Of a stretch of DNA of 64,000 bases, positions 1 to 64,000 are shown piece by piece; within the stretch, counting starts at the first letter, position 1, and each line of letters starts with the position of its first letter. A program made the position numbers and the translations under genes. Under the pieces are notes generated by a model. The model was not told the DNA's origin and ran no database searches. It saw only the letters and a program-made list of their open reading frames with translations. This DNA comes from Desulfuromonadaceae bacterium (GTDB lineage Bacteria; Desulfobacterota; Desulfuromonadia; Geobacterales; Pseudopelobacteraceae), in assembly GCA_028683855.1 (NCBI GenBank), contig JAQUHA010000005.1, positions 62,001-126,000 on the forward strand, in the 5' to 3' direction.

Positions 1-448
1 CGCCAACCCTTACATCCATCTCCGAATACTGCCCCATATGCAGCTGCCAGAGAAGGTGATCAATCAATGTACCTTTCTTGGTCAGGAGGTTTTCAAAGGA
101 TGGGCGTTCATCATCACCGCCATACTGTTGCTCACCCGAGCTATAATTGTATCCATCAAGATAACTGTCCCAATCGCGCAGGGTTTCTTCCCCGGTTTCA
201 ACCTCATGAAAATCTACAGAATCTTTTGCCGGTTCTATCTCTTGCTCTGCAACCTCAAGTGTGTCTGGCTCATGTATCTCTTCCTGCTCCGTTGTCTCTT
301 CCAGCAGTGGATTTTCCTCAAGTTCCTGAACAACAAGCTCCTGAAGCTCCATACGTGTCAACTGTAGCAGCTTTATAGCCTGCTGCAGCTGAGGAGTCAT
401 TACCAGCTGCTGAGACATTTTAAGTTGTTGACGCATCTCCATTGCCAT
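1..448 (-). CDS. rpoN: RNA polymerase sigma-54 factor RpoN, N-terminal part (runs off the window edge)
   Basis: Reverse-strand translation from the ATG at 448 gives MAMEMRQQLKMSQQLVMTPQLQQAIKLLQLTRMELQELVVQELEENPLLEE..., the sigma-54 region I signature. It lies directly downstream of lptB. Missing from the ORF track because it is truncated. Confidence 0.93.
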   Translation of the reverse strand, partial: MAMEMRQQLKMSQQLVMTPQLQQAIKLLQLTRMELQELVVQELEENPLLEETTEQEEIHEPDTLEVAEQEIEPAKDSVDFHEVETGEETLRDWDSYLDGYNYSSGEQQYGGDDERPSFENLLTKKGTLIDHLLWQLHMGQYSEMDVRVG

Positions 449-460
449 TAGACGCTTACC

Positions 461-1201
461 TCAAAGCTTGAAATCTTTCCCGAGATAAATCTCCCGGGCC
501 TTCTCACTTTCTGAAATTTCGTTCGGAGTTCCATGTTCAAGCACTACACCACCGTTCAGAATATAGGCTGAATCGCATACACCCAGAGTTTCCCTTACGT
601 TATGATCAGAAATAAGCACGCCAATATTTTTATTCTTCAATGAAACGATCAATCCTTGAATATCTGCAACCGCAATTGGGTCAATACCTGCAAACGGCTC
701 ATCAAGTAAAATAAAAGCAGGATTTGTAATGAGCGCACGAGCTATTTCAACTCGTCGTCGTTCGCCCCCTGAAAGTGCATACCCCCTGGATGAGGCTATA
801 TGTGTAATTGAAAACTCCTCCAGTAACTGTTCCATTCTAAGTAATCTGCGTTTTTTATCACTCTCTACCGTTTGAATAATCGCCATAAGATTATCGGCAA
901 CTGTAAGTTTCCTAAAAACCGACGCTTCCTGAGGAAGATAACTGATTCCACACCTGGCTCTTTGGTACATGGGTAATTCAGTAATTTCCTGCTCGCCTAA
1001 ATAAACATGACCGCTATCAGGCTGAGCCAACCCAACCACCATATAAAAAGTAGTTGTTTTTCCGGCACCGTTTGGCCCCAGAAGACCGACAACAGAGCCT
1101 GAAGTAATTGAAATGTTCACACCTGCAACAACCTGACGACTACCGTAGCTTTTCTTTAATGATTCTGTCCAGAGCCTTGATGTGTTAAGGATTTCCGACA
1201 T
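461..1201 (-). CDS. lptB: LPS export ABC transporter ATP-binding protein
   Basis: Walker A GPNGAGKTT, signature LSGGERRRVEIARAL, context lptA/rpoN. Confidence 0.95.
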   Translation of the reverse strand: MSEILNTSRLWTESLKKSYGSRQVVAGVNISITSGSVVGLLGPNGAGKTTTFYMVVGLAQPDSGHVYLGEQEITELPMYQRARCGISYLPQEASVFRKLTVADNLMAIIQTVESDKKRRLLRMEQLLEEFSITHIASSRGYALSGGERRRVEIARALITNPAFILLDEPFAGIDPIAVADIQGLIVSLKNKNIGVLISDHNVRETLGVCDSAYILNGGVVLEHGTPNEISESEKAREIYLGKDFKL

Positions 1202-1709
1202 TTTTCTTCCTTGTCGGCTGATTAATTACAGCCTCTACTCGAGCTTTTGGGTCACCGCCACTAGACACTTCACTTTTTTCATCATCAACAAAATAAGTAA
1301 TTATCTTGCCGCTAATGCTGTCTCCACCGCTAACAACGCGTGGTGAACCTGTCAGAACAATGCGACCACTGCGACTTTCATAAACAGCCTGATCAGCAAA
1401 ACCGGTTCTGTTCAGCTGAATTATTCTTACATTTCCCTGTGCTTCAACCTTATCCACATCCCCTTTTTGATCAGAATAGTTGACTATAAGCTTATCAGAA
1501 AATATTGTGATATCAGCCTGTTTCGCAACCACCCTACCAACAAAAACGGCAGTTTTCCCTTTATTATCAGCGCTCATCTCATTTGATTTTACGGTAATTG
1601 GCAGGCTCGATCTATCAGTAGCGGCGTTAGATGCCGCCAAAGCAGGCGACACAAATGCCGAACAGAAAAAACCGGCTAAAATTAAACAGTTAAAATATAG
1701 TTTCATCAT
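1185..1709 (-). CDS. lptA: LPS transport periplasmic protein LptA (OstA-like)
   Basis: Signal peptide plus OstA-like fold sequence; 17-nt overlap with lptB. Confidence 0.85.
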   Translation of the reverse strand: MMKLYFNCLILAGFFCSAFVSPALAASNAATDRSSLPITVKSNEMSADNKGKTAVFVGRVVAKQADITIFSDKLIVNYSDQKGDVDKVEAQGNVRIIQLNRTGFADQAVYESRSGRIVLTGSPRVVSGGDSISGKIITYFVDDEKSEVSSGGDPKARVEAVINQPTRKKNVGNP

Positions 1710-1762
1710 TTATACCTGACAAAAGAGTAGATGGTAGCTGCAAGCAATAGAAATCCTTTTAT

Positions 1763-2332
1763 CTAATCCGGAACTATTGAAGCAACAATAGCTGAATGAA
1801 AATGCGCCAACTGTTTTTTTACCCCAAAATCCATACCTGTCGCAGTAAGCTTCATCCTCTGCTGCATGAATGTCACGCTATCCTCTGTACTTAACTGTCC
1901 GGATGCGCCGGTATAAATTATTGAAGCTGTCTCAAAACTTGCACCATCTTCTGATGCCACATGAACATTACCGTTAAGCAGAACATTTTTTAAGGTACTG
2001 GAATACTCGCCGCTATCAGCTGTCACAGTTATTGCGCCTTTAGCTCCATCCCCCTTGAAAATCATACGGATGCTTTTAAGATACGCCTTGTCACCGGTTT
2101 TATCGTAATTAACATTTTCAGCGACCAGCTCCCAAGCTACAACCCCATCCTGCATTTCCGAAAAACGTGCTTTTTTAAGGGCAATATCAACATTTTGTGG
2201 GAGCTGTTGATTGACAGTATTTCGAACCGCAGGCTTGTCCGATGCATTCCTGTAAAGCAGAACGGAGACACCGATAATAGCAACAGTGACAAGCAGCGAG
2301 AGTAAAAGTCTGATATAAGCGTTTGATGCCAT
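1763..2332 (-). CDS. lptC: LPS export protein LptC
   Basis: Single N-terminal TM, LptC-like sequence, position upstream of lptA. Confidence 0.8.
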   Translation of the reverse strand: MASNAYIRLLLSLLVTVAIIGVSVLLYRNASDKPAVRNTVNQQLPQNVDIALKKARFSEMQDGVVAWELVAENVNYDKTGDKAYLKSIRMIFKGDGAKGAITVTADSGEYSSTLKNVLLNGNVHVASEDGASFETASIIYTGASGQLSTEDSVTFMQQRMKLTATGMDFGVKKQLAHFHSAIVASIVPD

Positions 2333-2414
2333 AATAGGTGGGAACTATACCATTGAGGAGAGATGCTGTCTAGCAGAACGTGACATAATTTATTTTTTGG
2401 CATAGAGATTGAAT

Positions 2415-2933
2415 CTATGCCAGTTCATATCGATCAGATATATCACTCCAGAGACCACGCCCTTTAAGAATCATATCGCAGACTTCTCGAACAGCACCGC
2501 ATCCACCGGCAGCAGATGTAACATAATAAGCCGCATTACGAGCTTCCGGCAGAGCATCAGATGGAGCGGCTGCAAAGGCAACCCTCCGCATAACCGGAAC
2601 ATCAATAACGTCATCTCCGACATAAGCAATCTGACTGTCAACAAAACCTGTCTTCAATTTTATATCATCATAGCTTTCCAGTTTTTTAAGTGACCCCTGG
2701 TACAGCAAATCTATACCAAGCTCTTTAGCCCTCAGATCAACAACTTTAGAGGATCTGCCCGTTATTATGCCAACTTGAATACCATAACGCTGGAGCATCT
2801 TGATTCCATGGCCATCCTTAACATTAAAAACTTTCGTCTCCAATCCATTAGCATCATAGATAATACCACCGTTAGTCATAACACCGTCAACGTCGAGTAA
2901 AAGCAGACGTATTTCCTTCAACCTATCATTCAT
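2415..2933 (-). CDS. kdsC: 3-deoxy-D-manno-octulosonate 8-phosphate phosphatase (HAD family)
   Basis: LLLDVDGVMTNG HAD motif; Kdo gene cluster. Confidence 0.92.
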   Translation of the reverse strand: MNDRLKEIRLLLLDVDGVMTNGGIIYDANGLETKVFNVKDGHGIKMLQRYGIQVGIITGRSSKVVDLRAKELGIDLLYQGSLKKLESYDDIKLKTGFVDSQIAYVGDDVIDVPVMRRVAFAAAPSDALPEARNAAYYVTSAAGGCGAVREVCDMILKGRGLWSDISDRYELA

Positions 2934-3901
2934 TATGCAATACCAGCCTTAAGAATATCATGCAGATGGATTATGCCGCATGGTGAAGGGTCAAGATCAT
3001 CATTAAACACAAAAAGAGAGGTGATGGCTCGCTGTTCCATAATTTTCAATGCCGCTGCGGCAAGTTCTGTTCGTTTAATCCTTAGCGGACCATGCTTCAT
3101 AATAGCTGCTGCCTTCTGGTTCAGAATATCAAAACCCTTTTCAAGTGACCTACGCAGGTCACCATCGGTAATAACTCCCTTCAAAGCACCGACTGAGTCA
3201 CAAACGCCTGTAACACCAAGCCCCTTTTCAGTTATTACAAACAAAGCATCCTTCATAAGAGTGTCTTCCTCAACCATAGGAACAGCTTCTGCTGAATGCA
3301 TAAGATCTTCAATTCTTAAAATAAGTTTTTTGCCTAATGCACCACCAGGGTGAAAAATCGCAAAATCCTCTGCCTTAAAGCCCCGTTTCTGCAACAACGC
3401 AACCGAGAGAGCATCACCCATTGCAAGCGTTGCTGTAGTAGATGCAGTTGGTGCCAATCCAAGTGGACAGGCTTCCTCCTGAACCGATACATCAAGAAAA
3501 ACATCACTCAATTTAGCGAGATTTGATGCAGGATTGCCGCTCATAGCAACAAGGTGGGCGCCCAGACGCTTTATTGATGGGAGAATCCTCAGCATTTCCT
3601 CAGTCTCCCCGCTGTTGGAGATTGCTATAACGACATCTCCTGACATTATCATGCCGAGATCGCCATGAATCCCTTCAGCAGGATGCAGAAAGAAAGCCGG
3701 AGTACCGGTAGACGCCATAGTCGATGCAATTTTCTGCCCTACAAGTCCGGACTTGCCCATACCGCTTAGAATCACACGCCCCTTGCTGGAGAGTATTAAT
3801 TCAATAGCCTGTTCAAATGAGCTGTCAATACGTTCCGCCATGGCAGACAGAGCCAGAGATTCGACCATTATAACTCTACGCGCCTCTTCGATTACATTCA
3901 T
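2933..3901 (-). CDS. kdsD: D-arabinose 5-phosphate isomerase (KpsF/GutQ), SIS + CBS
   Basis: [35 protein letters not shown] motif and CBS pair. Confidence 0.93.
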
Positions 3902-4731
3902 AAAGCCGCCCTATGCTTAACCAGAGAATCAAGGCTTTTCAATATATTAAGTAGCGACGGCAATTCATTGAGAGGTATGGAATTTGGACCGTCACAGAAC
4001 GCCTTATCCGGATCTTCGTGTACTTCCATGAAAACACCGTCAATCCCGGTAGCAACCGCAGCACGAGACAGATATTCAACGAATTCACGTTGACCACCCG
4101 AACTGTCACCCTGCCCACCAGGCAACTGAACACTATGAGTAGCGTCAAAAACAACCGGATATCCCGTGGCACGCATAACGGGGAAACTCCTCATATCGAC
4201 AACAAGGTTGTTATAACCGAAAGAGGCACCTCTCTCTGTAAGAATAATATTCTCGTTACCACTTGCAGCAATTTTTCCGGCAACATTTTTCATATCCCAC
4301 GGAGCAAGAAACTGCCCTTTTTTAACATTTATAATTCTGCCACTCTTAGCCGCAGCAATTAAAAGATCGGTCTGGCGACAGAGAAAAGCCGGTATCTGAA
4401 GAATATCAAGCACCTCTGCAGCAGGCGCTATCTGTTCAATGGAGTGTACGTCCGAAATAACAGGAACCCCCAGAGTCTCCTTTACTTTCCGCAGAATGGA
4501 AAGCCCGTCACGAATTCCCGGCCCTCGATAGGCATTTACAGAAGTACGGTTAGCTTTATCGTACGAAGCCTTAAACACTAAAGGGATTGAAAGACCGTAA
4601 CATATTGTCATCAAGCGTTCTGCATGACGCAGGGTAGCCGCTTCATTTTCTATGACACAGGGACCGGCAATAAGCACCAGAGGGCGATTTCCACCTATTT
4701 TTACATTTCCGGATACTATTTCACGTGTCAT
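3898..4731 (-). CDS. kdsA: 3-deoxy-8-phosphooctulonate synthase
   Basis: [31 protein letters not shown] motifs. Confidence 0.95.
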
Positions 4732-4734
4732 AAG

Positions 4735-6378
<1,644 letters not shown>

Positions 6379-6394
6379 TTATTTATAATCACAA

Positions 6395-7159
6395 TTATAG
6401 CCTTAATTTACGGAACTGCTCCTGCGCTTTCTGCAGATCTTCAGCAGTATCAACACCAATTGACTCAAATTCAGTTTCAACCACCCTTATTTTAATACCG
6501 TTCTCAAGAGCTCTAAGCTGCTCAAGTTTCTCAGAAATTTCCAGAAAAGTCGGTGGGGTGGCAGCATATTTGAGAAGAAAATCACGCCGGAAAACATACA
6601 GCCCCACATGCTTGTAACAGAGCAGCTTACCACTGCAGAACGATTCATCTTTCAGATCTTTCCACTTATCGCGGAAAAACGGCAACGGCGACCTTGAAAA
6701 ATAAAGTGCATCTCCTCGATTGTCGGTCACTACCTTGACTACGTTTGGCGAAAGGAAATCATGCAGACATTTGATGCGTGTTTTTAGAGTACCCATCTTT
6801 AGATCGGGCTCTTCAAGAAATGGCTGGATAGCCATATCTATCATTGCCGGATCTATCAGAGGTTCATCCCCTTGAACATTTACAATTATGTCTGAATCAA
6901 GCCTTGCTGCTACCTCCGCCAGACGGTCAGTACCGGTTTCATGGTCTGTTGAGGTCATAATAGCCTCACCACCAATACTGTTGACTGCATCCGCAATTCT
7001 AGGATCGTCAGTTGCCACAATAACACGACTGATAAGCCCCGAAAGCGCGGTACGTTCATAAACATGCTGAATCATCGGACGTCCGTCAATTTCAGCCAGG
7101 GCTTTCCCCGGAAAACGGGTTGAGGCGTAACGGGCAGGTATAACCGCTGTAATATTCAT
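6395..7159 (-). CDS. kdsB: 3-deoxy-manno-octulosonate cytidylyltransferase
   Basis: [24 protein letters not shown]. Confidence 0.96.
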
Positions 7160-7556
7160 TCAATACAACCTTTTAACTTAGTGGAATAATGATGTAAAGC
7201 TTTGCAGATCCTGTGGTAGGACGTGGCAGGTTAACGTAAAAGGATGGGTGTGTCAAGGCAACAAACAACTGTAGGGAACCATAGGTTTGCAGTTAATACT
7301 GAAAATTTTCCGTATAAATATTAAGTCTCGTTCTATAGAACTGCATACATAAACTTATCTGTTTAAGCGTCTCTTTTCCTCTTTACTTTTATTGTTATAA
7401 AAATGTTTTACAGCAGTCTACAACTGACATAGTAATCACTCCCCTAAAACAATCAGAATCAAACGGTTGACCAGCATCACCAAATTGACTACTATCTGCT
7501 CTGCCATTTAGACGAGGCAACATCAAAATTATCTTTTACGGCGGTATTTAAATTTC

Positions 7557-8963
7557 ATGCACTCATATCCGTACACCATAACAATTTCCTCCGAAAAAGG
7601 GGGGGTTGGAAAAACAACCCTTGCCACTAATCTGGCAATCTATCTGAAAGCAATGCGTGAAGATCTGCCGGTCACCATATTCTCGTTTGATAACCACTTC
7701 ACGATAGACAAAATGTTTGAGCTTCAAAAAAGGGGGGAGAACTCCAAAGATGTACACTCACTCCTTATGGCTGAAAAAGCTGCTGCTGTGGTTGAAACAG
7801 GACAGTATGGGGTCAACTACATACGCTCTTCTACAGAGCTTGGCGATATACATGAGAAGTTCAAAGGACCTATGACACTTACCAGAATGCTGGCTGAATC
7901 GGGCATTTCAGGAATTATAATAATTGACACAAGACCTGATCTTAACATACTGACTCAAAATGCACTTTATGCCGCTGACAGAGTATTGATTCCAGTCAAA
8001 GATCTGCCAAGTCTTGAAAACTGCAAGAATATTTTTGCACTATTCGATCAACGCGGAATTGATAAAAAATCACTTGCCCTGATACCCTGCCTGATCGACG
8101 AACGAATAAAGTTTGAAGGGATATTCAAAGATCAGAAAACTTTGCTACGTGCAATAGCTGTAAACAGAGGATATCGCTGTCTGGACTCTTTCATTTCAAA
8201 AAGCCCTAAAGTTGAAAGCCTTAACACAAATCCTGACGGCAAAATCTATCCAATCCTTACCCATGCGCGCGGCACCGATGTTCATGGTCAATTTATGGAA
8301 ATAAGCAGAGATGTTTTAAGGAGTGTAGACGCAACCGAAGAAACTCGTGCCTGCCTCTACAGCAGATGGCTGCAGGAGAAAGAGGCAAACAAGAAGGAAT
8401 CTTATCTGGCAAGGCTTGAAGGGTTGACGGAGCGCTGTCTGATATGCGGAGGTGTCCTTGCGGAGCAACCTGATGACCGAAGTTTTTACTTTGAAACCTC
8501 TGACCGCTCATCCCGTGGTTTTCTTCATGGTAACTGTGTCAGCAAGATGCTCTGTTCGACACTATACGGATTACACGATAATGACCCGGCATTCGATTCA
8601 GCTAGAGCCCTTGTTGCCGACAAGGTGACTAGAGGAGTATCACTTCTCCTGCCTCGAATAAACTTTGACAACTGTCAACTTGACTACCGCCAATTTAATA
8701 TGTCAGGAGAACTGATTCTGCAGAAGAATGTTGCAATGCCAGGCTTTGATGCGGGAATATTCAACGGTGTAAATGACCGTTTATACCTCCTCCTGAATGA
8801 GGCTTTGGCAGGATTTGAGGGGGCATTAAGGAAAGAGAGCTGGCTGTCCGTTTATCCTGTAGATCCGGGTAATCCTGAAGCCGTACTGCATGAAGAATCG
8901 TACAAGATGATACACAAACTTCAAAAGCATTTTGCAACTACGCTTAAACAAACTATTTTATAA
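7557..8963 (+). CDS. Orphan ParA/MinD-family ATPase with C-terminal Cys/His-containing extension
   Basis: ISSEKGGVGKTTLATNLA deviant Walker A; C-terminal CLICGG...HGNC. Confidence 0.8.
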   Translation: MHSYPYTITISSEKGGVGKTTLATNLAIYLKAMREDLPVTIFSFDNHFTIDKMFELQKRGENSKDVHSLLMAEKAAAVVETGQYGVNYIRSSTELGDIHEKFKGPMTLTRMLAESGISGIIIIDTRPDLNILTQNALYAADRVLIPVKDLPSLENCKNIFALFDQRGIDKKSLALIPCLIDERIKFEGIFKDQKTLLRAIAVNRGYRCLDSFISKSPKVESLNTNPDGKIYPILTHARGTDVHGQFMEISRDVLRSVDATEETRACLYSRWLQEKEANKKESYLARLEGLTERCLICGGVLAEQPDDRSFYFETSDRSSRGFLHGNCVSKMLCSTLYGLHDNDPAFDSARALVADKVTRGVSLLLPRINFDNCQLDYRQFNMSGELILQKNVAMPGFDAGIFNGVNDRLYLLLNEALAGFEGALRKESWLSVYPVDPGNPEAVLHEESYKMIHKLQKHFATTLKQTIL

Positions 8964-9936
8964 ACTGTGCAACAGGAACGATCTCAATCCCCTTGCCAGC
9001 CAACCCCGGCAGAGCGTAAGCGAGTGCCGCAATTGTTGCAGGGTGTGGATGACCGATAGCAATTGCACGACCATTTTTTCTGGCAGTTTTTACTGCCTGA
9101 TTCAACTGACCGAGAATATATTGCTGTTCCTGCTCATTATCCAGAAACACATTTCGTCTAACAGCCTTAACTCCTGCTTCGGCTGCAGCTTTCAATCCAA
9201 CGCTTTCCGAAGAGGTAACACTATCTACAAAAAAGAGATTTTTGTTTTTTAGCACCTTCATAACAGCTGTCATTTTATCTTCGTGTTCCGTAAACTCTGA
9301 TCCCATGTGGTTATTCACACCTATCGCCTCCGGGAATCTCAGAATATAATCAAACACTCTACCACCTATCTCACCGGAATCCATTGAAACAAGAAGCCCA
9401 TTGGACTCAAGACGCTGCCCCGGCCAACCCTTTGACTGCATTGGAATGTGTATGATCATGTCGATTTGCTGCGAAGCAGCATAAACCGCCACCTCCTTGT
9501 CAAAGCGAAGCCCCGGAATAATAGCAAAAGTCAAAGGGACTTTGATAGCAGCGAGAGATTTTGCCTGAAAAATACTGCTACCCATATCATCAATAATGAT
9601 TGCCAGTTTGGGATTCCCGCTGAATACTGGGTTCGGTATGTTATTTTTCGGGGTTACAATTAAAGGTGCATAATCTCCATCAGCTTTATACACCGGTGGA
9701 TGAGGGGGTATCGCCTCAGTTTTTTTAATACCGGTATCAGTATTAGCCGATAAAGAGGGGAAAACAGGTTTTGCATCAACAACCCGTTTTTTTTGAGGTG
9801 GGACATCTGTTTTTTTATTGGTAGTGACAATAAAGTATCCTGCCACAATCGCAGCAAAAAAAACCAGAATTACGAGCGCCGCCACCCGTGAACCGGATGG
9901 CGGCATCTTCTTTCTTCTATTTGGCTTAAGTGTCAT
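8953..9936 (-). CDS. Divergent polysaccharide deacetylase (YibQ-like)
   Basis: LAIIIDDMGSS...VPLTFAIIPG...GVNNHMGSEFT. Confidence 0.85.
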   Translation of the reverse strand: MTLKPNRRKKMPPSGSRVAALVILVFFAAIVAGYFIVTTNKKTDVPPQKKRVVDAKPVFPSLSANTDTGIKKTEAIPPHPPVYKADGDYAPLIVTPKNNIPNPVFSGNPKLAIIIDDMGSSIFQAKSLAAIKVPLTFAIIPGLRFDKEVAVYAASQQIDMIIHIPMQSKGWPGQRLESNGLLVSMDSGEIGGRVFDYILRFPEAIGVNNHMGSEFTEHEDKMTAVMKVLKNKNLFFVDSVTSSESVGLKAAAEAGVKAVRRNVFLDNEQEQQYILGQLNQAVKTARKNGRAIAIGHPHPATIAALAYALPGLAGKGIEIVPVAQFIK

Positions 9937-9949
9937 TACTTTTTGTTAT

Positions 9950-11323
9950 TTATTCAGCGTTTCCCATAGTCTTTATCAACTCCCACCCTTTTATAAGATC
10001 GAGTGCGCGGAGAACCTGATAATCATTCTTCAGATTATCTTCCAGTTTTGATATTACTTTTTCGGTTTTCTCATCCTTTTTGTCACTTGTTGTATCTTCT
10101 TTTTTGGATTCGCCTGATTCTGACTTATTCTCAGTTTCAAAATGATTGTCCAGATCCTTTTCACGAATGTGCATTGAATCTTTTTTGGCAGTTATTTTGG
10201 GAAGTTCAACCGCCTCAACAACGATATCCGGAGTTATTCCCTTTGCCTGTATGGAGCGCCCCTTGGGCGTGTAGTAACGAGCTGTTGTCAGACGCAGACC
10301 TGAATCATCAGACAACGGAATAATCGTCTGAACCGAACCTTTACCAAAACTCTGTGTTCCAAGAATAATTGCCCGCCTATGATCCTGAAGAGCACCCGCA
10401 ACAATTTCGGATGCGCTCGCACTTCCGCCGTTAATAACCACAACTATTGGATAGTTTGGTTCCTTAGCACTCTTTTTGGCGGTAAACTGCATTTTCGAAT
10501 CTTTCTCGCGACCCTCCGTGTAAACGATCATCTGCCCCGCCGGAACAAAATGATCTGCTACTTTAACAGCCTGATCAAGTAGTCCGCCGGGATCATTACG
10601 CATATCAAGAACCAACCCTTTAAGTTCGCCCTTATTTTCTTCCTTCATACTTTTAAGTGCAGCGGTAAGATCGTCGTCCGTTTTTTCCTGAAACTGTGCA
10701 ATACGGATATACGCGTATCCACCCTCCATCAAATGATAGCGGACACTCTTTACCTGAATCACATCACGGACAAGTGGAAACTCCTTTGGTTTTTCAAAAC
10801 TTTCACGCATGATCGTGAGTGTAACCTTAGTTCCTTTTACTCCACGCATACGCTTTACTGCATCATTTATATTCAGGTCTTTAGTAAATTTATCGTCAAT
10901 TTTAAGAATCATATCGCCAGCTTTAATACCGGCTTTAAAAGCGGGTGTATCCTCAATTGGTGAAATGACGGTAAGAACACCATCCTTAATTGATATTTCA
11001 ATTCCCAATCCGCCAAAGGCGCCTTTGGTATCTATTTTCATCTCTTTATAAGTATCCGGAGGCATAAATGAACTGTGCGGATCGAGTGACGAAAGCATTC
11101 CGTTTATCGCACCGTATATAAGTTTCTTTGTATCAATATCTTCAACGTAGCTTTTTTTGATTATTGCCATTACATCAGTGAACAACTCGATAGATTCGTA
11201 ATCGCTCCCCTTTGCTTCTGCCGAACTTCGCTCCTGGGAACTTATTATAAAGATGGATAAAAATGCTACCAACACAATAAAGCCAACTACTAATCTTGTT
11301 TTCTTACCACCCGAGTTACTCAT
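9950..11323 (-). CDS. C-terminal processing protease, S41 family (PDZ)
   Basis: GGLGIEI...PDZ...NDPGGLLDQA...GSASASEIVAGALQDH. Confidence 0.93.
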   Translation of the reverse strand: MSNSGGKKTRLVVGFIVLVAFLSIFIISSQERSSAEAKGSDYESIELFTDVMAIIKKSYVEDIDTKKLIYGAINGMLSSLDPHSSFMPPDTYKEMKIDTKGAFGGLGIEISIKDGVLTVISPIEDTPAFKAGIKAGDMILKIDDKFTKDLNINDAVKRMRGVKGTKVTLTIMRESFEKPKEFPLVRDVIQVKSVRYHLMEGGYAYIRIAQFQEKTDDDLTAALKSMKEENKGELKGLVLDMRNDPGGLLDQAVKVADHFVPAGQMIVYTEGREKDSKMQFTAKKSAKEPNYPIVVVINGGSASASEIVAGALQDHRRAIILGTQSFGKGSVQTIIPLSDDSGLRLTTARYYTPKGRSIQAKGITPDIVVEAVELPKITAKKDSMHIREKDLDNHFETENKSESGESKKEDTTSDKKDEKTEKVISKLEDNLKNDYQVLRALDLIKGWELIKTMGNAE

Positions 11324-11362
11324 CTGTTTCCTCCGAATATAATTATGCCGATTATGGCTTAG

Positions 11363-12556
11363 TTAGCGTACCCACGCAGCAGGGTTTACCGGCTTACCCT
11401 GATGACGTATTTCAAAATACAACATACTCCCCTTGGTTGAATCAAGATCGCCAACCGTACCGAGAGTTTCACGCTTGGCGACTTCGGCGCCAACCTTTTT
11501 AGTCAGTCTGGCGGCATGAGCATATAGACTGAAATACCCACCACCATGATCAACTATTATCATATTCCCAAAACCTTTAAAATAGTCAGCAAAAATTACC
11601 GTGCCTTCGTAAATAGACTTTATTTCAGTTCCACTTGAAGCAGAAATTGACAGCCCTTTGCTGAAAGTAAAAGAGTTAAATTCAGGGTGCTTATGCTTAC
11701 CGTAGGACTCTATTATTTCACCACTGACAGGAAGATTCATCCGCCCCTTCTGAGAAGCAAAACCTCGGTCCGGAACGGGTGGCAGTTCCACAAGCGGCTT
11801 CCCTTTAGATCCCGGCTTTTCGCGTTTTACAGCCTGCTTTCTCCTACTTAGGGCTTCAAGACGGTTCATCATAGCCTGAAGACGGGAAGCATTAGCCTGC
11901 AGCTCTTTCAGAGATGCTTCATAACTCTTGCGATCTTCACGCACCTTTCCCAGGTATGCAGCCTTCTTACTCTTCTCCTCTTCTATTTCACGTTTTTTCT
12001 GCTCAATCCCCTTCTTGATCCGCTCTTTTCTTAAAGCATCGCGCTCAAGAGTGGATTTAAGACTCTTAAGTTGCTCTATCTTATCGTTGTAATCACTGAA
12101 AATACGTTTGTCATTTTCAAGGATAGATCTCATATAACGTATATTTTCGGCAAGCTGGGGAAAAGACTCGGCAGAAAAAAACATTCTAAGAGCGCCAAGC
12201 TCTCCAGCCTTGTAGAGCGAAACCAGACGCCGCTCAATTTCAACCCTTTTATGATTTGCCTCTTCAGCAACTTTTTTAATTTCAAGCCCGGTTCGATCAA
12301 GACTTGATTCAACATATTTCAAATCAAGACTCATCTTACCAAGGTCAGACTCTTTCTGCTCAAGAGTTCTAAGAATTTCACGAAGCTCTGTAGAGACCTC
12401 TTCTTCAACCTTGCGGGTTTTTGTAATAAGCTGTTTCTGGGCTTTTATCTCGCGCTTGACCCCGCTCAACTCATCTTTAGGATTCTGCGCCACAGCAAAA
12501 GAGGTAAACAGGGCAAAGATCAGTACTGTTAAAAAACTCGCAGACCTCATCATCAA
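11363..12556 (-). CDS. EnvC-like coiled-coil M23 peptidase
   Basis: Signal peptide, coiled coil, C-terminal LytM domain (GTVIFADYFKGFGNMIIVDHGGGYFSLYAHA); downstream of ftsEX. Confidence 0.9.
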   Translation of the reverse strand: MMMRSASFLTVLIFALFTSFAVAQNPKDELSGVKREIKAQKQLITKTRKVEEEVSTELREILRTLEQKESDLGKMSLDLKYVESSLDRTGLEIKKVAEEANHKRVEIERRLVSLYKAGELGALRMFFSAESFPQLAENIRYMRSILENDKRIFSDYNDKIEQLKSLKSTLERDALRKERIKKGIEQKKREIEEEKSKKAAYLGKVREDRKSYEASLKELQANASRLQAMMNRLEALSRRKQAVKREKPGSKGKPLVELPPVPDRGFASQKGRMNLPVSGEIIESYGKHKHPEFNSFTFSKGLSISASSGTEIKSIYEGTVIFADYFKGFGNMIIVDHGGGYFSLYAHAARLTKKVGAEVAKRETLGTVGDLDSTKGSMLYFEIRHQGKPVNPAAWVR

Positions 12557-13525
12557 CTACACATTTATAAAACGCTTCAATGATGTAAGGCTGCCAATAA
12601 AACCGAGTAAAGCACCAGCCAGCAACAACCCTCCGATATACTCCAGAGGTAGAAAACTCAACCCTGAACTTGCAGGATTAAACGTAAGAAAACTACCGGC
12701 ATTGTGCAGAAAACCTTCGTAGAGAGCAAATAACATTAGAACTGACAGAAATGAACCGGCAGCACCCTGAATTAAACCCTCCAGAAGAAAGGGAGCCTTT
12801 ATAAAAAACCTTGTAGCACCTACAAGCGACATAACTTCCAACTCATCTCTACGAGAGTAAATAGTAAGCTTGATAGTGTTTGAAACAATAAAGATAACAG
12901 CAATAATAAGGAAGCCGCCGAGCAGAGCACCAAGAAGTCGTATAAAATTAAGAAAAGCGTTAAACCTTCTTACCCACTCCTCTCCATATTGAACCTCAGT
13001 AATACCGGGCATTTTTTTAAGAGTATTAACAAAATTCTCAACAGATGCCGTATCACGATGAGTTCGTTTTAGCGCTATCTCGAAAGAGGCGGGGAGAATT
13101 TCCGGACGAACCCCCTCAAGCAGAGTTTCCTGACCCTTTAAACGGTTTTTGAAACGTCTCATCGCCTCCTCTCGCGTAACATAATTCACGCGGGATACCC
13201 CCGAAAGCGCCGATATTTTATCACGGAATGCCACCTGAGTCTGTTCAGTTAAATCTTCATCAAAATAGACCGTTACCTGAACGCGCTCACTCCAATTCTC
13301 TGCAGCATTTTCAAGATTCACAAAAATGAGCATGAAGAGAGAAACAATAAGCAGTGCAAGCGTAATTGTCCCGATTGTTACGACATTAACAAACACATTC
13401 TGACGAATATTGGTCAGCGCACGAGCCAGAAAGAAACCTGCTCTGCCTCCAAAGCCATCACCCGTAAGTGTTGGACGCTTATATGGCTTGTTCGTCGTCG
13501 GGGATTTCTTTTTCCACTTGTTCAA
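12557..13525 (-). CDS. ftsX: Cell division protein FtsX
   Basis: ABC permease with FtsX topology; adjacent to ftsE. Confidence 0.9.
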   Translation of the reverse strand: MNKWKKKSPTTNKPYKRPTLTGDGFGGRAGFFLARALTNIRQNVFVNVVTIGTITLALLIVSLFMLIFVNLENAAENWSERVQVTVYFDEDLTEQTQVAFRDKISALSGVSRVNYVTREEAMRRFKNRLKGQETLLEGVRPEILPASFEIALKRTHRDTASVENFVNTLKKMPGITEVQYGEEWVRRFNAFLNFIRLLGALLGGFLIIAVIFIVSNTIKLTIYSRRDELEVMSLVGATRFFIKAPFLLEGLIQGAAGSFLSVLMLFALYEGFLHNAGSFLTFNPASSGLSFLPLEYIGGLLLAGALLGFIGSLTSLKRFINV

Positions 13526-14171
13526 CTATTTCCCCTTTACTTAAAGTCACAAGACGCTTATGACTCTGATCTATCAACCGACGGTCGTGTGTTGCCACCA
13601 CAACAGTCGTTCCTCTTATATTCGCTTCTTTAAAAATATTCAGAATCTGATTTTTATTCGCATCATCAAGGTTACCTGTCGGCTCATCTGCAAGAAGTAT
13701 TTTAGGATCGTTAACCAACGCGCGCGCCAACGCAACCCTCTGCTGCTCACCCCCTGAAAGCCGCTGGGTTAGGAGATTATATTTCGATTCAATCCCCATC
13801 TGCTTCAGAATGTGCATCGTCTTTTTTCCAATATCCGTCCTGCCCCACCCGAGAACTTCCAGTGTTATAGCAACATTTTCAAAAACAGTCCTGTTATGAA
13901 GCAACTTAAAATCCTGGAAAACTACTCCGACTGAACGTCGCAGAATTGGAATCTGGGATTGTGTCATGCGCGTAATATTTTTGCCATCGATCAGAACCTG
14001 ACCGCGATTTGGGGTAAGCGCACCGTAGAGCAGACGTAGGAGGGTTGTCTTACCGGCTCCGGAAGGACCGGTTAGAAAAACAAATTCACCCTTGGCGATT
14101 TTGAGATCGATATTATTTAGCGCAGAAGCATCCTGTTGATAGGCTAACGACACATTGTGCAGCTGAATCAT
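13479..14171 (-). CDS. ftsE: Cell division ATP-binding protein FtsE
   Basis: [31 protein letters not shown]. Confidence 0.94.
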
Positions 14172-14175
14172 TTAA

Positions 14176-14700
14176 CTACCACTCTCTATAAGGCGTATTT
14201 GTAGTAGGGCTAACCTTGTCAGAACCGCTTTTAACATCATACACATTTCCGATTTCCGCCGATTCTCCGCCAGCACCAAAACCGCCCGAAGCTGAATCAG
14301 TGGGTGATGGTGGGGGCTCCTCGGTAACCCAAGATTCGTTATTCCCGGTAAACGGATCTTTTGGAATCTCCCTCATATACCCTCTGGTAACTATTTCACC
14401 AATAGCATCAGGGTATTTACCCTGATCTGCATAGAATTGATCAATAACATTTCTGAAATTGTAAAGGGTTTCCCGCAAAACCGCTTCTCTTGCCTTTATG
14501 ATACCCCACTTATAGTTTGGCACAGCGATTGCGGCAAGAATACCGATGATTGAAACTACAATCATGAGCTCAATCAAAGTAAAACCGCGACTATCACGTT
14601 TTAATCGAACAGAATTCCCAACTGCAGAACTGTTATCTATGGTGAGTCCGGGCTCTGTTTTTTTACAATCTGATAAGTTATTCACGCAGTTACCATTCAT
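14176..14700 (-). CDS. Type II secretion pseudopilin (GspG-like); start taken at the ATG at 14700 rather than the ORF-track start 14829
   Basis: RGFTLIELMIVVSIIGILAAIAVPNY prepilin motif; ATG at 14700 overlaps the stop of the upstream pseudopilin by 11 nt. Confidence 0.8.
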   Translation of the reverse strand: MNGNCVNNLSDCKKTEPGLTIDNSSAVGNSVRLKRDSRGFTLIELMIVVSIIGILAAIAVPNYKWGIIKAREAVLRETLYNFRNVIDQFYADQGKYPDAIGEIVTRGYMREIPKDPFTGNNESWVTEEPPPSPTDSASGGFGAGGESAEIGNVYDVKSGSDKVSPTTNTPYREW

Positions 14701-15175
14701 TATACTTAGTGCCATCCATTGCAGTACCATCCTGTGGTGCAAACACATCGTAAACATCGTCACCGCACCAAGTCGACGAATCCGGCTCGTCACTATAACA
14801 ACGAAGCTCCCAACCCCACTTTTCATCATCTTTGGAGCTGTCAGGGTTGAGAGGATTAAGTACCGGCCTTCTCAGAAACTTTACTGTACCGATATTCACA
14901 TCACCAAAATCATGCCCCTCGACAAGATCCTGAAGCTTTTCAGGGTATCCGTTTCCGGTTTTCAAAGGACCATCTGGAGTCTTGTCAAATGTTTTACGGT
15001 AATCATCAAGTGCTATACGAATTATGCGAAGGTTCCGTTTCAATTCAATCTCTTTTGAGCGTACTGCCGTATTCCGAATTAGCGGTAACACTCCTGCCGC
15101 GAGGATACCGATAATAATTATACTTACAACCAGTTCAACCAGGGAAATACCCCTGCAACTCCTTAACAGTTTCAA
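14690..15175 (-). CDS. Type II secretion pseudopilin
   Basis: CRGISLVELVVSIIIIGILAAGVLPL prepilin motif. Confidence 0.85.
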   Translation of the reverse strand: MKLLRSCRGISLVELVVSIIIIGILAAGVLPLIRNTAVRSKEIELKRNLRIIRIALDDYRKTFDKTPDGPLKTGNGYPEKLQDLVEGHDFGDVNIGTVKFLRRPVLNPLNPDSSKDDEKWGWELRCYSDEPDSSTWCGDDVYDVFAPQDGTAMDGTKYNEW

Positions 15176-15211
15176 GGCGTTTCCTCTGATTTCAATACCG
15201 GTATAATTCGA

Positions 15212-15958
15212 TCACCAGCCTTCATGATAAGCCCTGTACAACTTGGTATGATCGTTATCCTTATCCGCAATAAACTGCCATTCGCTGTATGTACCCTTAT
15301 TAGCATCAGCAGAAGAAGTCTCCTTGTCGGTCACAGCAAGCGAGACACCCGGTTCTGCAATTGCAGGGAGTGCATTCTTAACTACCGGTGTCTCAGGAAC
15401 TGTAGCACTGACAAGCGAAATAATTTTTTCAAGGGCGGTATTTTTAAAGTCTGTCCTGAATGGCTTTTCCTTACTCTTGCTTGCAACGCCTATTATACCA
15501 CCGCTCTGCGTCCCTGCAGGTGCTGGAACAGCACCCTTTGTCTGATCGTACGCACCTCTTATAACGGTCCACTCTTTACCGGTCATGGGATCCTGATAAA
15601 TTTTTATTTTCGGACAGTCAGGCGCACATTTAGGATCAGTATCATCAAGCTCGGCAGCGTAATTGTGTGGTATAAATTTCAGTTTGGAAAGTGAATAAGG
15701 GTCTTGAAGAAGATCTTTCAAATCCATAAGAGGATGCCTTGCTTTTGCAGGGATACCGGGAACAGTATATTTTGGATTATACCAGTTCTCGATCGCCTCC
15801 TTAATCTGGCTACCCCTGAAAAGAAGCTCTTTCTCACGCTCACGCTGTTTGATAGTTTTCCATGACTGCCCAACCATACCAAGCATTATCCCCATTATTA
15901 TCACAATTGTAAGAGCCAAAATGTATGTGAACCCATTCTGATTCCTGATAATTATCAT
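15212..15958 (-). CDS. Pseudopilin-like type II secretion protein lacking the +5 Glu
   Basis: NQNGFTYILALTIVIIMGIMLGMV N-terminal prepilin-like segment; operon position. Confidence 0.7.
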   Translation of the reverse strand: MIIIRNQNGFTYILALTIVIIMGIMLGMVGQSWKTIKQREREKELLFRGSQIKEAIENWYNPKYTVPGIPAKARHPLMDLKDLLQDPYSLSKLKFIPHNYAAELDDTDPKCAPDCPKIKIYQDPMTGKEWTVIRGAYDQTKGAVPAPAGTQSGGIIGVASKSKEKPFRTDFKNTALEKIISLVSATVPETPVVKNALPAIAEPGVSLAVTDKETSSADANKGTYSEWQFIADKDNDHTKLYRAYHEGW

Positions 15959-18516
15959 TACCGAATTTCCACCGCCGTGCTGAATGGAAGAATATTAAGC
16001 GCTGCGCCATACGCTGAAACAAAAGCCGCACTTCTGAAAGCAAAACTCGCCTGACCCTGGTTTTTTGCTCTGAACGAAATAGTGGCAAGCGTCCCAGACC
16101 CGGACACTCCGCTATCTCCCGGAGCGCGAACAAGCGATACGGTTACTGTTCCGGCAGCAGTATCAGGCTTACCGCTGAATGTTGTCGGTTTACCGCCATC
16201 TTTCAATAAAGCTCCTTCCGTTATCGAAACAAAATCTACAAAAATAGGATCATAACTGAGTACAAATGGAGCTTTCGAGAGATCCTTAACATCACTTATT
16301 TTGACCTCCAACTTAAACTGCTGTCCTACCGCAGCTGAAGATGGGGCTTCAATTTGCAACAGACTGCGTTTAACCGGAGCCTTAGTTGGAATCAGCGCAT
16401 CAGCCGGATCTACAACTGTGGCTGGTGGAACCGGAAGTGGGGTTACCGTTACAACTGGTTGTGCTGGTTGTGCTGGTTGTGCTGGTTGTGCTGGTTTTCC
16501 TGTTTGTCCCGCTTGCACAGGCTGAGCAGACTGTACACCTTCCGTGGGCTTTTTAACATCTGCAGCTGTTGCAGATGGTTGAGCCGGTTTTTGTGTTACA
16601 GGCTTAGGAACTGTCACCCTCTTGTCAGCATCTTTCTGTTTAACCTCCTCTTCAAATACCGGTTCAAGGTCAAAAGATGACATTGGTCTCGCAATAGATG
16701 GACGGTCTTCTTTCCCCGAATCAAAAGATGCCAGTTCAGGAAGCGGTACCGGCACACCTCTTATCAGGCGGGGGGTTATCGCCAACATAAGTTCTGTTTT
16801 ATCTTTTGATGAATTTGAATTGGTAAACAACGGTCCAATAAGAGGTATGTCGCTCAAAAGAAAGAGCTTGGTTTTATCATTGCTGTCGGTTCTTTGAATA
16901 AGTCCACCAATAATACTTGTCTCGTTATCTTTCAGACTTAGTACAGTTTCTATATTTCTAGTACCAATAGTAACTACAGTTGTTAAACCGTCAGCACCGA
17001 CCTTTTCTTTCGTTAGAATTGAGCTGACCTCAAGATTAAGCTTTATTGAAATCTCATTATTCATCTGGATTGTCGGTTCCGCGTTGACTTTAACACCGAC
17101 GTCCACGTACTGCACATTTACCTGAGATTGAACACCGTTCATTGTTGTTGTAGTTATAGGGACTCTTGTTCCAACATTAAACTTTGCTTTCTCCTTATTT
17201 TTTACACGAATTTTAGGATTTGAAAGAACCTCCCCCTTGGCGAGCGTTTTACCGAGGTTGAAAGTTGCATTCGGAACAGTAACATACCCTCCAAAATCCT
17301 TAATGGTAAAGGCGCGTACGAGATTGGAAATATCTCCGCCGCCGGTAGTTACAGTAGTTGAGCCGGCGGCAACGGTAGCAGTTGCACCGGAAAGTGAGGT
17401 TGAAAGGAGTTTATTCTCAGGCGAGAAAGCCCCCAACTGGACATTATAGTTACTCAAAAGCAAACCGATATTTTCAGCATTTTTATCACTTACTTCTATA
17501 ACCTCGACATCAAGAACAACCTCCGCCTCAGGCAGGTCATTGGCATCAAGAATTTTTTCCACTACGTTGACCACATCTTCAGTGTCCCTTACTACAATTG
17601 AGTTAGACTCTTCATTTACATACGCCTTGCGAACCTGAATCATTGTACGGATAAGATTGATTGCCTTTTTCGCCTCCATATAGTTCAGATGGAAAGTTCT
17701 CAGTACCATATCATCATACTGTTTGTTTTTATCCGGCGTATCCATGAACAGCAACATGGTTGATTCATTCAGATTCTTTGCACCAAGCTTGTTCATATTT
17801 GTAAGTAGATCCATTACCTGCTGAAACGAAGCGTTCTCAATAAAGATAGAAACAGGGGAATCCTTTATTCCATCGTCAAAAACAAAAGTGATCCCGGATA
17901 GCTGCGTAACAATATTAAAAATATCCTTAAGCTTGGCATCTTTAAATTTTAGAGTTATTGGTTTATCTGATTTAAGACGAAGTTCATAACCATCAAGCTT
18001 GCTCTTACGCATCTCTATTATCCGCTCAAGAGCTGCCTGATACTCACTGTTTTTAGGGAGTAGCGTTACGGCTTTCAAATACTGTCTGTGGGCATCTTTA
18101 AGTTTATTACCCTTTTCAAAACCACGCCCCTCCTGGAAAGCCAGTTGAGCATCTCTGTTTCTGGTTTCAATTTCTATCCGCTGCCTGAAACGTCCCTGAG
18201 TTGAATCTATACCTTCAGCAGCCTGAAATTCTGCTAACGCATCAACGTGGTTACCTTTTTCAGCTAATGCTAAACCCTGCTTAAAATGCTGATCAGCTGC
18301 TTTCTGTCTGTTTTTTAAAAAACGGATACGAGTTTCATTAACGGTGGGGTCACTTTTAAAAGACTCCGCATAACTATACATCGCCTCCTCAAACTTACCC
18401 TCTCTTTCGAGTTTTTCAGCAGCCTCGAAAGATTTGGTTGCTGTCGAGGCGCAAGCAGAAATGAGACATATAATCAGCAGTGAGGCAATATGTGAAGTTG
18501 CGTTCAGGTAGCGCAT
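15958..18516 (-). CDS. Secretin (GspD/PilQ family) lipoprotein with N-terminal TPR-like region and C-terminal cohesin-like domain
   Basis: Lipobox LISAC; LKDIFNIVTQLSG STN/N0-like; LLSNPKIRVKNKEKAKFNVGTRVP secretin core; C-terminal cohesin-like beta domain. Confidence 0.87.
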   Translation of the reverse strand: MRYLNATSHIASLLIICLISACASTATKSFEAAEKLEREGKFEEAMYSYAESFKSDPTVNETRIRFLKNRQKAADQHFKQGLALAEKGNHVDALAEFQAAEGIDSTQGRFRQRIEIETRNRDAQLAFQEGRGFEKGNKLKDAHRQYLKAVTLLPKNSEYQAALERIIEMRKSKLDGYELRLKSDKPITLKFKDAKLKDIFNIVTQLSGITFVFDDGIKDSPVSIFIENASFQQVMDLLTNMNKLGAKNLNESTMLLFMDTPDKNKQYDDMVLRTFHLNYMEAKKAINLIRTMIQVRKAYVNEESNSIVVRDTEDVVNVVEKILDANDLPEAEVVLDVEVIEVSDKNAENIGLLLSNYNVQLGAFSPENKLLSTSLSGATATVAAGSTTVTTGGGDISNLVRAFTIKDFGGYVTVPNATFNLGKTLAKGEVLSNPKIRVKNKEKAKFNVGTRVPITTTTMNGVQSQVNVQYVDVGVKVNAEPTIQMNNEISIKLNLEVSSILTKEKVGADGLTTVVTIGTRNIETVLSLKDNETSIIGGLIQRTDSNDKTKLFLLSDIPLIGPLFTNSNSSKDKTELMLAITPRLIRGVPVPLPELASFDSGKEDRPSIARPMSSFDLEPVFEEEVKQKDADKRVTVPKPVTQKPAQPSATAADVKKPTEGVQSAQPVQAGQTGKPAQPAQPAQPAQPVVTVTPLPVPPATVVDPADALIPTKAPVKRSLLQIEAPSSAAVGQQFKLEVKISDVKDLSKAPFVLSYDPIFVDFVSITEGALLKDGGKPTTFSGKPDTAAGTVTVSLVRAPGDSGVSGSGTLATISFRAKNQGQASFAFRSAAFVSAYGAALNILPFSTAVEIR
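16461..16496. repeat. Four perfect copies of 9-bp tandem repeat GTGCTGGTT, encoding (AQP)n in the secretin
   Basis: gtgctggtt x4 read directly. Confidence 0.9.
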
Positions 18517-18544
18517 TCAGTGCGTCTCCTTGTAAAAATATTGG

Positions 18545-19147
18545 TTACCTGGGTGTTAAAAGCGGTTTGTTTTCAACCAGAGGAATAATAATCTCATCAC
18601 CGGTATCGGTTACTGTAAGAGTAAGGGATTTATCCGAGATCTCGGTTGCTTCGTACCGCAAAGCAACTTTATCCCCTTTCTTAACTAGCAGTATATCTTT
18701 ATCCTTTGCCAGGAAAACAGTTTTAACAGATCCTTTTTTAAGAAATCCGAGAAAAGTGAAACGTGCCAATGGGGCTGCCTCCGGCTGTACAACTATAGGT
18801 AGAACCGCAGCTGACGGTTCTCTCTTAACAACTGCAGGCTTAGCCTGAACTGTTTTTTTCTCAGGCTGTTTTTGCTCTTCAGCAAAGAGAGATTTGAATA
18901 TATTACGGCGATACCCCTTAAACTCGACCGGTTTTTTGGTCAGCATATCAATTTTCAATCTGGTTCCATCATCAGTCTCTTCCGGAGATGACACCACTTC
19001 CGTCTTCGATTTTTTCACACTCTTCTTTGTGGTAACTGAGGGTAAATCATTCACAGTTTTATAGCGGGGTATTGAAATATAGCTCCAGAGCACCGTCCCG
19101 GCAAGGACGACAAGAAGGACGAAGAGAATCAAGCGTTTACGATTCAT
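18545..19147 (-). CDS. PilP/GspC-like inner membrane protein
   Basis: N-terminal TM, position in PilM-N-O-P-like order. Confidence 0.6.
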   Translation of the reverse strand: MNRKRLILFVLLVVLAGTVLWSYISIPRYKTVNDLPSVTTKKSVKKSKTEVVSSPEETDDGTRLKIDMLTKKPVEFKGYRRNIFKSLFAEEQKQPEKKTVQAKPAVVKREPSAAVLPIVVQPEAAPLARFTFLGFLKKGSVKTVFLAKDKDILLVKKGDKVALRYEATEISDKSLTLTVTDTGDEIIIPLVENKPLLTPR

Positions 19148-19688
19148 ACGCCCCCCTGAGATAAACCGTAATTTTTAAATTCATAACTACATTTTCTGTG
19201 TAAACATCACTGTTTGAAAATGAGACTGAATCAACCACCATTAATTCAGGACTGCTCTGAAGGTCGGAAAGGTAACTTTTCACCGCTGCATAGCTGCCAC
19301 TGACTGCAACAGATAGCTCATAAGATAGTAATGGTTTATTTTTTATCTGTACCGGTTTATAGCTAAATGTACCGACCTGCACAGCATTTTCGGAGGCTGA
19401 TTCATAAAGCTTGCTCAGAACTCCTGCAAATTCCCTTCTTTCTGGGATCGCAGACTGCAGTCGCAGCAGATCTTCAGATGCTTTTTTATGTAACGCCGCG
19501 GCATCCTGTTTTCCGGCAACTGCAGCTGTTCTTCGCACATCACTCCATTTTGTCTGCAGTTCTGCAAGAGCGGGCATCTGGTAGAGAGATTGGAAAACAA
19601 GAAGTGCAATATTCAGCACAATCAGCGAGATAAGAACGCCCAACAATCGGCGTTTCTGAAGCAGTATTTCTAAAAGGTACTGTTTCAT
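19137..19688 (-). CDS. PilO/GspM-like protein
   Basis: N-terminal TM, coiled coil, operon position. Confidence 0.65.
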   Translation of the reverse strand: MKQYLLEILLQKRRLLGVLISLIVLNIALLVFQSLYQMPALAELQTKWSDVRRTAAVAGKQDAAALHKKASEDLLRLQSAIPERREFAGVLSKLYESASENAVQVGTFSYKPVQIKNKPLLSYELSVAVSGSYAAVKSYLSDLQSSPELMVVDSVSFSNSDVYTENVVMNLKITVYLRGAYES

Positions 19689-20263
19689 TAATTAGTTACC
19701 ATGCAGGAAATAGTAAACTGAACAACTTTTATTTTTGTATCTGATTCCATGTTTTTGTGTGAAATAAGCAGAACATTTGTGAAGCTCTTCGAACTTTCCA
19801 GTTTTTCAAGATACTGCTGCAGAGTTTTGAAAGATTTGGCATACCCATCCAGCTTCCACTCCTCATCTTTTTTAGCAGGCGCAAAGGATGATAAAGAAAT
19901 ACCTTCCGGGGTTACATTCTCAAGCATTTCCAGTTTTCCCACCCAGTCAGCGGTTTTACGCATAATTATCTCATTGTAAAATCTTACATCTTCTTTTTGA
20001 AGAGCTACCTGACTCTCAGAGACACCTACTGGTTTCAATTCAATACTGCTCTGCATTGTTTTAATTTCACTCTTTAATCGACTCTCTTCGCCCATGCCTG
20101 ATGAGACACTAACTACATTCCAGCAAAACGCAACAAGAAGAAGAACAGTTAAAAAACCTGCAACTCTGTTTATTAATTTATGGTCAATATAGGTGCGTGT
20201 AGAGAGATTTATTGTATAGCGCATCAGGAATGCCTCAAGGCTGCACCGATTGCAGCCGTACAT
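19688..20263 (-). CDS. PilN-like protein
   Basis: INLSTRTYIDHKLINR N-terminus typical of PilN; TM. Confidence 0.7.
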   Translation of the reverse strand: MYGCNRCSLEAFLMRYTINLSTRTYIDHKLINRVAGFLTVLLLVAFCWNVVSVSSGMGEESRLKSEIKTMQSSIELKPVGVSESQVALQKEDVRFYNEIIMRKTADWVGKLEMLENVTPEGISLSSFAPAKKDEEWKLDGYAKSFKTLQQYLEKLESSKSFTNVLLISHKNMESDTKIKVVQFTISCMVTN

Positions 20264-21150
20264 GAAAAGAGCCTTGACTGATCAGCCGGAGCGGAGTTAC
20301 CGGGGGCTACAACACCCTTTGTCTCAAGCAGAACGGCTGTTAATCCGGTTGCCTCAAGCAGCATCTCCTTAATCCCCTGCACAGCTTCAGGCTGGGCGAT
20401 AAAGAAAACTGTTCGCACGGATCTTTCGGGAAAACGTTCTTTATATACAAGTATTGAGCTGTTTATTTCCATATAGAAACGACTATCAGAAGGGTGTGTA
20501 TCATACAGCTCTTTGCTCCGGATAAATTCTGGAGTGCCGTCTACAAAAGCTACTACGGATAGTGTACTGCCGTAAAAAGAGACCAGAATACAATCTTCCT
20601 GGAGCGAGATTCTACGATCAAACAGCCGGCAGATGTTGAATGTATTGCAATCAATTCTGGCGGGTGAAAGTTTTGCCTTAACTATCAGATCTTCGTATTG
20701 TGAGATAACTGTACGGGAAGCAATTGCAACTAAAAGTGCCAGATCTCCGTTTTCCCTGACAGCAACCTGCTGATAGTCCAGATGCGTATCGGCAGTTTCA
20801 AGCGGGATGCTTTTCTTTAGTTTCCAGCGTATAAGGTCAAGAGCTTCAGATCTGCTTTTGAAGCGGCTATCAAGATCAAACAACATGATTTTGCAGACAG
20901 AGTCAGGGAGAGAAACTGCAACCCGTTCAGCCCTGCTGTTAAGTAGATTATAAGAAGACTGCAACGATGCAACAAAGTTTTCAGGCTCAAGAATGTTTGG
21001 CTCACGCAACGAGAAATGAAGGGTTTTAGGTGCTAAAGGGGCGTACCCTACCCGCTCCACACGGGGAGAAGCAGGGGTGCCGCCGGTCAAGGCGCAGGTG
21101 ACCCCCTGCTGGCTTATTTCAACTCCAATTGTATTACTGGAAAACAGCAT
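20224..21150 (-). CDS. PilM/GspL-like actin-fold protein
   Basis: IGVEISQQGVTCAL ... VAVSLPDSVCKIMLFDLDS. Confidence 0.7.
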   Translation of the reverse strand: MLFSSNTIGVEISQQGVTCALTGGTPASPRVERVGYAPLAPKTLHFSLREPNILEPENFVASLQSSYNLLNSRAERVAVSLPDSVCKIMLFDLDSRFKSRSEALDLIRWKLKKSIPLETADTHLDYQQVAVRENGDLALLVAIASRTVISQYEDLIVKAKLSPARIDCNTFNICRLFDRRISLQEDCILVSFYGSTLSVVAFVDGTPEFIRSKELYDTHPSDSRFYMEINSSILVYKERFPERSVRTVFFIAQPEAVQGIKEMLLEATGLTAVLLETKGVVAPGNSAPADQSRLFSCTAAIGAALRHS

Positions 21151-21167
21151 AGTTTAACCCGTTCCGG

Positions 21168-22886
21168 TCACTCAACAAATGTAACGCGGTTTATCTCCTT
21201 GAGTGTTGTTATGCCCGCGGCAAATTTCTCCTCAGCAGAATCTCTTAAAAACATAACTCCAGCCTCACGCGCAGCGTTTTTAAGCTGGGTTGCCGGGACT
21301 TTTGCAATAATCAGATCACGAATCTGATCGTTCAGTTCAAGAAGTTCAACAATAGCAACACGACCACGATATCCGGTTCCATGGCATTCGTCGCATCCAT
21401 GTGACTCATAAAGTGTCATTCCGCGAAAACGCCCGGGGTCAACTCCACCCTCAATAAGCTCCTCGTCTGTATATGTGACCGGACGGCGACAGGAGATACA
21501 GACTTTTCTTATCAATCTTTGAGCCAGAACACAGTTAAGACAGGAGACAAAATTATATGGATCAATACCCATGTGGATAAAGCGCCCTATAACGTCAAAG
21601 ACATTGTTAGCATGAACAGTCGTAAAAACCAAGTGACCGGTAAGCGCAGACTGAACCGCAATCTGGGCGGTTTCCGAATCGCGAATTTCACCAACCATAA
21701 TCTTGTCTGGATCGTGCCGGAGAATAGAGCGGAGTCCCTTGGCAAAAGTCAGCCCTTTTTTCTCGTTTACCGGAATCTGCAGCACTCCGCGAAGCATATA
21801 CTCAACCGGATCTTCAATGGTGATAATTTTATCCTCACCTGTATGAATCTCTGTTAATGCGGCGTAAAGAGTTGTAGTTTTGCCTGACCCTGTCGGCCCT
21901 GTAACCAGAACCATACCATAAGGCTCACGGATTTTTTTTCTGATACGTTTAATTTCACGTTCGCTGACTCCAAGATTTTCCAGAGTGAGTCCCTTTAAAT
22001 CACTGGCAATACTCTCTTTGTCAAGAATACGGATGACAGCATCCTCTCCAAGAGAACTGGGCATTATTGATACGCGGAAATCAATAGACTTCTCACCGAA
22101 ACGGATTTTAAAGCGACCATCCTGAGGAATGCGACGTTCGGAAATATCAAGTTCACTCATTACTTTAAGTCTTGAAATTATTGGCGACTGAAAATGATGA
22201 TCAATAGTTTCATTCGCTTTATACAGCACCCCATCAATGCGGTATTTTATATCGACACCATCAATACCTGTCTCTATATGAATATCGCTTGCCCTGCGAC
22301 CTAAAGCATCTAATATTGTAGTATTAATCAGCTTTATTATCGGACTTGTATCTTCCGATAGTGTTTCAACCGATAACACCTCTTCACCACGATCCGTCTC
22401 TTTGACAAGCTGCAGCATAAAGTCTTCTGAAACATCACGAAGCACCCGCCGTGTACCCTCACCAGCCTTCGTAACAGCAGCTATAGCAGAATCAGACGCT
22501 ATGCGGATCTGTACCTGCCGATCAAGCAGCAGCTCCAGTTCATCCAGCTTAACAACGTCAGTCGGGTCTGAAACAGCTACGATTATACGATCCGGCATAA
22601 TGTCCAGAGGTACGAAATGAAAACGGTATATCGCATCCGGGGGGAGCTGATTCAGCAGATCTGAATTCATTTTGAAATTTCTCAGATCAATATATTCAAG
22701 CCCGAACTGTACTGCCAAAGCACAAGCCATATTCTCTTCAGTAACCAATCCTTCGTGAATTGCAATTTCACCAAAACGCTGACGTGTGGAAGAGAGTTTT
22801 TCAATAATTATCGGCATCTGATCCGGGTCAAGAAATCCAAGCTCAATCAGAATATTGCCTATATTTTTTCTTTTGAAAGATTGCAT
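21168..22886 (-). CDS. Type II secretion/type IV pilus assembly ATPase GspE/PilB
   Basis: GPTGSGKTTTLYAAL, DPDKIMVGEIRDSETA, zinc CxxC pairs. Confidence 0.95.
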   Translation of the reverse strand: MQSFKRKNIGNILIELGFLDPDQMPIIIEKLSSTRQRFGEIAIHEGLVTEENMACALAVQFGLEYIDLRNFKMNSDLLNQLPPDAIYRFHFVPLDIMPDRIIVAVSDPTDVVKLDELELLLDRQVQIRIASDSAIAAVTKAGEGTRRVLRDVSEDFMLQLVKETDRGEEVLSVETLSEDTSPIIKLINTTILDALGRRASDIHIETGIDGVDIKYRIDGVLYKANETIDHHFQSPIISRLKVMSELDISERRIPQDGRFKIRFGEKSIDFRVSIMPSSLGEDAVIRILDKESIASDLKGLTLENLGVSEREIKRIRKKIREPYGMVLVTGPTGSGKTTTLYAALTEIHTGEDKIITIEDPVEYMLRGVLQIPVNEKKGLTFAKGLRSILRHDPDKIMVGEIRDSETAQIAVQSALTGHLVFTTVHANNVFDVIGRFIHMGIDPYNFVSCLNCVLAQRLIRKVCISCRRPVTYTDEELIEGGVDPGRFRGMTLYESHGCDECHGTGYRGRVAIVELLELNDQIRDLIIAKVPATQLKNAAREAGVMFLRDSAEEKFAAGITTLKEINRVTFVE

Positions 22887-22893
22887 TGAAATC

Positions 22894-24102
22894 CTAACCT
22901 ACCGTTCCTGCAATTTTAAAAATCGGAAGATACATGGCAATGATTATTACACCTATCACAACCCCCATTACAAGCATAATGGCTGGTTCAATTGCAGTTG
23001 TAAGAAGATGCATACGCTCTTCAAGCTCATCTTCAAGGTAGTTTGAAATATCCATAAGCATATCTTCGAGCGAACCGGTTGTCTCGCCCACACCAAGCAT
23101 ACGCAGCGCAAGTGGCGGCATAATGTTTATTCGTTCAAGTGCGACAGAGAGTCTTCCACCCTCTTCAATGAAACGCACAGCTTCAAAGAGCCGTTTTTCC
23201 ATAAAGACATTGTTCAATGTACCGATTGACATACGAAGTGACTCTATAATAGGAATACCACTCCCAAGAACTGTCGCCAGAGTTCTTGCAAAAGCTGCTA
23301 CAGCGTATTTATTGAAGATTTCACCGACTATAGGAACTCTCAGTATAAAACGATCAAATGCATATCTACCGGCTTCGGTTCTCTTCCATGACCTGAAAGC
23401 AGAGAGAGAAACCATACCGATAATTACAACTAAAAGAATATAACGCCTGAGAAGTGATGTAAAAGTAATTAGAAGCTGTGTAAGTGCAGGGAGTTGAGAA
23501 CCTGCATCAGAGTACACCTGACTAAAGGTGGGAACAACATATACCAGAAGAAGTGTAATAGCCAGCAGAGCAAAAACAACAAGAATGGATGGGTAGAAAA
23601 CAGCCGCTACAATCTTCTTCCTCAACGCCCCTACCCGTTTCAAATACTGTATATATCGGCGAATTGTCTGTGGAAGATCTCCGGTTCGTTCACCTGCACG
23701 GATTGATGCCACGTAAAGATATGGAAAAGCTCTACCATGTTTTTCCATCGCCACGGAGAGTGCCGCACCGGCTTTGACATCTTCGCGAACCTGCACCATC
23801 ACCTCGTACAAAGCTCCTGAATCATGACGTTCCAGAATAGCGTCCAGAACCTGCATGATCGGCATACCGGCTTTTATCAAAACAAGCATCTCCTGATTAA
23901 ACGTAAGAAGAGCTTTATTATCAAGTTTTCTACGGCTAAGACCCTTGTCAAAAAGAAACTGGAATGACTTTTTTTTAACCTCAAAAACAAAAAAACCCTG
24001 ATCCTCAAGATTTTTTCGCAAAACACCGCTATCTGCAGCCTCAAAATCTCTACTGAGGATCTTACCGTCTGACGAGCCAAGTTTACAGGAGAAGAGTGCC
24101 AT
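22894..24102 (-). CDS. Type II secretion inner membrane protein GspF/PilC
   Basis: GspF duplicated domain, terminal TMs. Confidence 0.93.
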   Translation of the reverse strand: MALFSCKLGSSDGKILSRDFEAADSGVLRKNLEDQGFFVFEVKKKSFQFLFDKGLSRRKLDNKALLTFNQEMLVLIKAGMPIMQVLDAILERHDSGALYEVMVQVREDVKAGAALSVAMEKHGRAFPYLYVASIRAGERTGDLPQTIRRYIQYLKRVGALRKKIVAAVFYPSILVVFALLAITLLLVYVVPTFSQVYSDAGSQLPALTQLLITFTSLLRRYILLVVIIGMVSLSAFRSWKRTEAGRYAFDRFILRVPIVGEIFNKYAVAAFARTLATVLGSGIPIIESLRMSIGTLNNVFMEKRLFEAVRFIEEGGRLSVALERINIMPPLALRMLGVGETTGSLEDMLMDISNYLEDELEERMHLLTTAIEPAIMLVMGVVIGVIIIAMYLPIFKIAGTVG

Positions 24103-24139
24103 AACCTTGATTAGATACCATAGGGAGTAAAATAATAAA

Positions 24140-24168
24140 ATAAAAAACCACAGACAGGAGGTCTATGG
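24140..24168 (-). terminator. Rho-independent terminator (minus strand) between the cytochrome cluster and the gspF operon
   Basis: Minus strand CCATAGAC-ctcct-GTCTGTGG followed by TTTTTTATTTT. Confidence 0.75.
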
Positions 24169-24204
24169 TCATTATTTACTTGAGCTCCGAAAAGAGTAAA
24201 ATGG

Positions 24205-24657
24205 TTAAATTTTATGACAAGAGACACAAAGCTCGTTAGAGTTCATCCTCAGGCGATTCTGATACAGCTGAGGATTATCATCTTTTGAAACATGAAGATT
24301 GTGACAGGTAGTTGCACAGTTGATTGTTCCATCACTCTCAAGCGGGAGGTTCTTGAAATTATAAGATGGTTTTTTACCTGTCGCATGACCTTTACCTACA
24401 CCCAGAGTTCCGGGCTCTTCAGGTTCAATCAAATGACAGCCGAGACAGATTTTATCCAGGTCAAATTTCATCTCTCTCTTTGTTGAGCCAAATGCAAACC
24501 AGCTGTTTAGTTTCTCAGGCGTAGCAACGTGACAAACAGTACAGTCACCGTTCTCAGAGTGAGGGGAGAATCTGCTATCTTCAGCTTTTGATGCTGCCAC
24601 AGAGACAAGTATAATAAACAGTGCCGTATAAATTGAATTTAAAAATTTTATATGCAT
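24205..24657 (-). CDS. Periplasmic multihaem cytochrome c (CTVCH, CLGCH, CATTCH, CVSCH)
   Basis: Signal peptide, three CXXCH plus one CX3CH. Confidence 0.85.
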   Translation of the reverse strand: MHIKFLNSIYTALFIILVSVAASKAEDSRFSPHSENGDCTVCHVATPEKLNSWFAFGSTKREMKFDLDKICLGCHLIEPEEPGTLGVGKGHATGKKPSYNFKNLPLESDGTINCATTCHNLHVSKDDNPQLYQNRLRMNSNELCVSCHKI

Positions 24658-24671
24658 TTTATCAACACCAA

Positions 24672-25760
24672 TCAGTAAGTTTTAGGGTTGTGATCAACAC
24701 CATGACATGAGAGCCAGCACTCGCCATGGAAAGTGTAGGTCCCCTTTTCTACAAATTTCAATTTTCCGGTTGAACTTTCAGTTACATAATCGCGGTTGAA
24801 ACGGATCAGATAGCGATTTTCAACGCTGCCATGCGAAGAGTGGCAGGTGTAACAGGATGTCCCTCCCCCTTTAAAACCTCTCTCACCTGTTATGTGACGG
24901 GAGTGTGCTGTAAAACTTTCATTACCGAGAATACTCGCTCTTTTATGGCATCTGTAGCAGATAGCATAAGCAAAGTCACTTTCAGCTGCATTATCTTCAA
25001 TTGAATAATTGTCTGTGAGCAAACCCTGATATTTTGAACCGTGCGGTCCGCGGGCAGCTCCCGGCTCATCGCTGGAGTGGCAGTCAGCACATTTAAGTAC
25101 TGAAACATCACCGGCAGAACTCTTCTTTTCCCGATATGGTCTTATAAGACTGATAACCGCCTGATTTTTACCTTCGCCTTCAACAGGGTGAAACGATGGG
25201 TTATTTGTGGAGAACTCAATCCTCTTGTTTGTTGATTTAACCGGGAGGTTCGCACTGTCCGAGTGACAAAGATAGCAGAGTTCATACTCTTTAGTAATCT
25301 GCGTAACGAGGTTACCAACTTTTTTACCGCTTATACCGGCATAGGGATTACTGGCAGAGACAAAATGAGGACTATGGCAATCAGCACAAGTAACGTGGCG
25401 TTCAACAGATGGATCAATTTCAGGGAGCACTTCACGAGCTGAATGCTGCCCCTTCTTGTCAAAAACGGGATGACGATAATTTTTGGAGAAATCTTTGGTT
25501 ATATCCTTTAACTGAACACCTTGAGTCACATACCCTGCCTGAAAGTTGGAAGAACCGTGACAGCTGACACAGCGGTAAGCTCCTCCACCGTCAGAAAAAT
25601 TAAACCCCATGTGGCAGGATGCACAGCCGTCACGCATATTCTTTTTGTCAAGATGGATAGGAGTTTCATTTGCTGCAAACAGCAGTGAAGCGTAAAGTAA
25701 TACAGTGACAAAAGTTAGACTATATATAAATTTAAAAAACATAAATCTCCTTTCATACAT
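24672..25760 (-). CDS. Multihaem cytochrome c (seven CXXCH plus one CX3CH)
   Basis: CASCH, CVSCH, CADCH, CYLCH, CADCH, CYRCH, CYTCH, CWLSCH. Confidence 0.87.
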   Translation of the reverse strand: MYERRFMFFKFIYSLTFVTVLLYASLLFAANETPIHLDKKNMRDGCASCHMGFNFSDGGGAYRCVSCHGSSNFQAGYVTQGVQLKDITKDFSKNYRHPVFDKKGQHSAREVLPEIDPSVERHVTCADCHSPHFVSASNPYAGISGKKVGNLVTQITKEYELCYLCHSDSANLPVKSTNKRIEFSTNNPSFHPVEGEGKNQAVISLIRPYREKKSSAGDVSVLKCADCHSSDEPGAARGPHGSKYQGLLTDNYSIEDNAAESDFAYAICYRCHKRASILGNESFTAHSRHITGERGFKGGGTSCYTCHSSHGSVENRYLIRFNRDYVTESSTGKLKFVEKGTYTFHGECWLSCHGVDHNPKTY

Positions 25761-25772
25761 AAAAGACCATGG

Positions 25773-26663
25773 CTATGGCCAGGGGGGAGTAAAAGCGGGA
25801 GAAAGCAGCGTCATCGGGTGGCATGACGTACAGACTGCCTGCTGATCCTGCGCAGCGGTACTAGCGGCATTTATGTTATAAACCCAAAATGGGGCAATTT
25901 TTCTAGTATATGTAGCATCACACGACCCCGTAGGCGAGAGATAACAAGCATTATCATCTGACTGATTCTGGTGCGGGTCATGGCAGGTAGTACACTGCAT
26001 ACGACTCTCTTTATCAAGCTTCACCTCTGTCAGAGTAGGCGGGAATGTAAATACTGTTGCCGGTAGTTTGGATGCTTGAATCGCATTTCTCACAGCATCA
26101 TTATAAACGAAAGATACCGGATGATGTCCGGTCTTCATTTTGTTTGTATCAGACTTGAACGAGGCGATTCCGGTTATCACCTCATATCCTGACATCATTG
26201 TTATCTCACCCCCGTTATTCACCTCACCCAACCTTGAAACTCCATCATGGCAGCTCAAACAGAGCTTCGATGATCCATTAGGCTGAGCACCGACAGCGTA
26301 CTGAGCTTCAGATATTTTTCTGATCTGTAAAGTATCCGTAGAATATCTCTGAAACACCTCCGAAGAGAACTTTCTATTCCAGAGCGGTGCCTGTCCAACA
26401 ACATTAGCGTTGTGCGGAGTATGACAGAAAATACAGATCTGCTGACCTTTAGGGTTTCCTGCTTCATCATCCGTAGATCTGTATGCACTTGTGTTACCCT
26501 TGATTGCAGCACCATCCCAGGCTTTCGCAGAAAGATTATGCTTGTTGCCGGTTACCGAGTATTGGGATACCTTTGGACCCGCTGCAGCAGCCTGATAAGC
26601 AGAAGGGGCAACAATCAGAGCTGTTGCAATCGTTATTCTTATAATTTTAACAAGAAATTCCAT
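25773..26663 (-). CDS. Multihaem cytochrome c (four CXXCH)
   Basis: CIFCH, CLSCH, CTTCH, CTSCH; signal peptide. Confidence 0.85.
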   Translation of the reverse strand: MEFLVKIIRITIATALIVAPSAYQAAAAGPKVSQYSVTGNKHNLSAKAWDGAAIKGNTSAYRSTDDEAGNPKGQQICIFCHTPHNANVVGQAPLWNRKFSSEVFQRYSTDTLQIRKISEAQYAVGAQPNGSSKLCLSCHDGVSRLGEVNNGGEITMMSGYEVITGIASFKSDTNKMKTGHHPVSFVYNDAVRNAIQASKLPATVFTFPPTLTEVKLDKESRMQCTTCHDPHQNQSDDNACYLSPTGSCDATYTRKIAPFWVYNINAASTAAQDQQAVCTSCHPMTLLSPAFTPPWP

Positions 26664-27746
26664 TTAGTTTACCTTCTTTTTCAGATACTGATAAATCTGA
26701 ATACGGTGATTAAAAGTGTCCGAAATATAAATTCTGTCATTCCTGTCTATGAAAATTCCACTGGGCAGCATAAACTCACCGGGGTAAGAGCCCTCCTGTC
26801 CAACGTAGAGCAGAAGCTGCCCTTTCTGATCAAAAATCTGGAAGTTGCCGAAAACAGAATCAATCACATAAAGGTTACCGTCACCATCAAGCGCAACCCC
26901 CTTTGGACGGGCAAAAGAGCCCGGCACATCACCCAGCTGCCCCTGACTCCTTATATATCTGTTGTTTGAATCAAACACTCTAACAGTGAAGTTCATGGTA
27001 TCCGTTACATAAACATTATCCTGTTTATCAACTGTCAGATATGTCGGTCTGTTGAATGATTCCGAAAAATCACCCCCTGCAAGCTCGCCTTTGAACTTAT
27101 CATCTCTCCCGAAAATAAAAACCTTGTTAGCCACAGGGTCAGCTACAAGGAGATCCCCGTTACTTCTTATCCCTATTCCAGCGGGACGCTGCAGTTTGGC
27201 ACTGCTATCAAGTTGGCTTATAAAATCGCCATTCGGGGCGAATTTGAATATCGCAGCGATCTGTGAATCACTTATATACAGATTATTATCGTTATCAAGT
27301 GCAACACCAACTGGGTTTAGAAGTCTTTTTTCACCAGCCTGAAAAATATAATCTACACTCTTATCTGCCATACTGTATCTGTGCACAAGCCCGACTGAGG
27401 GATCCGCCACATAAATAAGACCGTTCCCGTCAGCGGCAATACACTGCGGAGTGTAAAAGTCTATATACTCTTCCTTGTTTCCGGTTACATAATCAAATAT
27501 CTTTTTTGTAAGACCTGATGAGGCACCCAAAACATCCTTAGCCCCCTGTATCACCTTAAGGATCTTTATCCGACCCTCCTCGGGTGGAGGTGGCCAGACG
27601 GCAGTCAGGTTCTTATCCTGCCACGCAGCTTCATTAAGTCTGGCAGTACTGCATCCGGCAACAAACATACACAAAACAGCAGCATAAAAAATTATGCCCG
27701 ATTTACCATGAATAAACCGAATAAAATAACTGATATTCTCAAGCAT
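26664..27746 (-). CDS. NHL-repeat beta-propeller lipoprotein
   Basis: Lipobox VAGC; repeated GNLYV.D...F.IFD units. Confidence 0.87.
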   Translation of the reverse strand: MLENISYFIRFIHGKSGIIFYAAVLCMFVAGCSTARLNEAAWQDKNLTAVWPPPPEEGRIKILKVIQGAKDVLGASSGLTKKIFDYVTGNKEEYIDFYTPQCIAADGNGLIYVADPSVGLVHRYSMADKSVDYIFQAGEKRLLNPVGVALDNDNNLYISDSQIAAIFKFAPNGDFISQLDSSAKLQRPAGIGIRSNGDLLVADPVANKVFIFGRDDKFKGELAGGDFSESFNRPTYLTVDKQDNVYVTDTMNFTVRVFDSNNRYIRSQGQLGDVPGSFARPKGVALDGDGNLYVIDSVFGNFQIFDQKGQLLLYVGQEGSYPGEFMLPSGIFIDRNDRIYISDTFNHRIQIYQYLKKKVN

Positions 27747-27924
27747 TTAACATACCAGCGATCCATATAAAATAAGAAACAGCCGCAGCAGCACCCCATT
27801 TTGCAGCAACTGACGGCAAAAAGAGATCTTTTTGCGGAAATGCTTTAAGCATAAGCATAATAGAGGAAAACAACCACCCGATTAGTCCGGTTATAAGGAG
27901 AACCCCCCAAATATCAGATAACAT
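27739..27924 (-). CDS. Small two-TM membrane protein
   Basis: 61-aa hydrophobic ORF between same-strand genes, overlapping the NHL gene start by 8 nt. Confidence 0.55.
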   Translation of the reverse strand: MLSDIWGVLLITGLIGWLFSSIMLMLKAFPQKDLFLPSVAAKWGAAAAVSYFIWIAGMLNA

Positions 27925-27935
27925 AATAACTCTAT

Positions 27936-28658
27936 CTACCTACCTGTAAGCTTCGAATAAATAGTCGACAGACGCAACTTCCAAACCATAAAAACCGCCT
28001 CACGAACAATCGCACCGGACATTTTGGAAGTACCTGCATGACGATCAATAAAAATTATCGGTATCTCGGAGATACAAAAACCTTTCTGTTTGCAAAGGTA
28101 ATTCATCTCTATCTGGAATGAATAACCGTCAGAAGTTACACGGGTCAGATCAATAGCCTTTATAACTGAACTACGAAAACATTTGAAGCCGCTTGTACAG
28201 TCACGAAGCTCCAGTCCGGTAACCCATCTGGTATAGGCACTCGCGAAATAACTGAGCATTAACCTTCTTATCGGCCAGTTAACAACACTTACACCATTCA
28301 GGTAACGGGAACCTATTACGAGGTCGCTCTCTTTCATTGATGAAAGGAACATGGGGAGCATTGTCGGATCATGCGAAAAGTCCGCATCCATCTCCAGCAG
28401 ATAATCAGCTTCCATGGAAAGAGCTGCCTTAAAACCCTCACGGTAAGCAGAGCCGAGACCAAGCTTTCCAGTCCGATGCAAAACATGAACCCGCTCGTTT
28501 TCGGCGACAAGCCGGTCAATTATTAAACCGGTACCGTCAGGGGAGTTGTCATCCACAAAAAGAATATGAATATCAGGATGCTGGGCAAGAACAGCGCTTG
28601 TCAATGTTTTTACATTATCTTTTTCGTTATAGGTTGGTATTACGACGAAAGCCTTCAA
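27936..28658 (-). CDS. Dolichol-phosphate mannosyltransferase-like family 2 glycosyltransferase
   Basis: VVIPTYNEKDNV, FVDDNSPDGTG, EMDADFSHDP. Confidence 0.93.
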   Translation of the reverse strand: MKAFVVIPTYNEKDNVKTLTSAVLAQHPDIHILFVDDNSPDGTGLIIDRLVAENERVHVLHRTGKLGLGSAYREGFKAALSMEADYLLEMDADFSHDPTMLPMFLSSMKESDLVIGSRYLNGVSVVNWPIRRLMLSYFASAYTRWVTGLELRDCTSGFKCFRSSVIKAIDLTRVTSDGYSFQIEMNYLCKQKGFCISEIPIIFIDRHAGTSKMSGAIVREAVFMVWKLRLSTIYSKLTGR

Positions 28659-28737
28659 TATATCTCCGAAAACAGCCCCATTAATGCCATAACAATACGA
28701 GATTCACTCTTTAAAAGTCAAGGCTAAGTAATTCCTG

Positions 28738-30000
28738 CTACTGTATCAGAGCTGCCCGGCGTTTTTTTGCTGTAATAAGCCTCACCTGACGTTCCTGAAA
28801 CCAGTATGCATAAGTCCAGTTCATCATTACAACCAGCCTGTTGCGAAATCCTATCAGGTAGTACAGATGAAGGAGCAACCAGGCAGCCCAGGCAATGTAG
28901 CCGCTTAGATTAAAACCTGCAGCGGTTGCCACTGCAGAGCTTCTACCAATTGTTGCCATTGCCCCCTTATCAAAATAGTGAAATGGCTCCGGCTCATCAC
29001 CATGCAGACGTTTAAGAAGCGCTCCGGCAGCATAAGCACCCTGCTGGCTTGCCACCGGTGCCATCATCGGGAGCGGTAAACCTCCCGACATACAACACCC
29101 CATATCACCAACTATAAAAACATCAGGATAACCCTTGATAGTAAGATCCGGTTGAACGACTATCCTACCTGCAGCTCCCCGTTCAACTTGAGGCTTTACA
29201 TCCAGCTGAGCGGCAGCAACGCCGGCAGACCAGAGAAGTGTGTGTGAAGTGATCAAATCTCCTCCGTACAGCTCAACTGATTCTCCCGATGCTCCTACGA
29301 CCCTTGTTTCAAGCATCACTTCCACACCCATGGCGACCAGCTTTTTGTGAGCGTAATTCCTCAGTTTTTCCGGCATTGCGGTCAGAATAGAATCAGCTGC
29401 CTCCACCAGAATAATTCTGGTTTCAGAGAGAGAAATTAAAGGGTAATCCTGAGACAGCACATAAACGATCAATTCCCGCAAAGCTCCGGCAAACTCAACT
29501 CCGGTTGGACCACCTCCGACGATCACAAATGTTAGCAGAGCCGATCTCTTTTCGCTGTCCGGCTCCCTTGAAGCTTCTTCAAACATAAGCAGTATGTGAT
29601 TACGCATATCTTCAGCCTGGTCAAGGCGCTTCAGATCAAATGCGTATTTTGCTACGCTCTGCAACCCGAAAAAGTTAGTACGACTCCCTGCCGCAACAAT
29701 CAGATAGTCGTACGGCACTTCACCTGCGTCTGTTATAACCAGTTTACTGTCAAGATCGACACCGCTGATATCAGACAGCAGGAAAGTTGCACTTTTCCAG
29801 TTTCGAGTCAGAGCACGAATAGGGTATGCAATCGCCTCCTCTTCAAGCCCTGCTGTAGCAACCTGATAAAGAAGCGGTTGAAACAGATGGTAATTATTAC
29901 GATCCATCATGGTCAGTTCAACATCACTTCCGGCAAGAGCTTTTGCTGCACTCAACCCTCCAAAGCCCATGCCTGCAATAACAACACGTTTTTTAGACAT
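28738..30000 (-). CDS. NADH dehydrogenase type II (NDH-2)-like FAD oxidoreductase
   Basis: GMGFGGLSAAKAL; FVIVGGGPTGVEFAGAL; VFIVGDMG. Confidence 0.92.
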   Translation of the reverse strand: MSKKRVVIAGMGFGGLSAAKALAGSDVELTMMDRNNYHLFQPLLYQVATAGLEEEAIAYPIRALTRNWKSATFLLSDISGVDLDSKLVITDAGEVPYDYLIVAAGSRTNFFGLQSVAKYAFDLKRLDQAEDMRNHILLMFEEASREPDSEKRSALLTFVIVGGGPTGVEFAGALRELIVYVLSQDYPLISLSETRIILVEAADSILTAMPEKLRNYAHKKLVAMGVEVMLETRVVGASGESVELYGGDLITSHTLLWSAGVAAAQLDVKPQVERGAAGRIVVQPDLTIKGYPDVFIVGDMGCCMSGGLPLPMMAPVASQQGAYAAGALLKRLHGDEPEPFHYFDKGAMATIGRSSAVATAAGFNLSGYIAWAAWLLLHLYYLIGFRNRLVVMMNWTYAYWFQERQVRLITAKKRRAALIQ

Positions 30001-30130
30001 TTATTAAGCTCCTTATGATGTTGAATTTGTTAAATCATTAATAATCATAACCTGACACAGTTGCATTTAATTCAGACTTACCTTATAAACCGAAACAGCA
30101 GGCAGACGCAAATTTCAAATTCAGGGTCTT

Positions 30131-32086
30131 ATGAATTCATTTCTAAACAAACTAAAACTTCGCGGAAAACTTCTGACTCTTGTTCTGCCGCTGGTAATCA
30201 CACCTATTTTTATAGTTGCTGCAGCAATCGGATTAATTGCAAATCAGCAGGCATATCTTGGCATAACAAAAACCAGTAAAGATGATCTGCAACATATGTC
30301 CTCATTTTGCATAGACCTTCTAAATTCGCACTATCAGCAATTTCAGGTTTACAAACAGGATAAATCACAGCATCTGAATAACGAACTGGCAACCTTGACG
30401 GCACTCTCATACAACCTTGTAGCAACAGAGCAGAACCTGCACGCACAGGGTAAAATTGATCTTAAAACAGCTCAGAATGAAGCTAAAAAAGCACTCAGAA
30501 AAATAAATGTCGGAGAAAGCGGTTACATATATGCGATGACTAGCCGTGGTGTGCTTCAAGCTCACATTGCCCGTGAAGGTGAAAATGTTTTTGATGAACG
30601 TGACGAAAACGGTCGTTATTTCATACGTGAAATGTGCGCCGCCGCCAAAGCCAGCAGAGCCGGAGAGACCTTATTCATTACCTATCCATGGCGCAACGCG
30701 GTACTTGGAGACAGAAAAGCTCGCACCAAAGTAGTTGCCTATAAGTATTTTCGGGAATGGGACTGGATAATTGCAGCCGGTAGCTACACCGATGAAACTT
30801 TCAGGGACGCCGTTTTTGAGTTTCAGGCTTTTGAGAAATTAAAAGAGAGTATCAGAGGGAAAAAAGTAGGGGCAAGTGGTTACATATACTGCATGAACAG
30901 TAAAGGTACTTTTACCATCCACCCTGATTCAGAAGGTAAGAACCTTATAGACTCAAAAGACCTTGATGGAAACAGCTTCATAAAGGAGATGTGTACCAAC
31001 AAAAGAGGGTGGATACGTTATCCATGGAAAAACCGCAGCGACAGAACCGCACGGATGAAAATTGTAAGATACGATTACTTTGAACCGTGGGACTGGATTG
31101 TGGCAGTCGGGTCATACGAAGATGAATTCTATCAGGAAGCGAACAAAATCAAGACACATATTCTGCTGATTATGCTCCTTCTTGTGTTTGTTGTCGGTGT
31201 TTCGGCAACCGCACTGGTTTTCAGAGCATCCACAATATTCACCCTCCCTATCACACATATGATGTCGGTAATTAAAAAGGTTAAACGGGGCAATCTCGAT
31301 GAACGAATGGATGTCAGCGGCGAAGATGAACTTGCAGAAATGGCAAGCGCTTTTAATCGTATGACTGATATAATTCAACGCAACAAAGAGATCGAATCTA
31401 ATCTTGCGCAACAGGGTAAAATGGCTTCACTTGGGGTACTTTCATCCGGAGTTGCACACGAGATAAACAATCCTCTCGGAATTATTCTGGGTTACGCCGG
31501 ATATATTGAAGGCAAAATGAGTGAGGACGATCCTAATTTCCAGTACATCCATGAGATAAAACGCGAAAGCAAGCGGTGTAAGAAAATAGTTCAGGATCTT
31601 CTCTCTTATGCGCGAACTCCCCGCCCTACTCTGGAACCGACTGACATCAACGACCTGCTGCAGCAGATAATTGACTTTGCTGCAAATCACACCGATATGC
31701 GAGGCATAAAAATAAATACAATTTTCGCTAAAGGACTCCCAGCTGTTGAACTTGACGGCGATCAGATGCGCCAGGTCGCCATAAATCTGATCCTGAATGC
31801 CGGTGGCTCAATGCCTGAAGGGGGGAGTTTAACCGTAACAACGGAAGCGGTTGACTCCGCCAACGTAAAAATAATATTCAGCGACAGCGGATCAGGCATT
31901 CCATCTGAGAGCATTGAGAAGATATTTGAACCGTTTTATACCACAAAAGCAAGAGGTACCGGTCTGGGGTTGGCAATAACAAAACAGATAATCGAGCAGC
32001 ATCATGGTGAAATAAAAATTGATAGCACCGTAGGTGTTGGAACAAATGTAACCGTAATACTGCCGACTGAACGGAAGGAAATATAA
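30131..32086 (+). CDS. Sensor histidine kinase with two tandem Cache domains and HAMP
   Basis: Repeated GxSGYIY...YPW...WDWI.A.GSY; HAMP; GVAHEINNPL H-box; HATPase. Confidence 0.9.
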   Translation: MNSFLNKLKLRGKLLTLVLPLVITPIFIVAAAIGLIANQQAYLGITKTSKDDLQHMSSFCIDLLNSHYQQFQVYKQDKSQHLNNELATLTALSYNLVATEQNLHAQGKIDLKTAQNEAKKALRKINVGESGYIYAMTSRGVLQAHIAREGENVFDERDENGRYFIREMCAAAKASRAGETLFITYPWRNAVLGDRKARTKVVAYKYFREWDWIIAAGSYTDETFRDAVFEFQAFEKLKESIRGKKVGASGYIYCMNSKGTFTIHPDSEGKNLIDSKDLDGNSFIKEMCTNKRGWIRYPWKNRSDRTARMKIVRYDYFEPWDWIVAVGSYEDEFYQEANKIKTHILLIMLLLVFVVGVSATALVFRASTIFTLPITHMMSVIKKVKRGNLDERMDVSGEDELAEMASAFNRMTDIIQRNKEIESNLAQQGKMASLGVLSSGVAHEINNPLGIILGYAGYIEGKMSEDDPNFQYIHEIKRESKRCKKIVQDLLSYARTPRPTLEPTDINDLLQQIIDFAANHTDMRGIKINTIFAKGLPAVELDGDQMRQVAINLILNAGGSMPEGGSLTVTTEAVDSANVKIIFSDSGSGIPSESIEKIFEPFYTTKARGTGLGLAITKQIIEQHHGEIKIDSTVGVGTNVTVILPTERKEI

Positions 32087-33472
32087 ATGCCCGAAAACAA
32101 AAAGCGCATCCTGCTAATTGACAATGAAGCGGGACTTTGCAGGATGATGGAGCAGATTCTACAGGATAACGGCTATTTTACCCGTTCATACACATCACCG
32201 CAAAAAGCTGTTGAAGATTTTACCGCATCTGCCTGGGATCTGGTTATCAGTGATATAAAAATGCCGGGCATGAGCGGACTGGAAGTATTACAAGCTATAA
32301 AAGCAAAGCAGCATGATATACCAATCATTATGATTACTGCTTATGCTACAGTTGATATGTCAATACAGGCACTAAGAAAAGGTGCTTACGATATGCTGAC
32401 CAAGCCGTTTGAACCTGATGAGCTGGTGTATCGTGTCAAAAACGCGCTACAGCAGAGACAACTTCTTGAAGAAAATCGCGAACTCCGTGCAGAGCTTGAA
32501 GATAAATTCCGCTTTGATAATATTATTGGTGCATCTGACGGTTTAAAATCGGTACTGGAACGGATCAGCAAAGTTGCAGTAAGGGACACATCAATACTTG
32601 TTACCGGTGAATCAGGAACGGGGAAGGAGCTCATTGCCCAGGCGATACACTATAATTCTCCACGCCATGAGAAAAGATTTGTTGCCATCAACTGTGGCGC
32701 ACTACCTGAAAACCTTCTGGAGAGCGAACTGTTCGGTTATAAGAAGGGAGCGTTCACCGGAGCAACAGAGAGCCGTTACGGACTTCTGGAAGCAGCGAAC
32801 GGAGGAACCCTTTTTCTTGATGAAGTTGGCAATCTCCCGATGAATGTTCAGAAAACACTCCTCAGATTTCTGCAGGAAAAAGAGTTCAACAGAATCGGTG
32901 ACACAACACCAACCAGAGTGGATGTCAGAATACTTTCAGCTACAAACTCGGATTTAAAAGAAGCTATAAAACAGGGGCTTTTTCGTGAGGACCTTTATTA
33001 CAGGTTGAATGTTGTCAATATCCACCTCCCCCCACTGCGGGAGCGCTGCAACGACATACCGCTCCTGGCGGCTCATTTCATTCATCTGCAGAACCAGAAA
33101 TTCACCACAGCAATAAAAGGGTTTGAAAACGAAGCGTTACGCATTCTGTCTGATTATCAATGGCCAGGAAACATACGTCAGTTGAAAAATGTGATTGAAG
33201 CCTGCATGACTATCGAATCAGGTGAATCAATATCAAGAGAGACGCTCTCGCAGTTTATTGATATTCAGCCAGAGCAGGGCATTTCTGGAGACAAAGAGGA
33301 AAATACGGAAAATAAAGTTCCATTTACAACCGCTCTGGAGCGTTTTGAAGCAGACCTGCTAAGTGAACTTCTAAGGAAACATGGTGGCAATATCGACGCG
33401 GCAGCACGCGAAGCCGGAATGAATATGGTCACCATGTACCGAAAAATCAAAAAGTACGGCATAAAGAAATAA
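32087..33472 (+). CDS. Sigma-54-dependent NtrC-family response regulator
   Basis: Receiver; GESGTGKELIAQAIH; GAFTGA; Fis-type HTH. Confidence 0.95.
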   Translation: MPENKKRILLIDNEAGLCRMMEQILQDNGYFTRSYTSPQKAVEDFTASAWDLVISDIKMPGMSGLEVLQAIKAKQHDIPIIMITAYATVDMSIQALRKGAYDMLTKPFEPDELVYRVKNALQQRQLLEENRELRAELEDKFRFDNIIGASDGLKSVLERISKVAVRDTSILVTGESGTGKELIAQAIHYNSPRHEKRFVAINCGALPENLLESELFGYKKGAFTGATESRYGLLEAANGGTLFLDEVGNLPMNVQKTLLRFLQEKEFNRIGDTTPTRVDVRILSATNSDLKEAIKQGLFREDLYYRLNVVNIHLPPLRERCNDIPLLAAHFIHLQNQKFTTAIKGFENEALRILSDYQWPGNIRQLKNVIEACMTIESGESISRETLSQFIDIQPEQGISGDKEENTENKVPFTTALERFEADLLSELLRKHGGNIDAAAREAGMNMVTMYRKIKKYGIKK

Positions 33473-33493
33473 ATTGCAGAGTTATATGTGGTT

Positions 33494-34456
33494 TCAGATT
33501 CCAAGTATATCCGACATACGCAGCAGCTCGCTATTCAGCTTCTTCTGACCACCATTTACAACCATTTCAAGCAGTGTCGTTGTAAGTGAGTTTGCCGACA
33601 ATCCGACCATAACCCCCTTAGTACCGGAGAGAAGGAGTTCAACAGACTTCATCCCGAATCGGCTTCCAAGAAGACGATCAAAAACAGATGGCGCTCCACC
33701 GCGCTGATAGTGTCCCAAAACCGTTACTCTGGTCTCAAACCCGACAGCATTTTTTATACCGTCTGCAACCTCCTGTGCATGACCAGCCCCTTCTGCCATT
33801 ATTATAAGAGCGTTGGTTCTCCCTTCATCATATCTTTGACGCAACTGATGACACACCTTGCTAAGATCCAGCTCCACCTCTGGAACTATCGCAAATTCGG
33901 CACCGGTTGCAATTGCGGTCGTAGAAGCAAGATATCCTGAATTACGCCCCATTACTTCAACAATAAAAGCGCGATCATGTGAACTGGCTGTATCCTTGAT
34001 ACAGTCAACCGCATATATAATGTTGTTGAGGGCAGTATCAACTCCAAGCGCCATATCGGTATAGGCAATATCATTATCAATGCTTGCCGGTATTCCTATA
34101 ACAGGAAAACCCATTCTGTCGAGAGCAAGAGCACCGTTAAGCGAGCCATCACCACCTATAACAATAAGCCCCTCAACCCTCTCATTGAGGAGATTCTGCA
34201 GCGCCTTTTTCCTGCCATCTTCCGTACGGAACTCTGCCGAACGGGCAGACTGCAGAAATGTCCCGCCACGCTGCAGTGTACCGGAAACTGCCTGCGAATT
34301 AAGGATAATAAAATCATTTTTAAGAAGTCCTGCGTAACCTTTGCGGTAGCCTATCATTTCTATATCATTTGCGATTGCTGTTCGCGCTGCAGCCCGTATC
34401 GTTGCATTCATTCCTGAGCAGTCACCACCGCTTGTAAGTATTGCCAGTCGTTTCAT
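33494..34456 (-). CDS. pfkA: 6-phosphofructokinase
   Basis: LTSGGDCSGMNATIR; GGDGSLNGA; DNDI. Confidence 0.93.
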   Translation of the reverse strand: MKRLAILTSGGDCSGMNATIRAAARTAIANDIEMIGYRKGYAGLLKNDFIILNSQAVSGTLQRGGTFLQSARSAEFRTEDGRKKALQNLLNERVEGLIVIGGDGSLNGALALDRMGFPVIGIPASIDNDIAYTDMALGVDTALNNIIYAVDCIKDTASSHDRAFIVEVMGRNSGYLASTTAIATGAEFAIVPEVELDLSKVCHQLRQRYDEGRTNALIIMAEGAGHAQEVADGIKNAVGFETRVTVLGHYQRGGAPSVFDRLLGSRFGMKSVELLLSGTKGVMVGLSANSLTTTLLEMVVNGGQKKLNSELLRMSDILGI

Positions 34457-34493
34457 TTAAAATCCCCCGGTAGTACAAAATAAATGTAATTTT

Positions 34494-35861
34494 TTAGACA
34501 TCCCGTCTCTTTTTAAGCCACTCCATACGTTCAACAATACTCTTTTCATAGCCGTACCCCTTCGGCTCGTAAAACTTTTTACCCGCAAGTTTTTGCGGCA
34601 GACAATCCTGCCCTGAATATCCATCCTGAAAGTCGTGTGAGTAGTGATACCCTTTGCCATACCCCTCATCCTTCATCAACTTTGTCGGAGCGTTACGAAT
34701 ATGCATAGGAACAGAAAGAGCACCACTTTTTCTGACTTCCGCCAAAGCTCCGTTTATACCAAGATAAGAAGCGTTTGACTTGGGAGCAGTGGAGAGATAT
34801 GTAACCGCCTGCCCCATAATTATCCGACCTTCCGGCATACCTATAACCTGAAAAGCCTGCATTGCCGCAACCGCAATCTGCAGAGCGCGTGGGTCGGCAT
34901 TCCCGATATCCTCTGAAGCCAGAATCATCATACGTCGCAGAATAAAGAGAGGATCTTCGCCAGCCTCCAGCATACGGGCAAGCCAGTATAGAGCCGCATC
35001 AGGATCGCTGGCGCGCATCGACTTTATAAAGGCAGAGATTACATTGTAATGCTCCTCACCACCCTTGTCATACAGGAGCGCCTTCTTCTGCAAAGCCTCT
35101 CTGGCAGACTCCAGAGTAATGCAGCAATCCTGAACCTGATCCGCACCTCTGTCAGAAGCAAGAGCGGCGGCAACTTCAAGAGTGTTGAGAGCGGAACGTG
35201 CGTCACCGCCGGAATGAGCGGCAATGTATTCCAGAGCCGCATCGGTTGCCTTAAGAGAAGATCTGCCAAGACCCCGCTCTTCATCATTAAGTGCAAGCAG
35301 AAGCAGTTCAGATATTGCTTCAGGCTCAAGCTGATGCAGCGTAAGAACCCGACAGCGCGACAAAAGCGGAGCAATAACCTCAAAAGATGGATTTTCAGTC
35401 GTAGCACCGATGATTGTGACAATACCCTTTTCTATGTAGGGGAGAAAAGCATCCTGCTGTGCCTTATTAAAGCGGTGTATCTCATCAATAAATAAAATTG
35501 TGCGAATTCCGCGTGACGCATATTTTTCAGCCTCTCTGAAAGTTTCGCGAATCTCTTTAACACCGGCAAGAATTGCTGAAAAGAATATAAAATGCGACTC
35601 TGTTTCAGAGGCAATTATATGAGCCAGAGTCGTCTTTCCGCACCCCGGCGGTCCCCACAGAATAAGCGATGCAAGCGAATCAGACTCTATCATTCCACGT
35701 AGAATACGACCCTCTCCAAGCAGATGTTCCTGACCTGAAAACTCGGCTAACGAACGTGGGCGCATACGTTCAGCAAGCGGGGCATAAACCGCCCCCCCTG
35801 ATACTTTAGAAACCCCTGAATTTTGACCCCAAAGATTAGGATTTTCCATAACCGCTACCAT
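34494..35861 (-). CDS. rarA: Replication-associated recombination protein A (MgsA/RarA AAA ATPase)
   Basis: MRPRSLAEFSGQEHLLG, WGPPGCGKTTLA. Confidence 0.93.
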   Translation of the reverse strand: MVAVMENPNLWGQNSGVSKVSGGAVYAPLAERMRPRSLAEFSGQEHLLGEGRILRGMIESDSLASLILWGPPGCGKTTLAHIIASETESHFIFFSAILAGVKEIRETFREAEKYASRGIRTILFIDEIHRFNKAQQDAFLPYIEKGIVTIIGATTENPSFEVIAPLLSRCRVLTLHQLEPEAISELLLLALNDEERGLGRSSLKATDAALEYIAAHSGGDARSALNTLEVAAALASDRGADQVQDCCITLESAREALQKKALLYDKGGEEHYNVISAFIKSMRASDPDAALYWLARMLEAGEDPLFILRRMMILASEDIGNADPRALQIAVAAMQAFQVIGMPEGRIIMGQAVTYLSTAPKSNASYLGINGALAEVRKSGALSVPMHIRNAPTKLMKDEGYGKGYHYSHDFQDGYSGQDCLPQKLAGKKFYEPKGYGYEKSIVERMEWLKKRRDV

Positions 35862-35866
35862 TTCGC

Positions 35867-38368
35867 CTAATACAGATCACGCCTGCTGTGACGACTGATT
35901 TTTTCCGGCTTTATATCCCATATTTCACGCGCATATTCCGAGATTGTCCTGTCACTTGAAAACCTCCCCATAGCAGCAGTATTCAGAATTGAAGTTCGCG
36001 CCCACTCATCCGGCTGCTGATAAAGCTTATCTACAGAGTCCTGACTCATAATATACGAGGAGTAATCCGCCAAAAGCAGATAAGTATCAAGCCCAAGAAT
36101 GGTATCTACTATAGGTTTGAATAAATTACGATCTTCTCTGGAAAACGAACCATCTCCGATCATATCAATAGCCAGCTTTAATTCAGTATTATGAAAATAG
36201 TAGTCGTAGGGATTATAGCCGGCTTTTTTCAGTCCGGAGACCTGCTCCGCCGTCATACCGAAAATAAAGATATTATCCCGCCCCACCTCTTCCATTATCT
36301 CAATATTAGCACCATCCAGCGTACCTATAGTCAAAGCCCCGTTCAGAGAATACTTCATATTACCAGTACCTGAAGCTTCAGTACCGGCAGTAGAGATCTG
36401 TTCTGAAAGATCGGAAGCGGGAAATATCATTTCAGCAAGCGTAACATTATAATTTCCGAGGAAAACCACTTTTAGAAGATCACCAACATCAGGATCATTA
36501 TTCACAACATTCCCAACATAATTAATAAGCTTGATGATCAATTTTGCCATATAGTAAGAGGGTGCAGCCTTTCCTCCAAATATAACGGTACGCGGAGCAA
36601 AATTGCCATCCGGATTAGCCTTTATCCGGTTATAGCGGGTTATAACGTGAAGAACATTCAGCAGCTGCCGCTTATATTCGTGGATACGCTTTGTCTGACA
36701 GTCAAACATGGAATCAGGAGAAACATCGATGCAGTTATGAGTCTTTATATAAGCGGCTAGACGAACCTTGTTGGCTCGCTTAACCTCCATCCACTGCTCG
36801 CGAAACTCCGAATCTTCTGCGAGAGGAATCAGTCGCTTTAACTCGTCAAGATTTGTCACCCATCGATCACCTATACTTGAAGAGATGAGATCGGACAACC
36901 ACCTATTACTGTACTTAAGCCAGCGCCGTTGGGTAATACCATTGGTTTTATTATTAAACCGCTCCGGCCATAATTCATAAAAATCGTGGAAAAGGTCTTT
37001 TTTCAGAATTTCACTATGAAGCGCCGAAACGCCATTTATCGAATGGCTGCCGACAATAGCCAAATGAGCCATACGGACAGAGCGCTCCCCATCTTCCCCA
37101 ATAATGGACATTCGCCTCATACGCTCATTATCGCCCGGGAATCTGGCGATAATCTGCTGAATAAACAGCTCATTGATACGATATATAATCTGCAGGTGAC
37201 GAGGCAGAATCCTCTCCATAATGGTTACCGGCCACTTTTCAAGCGCTTCTGGAAGTATCGTATGATTGGTGTACGCAAAAGTCCTGATTGATATCTGCCA
37301 CGCTTCATCCCACCCCAGACGTTTATCATCCAGCAGAATCCTCATCAACTCTGGAATTGCCAGAGTAGGATGGGTATCGTTAAGCTGAATTGCCACCTTC
37401 TCGGGCAGAAGAGACAGATTTGAATGTTTCTTCAGAAAACGGTAAAAAATATCCTGAACCGTAGCGGAAGATAAAAAATACTCCTGCCGCAGACGCAGCT
37501 CCTTCCCCTCCGCCATATGGTCAGCAGGATAGAGAACCTTTGAGATATTCTCTGTACGCATCTTTGATTCAACCGCACCGATATAGTTCCCCTGATTAAA
37601 TGAACCGAGCTCAAAATCTCGGGTTGACTTAGCACTCCAGAGCCTCATTGTATTAACAGTTTCATTCCCGTAACCCGGAACCGGAAAATCATAAGCGAGC
37701 GCCATAACATCGGCTGTATCAACCCACGAATAACGCGTATCGCCGTTAGAATCCTGATACGTCTGAACCCGTCCGTTAAACTTTATCTGGTGGAGATGCT
37801 CCTGTCTCTCAAACTCCCACGGGTTTCCATAACGGAGCCAGTCATCAGGAAACTCCGCCTGTGATCCATTTATTATCTTCTGATAAAACATACCGTATTC
37901 ATAACGAATACCGTAACCGTATGCAGGCAGACTCATAGTAGCCATAGAATCCAGAAAACAGGCAGCCAGCCGACCCAGCCCCCCGTTACCAAGCCCCGCA
38001 TCCCACTCCTGTTCCTGCAGTTCCTCCTCATCAATACCCATCTGTTTCAGAGCCGTCTGCCAATCCTCCATTATTCCAAGATTCATAAGGCTGTTACCAA
38101 GAGCCCTACCCATTAGAAACTCCATGGATATGTAGTAGACCCTCTTTGAATCATTGATATAATATGACTGCTGAGTATCGAGCCATCGATTAACAAGGAC
38201 ATCACGGACAGCATAAGCCAGAGCCAGATATAAATCCGCCTTTGTAGCCGTAAATTTATCCTTAACCAGAGTATATTGAAGATGACGTTGAAAAGAGCGC
38301 TGTAAATCAGCAGTTGTAGGTTTCTTATCGCTAGCGGGATCTTTATCCAGATTCTGCATGACATCCAT
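35867..38368 (-). CDS. glgP: Glycogen/maltodextrin phosphorylase
   Basis: [38 protein letters not shown]. Confidence 0.96.
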
Positions 38369-38472
38369 CCTTTTCAGACTTTATTAATAACCGGGAAGGA
38401 CTATAGATATTTCTACACCTTAATGCAAGGATCAGCATTTCATTTTTTTATTATCTCTGTTACAATCAAGCT

Positions 38473-38931
38473 ATGAAAGAGAAACTTATATGTAATAATA
38501 AAAAAGCCTATCACGACTATTTTATTGAGGAAAAGTTTGAGGCTGGCTTGGTGTTACAGGGAACTGAGGTTAAATCTCTACGTGGCGGCAAGGCAAATCT
38601 TGGTGATTCTTTCATGTTGGTTCGTGACGGTGAGGCTTACCTGCATAATTTGAATATTTCTCAATACGAGTTCGGCAACCGACAAAATCACAACCCTGAC
38701 CGGAACCGGAAACTGCTGTTGCATCGAAAAGAAATTGACCGCCTTTTTGGCAAAATCCGTGAGAAGGGGCTTTCAGTTATTCCACTGCGCCTCTATTTCA
38801 AAAACGGCTTGGTCAAAGTCGAGATTGGGCTTGCTAAAGGTAAAAAACTGTATGATAAACGTGAAGATCTAAAAGCCAAGGATAGTAATCGTGAAATGTC
38901 TCAGGCGCTTAAGGCTAGAAGCAGAGAATGA
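38473..38931 (+). CDS. smpB: SsrA-binding protein
   Basis: NKKAYHDYFIEEKFEAGLVLQGTEVKSLRGGKANL. Confidence 0.96.
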   Translation: MKEKLICNNKKAYHDYFIEEKFEAGLVLQGTEVKSLRGGKANLGDSFMLVRDGEAYLHNLNISQYEFGNRQNHNPDRNRKLLLHRKEIDRLFGKIREKGLSVIPLRLYFKNGLVKVEIGLAKGKKLYDKREDLKAKDSNREMSQALKARSRE

Positions 38932-38971
38932 AGTAGCATAAATAACTTTCAAATTGAAAATCAGCTTAAAT

Positions 38972-39377
38972 GGGGGTGTAAAGGTTTCGACAGGCGAAGA
39001 TAGATTCTGATTGCGCTGGGAGGATAGTGGTTGGCCTCTAGAATAATCCACTAAACAATGAATGCAAACAATACATTCGCAGCAGCAGACAACTACGCCT
39101 TTGCAGGTGCAGTTGCAGCATAACCAGTCTTGGGATCTTCGGAACCCAAGCGAGCTAGAGGGTAGACTTAATTCCCTGTGTAACCCTTCGGCTGTCAAAA
39201 AGAAGTAATTGTAATGGGACGGCGAGGATGGTCCGATATTCGTCGTATTTCAGGAATCGGTTTCTGGTGCCTTGATTGATGGCTTACCTTGAACTTAAAA
39301 CCAAAGTCAATCTATCAGCGTAGACGTTAGCATCGAAGAGCGTTTGGACGTGGGTTCGACTCCCACCACCTCCACCA
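38972..39377 (+). ncRNA. ssrA: tmRNA
   Basis: 5' GGGGGTGTAAAGGTTTCGAC pairs with 3' CACCTCC-ACCA; T-arm GGGTTCGACTCCC; tag frame ending GCAGTTGCAGCATAA; directly after smpB. Confidence 0.96.
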
Positions 39378-39385
39378 TAAAAAAT

Positions 39386-39436
39386 GCGCCATAAGTTATT
39401 GTAATTGCTTACAATATTTACTTTCGGCGCTTTTTT
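39386..39436 (+). terminator. Rho-independent terminator of ssrA
   Basis: GCGCC...AAGT TATTGTAA-ttgc-TTACAATA...ACTT..GGCGC-TTTTTT long hairpin. Confidence 0.85.
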
Positions 39437-39642
39437 ATGTCAAAAACAATTCTCTAGTAACTATCTAATATTTCACACGTTTTGTTTTCGGGTTAACTGA
39501 TGGGATAATCTGTAGTGATCTAACCCGCGTCCGAAAGATATCAGCAAAATTACCTATGACCGCCTAGTATTGGCAAAACGGCACAAAAATCGGTAAAGTA
39601 TTACCGGAAACACTCACCGGAAACTCAGAAACTCGGAGCTCG

Positions 39643-41250
39643 TTACGGCAAAACGGGCAAACCGAGCTCCGTGAGAAAGGCATTATGTTTCTCCTTTGCC
39701 TTCTCGATGTTCTGCGTCAATGAAAGCAACTCCTCATTTACCGCCTGCAAATCGATTTCTTCATCCGCTACGGCAGTGCTGATGTAGCGCGAGATGTTCA
39801 GGTTGTAGCCTTCCTTCTCGATTCGCTCCATCGATACCCGCATGGAATATCGCTCCTCTTCGCGCCGGTACTGATAGGTGTCGAGAATCTTGTCGATATC
39901 CTCCGGGCGCAGGCGGTTTTGCCGCTTCCCTTTCTCGAAGTGCTCGGCGGCGTTGATGAACAGCACGTCATCGGGCTTTTTGCACTTCTTCAGCACCAGA
40001 ATGCAGACCGGGATGCCGGTGGAGAAGAACAGGTTGGCGGGTAGTCCGATCACGGTGTCGATGTTGCCATCTTTCAGCAGCTTGGTGCGGATGCGCTCTT
40101 CCGCACCGCCCCGGAAGAGCACGCCGTGGGGGAGGATGATCGCCATCACCCCTTCGGGCTTCAGGTAATGAAAGCCGTGCAGCAAAAAGGCGAAGTCAGC
40201 GGCGGACTTGGGGGCCAGGCCATAATTTTTGAAGCGCATGTCCTCGCCCAGGGCCTCGGACGGCTCCCAGCGATAGCTGAACGGTGGATTGGCGACCACC
40301 GCATCGAACTTCGGCATCCTGGCCGGGTTCATCTCGCGCAGCATGTCCCAGTCGTTGGTGAGGGTGTCGCCGTGATAAATCTCGAACTCGGAATCTTTCA
40401 CCCCGTGCAGCAGCATGTTCATGCGCGCCAGGTTGTAGGTGGTGATGTTCTTCTCCTGCCCGACGATCTTGCCGATGCCGTGCGCTCCCATGCGGTGGCG
40501 TACGTTGAGCAGCAGCGAGCCCGAACCGCAGGCAAAGTCAAAGACGCTCTCCAGCTGTTTCTTCTTGCCGGTGGCCGGTTCCTGGCTGTCGAGGGTGACG
40601 ATACCCGACAAGATGCTGGAAATCTGCTGCGGGGTGTAGAACTCGCCCGCCTTCTTGCCGGAGCCGGCGGCAAACTGGCCGATCAGGTATTCATAGGCGT
40701 CGCCCAGAGTGTCCTTGTCCGTGGAAAACTGGGATAAGCCCTCGGCAATCGCCTTGATGATGGTGCAGAGCTTGGCATTGCGTGCTTCGTACCCCTTGCC
40801 CAGTTTTTCCGAATTCAGATTGATCTCGGAGAAGAGCCCACCGAAGGTGCTGGCGAAGGACTCGTTCTCGATGTAGTCAAAGCCGCTTTGCAGGGTGTGC
40901 AGTAACTCCCCGTTCTGCGTGCGCGCCAACTCGGCGATGCTCCCCCAGAGGTGGCCGGGCTGGATCACGTAGTGCGTCTTGCGGCGCATCTGCTTTTCGA
41001 ACTCGGCAGTGTCGTCGGGGTTCTGCGCGTACCACACGGCCAGCGGCGTGCGGCGGTCGTTTGCTGCGAGCTTGGGATAATCCGGCCCCAGCTCCTTGTG
41101 CGCCGCTGTCTCGTAGTTGTCCGACAGATAGCGCAAGAAGAGAAAGGAGAGCATGTAATCGCGGAAATCGTCCGCGTTCATCGCGCCGCGCAGTTGGTCG
41201 GCAATGCCCCACAGGGTGTTGCCAAGTTGTTTTTGGTCGAGTTCGGTCAT
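39643..41250 (-). CDS. hsdM: Type I restriction-modification methyltransferase subunit HsdM
   Basis: FDFACGSGSLLL SAM motif; NPPFSYRW; N-terminal HsdM domain. Confidence 0.95.
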   Translation of the reverse strand: MTELDQKQLGNTLWGIADQLRGAMNADDFRDYMLSFLFLRYLSDNYETAAHKELGPDYPKLAANDRRTPLAVWYAQNPDDTAEFEKQMRRKTHYVIQPGHLWGSIAELARTQNGELLHTLQSGFDYIENESFASTFGGLFSEINLNSEKLGKGYEARNAKLCTIIKAIAEGLSQFSTDKDTLGDAYEYLIGQFAAGSGKKAGEFYTPQQISSILSGIVTLDSQEPATGKKKQLESVFDFACGSGSLLLNVRHRMGAHGIGKIVGQEKNITTYNLARMNMLLHGVKDSEFEIYHGDTLTNDWDMLREMNPARMPKFDAVVANPPFSYRWEPSEALGEDMRFKNYGLAPKSAADFAFLLHGFHYLKPEGVMAIILPHGVLFRGGAEERIRTKLLKDGNIDTVIGLPANLFFSTGIPVCILVLKKCKKPDDVLFINAAEHFEKGKRQNRLRPEDIDKILDTYQYRREEERYSMRVSMERIEKEGYNLNISRYISTAVADEEIDLQAVNEELLSLTQNIEKAKEKHNAFLTELGLPVLP

Positions 41251-41308
41251 TTTTTATCTCTTTTGTCTCAATGAACTGCCGAGTATTCCTCGGTAGTTTG
41301 ACGTTTGC

Positions 41309-41350
41309 TCCCCCGCCCCTGGCGGGCGGGGGTCGGGGGGTGGGGGAAGC
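41309..41350. repeat. Left GC-rich inverted repeat flanking the DUF559 gene
   Basis: ctcccccgcccctggcgggcgggggtcggggggtgggggaagc; near reverse complement of 41701-41743. Confidence 0.85.
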
Positions 41351-41353
41351 CAC

Positions 41354-41695
41354 TTACAGGCACCGCTGCCTGATAACCTCCAGAACTCCTTCAATATTCT
41401 CGATTACATCATTGTTCCAGAATCGTAATACGGTAAATCCGTTAGATGTAAGACAGGAGTCTCTCTGCATGTCGTAGTCTCTATTTTCAGAGTGCTGACC
41501 ACCATCAAGCTCAATGATAACCTTTTTGTCAAAGCATACGAAGTCTACGATGTATGATTCAATCGGTTGCTGCCTGCGAAACTTGACGCCTTCGACCTGT
41601 CGGTTTCTCAACTGCTGCCAAAGCAATCGTTCAGCATCAGTAGCGTTATTACGTAGTTCTCTGGCAAACCCTTGTAAGGTATGACGTGGTTTCAT
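41354..41695 (-). CDS. DUF559 (Vsr-like) endonuclease-domain protein; ATG at 41695 preferred over the GTG at 41710
   Basis: RELRNNATDAERLLWQQLRNRQVEGVKFRRQQPIESYIVDFVCFDKKVIIELDGGQH. Confidence 0.9.
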   Translation of the reverse strand: MKPRHTLQGFARELRNNATDAERLLWQQLRNRQVEGVKFRRQQPIESYIVDFVCFDKKVIIELDGGQHSENRDYDMQRDSCLTSNGFTVLRFWNNDVIENIEGVLEVIRQRCL

Positions 41696-41700
41696 GGCAA

Positions 41701-41743
41701 CTTCCCCCACCCCCTAACCCCCTCCCGCAAGGGGCGGGGGAAC
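41701..41743. repeat. Right GC-rich inverted repeat flanking the DUF559 gene
   Basis: cttcccccaccccctaaccccctcccgcaaggggcgggggaac. Confidence 0.85.
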
Positions 41744-41775
41744 TTTTTGAACCTTGAAAATGTCCAAACTCCAGG

Positions 41776-41853
41776 CAGTTGTCAACCATTGGTGACAACT
41801 GAATCCTCGCTCAATTTGCTACACACTGTGTAGCAAATTCTCTGTTCGAGGAT
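41776..41853. repeat. Two adjacent palindromes between hsdS and DUF559
   Basis: CAGTTGTCA-n8-TGACAACTG (41776-41801); AATTTGCTACACA-c-TGTGTAGCAAATT (41813-41839) inside outer ATCCTCG/CGAGGAT. Confidence 0.85.
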
Positions 41854-41888
41854 GTTTTTGATGTCTGTGTGAAAGGTGGTCAATGTGC

Positions 41889-43139
41889 TCATTGGGCTGC
41901 CTCATCCAACACCGGGAAAAGCTGCTGCATCAGCCCTTTTTTATGGGTCTTGAGCGCGGCGAGTTTTTGGGTTTGGGTGGTGATGAGGTCGTCGAGGGTG
42001 GTGAGGCAGTCGGCGATTTTTTGTTGTTCGGAAATTCCTGGCAAACGAAGGATAACTTCTTTCAACTGTCCTCCTGTGATCAAGGGCTGCCCTGAGCCAA
42101 ACACAAGTTTTCTTGGATTGAAATACTCAAGAGCCAAGAAAATGAAACCCAGATTGACGGGATTGCTTAGGGAAATAACGAGCGTATTGTCAGTAACGCC
42201 AAATTTCCCTTCTGCTTTTGCCATCTGGCCTGCATTTGCACCAACTCTAGCGACGAGAATGAATTCCCCGTCATATGCAGCATTTGTTGATTTTCCAATA
42301 ATCCCTGTTGAACCGTATAGCTCATAGCAACCTTCTGAATCGTTACCGTCCTTCCCTGACGCAATATACGCGCAAATCTCTTTCAGCCGCTTCTCCTCCC
42401 ACTCCCCCGCCTCCCGAAACTCGGGGAAGCGCAGTTTGGGCACCAGAGTGGGGGGAGCATCCTGCTCCCTTGTTTCAGAAGCCCTGGAGCTGGAAGCTCC
42501 AGCTACCTTGGGGAAAAGCTGCTGCATCAGCCCTTTTTTATGGGTCTTGAGCGTGTCGAGCTGTTGCGCCTCCAGAGTGATCAGTTCGTCGAGGGAAGCG
42601 AGACAGTCGGCGATTTTTTGTTGTTCGGGGGAGCTTGGGATGGCAACAGATATGTCTGCCAAGTCTGACGAGTTGATTGCGGGATAGCTTGAGCCCGTGC
42701 ACTTTGCGATGACTCGTCCGACAAAATCGTCGGTGTGAATTGCTTGAAACAGAAAATCCGCTGATTCATTAGACCTAAGTTGTGCGTACCCGGTCGATGC
42801 GACATAATGAACGTCATCTTCGATTCTGAAGAGAAAGTTGTTGCGCTGGTACGGACGAACAATCTGAAAAATCACGTCGCCATAACGCAATAACCTTTGC
42901 GCTCTACTCGGCGCCTCGTCACGACCGATTATCTTGCGCGCTTTTAGCTCTCCAGCTTCCACGGACTCCAAATCGATGTATGCAAATTCCTCAGGTAGTT
43001 GTGGGTTCTCTGGATTCACGTCGCAAGCCTCGTTCAGCCTCATCGCAATCCACTCCCCCGCCTCCCGAAACTCAGGAAAGCGCAGCTTCGGCACCAATCC
43101 GCGTTTTTCCGATGAGGTCATGACACTTCTCCCGCTCAC
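41889..43139 (-). CDS. hsdS: Type I restriction-modification specificity subunit HsdS (two TRDs)
   Basis: Two repeats of VPKLRFPEFREAGEW and LPSxPEQQKIADCLxxLDELITxxxQxLxxLKTHKKGLMQQLFP. Confidence 0.94.
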   Translation of the reverse strand: MSGRSVMTSSEKRGLVPKLRFPEFREAGEWIAMRLNEACDVNPENPQLPEEFAYIDLESVEAGELKARKIIGRDEAPSRAQRLLRYGDVIFQIVRPYQRNNFLFRIEDDVHYVASTGYAQLRSNESADFLFQAIHTDDFVGRVIAKCTGSSYPAINSSDLADISVAIPSSPEQQKIADCLASLDELITLEAQQLDTLKTHKKGLMQQLFPKVAGASSSRASETREQDAPPTLVPKLRFPEFREAGEWEEKRLKEICAYIASGKDGNDSEGCYELYGSTGIIGKSTNAAYDGEFILVARVGANAGQMAKAEGKFGVTDNTLVISLSNPVNLGFIFLALEYFNPRKLVFGSGQPLITGGQLKEVILRLPGISEQQKIADCLTTLDDLITTQTQKLAALKTHKKGLMQQLFPVLDEAAQ

Positions 43140-44212
43140 GGCTCGCCGATCTGCTTCAGCATCTTGTCAAAATCGCTTTCAAACAGCCGATCCTGGACGA
43201 TGCGGTATTTTTCGAACTCGCATTCGGCGTGGGCCTTGGCGATTTCCGCCGTGACTTTGCCCGCGTCCTGCAAGATTTCCCGATCCCAGAGCCTCAAAAA
43301 GCCAGCCAGGCGGTCTTCCCAGTCGGCCATAGTCATGGGGATACGGCGCATCGCCTGTACTTCCGCCATATCCAGATAGGCTGACACGATGCGCTGCATC
43401 TGCGCCAGCTCAAACTCTGCAAGGTAGTTCTTGGCAACGGAGACATCGTATTTGTGGATTTTTCCCTTGGGAGCACCCTCCCAATGGGTTAATCCCATAT
43501 TTTCCTTTTGGTGATCAGCGCGATCCACGATAACCTCCGCCGCCGTCTGACCGTGGATGGCGTAGTGCAGTTTGTTCTGCACGGCAGCAAAAAAACGCTT
43601 GGTGGCCGTAGCGGTCGAGTCATAGTCCAGCGCAGTGGCGTAGATGTCGGTGATCTTCTGGTAAAACTTACGCTCCGAAAGCCGGATTTCCCGGATTTTT
43701 TCCAGTTGCCGCTCGAAAAACTCTTTTGTCAGGACGCTGCCGCCCGCCTTGAGACGATCCACGTCCATGACCCAGCCCTGGATCGTGTAATCCTTGACAA
43801 TCTGGTTGGCCCATTTGCGGAATTGCACCGCGCGCTCGTTTTCGATCTTGAAGCCCACGGCAATGATGGCTTGCAGACTGTAATGTTTGACCCGATATGA
43901 CTTACCATCGGCGGCAGTTGTTAAGTACGACTTAACAACTGCCGCCTCTTCAAGCTCGTTGTCGGCAAAGATGCGTTTCAGATGCTGATTGATAGCGGGC
44001 ACAGAGACATCGTAGATTGTTGCCATCATCTTTTGCGTCAGCCAGATGTTTTCTTCTTCATAGCGCATTTCCACGCTGGTCTCTTGATTGCCACTGGCGG
44101 CGACAAAAGTCAGATATTCGGCTGCCGACGAACGCGCTACGGATGTATTCCCCTCCCGTGGAGGGGTGCCCCGAAGGGGCGGGGTGGTGCCTTTGCTGAT
44201 CTTATTGCTCAT
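43136..44212 (-). CDS. RhuM-family protein (virulence RhuM/Fic-like island protein); start MSNK at 44212 preferred
   Basis: MRYEEENIWLTQKMMATIYDVSVPAINQHLKRIFADNEL; TTAADGKSYRVKHYSLQAIIAVGFKI. Confidence 0.9.
   Translation of the reverse strand: MSNKISKGTTPPLRGTPPREGNTSVARSSAAEYLTFVAASGNQETSVEMRYEEENIWLTQKMMATIYDVSVPAINQHLKRIFADNELEEAAVVKSYLTTAADGKSYRVKHYSLQAIIAVGFKIENERAVQFRKWANQIVKDYTIQGWVMDVDRLKAGGSVLTKEFFERQLEKIREIRLSERKFYQKITDIYATALDYDSTATATKRFFAAVQNKLHYAIHGQTAAEVIVDRADHQKENMGLTHWEGAPKGKIHKYDVSVAKNYLAEFELAQMQRIVSAYLDMAEVQAMRRIPMTMADWEDRLAGFLRLWDREILQDAGKVTAEIAKAHAECEFEKYRIVQDRLFESDFDKMLKQIGEP
43910..43946. repeat. 37-bp perfect palindrome (17-bp arms, 3-nt centre) inside rhuM
   Basis: ggcggcagttgttaagt-acg-acttaacaactgccgcc. 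Confidence 0.92.
44148..44191. repeat. GC-rich palindromic element in the 5' end of rhuM
   Basis: ttcccctcccgtggaggggtgccccgaaggggcggggtggtgcc; near-identical core at 45795-45829. Confidence 0.85.
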
Positions 44213-47200
44213 ACGCCCCCAGCCCCGAAATCTCCCGCCCCTGGGCAAGCTTGTGCAGCAGCGGGATCAAGTCTTCCATCAGCGCCAGTTCCGCCTTGGT
44301 GCGGGCTTTCCAGCCCAGTTCCAGCGGGGCCATGAGGTCGCTCAACTGTTCGCCGTCGAAGATCATGCGGCGCAGAATGGCGTCCACAAAGCCTTGCAGA
44401 GCGGCGGCATCGAGCCCGTGCTTTTCGGCAATAGTGGCCAGTTGGCGGGCGTGCTTCTCTGCCTTGAAGCTCTCGAAGCCGGTGCGGATGGCGTTTTCGT
44501 CCAGAGCCTTGCCAGCTTCCAGGGTGCCGATGTACTCGGCAATGTCGTCACGCTCATCCATGAACTTGGCATCGGCTTGAATCAGACCAATCAGCTGCTG
44601 ACGGCTCATCTTCTGCTTGCCAGGTGTCTGCTGCGAGTAGCGGGCTATCAGCGCCATGATGTAGTCGTAATCGATTACGGCGCTGGCAAAGAGCACGAAC
44701 TCGAAATCGAGCTGCTCGATGGCGTCTTGCACGTCGCCGCCGTCCTTACCGGTTTTGCCCTGCTGGGCTTTGAGGCGCTGGGCGGTCTCCAGGTAGGAAC
44801 CTCGCAGGGAACGCAGCTCATCCTCGGGCAAAATGGCATTGATGGTGTGCTGTTGCGCTTCATCAATGTCAGTGTATTGGTCGAGCTGGGTCTTGAGGCG
44901 CTGCACTTCCTTGAAACGGGTAATGAATTCGATACGCGCGGTATCACCCTTCAGATTGTAGACGGCTTGTGGCTCGCACACCAGGCCACTTTGCGTCATG
45001 TACTGCTCCATCGCCGCTACTGCTTTTCGATATTTTTCAATCACCACGGGGGCTGGGTCCACCAGCCAGATCTCCTTGGCGGGTTTGCTGACCTCGCCGG
45101 AAAAGAGGCTGATGGCGGTATCGACCGCGTCCTGCTGCTGACGAAAGTCGAGGATGTTGCCATAGGGTTTGGTATCGTTGAGCACGCGGTTGGTGCGCGA
45201 AAACGCCTGAATCAGGCCGTGGAACTTGAGGTTCTTGTCCACGTAGAGGGTATTCAGGAACTTGGAATCGAAGCCGGTGAGGAGCATGTCCACCACGATG
45301 GTGATGTCGATCTTCTGCGCGTGGGGCAGATCGCTATTCGGGTATTGCTGATCCTTGATGCGCTTTTGCACGTCCTGATAGTAGAGGTCGAATTCACCGA
45401 TGCCGTGGTTGCTGCCGTAGTGGGCATTGTAGTCGGCGATGATCGCCTTGAGAGCTTCCTTCTTCTGGTCAGGGTTCTGCTCGTTATCGACCTTTTCCTG
45501 CGGCAGGTCTTCCTGAATCTGCTGCACGTCCTTGTTCCCTTCGGCGGGCGGGGAGAAGACACAGGCGATAGTGAGCGGCTGAAAGTCGGGGTCAGCGGCC
45601 TGCCGTTCCGCCTGCACGGTTTTGAACAGGGCGTGATATTCGATGGCGTCGTTGATGGAGGCGGTGGCCAGCACGGCGTTGAACTTGCGCCGGTTGGTGG
45701 CGGCGTCATGCTTGGCCAGGATGGCTTCGACGATGGCGCGCTTAGTCAGCGCCTCGCCCGGCTTCGCCGTCCACCCCTCCATAGGAGGCAACCACCCCGC
45801 CCCTTCGGGGCACCCCTCCACTGGAGGGGAATAACACCGCCCTAATTCCCCTCCTTTGGAGGGGTACGCCGTAGGCGGGGGGTGGTTGCCTTCCAGCTTG
45901 TAGTAATCGACATGGAAGCGCAGAACGTTGCGATCTTCGATGGCGTGGGTGATGGTATAGGCGTGAAGTTGCTGCTGGAATATGTCGGCTGTGGTCTTGT
46001 AGGACGCCTGCTCCCCTTCGATCTGCTGGTAACTGGCGTTCTGCTCGAAGATCGGCGTGCCGGTAAAGCCGAACAACTGGGCGTTGGGGAAGAACTCCTT
46101 GATCGCCTTGTGGTTCTCGCCGAATTGCGAGCGGTGGCATTCGTCGAAGATAAAGACCATGCGGCTTTGGCGTAGCGGCTCCAGCCGCTCCTTGTAGGTG
46201 CGTTTGTACGAGCCGTTCTTGTTACTGTCATCCAGCGCCAAACCGAGTTTCTGTATGGTAGTGACGATCACCTTGTCAGCGTAGTCGTCGGAGAGCAGGC
46301 GCCGCACCAGGGTTTCGGTGTTGGTGTTCTCCTCGACGCACCCATCCTGGAATTTGTTGAATTCCTCCCGCGTCTGCCGGTCGAGATCTTTACGATCGAC
46401 CACGAACAGGCATTTGTCGATGTCCGGGTTATCCTTGAGCAGGGTGGAGGCCTTGAACGAGGTGAGCGTCTTGCCACTACCGGTGGTGTGCCAGATGTAG
46501 CCGTTGCCGCTATGCTGGTGGATGCAATCGACGATCGCCCTGACGGCATAGATCTGATAGGGCCGCATGATCATGAGCTTCTGCTCGCTGGCGACCAGTA
46601 CCATGTAGCGGCTGATCATCTCGCCCAGAACGCACTTGGAGAGGAAGCGCAAGGAGAAGTCGTCGAGATGGGTGACTTTGCTGTTATCCACGTCCGCGAA
46701 CTGATAGAGCGGCAAGAAACGTTCGTCGGCATTGAAGCTGAAGTGGCGGGCGTTGTTGTTGGCGAAGTACCAGGTATCGCTGCGGTTGCTGACGATAAAA
46801 AGTTGCAGGAAACAGAGCAGGGTTTTGTTGTAGCCGTTGCCGAGATCGTTCTTGTAATCGACGATCTGCTGCATGGCCCGGCGTGGGCTGATTTGCAGGG
46901 TCTTCAGCTCGATCTGCACCGCTGGCACACCGTTGATGAGCAGGATCACGTCATAACGGTGGTGGCTGTAATCAGTGTTGATGCGGAGTTGATTGATCAC
47001 CTCAAAGCTGTTCTTGCACCAGTCCTTGATGTTGACCAGAGTGTAGTAGAGCGGCGTGCCATCGTCGCGCTCGAAGCTGTTCTTCTCGCGCAGGTGCTTA
47101 GCGGCGGCGAAGACGTCGGGGGTGACGATGGAATCGAGAAGGCGAGCGAATTCACTGTCGGTGAGATGGACGCGATTCAGTGCCTCGAACTGCTGGCGGA

Positions 47201-47303
47201 AGTTGTTTTCCAGCGCGGCGCGGTCGCGGATGTCCGGGCGGTAGGTGTATTTGAGCTCGACCAGTTTCTCGATCAGGGATTGTTCGATTTCTTGTTCAGT
47301 CAT
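44202..47303 (-). CDS. hsdR: Type I restriction enzyme HsdR subunit
   Basis: YIWHTTGSGKTLTSFKA; FIFDECHRSQFGENH; GFTGTPIF. Confidence 0.95.
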   Translation of the reverse strand: MTEQEIEQSLIEKLVELKYTYRPDIRDRAALENNFRQQFEALNRVHLTDSEFARLLDSIVTPDVFAAAKHLREKNSFERDDGTPLYYTLVNIKDWCKNSFEVINQLRINTDYSHHRYDVILLINGVPAVQIELKTLQISPRRAMQQIVDYKNDLGNGYNKTLLCFLQLFIVSNRSDTWYFANNNARHFSFNADERFLPLYQFADVDNSKVTHLDDFSLRFLSKCVLGEMISRYMVLVASEQKLMIMRPYQIYAVRAIVDCIHQHSGNGYIWHTTGSGKTLTSFKASTLLKDNPDIDKCLFVVDRKDLDRQTREEFNKFQDGCVEENTNTETLVRRLLSDDYADKVIVTTIQKLGLALDDSNKNGSYKRTYKERLEPLRQSRMVFIFDECHRSQFGENHKAIKEFFPNAQLFGFTGTPIFEQNASYQQIEGEQASYKTTADIFQQQLHAYTITHAIEDRNVLRFHVDYYKLEGNHPPPTAYPSKGGELGRCYSPPVEGCPEGAGWLPPMEGWTAKPGEALTKRAIVEAILAKHDAATNRRKFNAVLATASINDAIEYHALFKTVQAERQAADPDFQPLTIACVFSPPAEGNKDVQQIQEDLPQEKVDNEQNPDQKKEALKAIIADYNAHYGSNHGIGEFDLYYQDVQKRIKDQQYPNSDLPHAQKIDITIVVDMLLTGFDSKFLNTLYVDKNLKFHGLIQAFSRTNRVLNDTKPYGNILDFRQQQDAVDTAISLFSGEVSKPAKEIWLVDPAPVVIEKYRKAVAAMEQYMTQSGLVCEPQAVYNLKGDTARIEFITRFKEVQRLKTQLDQYTDIDEAQQHTINAILPEDELRSLRGSYLETAQRLKAQQGKTGKDGGDVQDAIEQLDFEFVLFASAVIDYDYIMALIARYSQQTPGKQKMSRQQLIGLIQADAKFMDERDDIAEYIGTLEAGKALDENAIRTGFESFKAEKHARQLATIAEKHGLDAAALQGFVDAILRRMIFDGEQLSDLMAPLELGWKARTKAELALMEDLIPLLHKLAQGREISGLGAYEQ
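45771..45890. repeat. Composite GC-rich palindromic element apparently inserted in frame in hsdR
   Basis: ggcaaccaccccgccccttcggggcacccctccactggagggg ... ctcctttggaggggtacgccgtaggcggggggtggttgcc; terminal inverted repeats GGCAACCACCCCGCC / GGCGGGGGGTGGTTGCC. Confidence 0.85.
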
Positions 47304-47439
47304 TGCTCATCATTCTGGATATGGCTTTTATTGAAGCGTGCGTAGTGAAAAGGCAAAATTGAAAGATCCTGAATTATCATTTTTTTGAACAAGAAGCCAG
47401 TTTTATTCAGTAATGACGCTTGTACGCAGTTCATAAACA

Positions 47440-47850
47440 GGGGGCATTCTTCGTGATAAGGGCCAAAGACAATCTGAAATTCAAGCGTCTCTACTCTGCA
47501 CCAAAGGACAGGGAAGCGGGTATACGAGCTGATCAGGTTATCACCTTGGTGACAAAAAAATAGAAGAAGGGATATCCGGAACGGCTACGTCGGGTCAGCT
47601 ATGTTGACAAAGAACGAAACAAGCGACTGGTGTTTCTTACGAACAATTTTGACATCCTGGCAAAGACAGTTGCCGATGTCTACAAGCAGCGATGGCAGGT
47701 TGAGCTGTTTTTCAAATGGATCAAGCAGCACCTGCGTTTCAAAAAGTTCTATGGAACATCTGAAAATGCTGTCAAAAGTCAGATATGGGTCGGGCTCTGT
47801 ATGTACCTGCTCGTAGCAATTGCCAAAAAACGACTCGACGTTCCGTAAGG
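47440..47850 (+). pseudogene. 3' remnant of IS4-family transposase (frameshifted/truncated)
   Basis: RAKDNLKFKRLYSAPKDREAG ... NKRLVFLTNNFDILAKTVADVYKQRWQVELFFKWIKQHLRFKKFYGTSENAVKSQIWVGLCMYLLVAIAKKRL. Confidence 0.85.
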
Positions 47851-48053
47851 AGTCAAGAGCCTTCGAATAGTGACTTGATGCATCAATTCCAAGCTCGGTA
47901 AGAACTTTTAAAGCAAGCAGATTGACACGGGTTGCCTCAGTTCCGGCTGAATATGCCTTACAACTGTCACCAAGATAGTGATTTACCAATGCTTCAGCCA
48001 TTTGAGAACGGCAGGAGTTGTGACTGCAAAGAAAAAAGTATCTGTTTTTTCAT
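47850..48053 (-). pseudogene. ArsC-like low-molecular-weight phosphatase fragment, truncated at the IS4 remnant
   Basis: Minus-strand frame gives KNRYFFLCSHNSCRSQMAEALVNHYLGDSCKAYSAGTEATRVNLLALKVLTELGIDASSHYSKAL; ATG lies one frame off across a homopolymer; C-terminus missing. Confidence 0.75.
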
Positions 48054-48184
48054 AAAACAAAGAATATCCGCTTTTACGGAGATTTAAAGCTAAAATATAT
48101 TGCATTCAATACGTTGCTGAGATAATACAGCAACGTGCGTTAATAAACAGTAACCGTTCCGAATCAATGTAAAAAGGGAAATTA

Positions 48185-48271
48185 ATGCTTGAACTTGTTT
48201 TTATAGATGATGATTCTTTAGGAAAGCACCGTAGCGTTATCATGTCTAACTCTCCAATAAAACCGAAATGA
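48185..48271 (+). CDS. Possible 28-aa small ORF upstream of and overlapping the YeeE-type gene
   Basis: AAAGGGAAATTA-ATG; MLELVFIDDDSLGKHRSVIMSNSPIKPK*; ATGA overlap with next start. Confidence 0.4.
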   Translation: MLELVFIDDDSLGKHRSVIMSNSPIKPK

Positions 48272-49380
48272 ACATTTCAGTAATATATATAGTCATAACA
48301 AGCTTTATTTTAGGGATCTCTTCGGGGTTCATAATGCACCGTTCAGACTTCTGTATTGCCGGAATGTTCAGAGATCTCTTCCTGTTCAAATCCGTATCTA
48401 AGTTACGCTCTCTAATCCTTCTTATATCAGTCAGCATGGCATTATTTGAAATTGCCAGGTTATTCGGTTTTATATCTATATATCCATTCCCCCTGCTAGG
48501 TTCACCTTCACTTGCAAATACAGTAGGTGGCTTCATTTTCGGAATCGGAATGGTGCTTGCCGGTGGGTGTGTTGTCGGTTCACTCTATAAAATGGGGAGC
48601 GGAAGCGTTATTAGTGCGGTAGCTTGTGCAGGCTTAGTTACAGGGAGCGGCATTTACGCTGAAATACATCCAATATGGGCAATAGCTGTAGCGCAGACTG
48701 CATTTCTGAAGGGGAAGATCACCCTGCCGCAGATTTTTGATATTACCCCTTTACCTGTAATTTCAGTGCTGAGTCTTATTTCATTATTCTATTTCTACGG
48801 CTGTTTCAGAAGCGGTATGATGACGCGCATCACATACGCGGATGGCTCTATACAGCCTTGGAAAGCTGCAATATTACTCTCTTTTATCGGACTTATTTCG
48901 CTTATTTTAATTGGTATGCCTCTAGGCATAACAACAGCTTATGCCAAAACAGCATCATTTATCGAATCTGTTTTCTTCAGCGCACATCTGGACGGGCTTG
49001 CTTTTTTCAAACTCGAACCACTAAAGTATTCGCAGCCGATAACCGGTATGCCGCTTGTTGGAGGGCCCGGACCAAAAATGGATGCAATCGCTATGATTCA
49101 GTTCCCTCTGATATTCGGCATTATTATCGGGAGCGCCCTCTCCTCCCTTATTCTTAAAGAGTTCAGGATATTCGCAAAAGCTCCACTACGACAGTATCTT
49201 TCGGCAGGTATAGGGGGAATTATCATGGGGTTGGCAAGTCGTATGGCTCCAGCCTGCAATATTTGGCACCTTATGGGCGGATTACCTATCCTCGGCATAC
49301 AGAGCATACTGTTTCTGATTGGACTGTTTCCCGGCGCCTGGCTGGGTAGTATCATTCTTTCTCGGGTTGTCATCAAATAA
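48268..49380 (+). CDS. YeeE/YedE-family sulfur-compound transporter
   Basis: Polytopic; SGFIMHRSDFCIAGMFRDLF; GIGMVLAGGCVVGSLYKMGSG; GGIIMGLASRMAPACNIWHLMGG. Confidence 0.88.
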   Translation: MNISVIYIVITSFILGISSGFIMHRSDFCIAGMFRDLFLFKSVSKLRSLILLISVSMALFEIARLFGFISIYPFPLLGSPSLANTVGGFIFGIGMVLAGGCVVGSLYKMGSGSVISAVACAGLVTGSGIYAEIHPIWAIAVAQTAFLKGKITLPQIFDITPLPVISVLSLISLFYFYGCFRSGMMTRITYADGSIQPWKAAILLSFIGLISLILIGMPLGITTAYAKTASFIESVFFSAHLDGLAFFKLEPLKYSQPITGMPLVGGPGPKMDAIAMIQFPLIFGIIIGSALSSLILKEFRIFAKAPLRQYLSAGIGGIIMGLASRMAPACNIWHLMGGLPILGIQSILFLIGLFPGAWLGSIILSRVVIK

Positions 49381-49396
49381 TAAGGGGTGTCTTTAA

Positions 49397-49648
49397 GTGA
49401 AATCAAATGATGTGAATATTATAGAATTTAATCTTTGCGGCCAGATATGCCCATCGACCTTACTCGTAGCCCTTAGAGAGATAAATAAAAATTCAGCATC
49501 ACTTTCAAACGGTGAAATTAAGCTGCTTTTTAAAACTGACAACCGTGACTCAATTAATACTATACCCGAAACATCCAGAAATATGGGTTTTAGGGTTGAA
49601 GTTGAAAAGAGGGGTGCTCAATACGAAATTCTGGTTTCAAATATTTAG
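49397..49648 (+). CDS. TusA/SirA-like sulfur carrier protein
   Basis: FNLCGQICPSTLLVALREI CPxx motif; 17 nt after YeeE. Confidence 0.82.
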   Translation: MKSNDVNIIEFNLCGQICPSTLLVALREINKNSASLSNGEIKLLFKTDNRDSINTIPETSRNMGFRVEVEKRGAQYEILVSNI

Positions 49649-49694
49649 GCTACAGATAGACTGCTATACTGAAACCATCTATTAAGAGGTTACT

Positions 49695-51896
49695 ATGACT
49701 GAAAATTTATCCGGTTTATCTGAGGGCTCTGCGAGAGCGACCTGCATTGAAGAAGAGCAGGCAAGACAAATTGAGATTTTGATAAAAGAGAATAATGAGT
49801 TACGAAAAAAAGTTGAACTTAAAAGTATTTATATTCGCAGCAAGGTAAACCAGTTGCTTGATATGATGGGGACTCTACCGCTTAAGACTGAAGAACTCGA
49901 TGACGATATGCTGGTGGAGTTCGACCCGCTAGGAATAATATCTGAATCGTTCAAGAAAGTTCTGGCAAACCTGAACAGTACAAATACGAAACTGCATATT
50001 GCCCATAAAGAGATTCTGGCGATTTTTGATGCCGCTGACGTAGGTATTTTACACATAGATAAGAACAAAACTGTTCTTTCCCACAACAACAAATTGAAAG
50101 AGCTCTTTTTTCCAGAAAAGGACGAAGGTAAGTTCTCCAACTGCACCTGTTCAGAACTGATCTGCGGAAACAACCTGCCCGCTGAGGGTTGCTCTTTTAA
50201 TCAGATAATAGAGGGAAAAAGCAAGGCTCGCCTTCGACACTGGACTCATGGAGATTCCATTTTTGATGTTATCGGAACTCCGCTTCTTGATAACGATGGT
50301 CAGGTTGACAGCATAGTGCTGGTATATCACAACATCACAGAGCTGAAAAAGGTGGAGGAAGATCGGAGGGAGAATATTCAGTTTATTGAGGAGCTACTGA
50401 AAAACGCTCCCGTCGGAATCAGAGTTTTTGACGGTGAATCCGGCAGATGCCTACTTCTGAATCATGCTACTGCAGAGATAGCAGGTGGCGATCCCGAGAC
50501 GATGTGGAAGCAGAACTTTCGCAATCTTGAATCTTGGAAAAATTCCGGGTTGCTGAAAGGTGCCGAAGCTGTACTGGCTGATGGTGTAACCCGCATTTTA
50601 GAAGTTGAAATGTTAACCTCCTTCGGCAGGCAACCATCGGTAGAGTATATTATTTCGCGTTTTGATGTTCATAAAAAGCCGCATCTTCTGGTAATCGGGC
50701 GAGATATAACAGCTGAAAAACAGTTGGAGGACAAAAGCAGAACTATTGAAGCGCAGATGCTCCATGTCCAGAAACTTGAAAGCCTCGGAGTTCTTGCCGG
50801 AGGAATAGCTCACGATTTCAACAATATCCTTCTGGCAATTCTGGGCAATGCAGAACTGGCGCTGATGCGCCTTACCACTGAATCGCCGGCTCGTAAAAAT
50901 CTTCATCAGATTGAGAAGGCTGCACAGAGAGCAGCAGATCTCGCACAGCAGATGCTTGCCTATTCGGGAAGAGGGCATTTTGTTATCGAAGAGTTGGATA
51001 TCAACGCCATAATCAGAGAGATGAATCAAATCCTCGAAGTTTCCGTATCCAAGAAGGCGGCAATGCGCTTGAATCTGGCTGATAACCTCCCGTTTTTTCA
51101 GGGTGATGCAACACAGATAAGACAGATTATTATGAATCTTGTTATAAACGCTTCGGATGCAATTGGTGACGAAAGCGGTATTATTAATGTAAAAACAGGT
51201 TTTATGAATTGCGATCAAGCTTACCTTTCAAAGATCTGGCTCTACGACTCTCTGGAAGCGGGTGATTACATTTTTTTCGAGATAAGTGACAGCGGCTGCG
51301 GAATGAGCCATGAAACAATGGCGAAAATTTTCGATCCGTTTTTTACAACCAAGTTTACCGGCCGTGGTCTCGGGATGGCAGCGGTACTGGGAATAGTAAG
51401 GGGACACCGGGCGGCTATAACACTTTACAGTGAGCCGGAAAAAGGGAGCTGCTTCAAAGTTCTATTACCGGCGACATCTTCGACATCTTTACACTCCGAT
51501 AGCATTACCAGTATGGATAAACCGACAGAAGGTTCAGGCTTTATACTTCTTGTGGATGATGAAGAAATTATTCTATCTCTCGGAAGGGAGATGCTTGAAG
51601 AGCTGGGTTACAAAGTACTTACTGCAAAGGACGGCGTTGAAGCTGTTGATATTTTCACCACCAGCAAGGAGGATATTTTGTGTGTGATATTGGATCTTAC
51701 CATGCCTCGTCTTGATGGAGAACAGACATACAGAGAGCTGCAACGGTTAGATCCGAATGTTCAGGTTATTATATCAAGTGGATTTAACGAGCAGGAGGTT
51801 TCAATGAAATTTGTAGGAAAGGATCTTGCAAGTTTTATACAGAAACCGTACAAACTTGCCGAGCTGAGTCGTAAAATAAGTGACATTCATCGGTAA
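49695..51896 (+). CDS. Hybrid PAS sensor histidine kinase with C-terminal receiver
   Basis: PAS-like regions; GGIAHDFNNILLAILGNAELAL; HATPase; receiver LLVDDEE...ILDLTMP. Confidence 0.93.
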   Translation: MTENLSGLSEGSARATCIEEEQARQIEILIKENNELRKKVELKSIYIRSKVNQLLDMMGTLPLKTEELDDDMLVEFDPLGIISESFKKVLANLNSTNTKLHIAHKEILAIFDAADVGILHIDKNKTVLSHNNKLKELFFPEKDEGKFSNCTCSELICGNNLPAEGCSFNQIIEGKSKARLRHWTHGDSIFDVIGTPLLDNDGQVDSIVLVYHNITELKKVEEDRRENIQFIEELLKNAPVGIRVFDGESGRCLLLNHATAEIAGGDPETMWKQNFRNLESWKNSGLLKGAEAVLADGVTRILEVEMLTSFGRQPSVEYIISRFDVHKKPHLLVIGRDITAEKQLEDKSRTIEAQMLHVQKLESLGVLAGGIAHDFNNILLAILGNAELALMRLTTESPARKNLHQIEKAAQRAADLAQQMLAYSGRGHFVIEELDINAIIREMNQILEVSVSKKAAMRLNLADNLPFFQGDATQIRQIIMNLVINASDAIGDESGIINVKTGFMNCDQAYLSKIWLYDSLEAGDYIFFEISDSGCGMSHETMAKIFDPFFTTKFTGRGLGMAAVLGIVRGHRAAITLYSEPEKGSCFKVLLPATSSTSLHSDSITSMDKPTEGSGFILLVDDEEIILSLGREMLEELGYKVLTAKDGVEAVDIFTTSKEDILCVILDLTMPRLDGEQTYRELQRLDPNVQVIISSGFNEQEVSMKFVGKDLASFIQKPYKLAELSRKISDIHR

Positions 51897-52105
51897 TTGA
51901 GGTCGTTATAGGCAATAATAGGTTCAGACAGAATGAGATCAGAAGATGCAATGAAAACTTGACAAGAGAGTATTTAAAACTACTATGTTGAGTTTACTTT
52001 GAATTATTTTCGTCGAACAGGCTTAATACCGCTATTATTAAATCTTCGGTTCGGGAAATAACTTCTATGTTATGGCAAGAAAAATTAAAGAAAAGAGGAG
52101 AGAGT

Positions 52106-53554
52106 ATGAAAAAGATACCCCGCAGCATTCTGACTATATGCCTGCTTGCGTCTGCAACAACTGCATTCGGAGCCGTAAAGTCAGGTAGTTTTACAGCAAC
52201 CCCTTTAATCGGTGGCTACAATTATGCCGATGACCCTAGTAAAGGAACATCTCTGGTACTTGGTGGACGTGCAGGCTACAACTTTACTCAAGCATTAGGG
52301 ATTGAAGCTGTATATGACTTTCTTTCAAAGGAAAAAGATCTTTCAGAGACCAAATTCAACGCTCACCGTTACGGTGGTCAGGCACTCTACCACTTCTTTC
52401 CAGACAGCACATTTGTCCCTTATATCGCCGCAGGTTACTCAGGAATAAGGTTTGACGGTAAGAGTATGGATGAGAAGGTTCACGGAGCTTTCGATTACGG
52501 TATCGGAGCAAAAATGTTTCTGTCTGACGATTTTGCGCTGCGCGGTGATGTACGCCACATTGTCTACAGCTATAAATCCGGCATTATGAGCAATCTTGAG
52601 TACACTCTCGGCGCATATTTTCAATTTGGCGCAGTAGAGCCGGTTGCAAAGGCTGTAACGCCTGCAGCTGCACCGGTTGCTGAACCGGAAATTGTCAAAG
52701 AGGAAGTTTTACCGCTTCCGGTTGCAACTCCACCTGCCGACTCAGATAACGACGGGGTAATTGACTCTATCGACACCTGCCCGAATACTCCCGCTAACGT
52801 GGCGGTTGACGACAAGGGGTGTCCACTTGATAGCGACAAGGATAAGGTATTTGATTATCTCGACAAATGCCCCGGAACACCTATCGGAACTCCTGTTGAC
52901 AGTGACGGCTGCCCCCTGGACACAGACAAGGACGGCGTAGCCGATTATCTTGATAAATGTCCTGATACACCTCCAGGATCAACTGTTGACGTAAGTGGTT
53001 GCATCCCTGATACGGACAGAGACGGTGTACCTGACTCATTGGATAAATGCCCCGAAACCCCTGCCGGTTCAGCAGTTGACATCACCGGCTGCCAGCCTGA
53101 TACGGATAAGGACGGCGTATTTGACTCTTTAGACAAATGCCCTGAAACACCTCCAGGCTCAACAGTAGACACAAACGGATGCTCACTGGAGGTGGCCAAA
53201 CAGTTTTGCGACAAGCCTTCGCTTGTTGCCATTACATTTGATACAAACAAATCGGATGTAAAGAGCAGATACAACGCCGGACTTGATGAGATTGGAAACT
53301 TTATGAAAACCTTCCCTAATTCAAAAGGCACAATAGAGGGGCATACGGATTCAATCGGAAGTGAAGCTTTAAATACCAAGCTCTCACAGGCACGAGCAGA
53401 GAGCGTAAGAGCCTACATAATCAATAAGTTTGGAATTGACGGCAGCCGTATTTCTGCAAAGGGTTACGGATCAGCAAAACCTGTAGCATCAAACAAAACT
53501 TCTTCCGGCAGAACCAAAAACCGTCGTATAGAAGCCGTTTTCAGCTGTGAATAG
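52106..53554 (+). CDS. OmpA-family outer membrane protein with TSP3-type calcium-binding repeats
   Basis: Signal MKKIPRSILTICLLASATTAFG; OmpA beta-barrel; DSDNDGV../DTDKDGV.. repeats; IEGHTDSIGSEALNTKLSQARAESV. Confidence 0.92.
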   Translation: MKKIPRSILTICLLASATTAFGAVKSGSFTATPLIGGYNYADDPSKGTSLVLGGRAGYNFTQALGIEAVYDFLSKEKDLSETKFNAHRYGGQALYHFFPDSTFVPYIAAGYSGIRFDGKSMDEKVHGAFDYGIGAKMFLSDDFALRGDVRHIVYSYKSGIMSNLEYTLGAYFQFGAVEPVAKAVTPAAAPVAEPEIVKEEVLPLPVATPPADSDNDGVIDSIDTCPNTPANVAVDDKGCPLDSDKDKVFDYLDKCPGTPIGTPVDSDGCPLDTDKDGVADYLDKCPDTPPGSTVDVSGCIPDTDRDGVPDSLDKCPETPAGSAVDITGCQPDTDKDGVFDSLDKCPETPPGSTVDTNGCSLEVAKQFCDKPSLVAITFDTNKSDVKSRYNAGLDEIGNFMKTFPNSKGTIEGHTDSIGSEALNTKLSQARAESVRAYIINKFGIDGSRISAKGYGSAKPVASNKTSSGRTKNRRIEAVFSCE

Positions 53555-53577
53555 ATCAGACAATAACGCATAAAATT

Positions 53578-53617
53578 GGGGGACTCCTTGCTGAAAAAGC
53601 AGGGAGTCCCCTTTTTT
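53578..53617 (+). terminator. Rho-independent terminator after the ompA-like gene
   Basis: GGGGACTCCtTGCT-gaaaa-AGCAgGGAGTCCCC-TTTTTT. Confidence 0.92.
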
Positions 53618-53653
53618 GATGCTGATTAAACAAATTAAGAAACGGAGATATTT

Positions 53654-54067
53654 ATGAGCATGATCAAAGAGTTTAAGGAGTTTGCCGTCAAGGGAAACGT
53701 AATTGATATGGCTGTAGGTATAATAATTGGTGCGGCTTTCGGTAAAATTATCAGTTCCCTCGTGGGCGATGTTGTAATGCCCCCGATTGGAGTTTTACTT
53801 GGCGGGGTAGACTTTTCAAATCTATCGGTTGTAATTCAGGAAGCCAACGACAAAAACCCAGCCGTTTTAATCAGATATGGTAAATTCATACAGTCTGTAG
53901 TTGACTTCACAATTATTGCTTTCTCAATTTTTATAGCTGTAAAAGCAATGAATTCCTTTAAGAGAAAAGAAGCCGCGATCGCTGCAGCTCCGCCGGCACC
54001 ATCAAATCAGGAGTTATTACTTACTGAAATACGAGATCTGCTTAAGCAGGATAAAATTGAGAAATAA
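53654..54067 (+). CDS. mscL: Large-conductance mechanosensitive channel
   Basis: [44 protein letters not shown]. Confidence 0.97.
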
Positions 54068-54111
54068 TTTACTATACAAGTAGGAATTCAACAAACTTCT
54101 ACAACTACAGT

Positions 54112-54588
54112 TTACTCAACCCTTCTCCCTCTGGCTACCAGAACCACTCCGCTTTCAGTATTCATTATGATCTTCCTGCCGATTTTACCTCCAACATCCT
54201 TTGCTACAACAGGTATCCTGAACTCTTCCAGCATCTCAAGCACAAGCGTGATGTTTCGATCACCTATCATAAACATCTCCTGCCCTGTACCTGTAAGGTT
54301 TGCACCACCAAAAATCTTTGCCACCATATTTTCCCGACGACAACCGATCGACAACACCTTCATAAGAAGCTTTTCCATCGCAATGTTGCCATATTTAGGG
54401 GTTGCCAGCCCCTCGCCATTCCAGAACGGCAGCATTATATGGTTCATACCACCCTTATGGGTGAGCTTGTCCCACAAACAGACCGATACGCACGACCCCA
54501 GAACAGTGCTTATCTGGTACTCATCAGGTTCGGCAAAAATTGTTCCCGGATATAAAAAATGCCGTTTAACATTTTTCTCTTCAATCAC
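54112..54588 (-). CDS. cheD: Chemoreceptor glutamine deamidase CheD (copy 1)
   Basis: TVLGSCVSVCLWDKLTHKGGMNHIMLP. Confidence 0.92.
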   Translation of the reverse strand: MIEEKNVKRHFLYPGTIFAEPDEYQISTVLGSCVSVCLWDKLTHKGGMNHIMLPFWNGEGLATPKYGNIAMEKLLMKVLSIGCRRENMVAKIFGGANLTGTGQEMFMIGDRNITLVLEMLEEFRIPVVAKDVGGKIGRKIIMNTESGVVLVARGRRVE

Positions 54589-55484
54589 TGTTCCTTAGCC
54601 TCACTCATGTCATCAAAAAGAAACAGATTACCGGCTTCTGCCAGAGAATCCTGGTCATCCAGAATAGAACAGGGGGGGATAGCAACAATAAACTTTGTAC
54701 CTTCGCCCGGTGCGCTTACCAGCCTTATACTCCCCTGCATAAGATCTATCATTGCCTTGCTTATACTTAATCCGAGACCATGTCCGAGGTGAGATCTGGT
54801 TGTGCCGGTATCCAACTGAACAAAACGGTCAAATATCCTCTCCTGATCATCTAATGCGATTCCGACACCATGATCTTGGACGGTAACCTCCAGGCAGCCA
54901 TCCCCTGCAACGGAGTATGAGATTTCAACAGTTCCACCCTCATTACTGTATTCGATTGCATTTGACAGCAGATTGGAAATTACAATGTGAAATTTTTCGA
55001 AATCAATTACTACAACAGCATCAGTATTATCCCCATTGGAATTAAGTGATAATGATACATTCTTCTTAACAGCTGTATGCATGAACAGATCGACTACTTC
55101 TCGAAGAGCTGATTCAACATGAACCTTAACACAGTGTGGGTGTGTTTCACCCGCTTCCAGTTCTGCTGCCATAAAAATATTACGGAGCTGAAAATCAAGA
55201 TGATTTGCCTCTGAGCCTATTAATGATGCCAGAGCTTTAACCTCTTTATTATCTGAAACAATAAGTGCCAATTGACCAGCTAGCCCCATTATAGCGTTGA
55301 GCGGATTATTTATTTCATTTCTGATATTAGATAGAAAATTGGTTTTAAGCGATTCAGAGCGCTCCAGACGTTCGTTCATCTCAAGGAGTTTACGGTTTAC
55401 AACGCTTAAATCATGAAACGCCTTACGACTATTGGCAAAACGGTTTGAAAGCTCTTTAATCAAAGCATCGTCTGTAATATTCAT
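54585..55484 (-). CDS. Histidine kinase-like protein with Asn in place of the H-box His
   Basis: FLSNIRNEINNPLNAIMG; intact HATPase boxes (NLLSNAIEYS, DHGVGI, GHGLGLSI). Confidence 0.88.
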   Translation of the reverse strand: MNITDDALIKELSNRFANSRKAFHDLSVVNRKLLEMNERLERSESLKTNFLSNIRNEINNPLNAIMGLAGQLALIVSDNKEVKALASLIGSEANHLDFQLRNIFMAAELEAGETHPHCVKVHVESALREVVDLFMHTAVKKNVSLSLNSNGDNTDAVVVIDFEKFHIVISNLLSNAIEYSNEGGTVEISYSVAGDGCLEVTVQDHGVGIALDDQERIFDRFVQLDTGTTRSHLGHGLGLSISKAMIDLMQGSIRLVSAPGEGTKFIVAIPPCSILDDQDSLAEAGNLFLFDDMSEAKEQ

Positions 55485-55577
55485 GAATGACTCCTCGCTA
55501 TTTTACTCTGGACAAAACCGGGGCGCAGTTTTAAGCCGCGCCCCGAATATTATCCATACAGCTTTTACTGTTTCCGT

Positions 55578-56648
55578 CTAACTGCACAATCTCAGAACCT
55601 CGCCAGCAATATTCTGCAGCGGCATGATCTTGTTTACTCCGCCAAGCTTAACAGCCTCGTGAGGCATACCGTAGACAACGCACGTTGCTTCGTCCTGGGC
55701 AATTGTAATAGCGCCACCATCATGCATCTCTTTCATACCGTGAGCACCGTCGTCACCCATACCTGTCATAATGACGCCAACGGCATTCTTACCGGCATAA
55801 CGGGCAGCAGAGCGAAACAGAACGTCAACTGACGGTCGATGCCTCGATACAAGCGGTCCATCCTTTATCTCAACATAATATCTGGCACCGCTCCGTTTGA
55901 GAAGGGTATGATGATTACCGGGCGCAATCAGCGCTCTGCCACGAACAACGGTATCATTATCCTGCGCCTCCTTTACCGTTACCCGGCATATTGAGTCAAG
56001 CCGTTTTGCAAAGGCAGCAGTGAAATTCTCCGGCATATGCTGAACTATAACTATTCCGGGTGTATCTTCCGGCAGCATCTCCAGAAAAACTCTGAGAGCC
56101 TCTGTCCCGCCTGTTGAAGCACCGACAACTACAACCTTTTCAGTAGTCAGTATCATAGCTTTGTTATTCGGCTTTTCCATAATAACATCTGCCGAGTATT
56201 TCGGAGCGACCTCCTTCATTGTACGCATCGCTCTAAGAGGCCCAAGACGAGCAGCAGCAGCCCCTTTTACCGCATCACATATCCGTGTTTTGGACTCCTC
56301 AATAAACTGTTTGGTCCCCATTTTAGGCTTTGTAATTATATCTACAGCCCCATATTCAAGTGCTTTAAGAGCAGTTTCACTGCCGCTCTCAGCAAGACTG
56401 GAGCACATGACTACCGGTATCGGGTGCTGACTCATAAGTTTCTGCAGAAAAGTAAGACCGTCCATGCGCGGCATCTCAACATCAAGCGTTATTACATCAG
56501 GAACAACGGTTCTCATCCTCTCCGCCGCCAGAATCGGATCTGCAGCGCTCCCGACCACTTCAATTTCAGGATCGGCACTCAGGATATCGCATAGTGTCTG
56601 ACGCACCAGAGCAGAGTCGTCTATTATCAAAACTTTTATTTTCTTCAT
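55578..56648 (-). CDS. cheB: Chemotaxis protein-glutamate methylesterase CheB
   Basis: Receiver + [13 protein letters not shown]...QHMPENFT. Confidence 0.96.
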
Positions 56649-57154
56649 AAATTCATTTCCTCACTTATAACTTCCCTGCCACGCATCTTACGCATATACA
56701 CATCACCGCTTCGAGTGCAGAAAAAGAGTTTACGCCCCTGTAGACCACCCGTATCACGAGCTGAAATATTAAATCCAAGTTCACTCAAAATTTTTTCAGC
56801 CGCCGTGACATTCTGATCACCAATAGTTTTTTTCTGTGACTTTTTTTCAGCTACATTCAGTACCTGCGCACCACCAAAAAGCTTTACAACAAGATCATTG
56901 CCAACCCCGTTCTGCCTAATTTTGTCGTTAATGTGTCTGATAGCCGTATCTACATAACGAAAATCGCTCTCCGAACCAAAATTTTCAGGGAGCATTGCGT
57001 GACAGATTGCAGCAAAAGATTTTGAAGAAGAGAACATTGTAACAGCCACGCACGAGCCAAGAACTGTAGACACAAGTAAAGGTTTTCTTGAGACGACTAC
57101 CTCACCAGGCTTGAGATAAACGCTGTGAGTATGCGACTCAAAAAGAGATTTCAC
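56645..57154 (-). CDS. cheD: CheD (copy 2)
   Basis: [14 protein letters not shown]...AICHAMLP. Confidence 0.92.
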
Positions 57155-58017
57155 TTCCGGTAGACTGTTGAAGCTACCGCTTTAAAATCTACATCCAGAC
57201 CGCTAAGAGTTTCTGAGTGTCCAATAAACAGATAGCCACCAGGTTTCAACTGTTTGTAAAACTTTCGCATTAAAGTCTGTTGAGTCGGTTTATCGAAATA
57301 GATAACAACATTACGGCAGAAAATTATGTCCATTTTCTCCGATATGCCGAAATCATCGTCCATAAAGTTGAGTCTCCTGAAGGAGATCATGGAGCGGAGA
57401 TGTGGAGCAATGCGTACAAGAGATTTTGATTTTTCACGACTGCGTGTCAGATATTTCTTTTTAAGATTAAGAGGTATCGGATCTGTTCTCTCTTCCGGAT
57501 AGATCCCGTTTTTGGCTATCTGCAGCACCTGCGTGCAGATATCCGATGCCATGATAGCTGCCTTGAATTCTGGGCGACTGGCTGCAAACTCTGACAAAAC
57601 TATAGCCAGTGTATAAGGCTCTTCCCCTGTGGAGCAGCCGGCACTCCAGATTCGAACAGGATCTCGAAACACATCACCACGCGCCTGAAGAATGTTTGGG
57701 AGTGCCGTTTTTACCATATAATCAAAATGCCCCGGTTCACGAAAAAAATCGGTCTTGTTGGTAGTAACAACATCAATCAGATGGATAAGTTCTGCAACCC
57801 TCCCCTCTGCACTGAAAACATAGTTACTGTACTCTTCAAATGAGTGAATACTGTTCGCCTTAAGCCGCTTCTGCAGACGGGCTTCAAGCATGGTCTTTTT
57901 TGCAGGGGGCATTTTAATACCGACATAATCGTATATAAAAGAGCTGAAGCGGCTGAACTCACGATCAGAGAGTGTTGCCGGCAGCCGAGGGCTCAAATCG
58001 CTGCGTGGGGCTGTCAC
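57151..58017 (-). CDS. cheR: Chemotaxis methyltransferase CheR
   Basis: TTNKTDFFREPGHF; IWSAGCSTGEEPYTLAI; DIIFCRNVVIYFD. Confidence 0.96.
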   Translation of the reverse strand: MTAPRSDLSPRLPATLSDREFSRFSSFIYDYVGIKMPPAKKTMLEARLQKRLKANSIHSFEEYSNYVFSAEGRVAELIHLIDVVTTNKTDFFREPGHFDYMVKTALPNILQARGDVFRDPVRIWSAGCSTGEEPYTLAIVLSEFAASRPEFKAAIMASDICTQVLQIAKNGIYPEERTDPIPLNLKKKYLTRSREKSKSLVRIAPHLRSMISFRRLNFMDDDFGISEKMDIIFCRNVVIYFDKPTQQTLMRKFYKQLKPGGYLFIGHSETLSGLDVDFKAVASTVYRK

Positions 58018-60146
58018 AGAATTTCCTTTTCCGACTGTTCAACGGTCTGCAGAAGTACTCCCATATCAAGAATAAGAGCAACCGTACCGTCTCCAAGAAT
58101 TGTTGCGCCGGAAACACCCTTAACATCGTGATACATTTTACCGAGGGATTTTATAACAGTCTGATGTTCACCCACCACATGATCCACAACAAAACCGACT
58201 TTAGATCCATGAATATTTGCAATTACTATCTGCTCTATCTCAGGCGGATTATCGTTTATATCGAACTGCTGACGCAGAGGAATGTATGGAATAATCACTC
58301 CACGTACATTAGCCAGGTTGCGTCCGTGAGAGTTGGCAACATCCTCCTTGGTCAACTCTACACACTCTTCAACTGACGCAAGCGGGAGTACAAAATGATC
58401 CTTACCGATCTTTACCAGCAGGCTGTCTATAATAGCGAGAGTCAAGGGGATTTTAAGTGTTATGGTAGTACCGGTTCCACGTGTACTTTCAACTTCAATC
58501 GACCCACGCAGACCATCTATTCCACGCTTTACCACATCCATTCCAACACCGCGTCCGGAGACACTCGTAACTTTATCTGCAGTTGAAAAACCGGGTGCAA
58601 ATATCTGCGAATATATCTCCTTGTCTGAGACCTCTGCGGAAGCGGAAAGGAGACCTCTTTCGACTGCTTTGGCTCGAATACGATCACGATCAAGACCTGC
58701 ACCATCATCACGGATAGTGACTAGAACAGAATCACCCGAGTGCTCGGCACCAAGATAGACAGTACCGCGTGACGATTTTCCGGCGGCAGTACGAACGGCA
58801 GGCATTTCAATCCCGTGATCAATACTGTTGCGTATAATATGAACCAGCGGATCGTTAAGCTTCTCTATTACAGTCTTATCCAGCTCGGTTTCTGCACCGA
58901 AAGTTTCCATCTCAATCTCTTTGCCAAGCTCGCTGGAAAGGTCGCGCACCAGACGCTTGAACTTGCTGAATGTACTACCAATCGGCAGCATTCTGATATT
59001 GAGAGCCGTATCCCTCAGTTCGTTGGTAAGTCGTTCAACCTCTTCCGAAATGGAGATAAAAGTCGGATCACCCCCAGCGAGAGAAACCTGAGTCAAGTGC
59101 GCCTGAACAGTTACCATCTCGCCGACAAGATTGATAAGCTGATCCAGACGTTCAGCCGGAACGCGAATGCTCGCTGCAGACTCGGTTGGCGGAGTTTCGC
59201 TCCGCTCTTTACGCACGCTCTTTACGTGCTGCTGTTCAAGCAGCGCCGACTGTACCTTTTCAGGCGAAACAATCCCCTGCTCAATAAGCAGCTCTCCGAA
59301 TCGTTTCTGCAGCATCAATACCTTCTGCATCTCAATCGGCGAAAGATCGCCACGCTCTACAAGAATATCGCCAAGCTTTTTATACCCCTGTTCCTTGTCA
59401 ATCAAACCGCTTTTATCAATCAGCTCAATTTTAAGTTCACAGTCATCCTCTACAAAGATAAAGACATCTTTTATCGCATCCTCACCACGAGTAGTTGTGA
59501 GAATAACATCCCAATATATATAGCAGTTTTCAGCTACCAACTTATCAAGCTCAGGCACATCATCAAGCTGGGCAACAACGTGCGCAGTACCAAGATCACG
59601 CAATTCGTTTATGAGTGATATTGGATTAGTACCGCACATAAGAATGTTTGTGACCGGGCGGAAACGTATTCGCCAGGTACTCTCATTCGCCAGCTCTTCC
59701 TCTGATACCTTTGGAAGATTTATTGCCGAGACATCGGGAGACCCCTTCTGAGGAAGTTCAACCTGCGGCACAAGTTGACGCAAGCCGGCTATAATTGCAT
59801 CACCGTCACTACGATCAACCTCTTCACCCTCTGGAATATTCAACAGGTAGGAAATATGATCGCGGGATTTAAGAGTCAGATCAAGCAACCGTTTGGTAAC
59901 TGTCATTCTCCCGTTACGCACCATATCAAAAACAGTTTCCACTTCATGTGTAAAGGAGGCAATTTCATCAAAACCAAACATAGCCCCGGAGCCCTTAATC
60001 GTATGCATGGCTCTGAAAACCCTGTTAATCAGGTCGCTATCATCCGGTGTCTCCTCAAGCTCCAGCAGAGAAGTCTCCAGTTCAGTAAGCAGTTCACTGG
60101 CTTCGTCGCGATATGTTGCTACAGCTTCTTCCATCATACGCATCAC
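58014..60146 (-). CDS. cheA: Chemotaxis histidine kinase CheA with additional GspE/PilB-N-like segment
   Basis: Hpt AMHTIKGSGAMFGF; HATPase DGAGLDRDRI; CheW-like C-terminus; internal KLGDILVERGDLSPIEMQKVLMLQKRFGELLIEQGIVS. Confidence 0.95.
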   Translation of the reverse strand: MMRMMEEAVATYRDEASELLTELETSLLELEETPDDSDLINRVFRAMHTIKGSGAMFGFDEIASFTHEVETVFDMVRNGRMTVTKRLLDLTLKSRDHISYLLNIPEGEEVDRSDGDAIIAGLRQLVPQVELPQKGSPDVSAINLPKVSEEELANESTWRIRFRPVTNILMCGTNPISLINELRDLGTAHVVAQLDDVPELDKLVAENCYIYWDVILTTTRGEDAIKDVFIFVEDDCELKIELIDKSGLIDKEQGYKKLGDILVERGDLSPIEMQKVLMLQKRFGELLIEQGIVSPEKVQSALLEQQHVKSVRKERSETPPTESAASIRVPAERLDQLINLVGEMVTVQAHLTQVSLAGGDPTFISISEEVERLTNELRDTALNIRMLPIGSTFSKFKRLVRDLSSELGKEIEMETFGAETELDKTVIEKLNDPLVHIIRNSIDHGIEMPAVRTAAGKSSRGTVYLGAEHSGDSVLVTIRDDGAGLDRDRIRAKAVERGLLSASAEVSDKEIYSQIFAPGFSTADKVTSVSGRGVGMDVVKRGIDGLRGSIEVESTRGTGTTITLKIPLTLAIIDSLLVKIGKDHFVLPLASVEECVELTKEDVANSHGRNLANVRGVIIPYIPLRQQFDINDNPPEIEQIVIANIHGSKVGFVVDHVVGEHQTVIKSLGKMYHDVKGVSGATILGDGTVALILDMGVLLQTVEQSEKEIL

Positions 60147-60151
60147 CCCTT

Positions 60152-60219
60152 AAATGCAACTCTGAATTTTGAATTTTTTTCTGTTTTTCAAGCTGCAATT
60201 CAAAATTACTACTGCATTT
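60152..60219 (-). promoter_or_regulatory. Long inverted repeat between cheY and cheA
   Basis: AAATGCA/TGCATTT outer and AATTTTGAATT/AATTCAAAATT inner arms. Confidence 0.5.
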
Positions 60220-60583
60220 ACCCCAACACTTTTTTGACGACAGCAATTAACTGCTCCGGCTTAAATGGCTTTACAATCCAGCCGGTAGCTCCGGCTGCCT
60301 TACCTTCAGCCTTTTTTGTATCATTAGATTCGGTTGTCAGCATTACAATCGGAATGAACTTGTTTAGCGACCCTGCCCTGACCCCCTTAATTAAACCTAT
60401 GCCATCCATATTCGGCATATTAAGATCGGTAAGAAGCATATCGACCTTTTGAGTATTCAGCTTATTGAGCGCATCACGTCCATCGACCGCTTCAACAACA
60501 TCATACCCATTCTGCTTCAGGGTAAATGCGACCATCTGCCTGACACTGGCTGAATCATCAGCCGACATTATTAATTTTGCCAT
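60218..60583 (-). CDS. cheY: CheY-type response regulator
   Basis: SADDSASVRQMVAFTLKQNGYDVVEA...LLTDLNMPNMDG. Confidence 0.93.
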   Translation of the reverse strand: MAKLIMSADDSASVRQMVAFTLKQNGYDVVEAVDGRDALNKLNTQKVDMLLTDLNMPNMDGIGLIKGVRAGSLNKFIPIVMLTTESNDTKKAEGKAAGATGWIVKPFKPEQLIAVVKKVLG

Positions 60584-60945
60584 TAGTTGCTACCTCCAAA
60601 CCAGATACAGGTGGAATCATTATTATGCTTGCAGAAGGCATGACGTTCAGCTCCGCTATTGGCAATAACATCATCCAAAGCCTTAGGGCGTACCCCCTGA
60701 TACGAAAATATCTTACCGCTGTTCGCGGCACTTTTACAGGCTGAGCATAGAATCTGCACCCCTGTAATATCAATTTCTACTGAAGAGTCAAACTCAATCA
60801 GAACCGAACTGGATGAATGGAGTGATTCACTGACAATTCGAGAAAAATCTGATGCATTCTCAATTGTCAAACGATCTCCGCTCGTAATTACTATTGATCC
60901 GTTTTCGCGAACCGAACTGTTAAGTGGCATATTAGCTCCTGTCAA
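60583..60945 (-). CDS. STAS-domain protein
   Basis: Short acidic protein SVLIEFDSSVEIDITGVQILCSACKSAANSGK. Confidence 0.8.
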   Translation of the reverse strand: MTGANMPLNSSVRENGSIVITSGDRLTIENASDFSRIVSESLHSSSSVLIEFDSSVEIDITGVQILCSACKSAANSGKIFSYQGVRPKALDDVIANSGAERHAFCKHNNDSTCIWFGGSN

Positions 60946-62750
60946 AACAAATCTACATTATCTCCAAACTCTGATTCATCAATACTGCTGTTTACAGCAA
61001 CCTGGCTAACTATGGCACTCTGCCCGCTTCTCTTGCGAGCAAGAGCCTCATGTATATGCCGTTCACTCTCCATAGTGTAGTGAGCTTCCATGTGACGCAG
61101 ATTCTCTTTAAACTCATTACTGGCAGGTTCAATTCTTCTCGACTCTGCAACAATTAACTCGAGGTTGGCTAAAACAGTATCAGCCATCCCCTTCGTCTGT
61201 TCATGAACCACAACTCCCGCTGTTGCGCGCTCAACGTCTTCCGTAAGAGTAAGAACCCGACTTTTAAGAGATGAAAGCACATGATTCATCTCGGAATTCA
61301 TACTCCCCAGGCTGCCGAGCGTAGCAGCCAGTTCGCTCTGCATGGCGGATATTCTTGTTCCAAGCTGATTTTCGTCATCTTCGGAATCCAGTAGCAGATA
61401 CTCTGTAACTGAATGAATTTCTGTCAGGGTAGCAGCAACAGAATCTGTCTGCCGCACCGCTTCGTCTGATAGTCGCTTGATAGCTTCAGCCAGAACTCCT
61501 AAAGCAGCCCCCTCAGGACCGGTAAGCGCAGCCTTGATCTGCGAATTAAGCGCAATAAGATCAATCTCAGAACCTATAGTTTCAATATCTGTAACAAAGG
61601 CGGCAATCTCATCAATAGTCTGAGCGACCTTCTTCATAGTCTCAGTCATTGTTCTGTCAGCATCCGCACATGATGACAGAACAGAGGTGACAGCCGCCAT
61701 GCCGTTGCTCATTACATCAACAAAAGATGAGCCGCCTGAATCAGCAGCACCTGTTATGGTTGCAGTATCCTCGGCAATTACAGACTGTTTACGGGCTATT
61801 TCACGCAGGTTTTCTATTATTATGCAGACCGCATTGTAGAGTTCACCTGAAGCAAAACGGAGCTGCGCCTCCTGCAGTTCACACACATCGCCAGCCTCGA
61901 TAACAAGCCTTTGTAAACCTGCATTATTATCCGCAGATAGATTTGCATCGGATAATTCAGATGTAAGCCGTTCAAGAGCCTCTACAACGTGCTCAAGCTG
62001 TTGACGCGTCATATCATGCATCTGCATAGACGATACAACCTCACTTATGCTGACAGTAACCTCGTTGGAAACAACAGCAACTGTCTCCCCAAAACGGTTA
62101 CAGCTTTCATTAATCTGAACAAGTGAATGTAAATTCTCAGCAGTGTCATGCAGAATTGATTTTACTTTAGTATTCTGTTGAGCCTCAGTAGAACGAACGT
62201 CAGCAAGATTTGCCGCTATCATAGTAAAAAGGAGTTGGCGATGAGCCATAATACCGGCTGACTTTTCGTTAACCTGATGCGAAAGCTTTTCTACATCCAT
62301 TGCCAGATTAACAAAACCGCTGCCCAGTTCGCCAAGACGTGCGCTCTCAATTTTTGTGGATATACTAAGCATTCGAAGTGTCTTGTTCATCTTCTGAAAA
62401 CCTTCCAGCGGTTCTGAAAGTTTATCCAGAAGAGTCTGAACCTGCTGGAGAGTGGCGCAACTGTCGGCACTCCGCGATCTTGCGCTCGCCAGATAAGAAT
62501 CCATATCAGCCATCATACGCTCAAGACTCATTGTAAGAGATTTTACATTATCACCGGAGACCGTCGCTACAAGCTGATTAGCCATACCGGAAATTTCAGC
62601 AGAGCGCTGATAGAACATCTGCAGTTCTGACCCGATCTGAAGAAATACATCTTCAGTTGTTCCAGCCATGCGCTTTAAAATATCGATTGACGGCTTGATA
62701 ATCTCCCGCCAACCTGAAATTTCAGTATTTTTACCGGTGTCTAAAATCAT
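60942..62750 (-). CDS. Soluble methyl-accepting chemotaxis-like protein (no obvious TM)
   Basis: Long coiled coil; IGSEIDLIALNSQIKAALTGPEGAALGVLAEAIKRLSDEAVRQTDSVA. Confidence 0.75.
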   Translation of the reverse strand: MILDTGKNTEISGWREIIKPSIDILKRMAGTTEDVFLQIGSELQMFYQRSAEISGMANQLVATVSGDNVKSLTMSLERMMADMDSYLASARSRSADSCATLQQVQTLLDKLSEPLEGFQKMNKTLRMLSISTKIESARLGELGSGFVNLAMDVEKLSHQVNEKSAGIMAHRQLLFTMIAANLADVRSTEAQQNTKVKSILHDTAENLHSLVQINESCNRFGETVAVVSNEVTVSISEVVSSMQMHDMTRQQLEHVVEALERLTSELSDANLSADNNAGLQRLVIEAGDVCELQEAQLRFASGELYNAVCIIIENLREIARKQSVIAEDTATITGAADSGGSSFVDVMSNGMAAVTSVLSSCADADRTMTETMKKVAQTIDEIAAFVTDIETIGSEIDLIALNSQIKAALTGPEGAALGVLAEAIKRLSDEAVRQTDSVAATLTEIHSVTEYLLLDSEDDENQLGTRISAMQSELAATLGSLGSMNSEMNHVLSSLKSRVLTLTEDVERATAGVVVHEQTKGMADTVLANLELIVAESRRIEPASNEFKENLRHMEAHYTMESERHIHEALARKRSGQSAIVSQVAVNSSIDESEFGDNVDLF

Positions 62751-62761
62751 CTTATAAATTC

Positions 62762-63160
62762 CTATGGCATAAGCTTGAGCTTACGAAGTTCATTAGCCAG
62801 CTTATGCCTGCTGATCGGTTTGACAATATAGGCATCTGCCTCACATTCATTAAATGACCTTATCACCGTATGAGGGTCGTCAAGTGCGGTAGTCATTATA
62901 ACTTTTACTGCGAGAGAGTGAGGTATTTCCATCTTTCTCTCCATAGCACGAATGCTCTGCAGCGCCTCCATTCCATCAACAACCGGCATCATAATATCCA
63001 TAAACACGGCATCGTAAGGGCGTTTTGCTTCATGAGCCAACCGAAACGAATCAATCGCTTCCTGCCCATTCACAGCTATATCGCAGTCAAATTGGGTTGA
63101 AAGCAGCTCTTTTAATATACGTCTGGACAATAGATGGTCTTCGGCTATTAGACATTTCAC
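62762..63160 (-). CDS. Stand-alone response regulator receiver protein
   Basis: CLIAEDHLLSRRILKELL...AVFMDIMMPVVDGMEAL. Confidence 0.9.
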   Translation of the reverse strand: MKCLIAEDHLLSRRILKELLSTQFDCDIAVNGQEAIDSFRLAHEAKRPYDAVFMDIMMPVVDGMEALQSIRAMERKMEIPHSLAVKVIMTTALDDPHTVIRSFNECEADAYIVKPISRHKLANELRKLKLMP

Positions 63161-63176
63161 GATGATTCTCCTTCTT

Positions 63177-63989
63177 TCAGGGAGTACTGATTTTCAATTT
63201 GATTATAAAACGACTGCCACCTTCAGGATTCTGCTCCGCCCACACCTTACCATTCAAAAGCATCGCATTCTGACGTGCTATTGCCAAGCCGAGTCCAACC
63301 CCCTCATAACTGCGACTGAAAGAGCTGTCTGCCTGCACAAACGGCTCAAATATGCGCTCCAGCATTCCATCAGGCACACCTATACCGCTGTCAGTAAGTA
63401 TAAACTCCAGAACATCTTCCTCACCCTTTACTGAGTGGCGCAAAACCTCGAGAAGAACAGAACCGTGACTTGTAAACTTTAAAGCGTTACCGATAAGTAT
63501 TTCGAGCAATCTACTCAGCTTTTCGCGGTCAGTCCATATCTGATTCGGCAGATCTTCAGCCAGTTTCAGAGAGAAGTTAATCCCTTTGCGGGCGAAGAGT
63601 TTCTGCTGTTCAGTAACGACACCTTTCAGCAGAGTGGTAAGACATATCAGATCGTGGCATGAACCGGTTGAATCTGAAACTGCTCTTGAATTGAATGAGA
63701 GTAACTGATCTATTAAATCCATCATTGTGGCTGCTGACTGACGAGCCATTGAAAGATACTCGGCTGCGTTTCCGGAAATTTCCTCTTCACTTAATAAATC
63801 AAGAGAACCGATTACTCCGTTCATGGGAGTACGCATTTCGTGAGAGATCGTAGACATGAACTTGCTCTTATCGGCAAGAGCCTGCTGAAGTGAAGTTCTC
63901 GCGAAATCAAGTTCAGCCATTGATTTTCTCAGTTCCGCAGTCCGGCTGACAACAGTCTCTTCAAGTTCTACAAGATAGTTCTTCTCCAT
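63177..63989 (-). CDS. Sensor histidine kinase (probably extends beyond the window)
   Basis: FMSTISHEMRTPMNGVIGSLDLL; HATPase; coiled coil at the window edge suggests an upstream sensor region. Confidence 0.9.
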   Translation of the reverse strand: MEKNYLVELEETVVSRTAELRKSMAELDFARTSLQQALADKSKFMSTISHEMRTPMNGVIGSLDLLSEEEISGNAAEYLSMARQSAATMMDLIDQLLSFNSRAVSDSTGSCHDLICLTTLLKGVVTEQQKLFARKGINFSLKLAEDLPNQIWTDREKLSRLLEILIGNALKFTSHGSVLLEVLRHSVKGEEDVLEFILTDSGIGVPDGMLERIFEPFVQADSSFSRSYEGVGLGLAIARQNAMLLNGKVWAEQNPEGGSRFIIKLKISTP

Positions 63990-64000
63990 TTTCTGCAGAT

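Follow-up and report, generated by a model that had tools for sequence, protein, structure and literature searches.

In a 64,000-nucleotide stretch of DNA from a Desulfuromonadaceae bacterium (the window), the segment at about positions 41291-41774 (0.45-0.5 kb) is probably a copy of a miniature mobile unit with a wide distribution, composed of a gene of the DUF559 nuclease family and the inverted GC-rich repeats that bracket it. The best reading of our results is a REPtron-like unit in which palindromes are paired with a PD-(D/E)XK-type nuclease instead of an HUH transposase. We are highly confident that gene and repeats form a mobile unit. That DUF559 drives its movement is the simplest account, and one we favor with reasonable confidence, because the repeats match their cognate nuclease, the protein has a nuclease fold, and the unit encodes no other enzyme.

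Layout of the unit in the window

The unit lies in a type I restriction operon, between hsdM and hsdS, a position confirmed by the profile matches of the neighboring genes. The minus-strand gene order, from right to left, is hsdR, a RhuM-family gene, hsdS, the DUF559 gene, and hsdM. The features are as follows.

39643..41250, minus strand: hsdM, gene of the host operon on the downstream side of the unit
41291..41308, plus strand: possible left-hand equivalent of the outer end, decayed (CGGTAGTTTGACGTTTGC versus CTGGAGTTTGGACTTTTGC; a weak alignment made by eye)
41309..41349, plus strand: 3' repeat arm, inverted, hairpin (41310-41332) outside and tail (41335-41349) toward the stop codon
41324-41346, plus strand: G-quadruplex motif of the 3' arm
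41354..41695, minus strand: DUF559 (PF04480) gene, 113 amino acids, predicted EDxHD/PD-(D/E)XK-type nuclease
41701..41741, minus strand: 5' repeat arm, hairpin (41718-41740) outside and G-run tail (41702-41716) toward the ATG
41704-41726, minus strand: G-quadruplex motif of the 5' arm
41742..41774, minus strand: outer end CTGGAGTTTGGACATTTTCAAGGTTCAAAAAGTT, common to Geobacteraceae copies of the unit (L042, L043, L046, L048, L049)
41889..43139, minus strand: hsdS, gene of the host operon on the upstream side of the unit

The first-pass annotation had described two arms that are nearly reverse complements, each palindromic in itself, with the gene fitted tightly between them. This is what we find, with arm coordinates that differ by 0-2 positions from those given there. 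An inverted-repeat search returns two arms of 41 nt, 90% complementary and separated by 351 nt. The minus-strand stop codon TAA (41356-41354) is 3 nt off the left repeat and the ATG (41695-41693) 5 nt off the right one, exactly as annotated. Each arm contains the hairpin CCCCCGCCCCTTGCGGGAGGGGG or a variant of it. The plan of an arm is a hairpin made of a C-run, a loop, and a G-run, then a linker of 2-3 bases, then a second G-run, the "tail," which faces the gene. The two arms hold 2/3 of the window's canonical G-quadruplex motifs. Beyond the right repeat, the sequence CTGGAGTTTGGACATTTTCAAGGTTCAAAAAGTT on the minus strand is near-identical to the boundary of unit copies in several Geobacteraceae genomes. 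Chance or low complexity can be ruled out as the origin of these repeats: the 23-nt core has 0 matches in dinucleotide shuffles of the window, the arm-to-arm score is 62 when a score of 30 is attained by just 14 of 3196 control positions, and the repeats recur in relatives.

The surroundings contain other repetitive sequences. Two more palindromes lie between hsdS and the unit (41775-41845), namely the near-palindrome GTTGTCAACCATTGGTGACAAC and the perfect AATTTGCTACACA/TGTGTAGCAAATT, whose 13-nt arms are 1 nt apart. At 44088-46140, hsdR and the 5' end of rhuM include in-frame stretches that resemble another GC-rich palindromic repeat and encode peptides such as PPVEGCPEGAGW and PPLRGTPPREGN. 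Within hsdS (41917-42570), gaaaagctgctgcatcagcccttttttatgggtcttgagcg is present twice in near-identical form about 600 bases apart, which fits the two-domain repeat of this gene.

The window's genome itself has no resident population of these repeats. The first-pass annotation suggested looking for solitary repeats elsewhere in it and for the same flanks on its other DUF559 genes, and neither was found. Allowing up to 3 mismatches, the core is confined to the two flanking copies, and the two further DUF559 genes each have their own, different GC-rich inverted palindromes. Hence, the unit either stands alone in this genome or arrived there recently. A search of plasmids with the window's DNA gave a single short repeat match.

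Recurrence of flanking repeats among DUF559 genes

A first scan, using one genome per species, covered 45 homologous loci in relatives of Geobacter, beta-, gamma-, and alphaproteobacteria, Mariprofundaceae, Gastranaerophilales, Doudnabacteria, and others. Most of them have GC-rich palindromes on both sides. So that loci would not be picked by their flanks, we then assembled a set by a Pfam family search in 141 genomes of the window's order, 106 of which were positive. The loci returned and 60 more were all put through a single procedure, with the threshold placed at the 99th percentile of the scores from 3196 control positions on these contigs. Repeat pairs exceed this threshold at 77 of the 91 order-wide loci, versus 1% of control positions, and at 104 of 128 distinct loci over both sets once identical proteins are removed; neighboring ORFs do so in 4/117 cases. 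It is therefore not the case that homologues generally lack the flanks, an outcome that would have spoken against the mobile unit. About 15-19% of DUF559 loci have no detectable repeat pair. The family also takes in stand-alone, possibly domesticated nucleases.

The sequences of the repeats vary by lineage and their plan is constant, with the hairpin outside and the second G-run facing the gene. The tail is gene-facing in 38 cases, faces away in 4, and has no determined polarity in 30. G-quadruplex motifs are found upstream on the sense strand at 72/127 loci, and equally downstream on the antisense strand at 72/127, versus 2.1% of control windows in both comparisons. Similarity between repeats rises with that between the proteins (rho 0.29, permutation p = 0.002, for related genomes and uncorrected for phylogeny), also among pairs below 60% identity (0.14, p = 0.006, likewise uncorrected). 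Most genomes have 1-3 DUF559 genes, and their repeats differ in the cases looked at. In three genomes (L229, L256, L257), a cas4-like gene is preceded by a DUF559 unit in the same reading frame, the two being fused through a linker of repeat-encoded peptides.

Empty and occupied sites

The position of the gene in a restriction operon, with palindromes adjoining its start and stop codons, could indicate an ordinary accessory nuclease, acting in Vsr-like repair or restriction, whose palindromes are transcription terminators or insulators. The Caulobacter DUF559 protein VsrA does act as a Vsr-like nuclease in vivo, causing damage when a methylase is lost (PMC12907096). We consider this explanation very improbable. 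There is no unit upstream of hsdM in four relatives (L291-L294) whose HsdM N termini (174 residues) are 94, 90, 72, and 69% identical to that of the window. The gene is thus not a conserved member of orthologous type I operons, and an operon gene needed by restriction is ruled out, in agreement with the first-pass remark that a typical type I operon requires no gene there. Similar units are also present beside dnaG, hpaE, and the cas4-like gene and inside methyltransferase genes, and the repeats occur solitary and paired across genomes.

Several of these locations can be compared with uninterrupted counterparts. Deinococcus sp. NW-56 has a unit between hpaE and an oxidoreductase gene, two genes whose reading frames share four bases in D. 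deserti, D. ficus, and D. radiophilus. D. proteolyticus has a unit on the opposite side of the oxidoreductase gene. Among sphingomonads, some genomes have a yqeY-dnaG spacer of about 10-100 bases, and others have a DUF559 unit in it. In two genomes (L188, L219), the unit interrupts a DNA-methyltransferase gene in frame; for L188, uninterrupted homologues are numerous, with 260 plasmid records that cover 80% or more of the joined flanks. The same two reading frames contain additional repeat-encoded peptides elsewhere. Empty sites therefore exist in hsdM operons, Deinococcus hpaE operons, yqeY-dnaG spacers, and methyltransferase genes. We saw no clear target-site duplication at the junctions of L188, L219, and NW-56, and no exact excision of a unit. 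For Azospirillum strains, the seven records that cover the site all show the unit there, which is uninformative on presence and absence.

Repeats without the gene

The repeats also occur without the gene in relatives. Together with the empty sites, this runs against the possibility, foreseen in the first pass, that every related operon would share the gene and no other copy of the repeat would exist. The Geobacter-type core has 9-76 copies in seven genomes and the gamma-type core 2-56 copies in nine genomes, versus 0-3 for the reversed pattern; with the order-wide counts included, reversed-pattern controls mostly give 0-3 and at most 8. Gene-less repeats occur solitary and in inverted, tail-facing pairs, with up to 121 per genome. 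A sample of 90 repeat loci comprised 16 tail-facing pairs, 5 hairpin-facing pairs, and 69 solitary repeats; the gap of inverted pairs was 18-40 bases in the examples printed. Several tail-facing pairs carry AAGYTGCC, the sequence ahead of the unit's ATG, and since this motif is common to both, such pairs look like units that lost their gene. Copies with internal deletions are found as well. Identity between L045 (Oryzomonas) and L046 (Geobacter) is 94% over 181 bases, with one internal deletion in common, and L048 and L049 have other deletions between the same ends. These four copies hence combine terminal inverted repeats with internal deletions, the combination by which insertion sequences and their MITEs are recognized.

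Repeat abundance is linked to the presence of the nuclease. Across the 141 genomes, type-a repeats average 11.5 copies with DUF559 versus 0.7 without (p = 1.6e-6) and type-b repeats 7.9 versus 2.5 (p = 0.002), p-values that are optimistic since the genomes are related and phylogeny is uncorrected. Where a sampled DUF559 gene is flanked by type a or type b repeats, the genome is richer in that type at other places (p = 0.004 and 0.002, respectively, again uncorrected for phylogeny). At most two copies of the two counted repeat types are present in 37/106 DUF559 genomes.

In one complete genome (G107), the orientation of type-a repeats switches between the halves of the chromosome, 31:11 versus 4:19 (Fisher 1.8e-5, with the division point set by eye after seeing the data). 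The sampled GC skew of this genome is weak and noisy, its replichore boundaries are not proven by skew, and skew as the cause of the orientation bias is no more than suggestive. The switch hints at a strand-specific, replication-linked insertion step or at selection on orientation.

The DUF559 protein and its possible role

The window's gene matches Pfam DUF559 with E = 4e-45 and 152.6 bits, far above the curated cutoff of 20.6, and a profile search gives no Y1_Tnp match in it. Its assignment to the Vsr-like nuclease group in the first pass agrees with this match and with structure comparisons. The AlphaFold model (pLDDT 87) matches 3HRL. In Foldseek, it matches 3R3P, the catalytic domain of the homing endonuclease I-Bth0305I, with E of about 1e-4, and Vsr (1cw0) more weakly, with a probability of 0.98. 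The profile search agrees with the I-Bth0305I-type assignment, so the predicted fold of DUF559 is that of this EDxHD homing endonuclease. In 29 diverse members, E22, D51, D64, H68, and D75 never vary, and E62 hardly does; the window's protein keeps E22, D51, E62-x-D64, H68, and D75. E22, D51, D64, H68, and D75 are the putative catalytic site residues, and DUF559 is presumably an active nuclease. A PDB sequence search also gave weak matches to enterotoxin B subunits (E of about 0.3), which we attribute to chance.

The relationship to I-Bth0305I raises the main rival to our reading, homing of the nuclease gene into existing repeat pairs. The DUF559 gene could have invaded the middle of inverted repeat pairs that something else spreads, by cutting gene-less pairs and being copied in by homologous repair along the arms, which seems unlikely to us. 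The gene does occupy what is the spacer of a tail-facing pair, a DUF559 gene has been assigned to the EDxHD homing family (PMC9403480), and the domain can reside in inteins too. One such domain (L238) is the apparent homing nuclease of an intein in a DNA-methyltransferase-like gene; no flanking repeats were detected there, as expected of a homing nuclease. In contrast, no intron or intein surrounds the window's DUF559 gene, which has inverted repeats of its own on both sides. Homing would also have to accommodate that genomes mostly have 1-3 DUF559 genes with differing repeats and not many copies in one repeat family, that units are also found at sites with no repeat in relatives, and that repeat abundance is linked to DUF559 presence.

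The alternative that we prefer, movement driven by DUF559, could proceed as follows. The nuclease would recognize its cognate repeat, either in duplex form or as a single strand folded into a hairpin or G-quadruplex, and would cut or nick it at its ends or close to them. Host repair or replication might then copy the released or broken unit elsewhere. Besides the unit that encodes it, the nuclease would have as targets, in trans, gene-less inverted pairs, which would be REPIN-like, and solitary repeats. The first-pass annotation had proposed a minimal mobile unit analogous to a RAYT/REP pair. Recurrent flanks, empty sites, and gene-less repeats sustain the core of that proposal; that DUF559 recognizes, cuts, or moves the repeats is what we infer from association, cognate matching, and fold.

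Comparison with known systems

The closest parallel is the REPtron (REP-RAYT, or REPIN and TnpA-REP). Both consist of a small enzyme gene between inverted hairpin repeats, with gene-less inverted pairs and solitary repeats, matched enzyme and repeat types, and a low gene copy number. Flanking inverted palindromes together with dispersed singlets and doublets, by which REPtrons are recognized, are present in relatives; the window's genome has the flanking pair only. However, DUF559 is a predicted EDxHD/PD-(D/E)XK-type nuclease and not an HUH tyrosine transposase. Its repeats lack a GTAG or CGTC tag and have TTA/TC-type linkers and G-runs instead; they are rich in C and G and contain a second G-run and, in many cases, a G-quadruplex motif. 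The DUF559 unit works like a REPtron, yet it is not one, because both defining features, the HUH transposase and the GTAG tag, are absent. TIRtrons resemble the unit in being a single gene with long terminal inverted repeats, some of them self-complementary and some repeated in the genome, but their enzymes, the TIRYTs, are HUH transposases (PMC3733652), and the Y1 genes of the genomes studied have distinct GGGGACAG-like ends.

These similar layouts (PMC3733652; PMC3116915) allow for DUF559 being a passenger, with the repeats serving as ends for a transposase acting in trans, for example, of the HUH/Y1 type. Y1 genes are indeed present in 7/8 genomes examined. Still, we regard a passenger role as quite unlikely: the Y1 genes of those genomes lack the DUF559-type flanks and, where they have inverted repeats, have other ones, such as the GGGGACAGG type; one genome (G015) has 17 gamma-type repeats and no Y1 match; and no other gene was seen with the C-rich flanks of DUF559. 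A RAYT or TIRYT as the driver of the DUF559 repeats is thus unsupported. The readings that invoke another transposase or an accessory nuclease fit the data less well than the nuclease-driven unit.

The DUF559, YcjD, and Vsr-like nucleases (PDB 3HRL, Vsr, Caulobacter VsrA) share sequence family and fold with the window's protein, but in the accessible parts of the open-licence literature we found no published link between them and flanking palindromes. Within that scope, the first-pass impression of a little-described system holds. The packaging of the gene in most tested relatives and the gene-less copies suggest an overlooked kind of miniature mobile element.

A second nuclease family and broader implications

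In three yqeY-dnaG spacers of sphingomonads, we find a gene for a small GIY-YIG nuclease, accompanied by another palindrome in inverted copies. Among GIY-YIG loci in sphingomonads (L158, L168, L170, L356-L385), 23/29 are flanked by inverted palindromes of several kinds, for example, GTCATTCCCGCGAAGGCGGGAATCC and CCGTTCGTCCTGAGCCTGTCGAAGGACG. This is possibly a second nuclease-palindrome system, and these flanks support a broader class of such units. It is a tentative proposal, with somewhat less than even weight, that DUF559/EDxHD and GIY-YIG nucleases, which have unrelated folds, independently play the role of RAYTs, each being bracketed by, and spreading, its own palindromes.

Short palindromic repeats are abundant in bacterial genomes, and for some families only is an enzyme, a RAYT, known. 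A 2013 survey reported CGTC-tagged repeats without association to a transposase gene and left open the status of untagged repeats (PMC3733652). Our model predicts that DUF559 cleaves its cognate repeat. If a nuclease of 110 residues suffices to spread palindromes, these would be among the smallest mobile units known, achieving mobility without a transposase. If the proposal is true, many of the abundant "orphan" palindromes interspersed in bacterial genomes would have a nuclease-driven, transposase-free origin.
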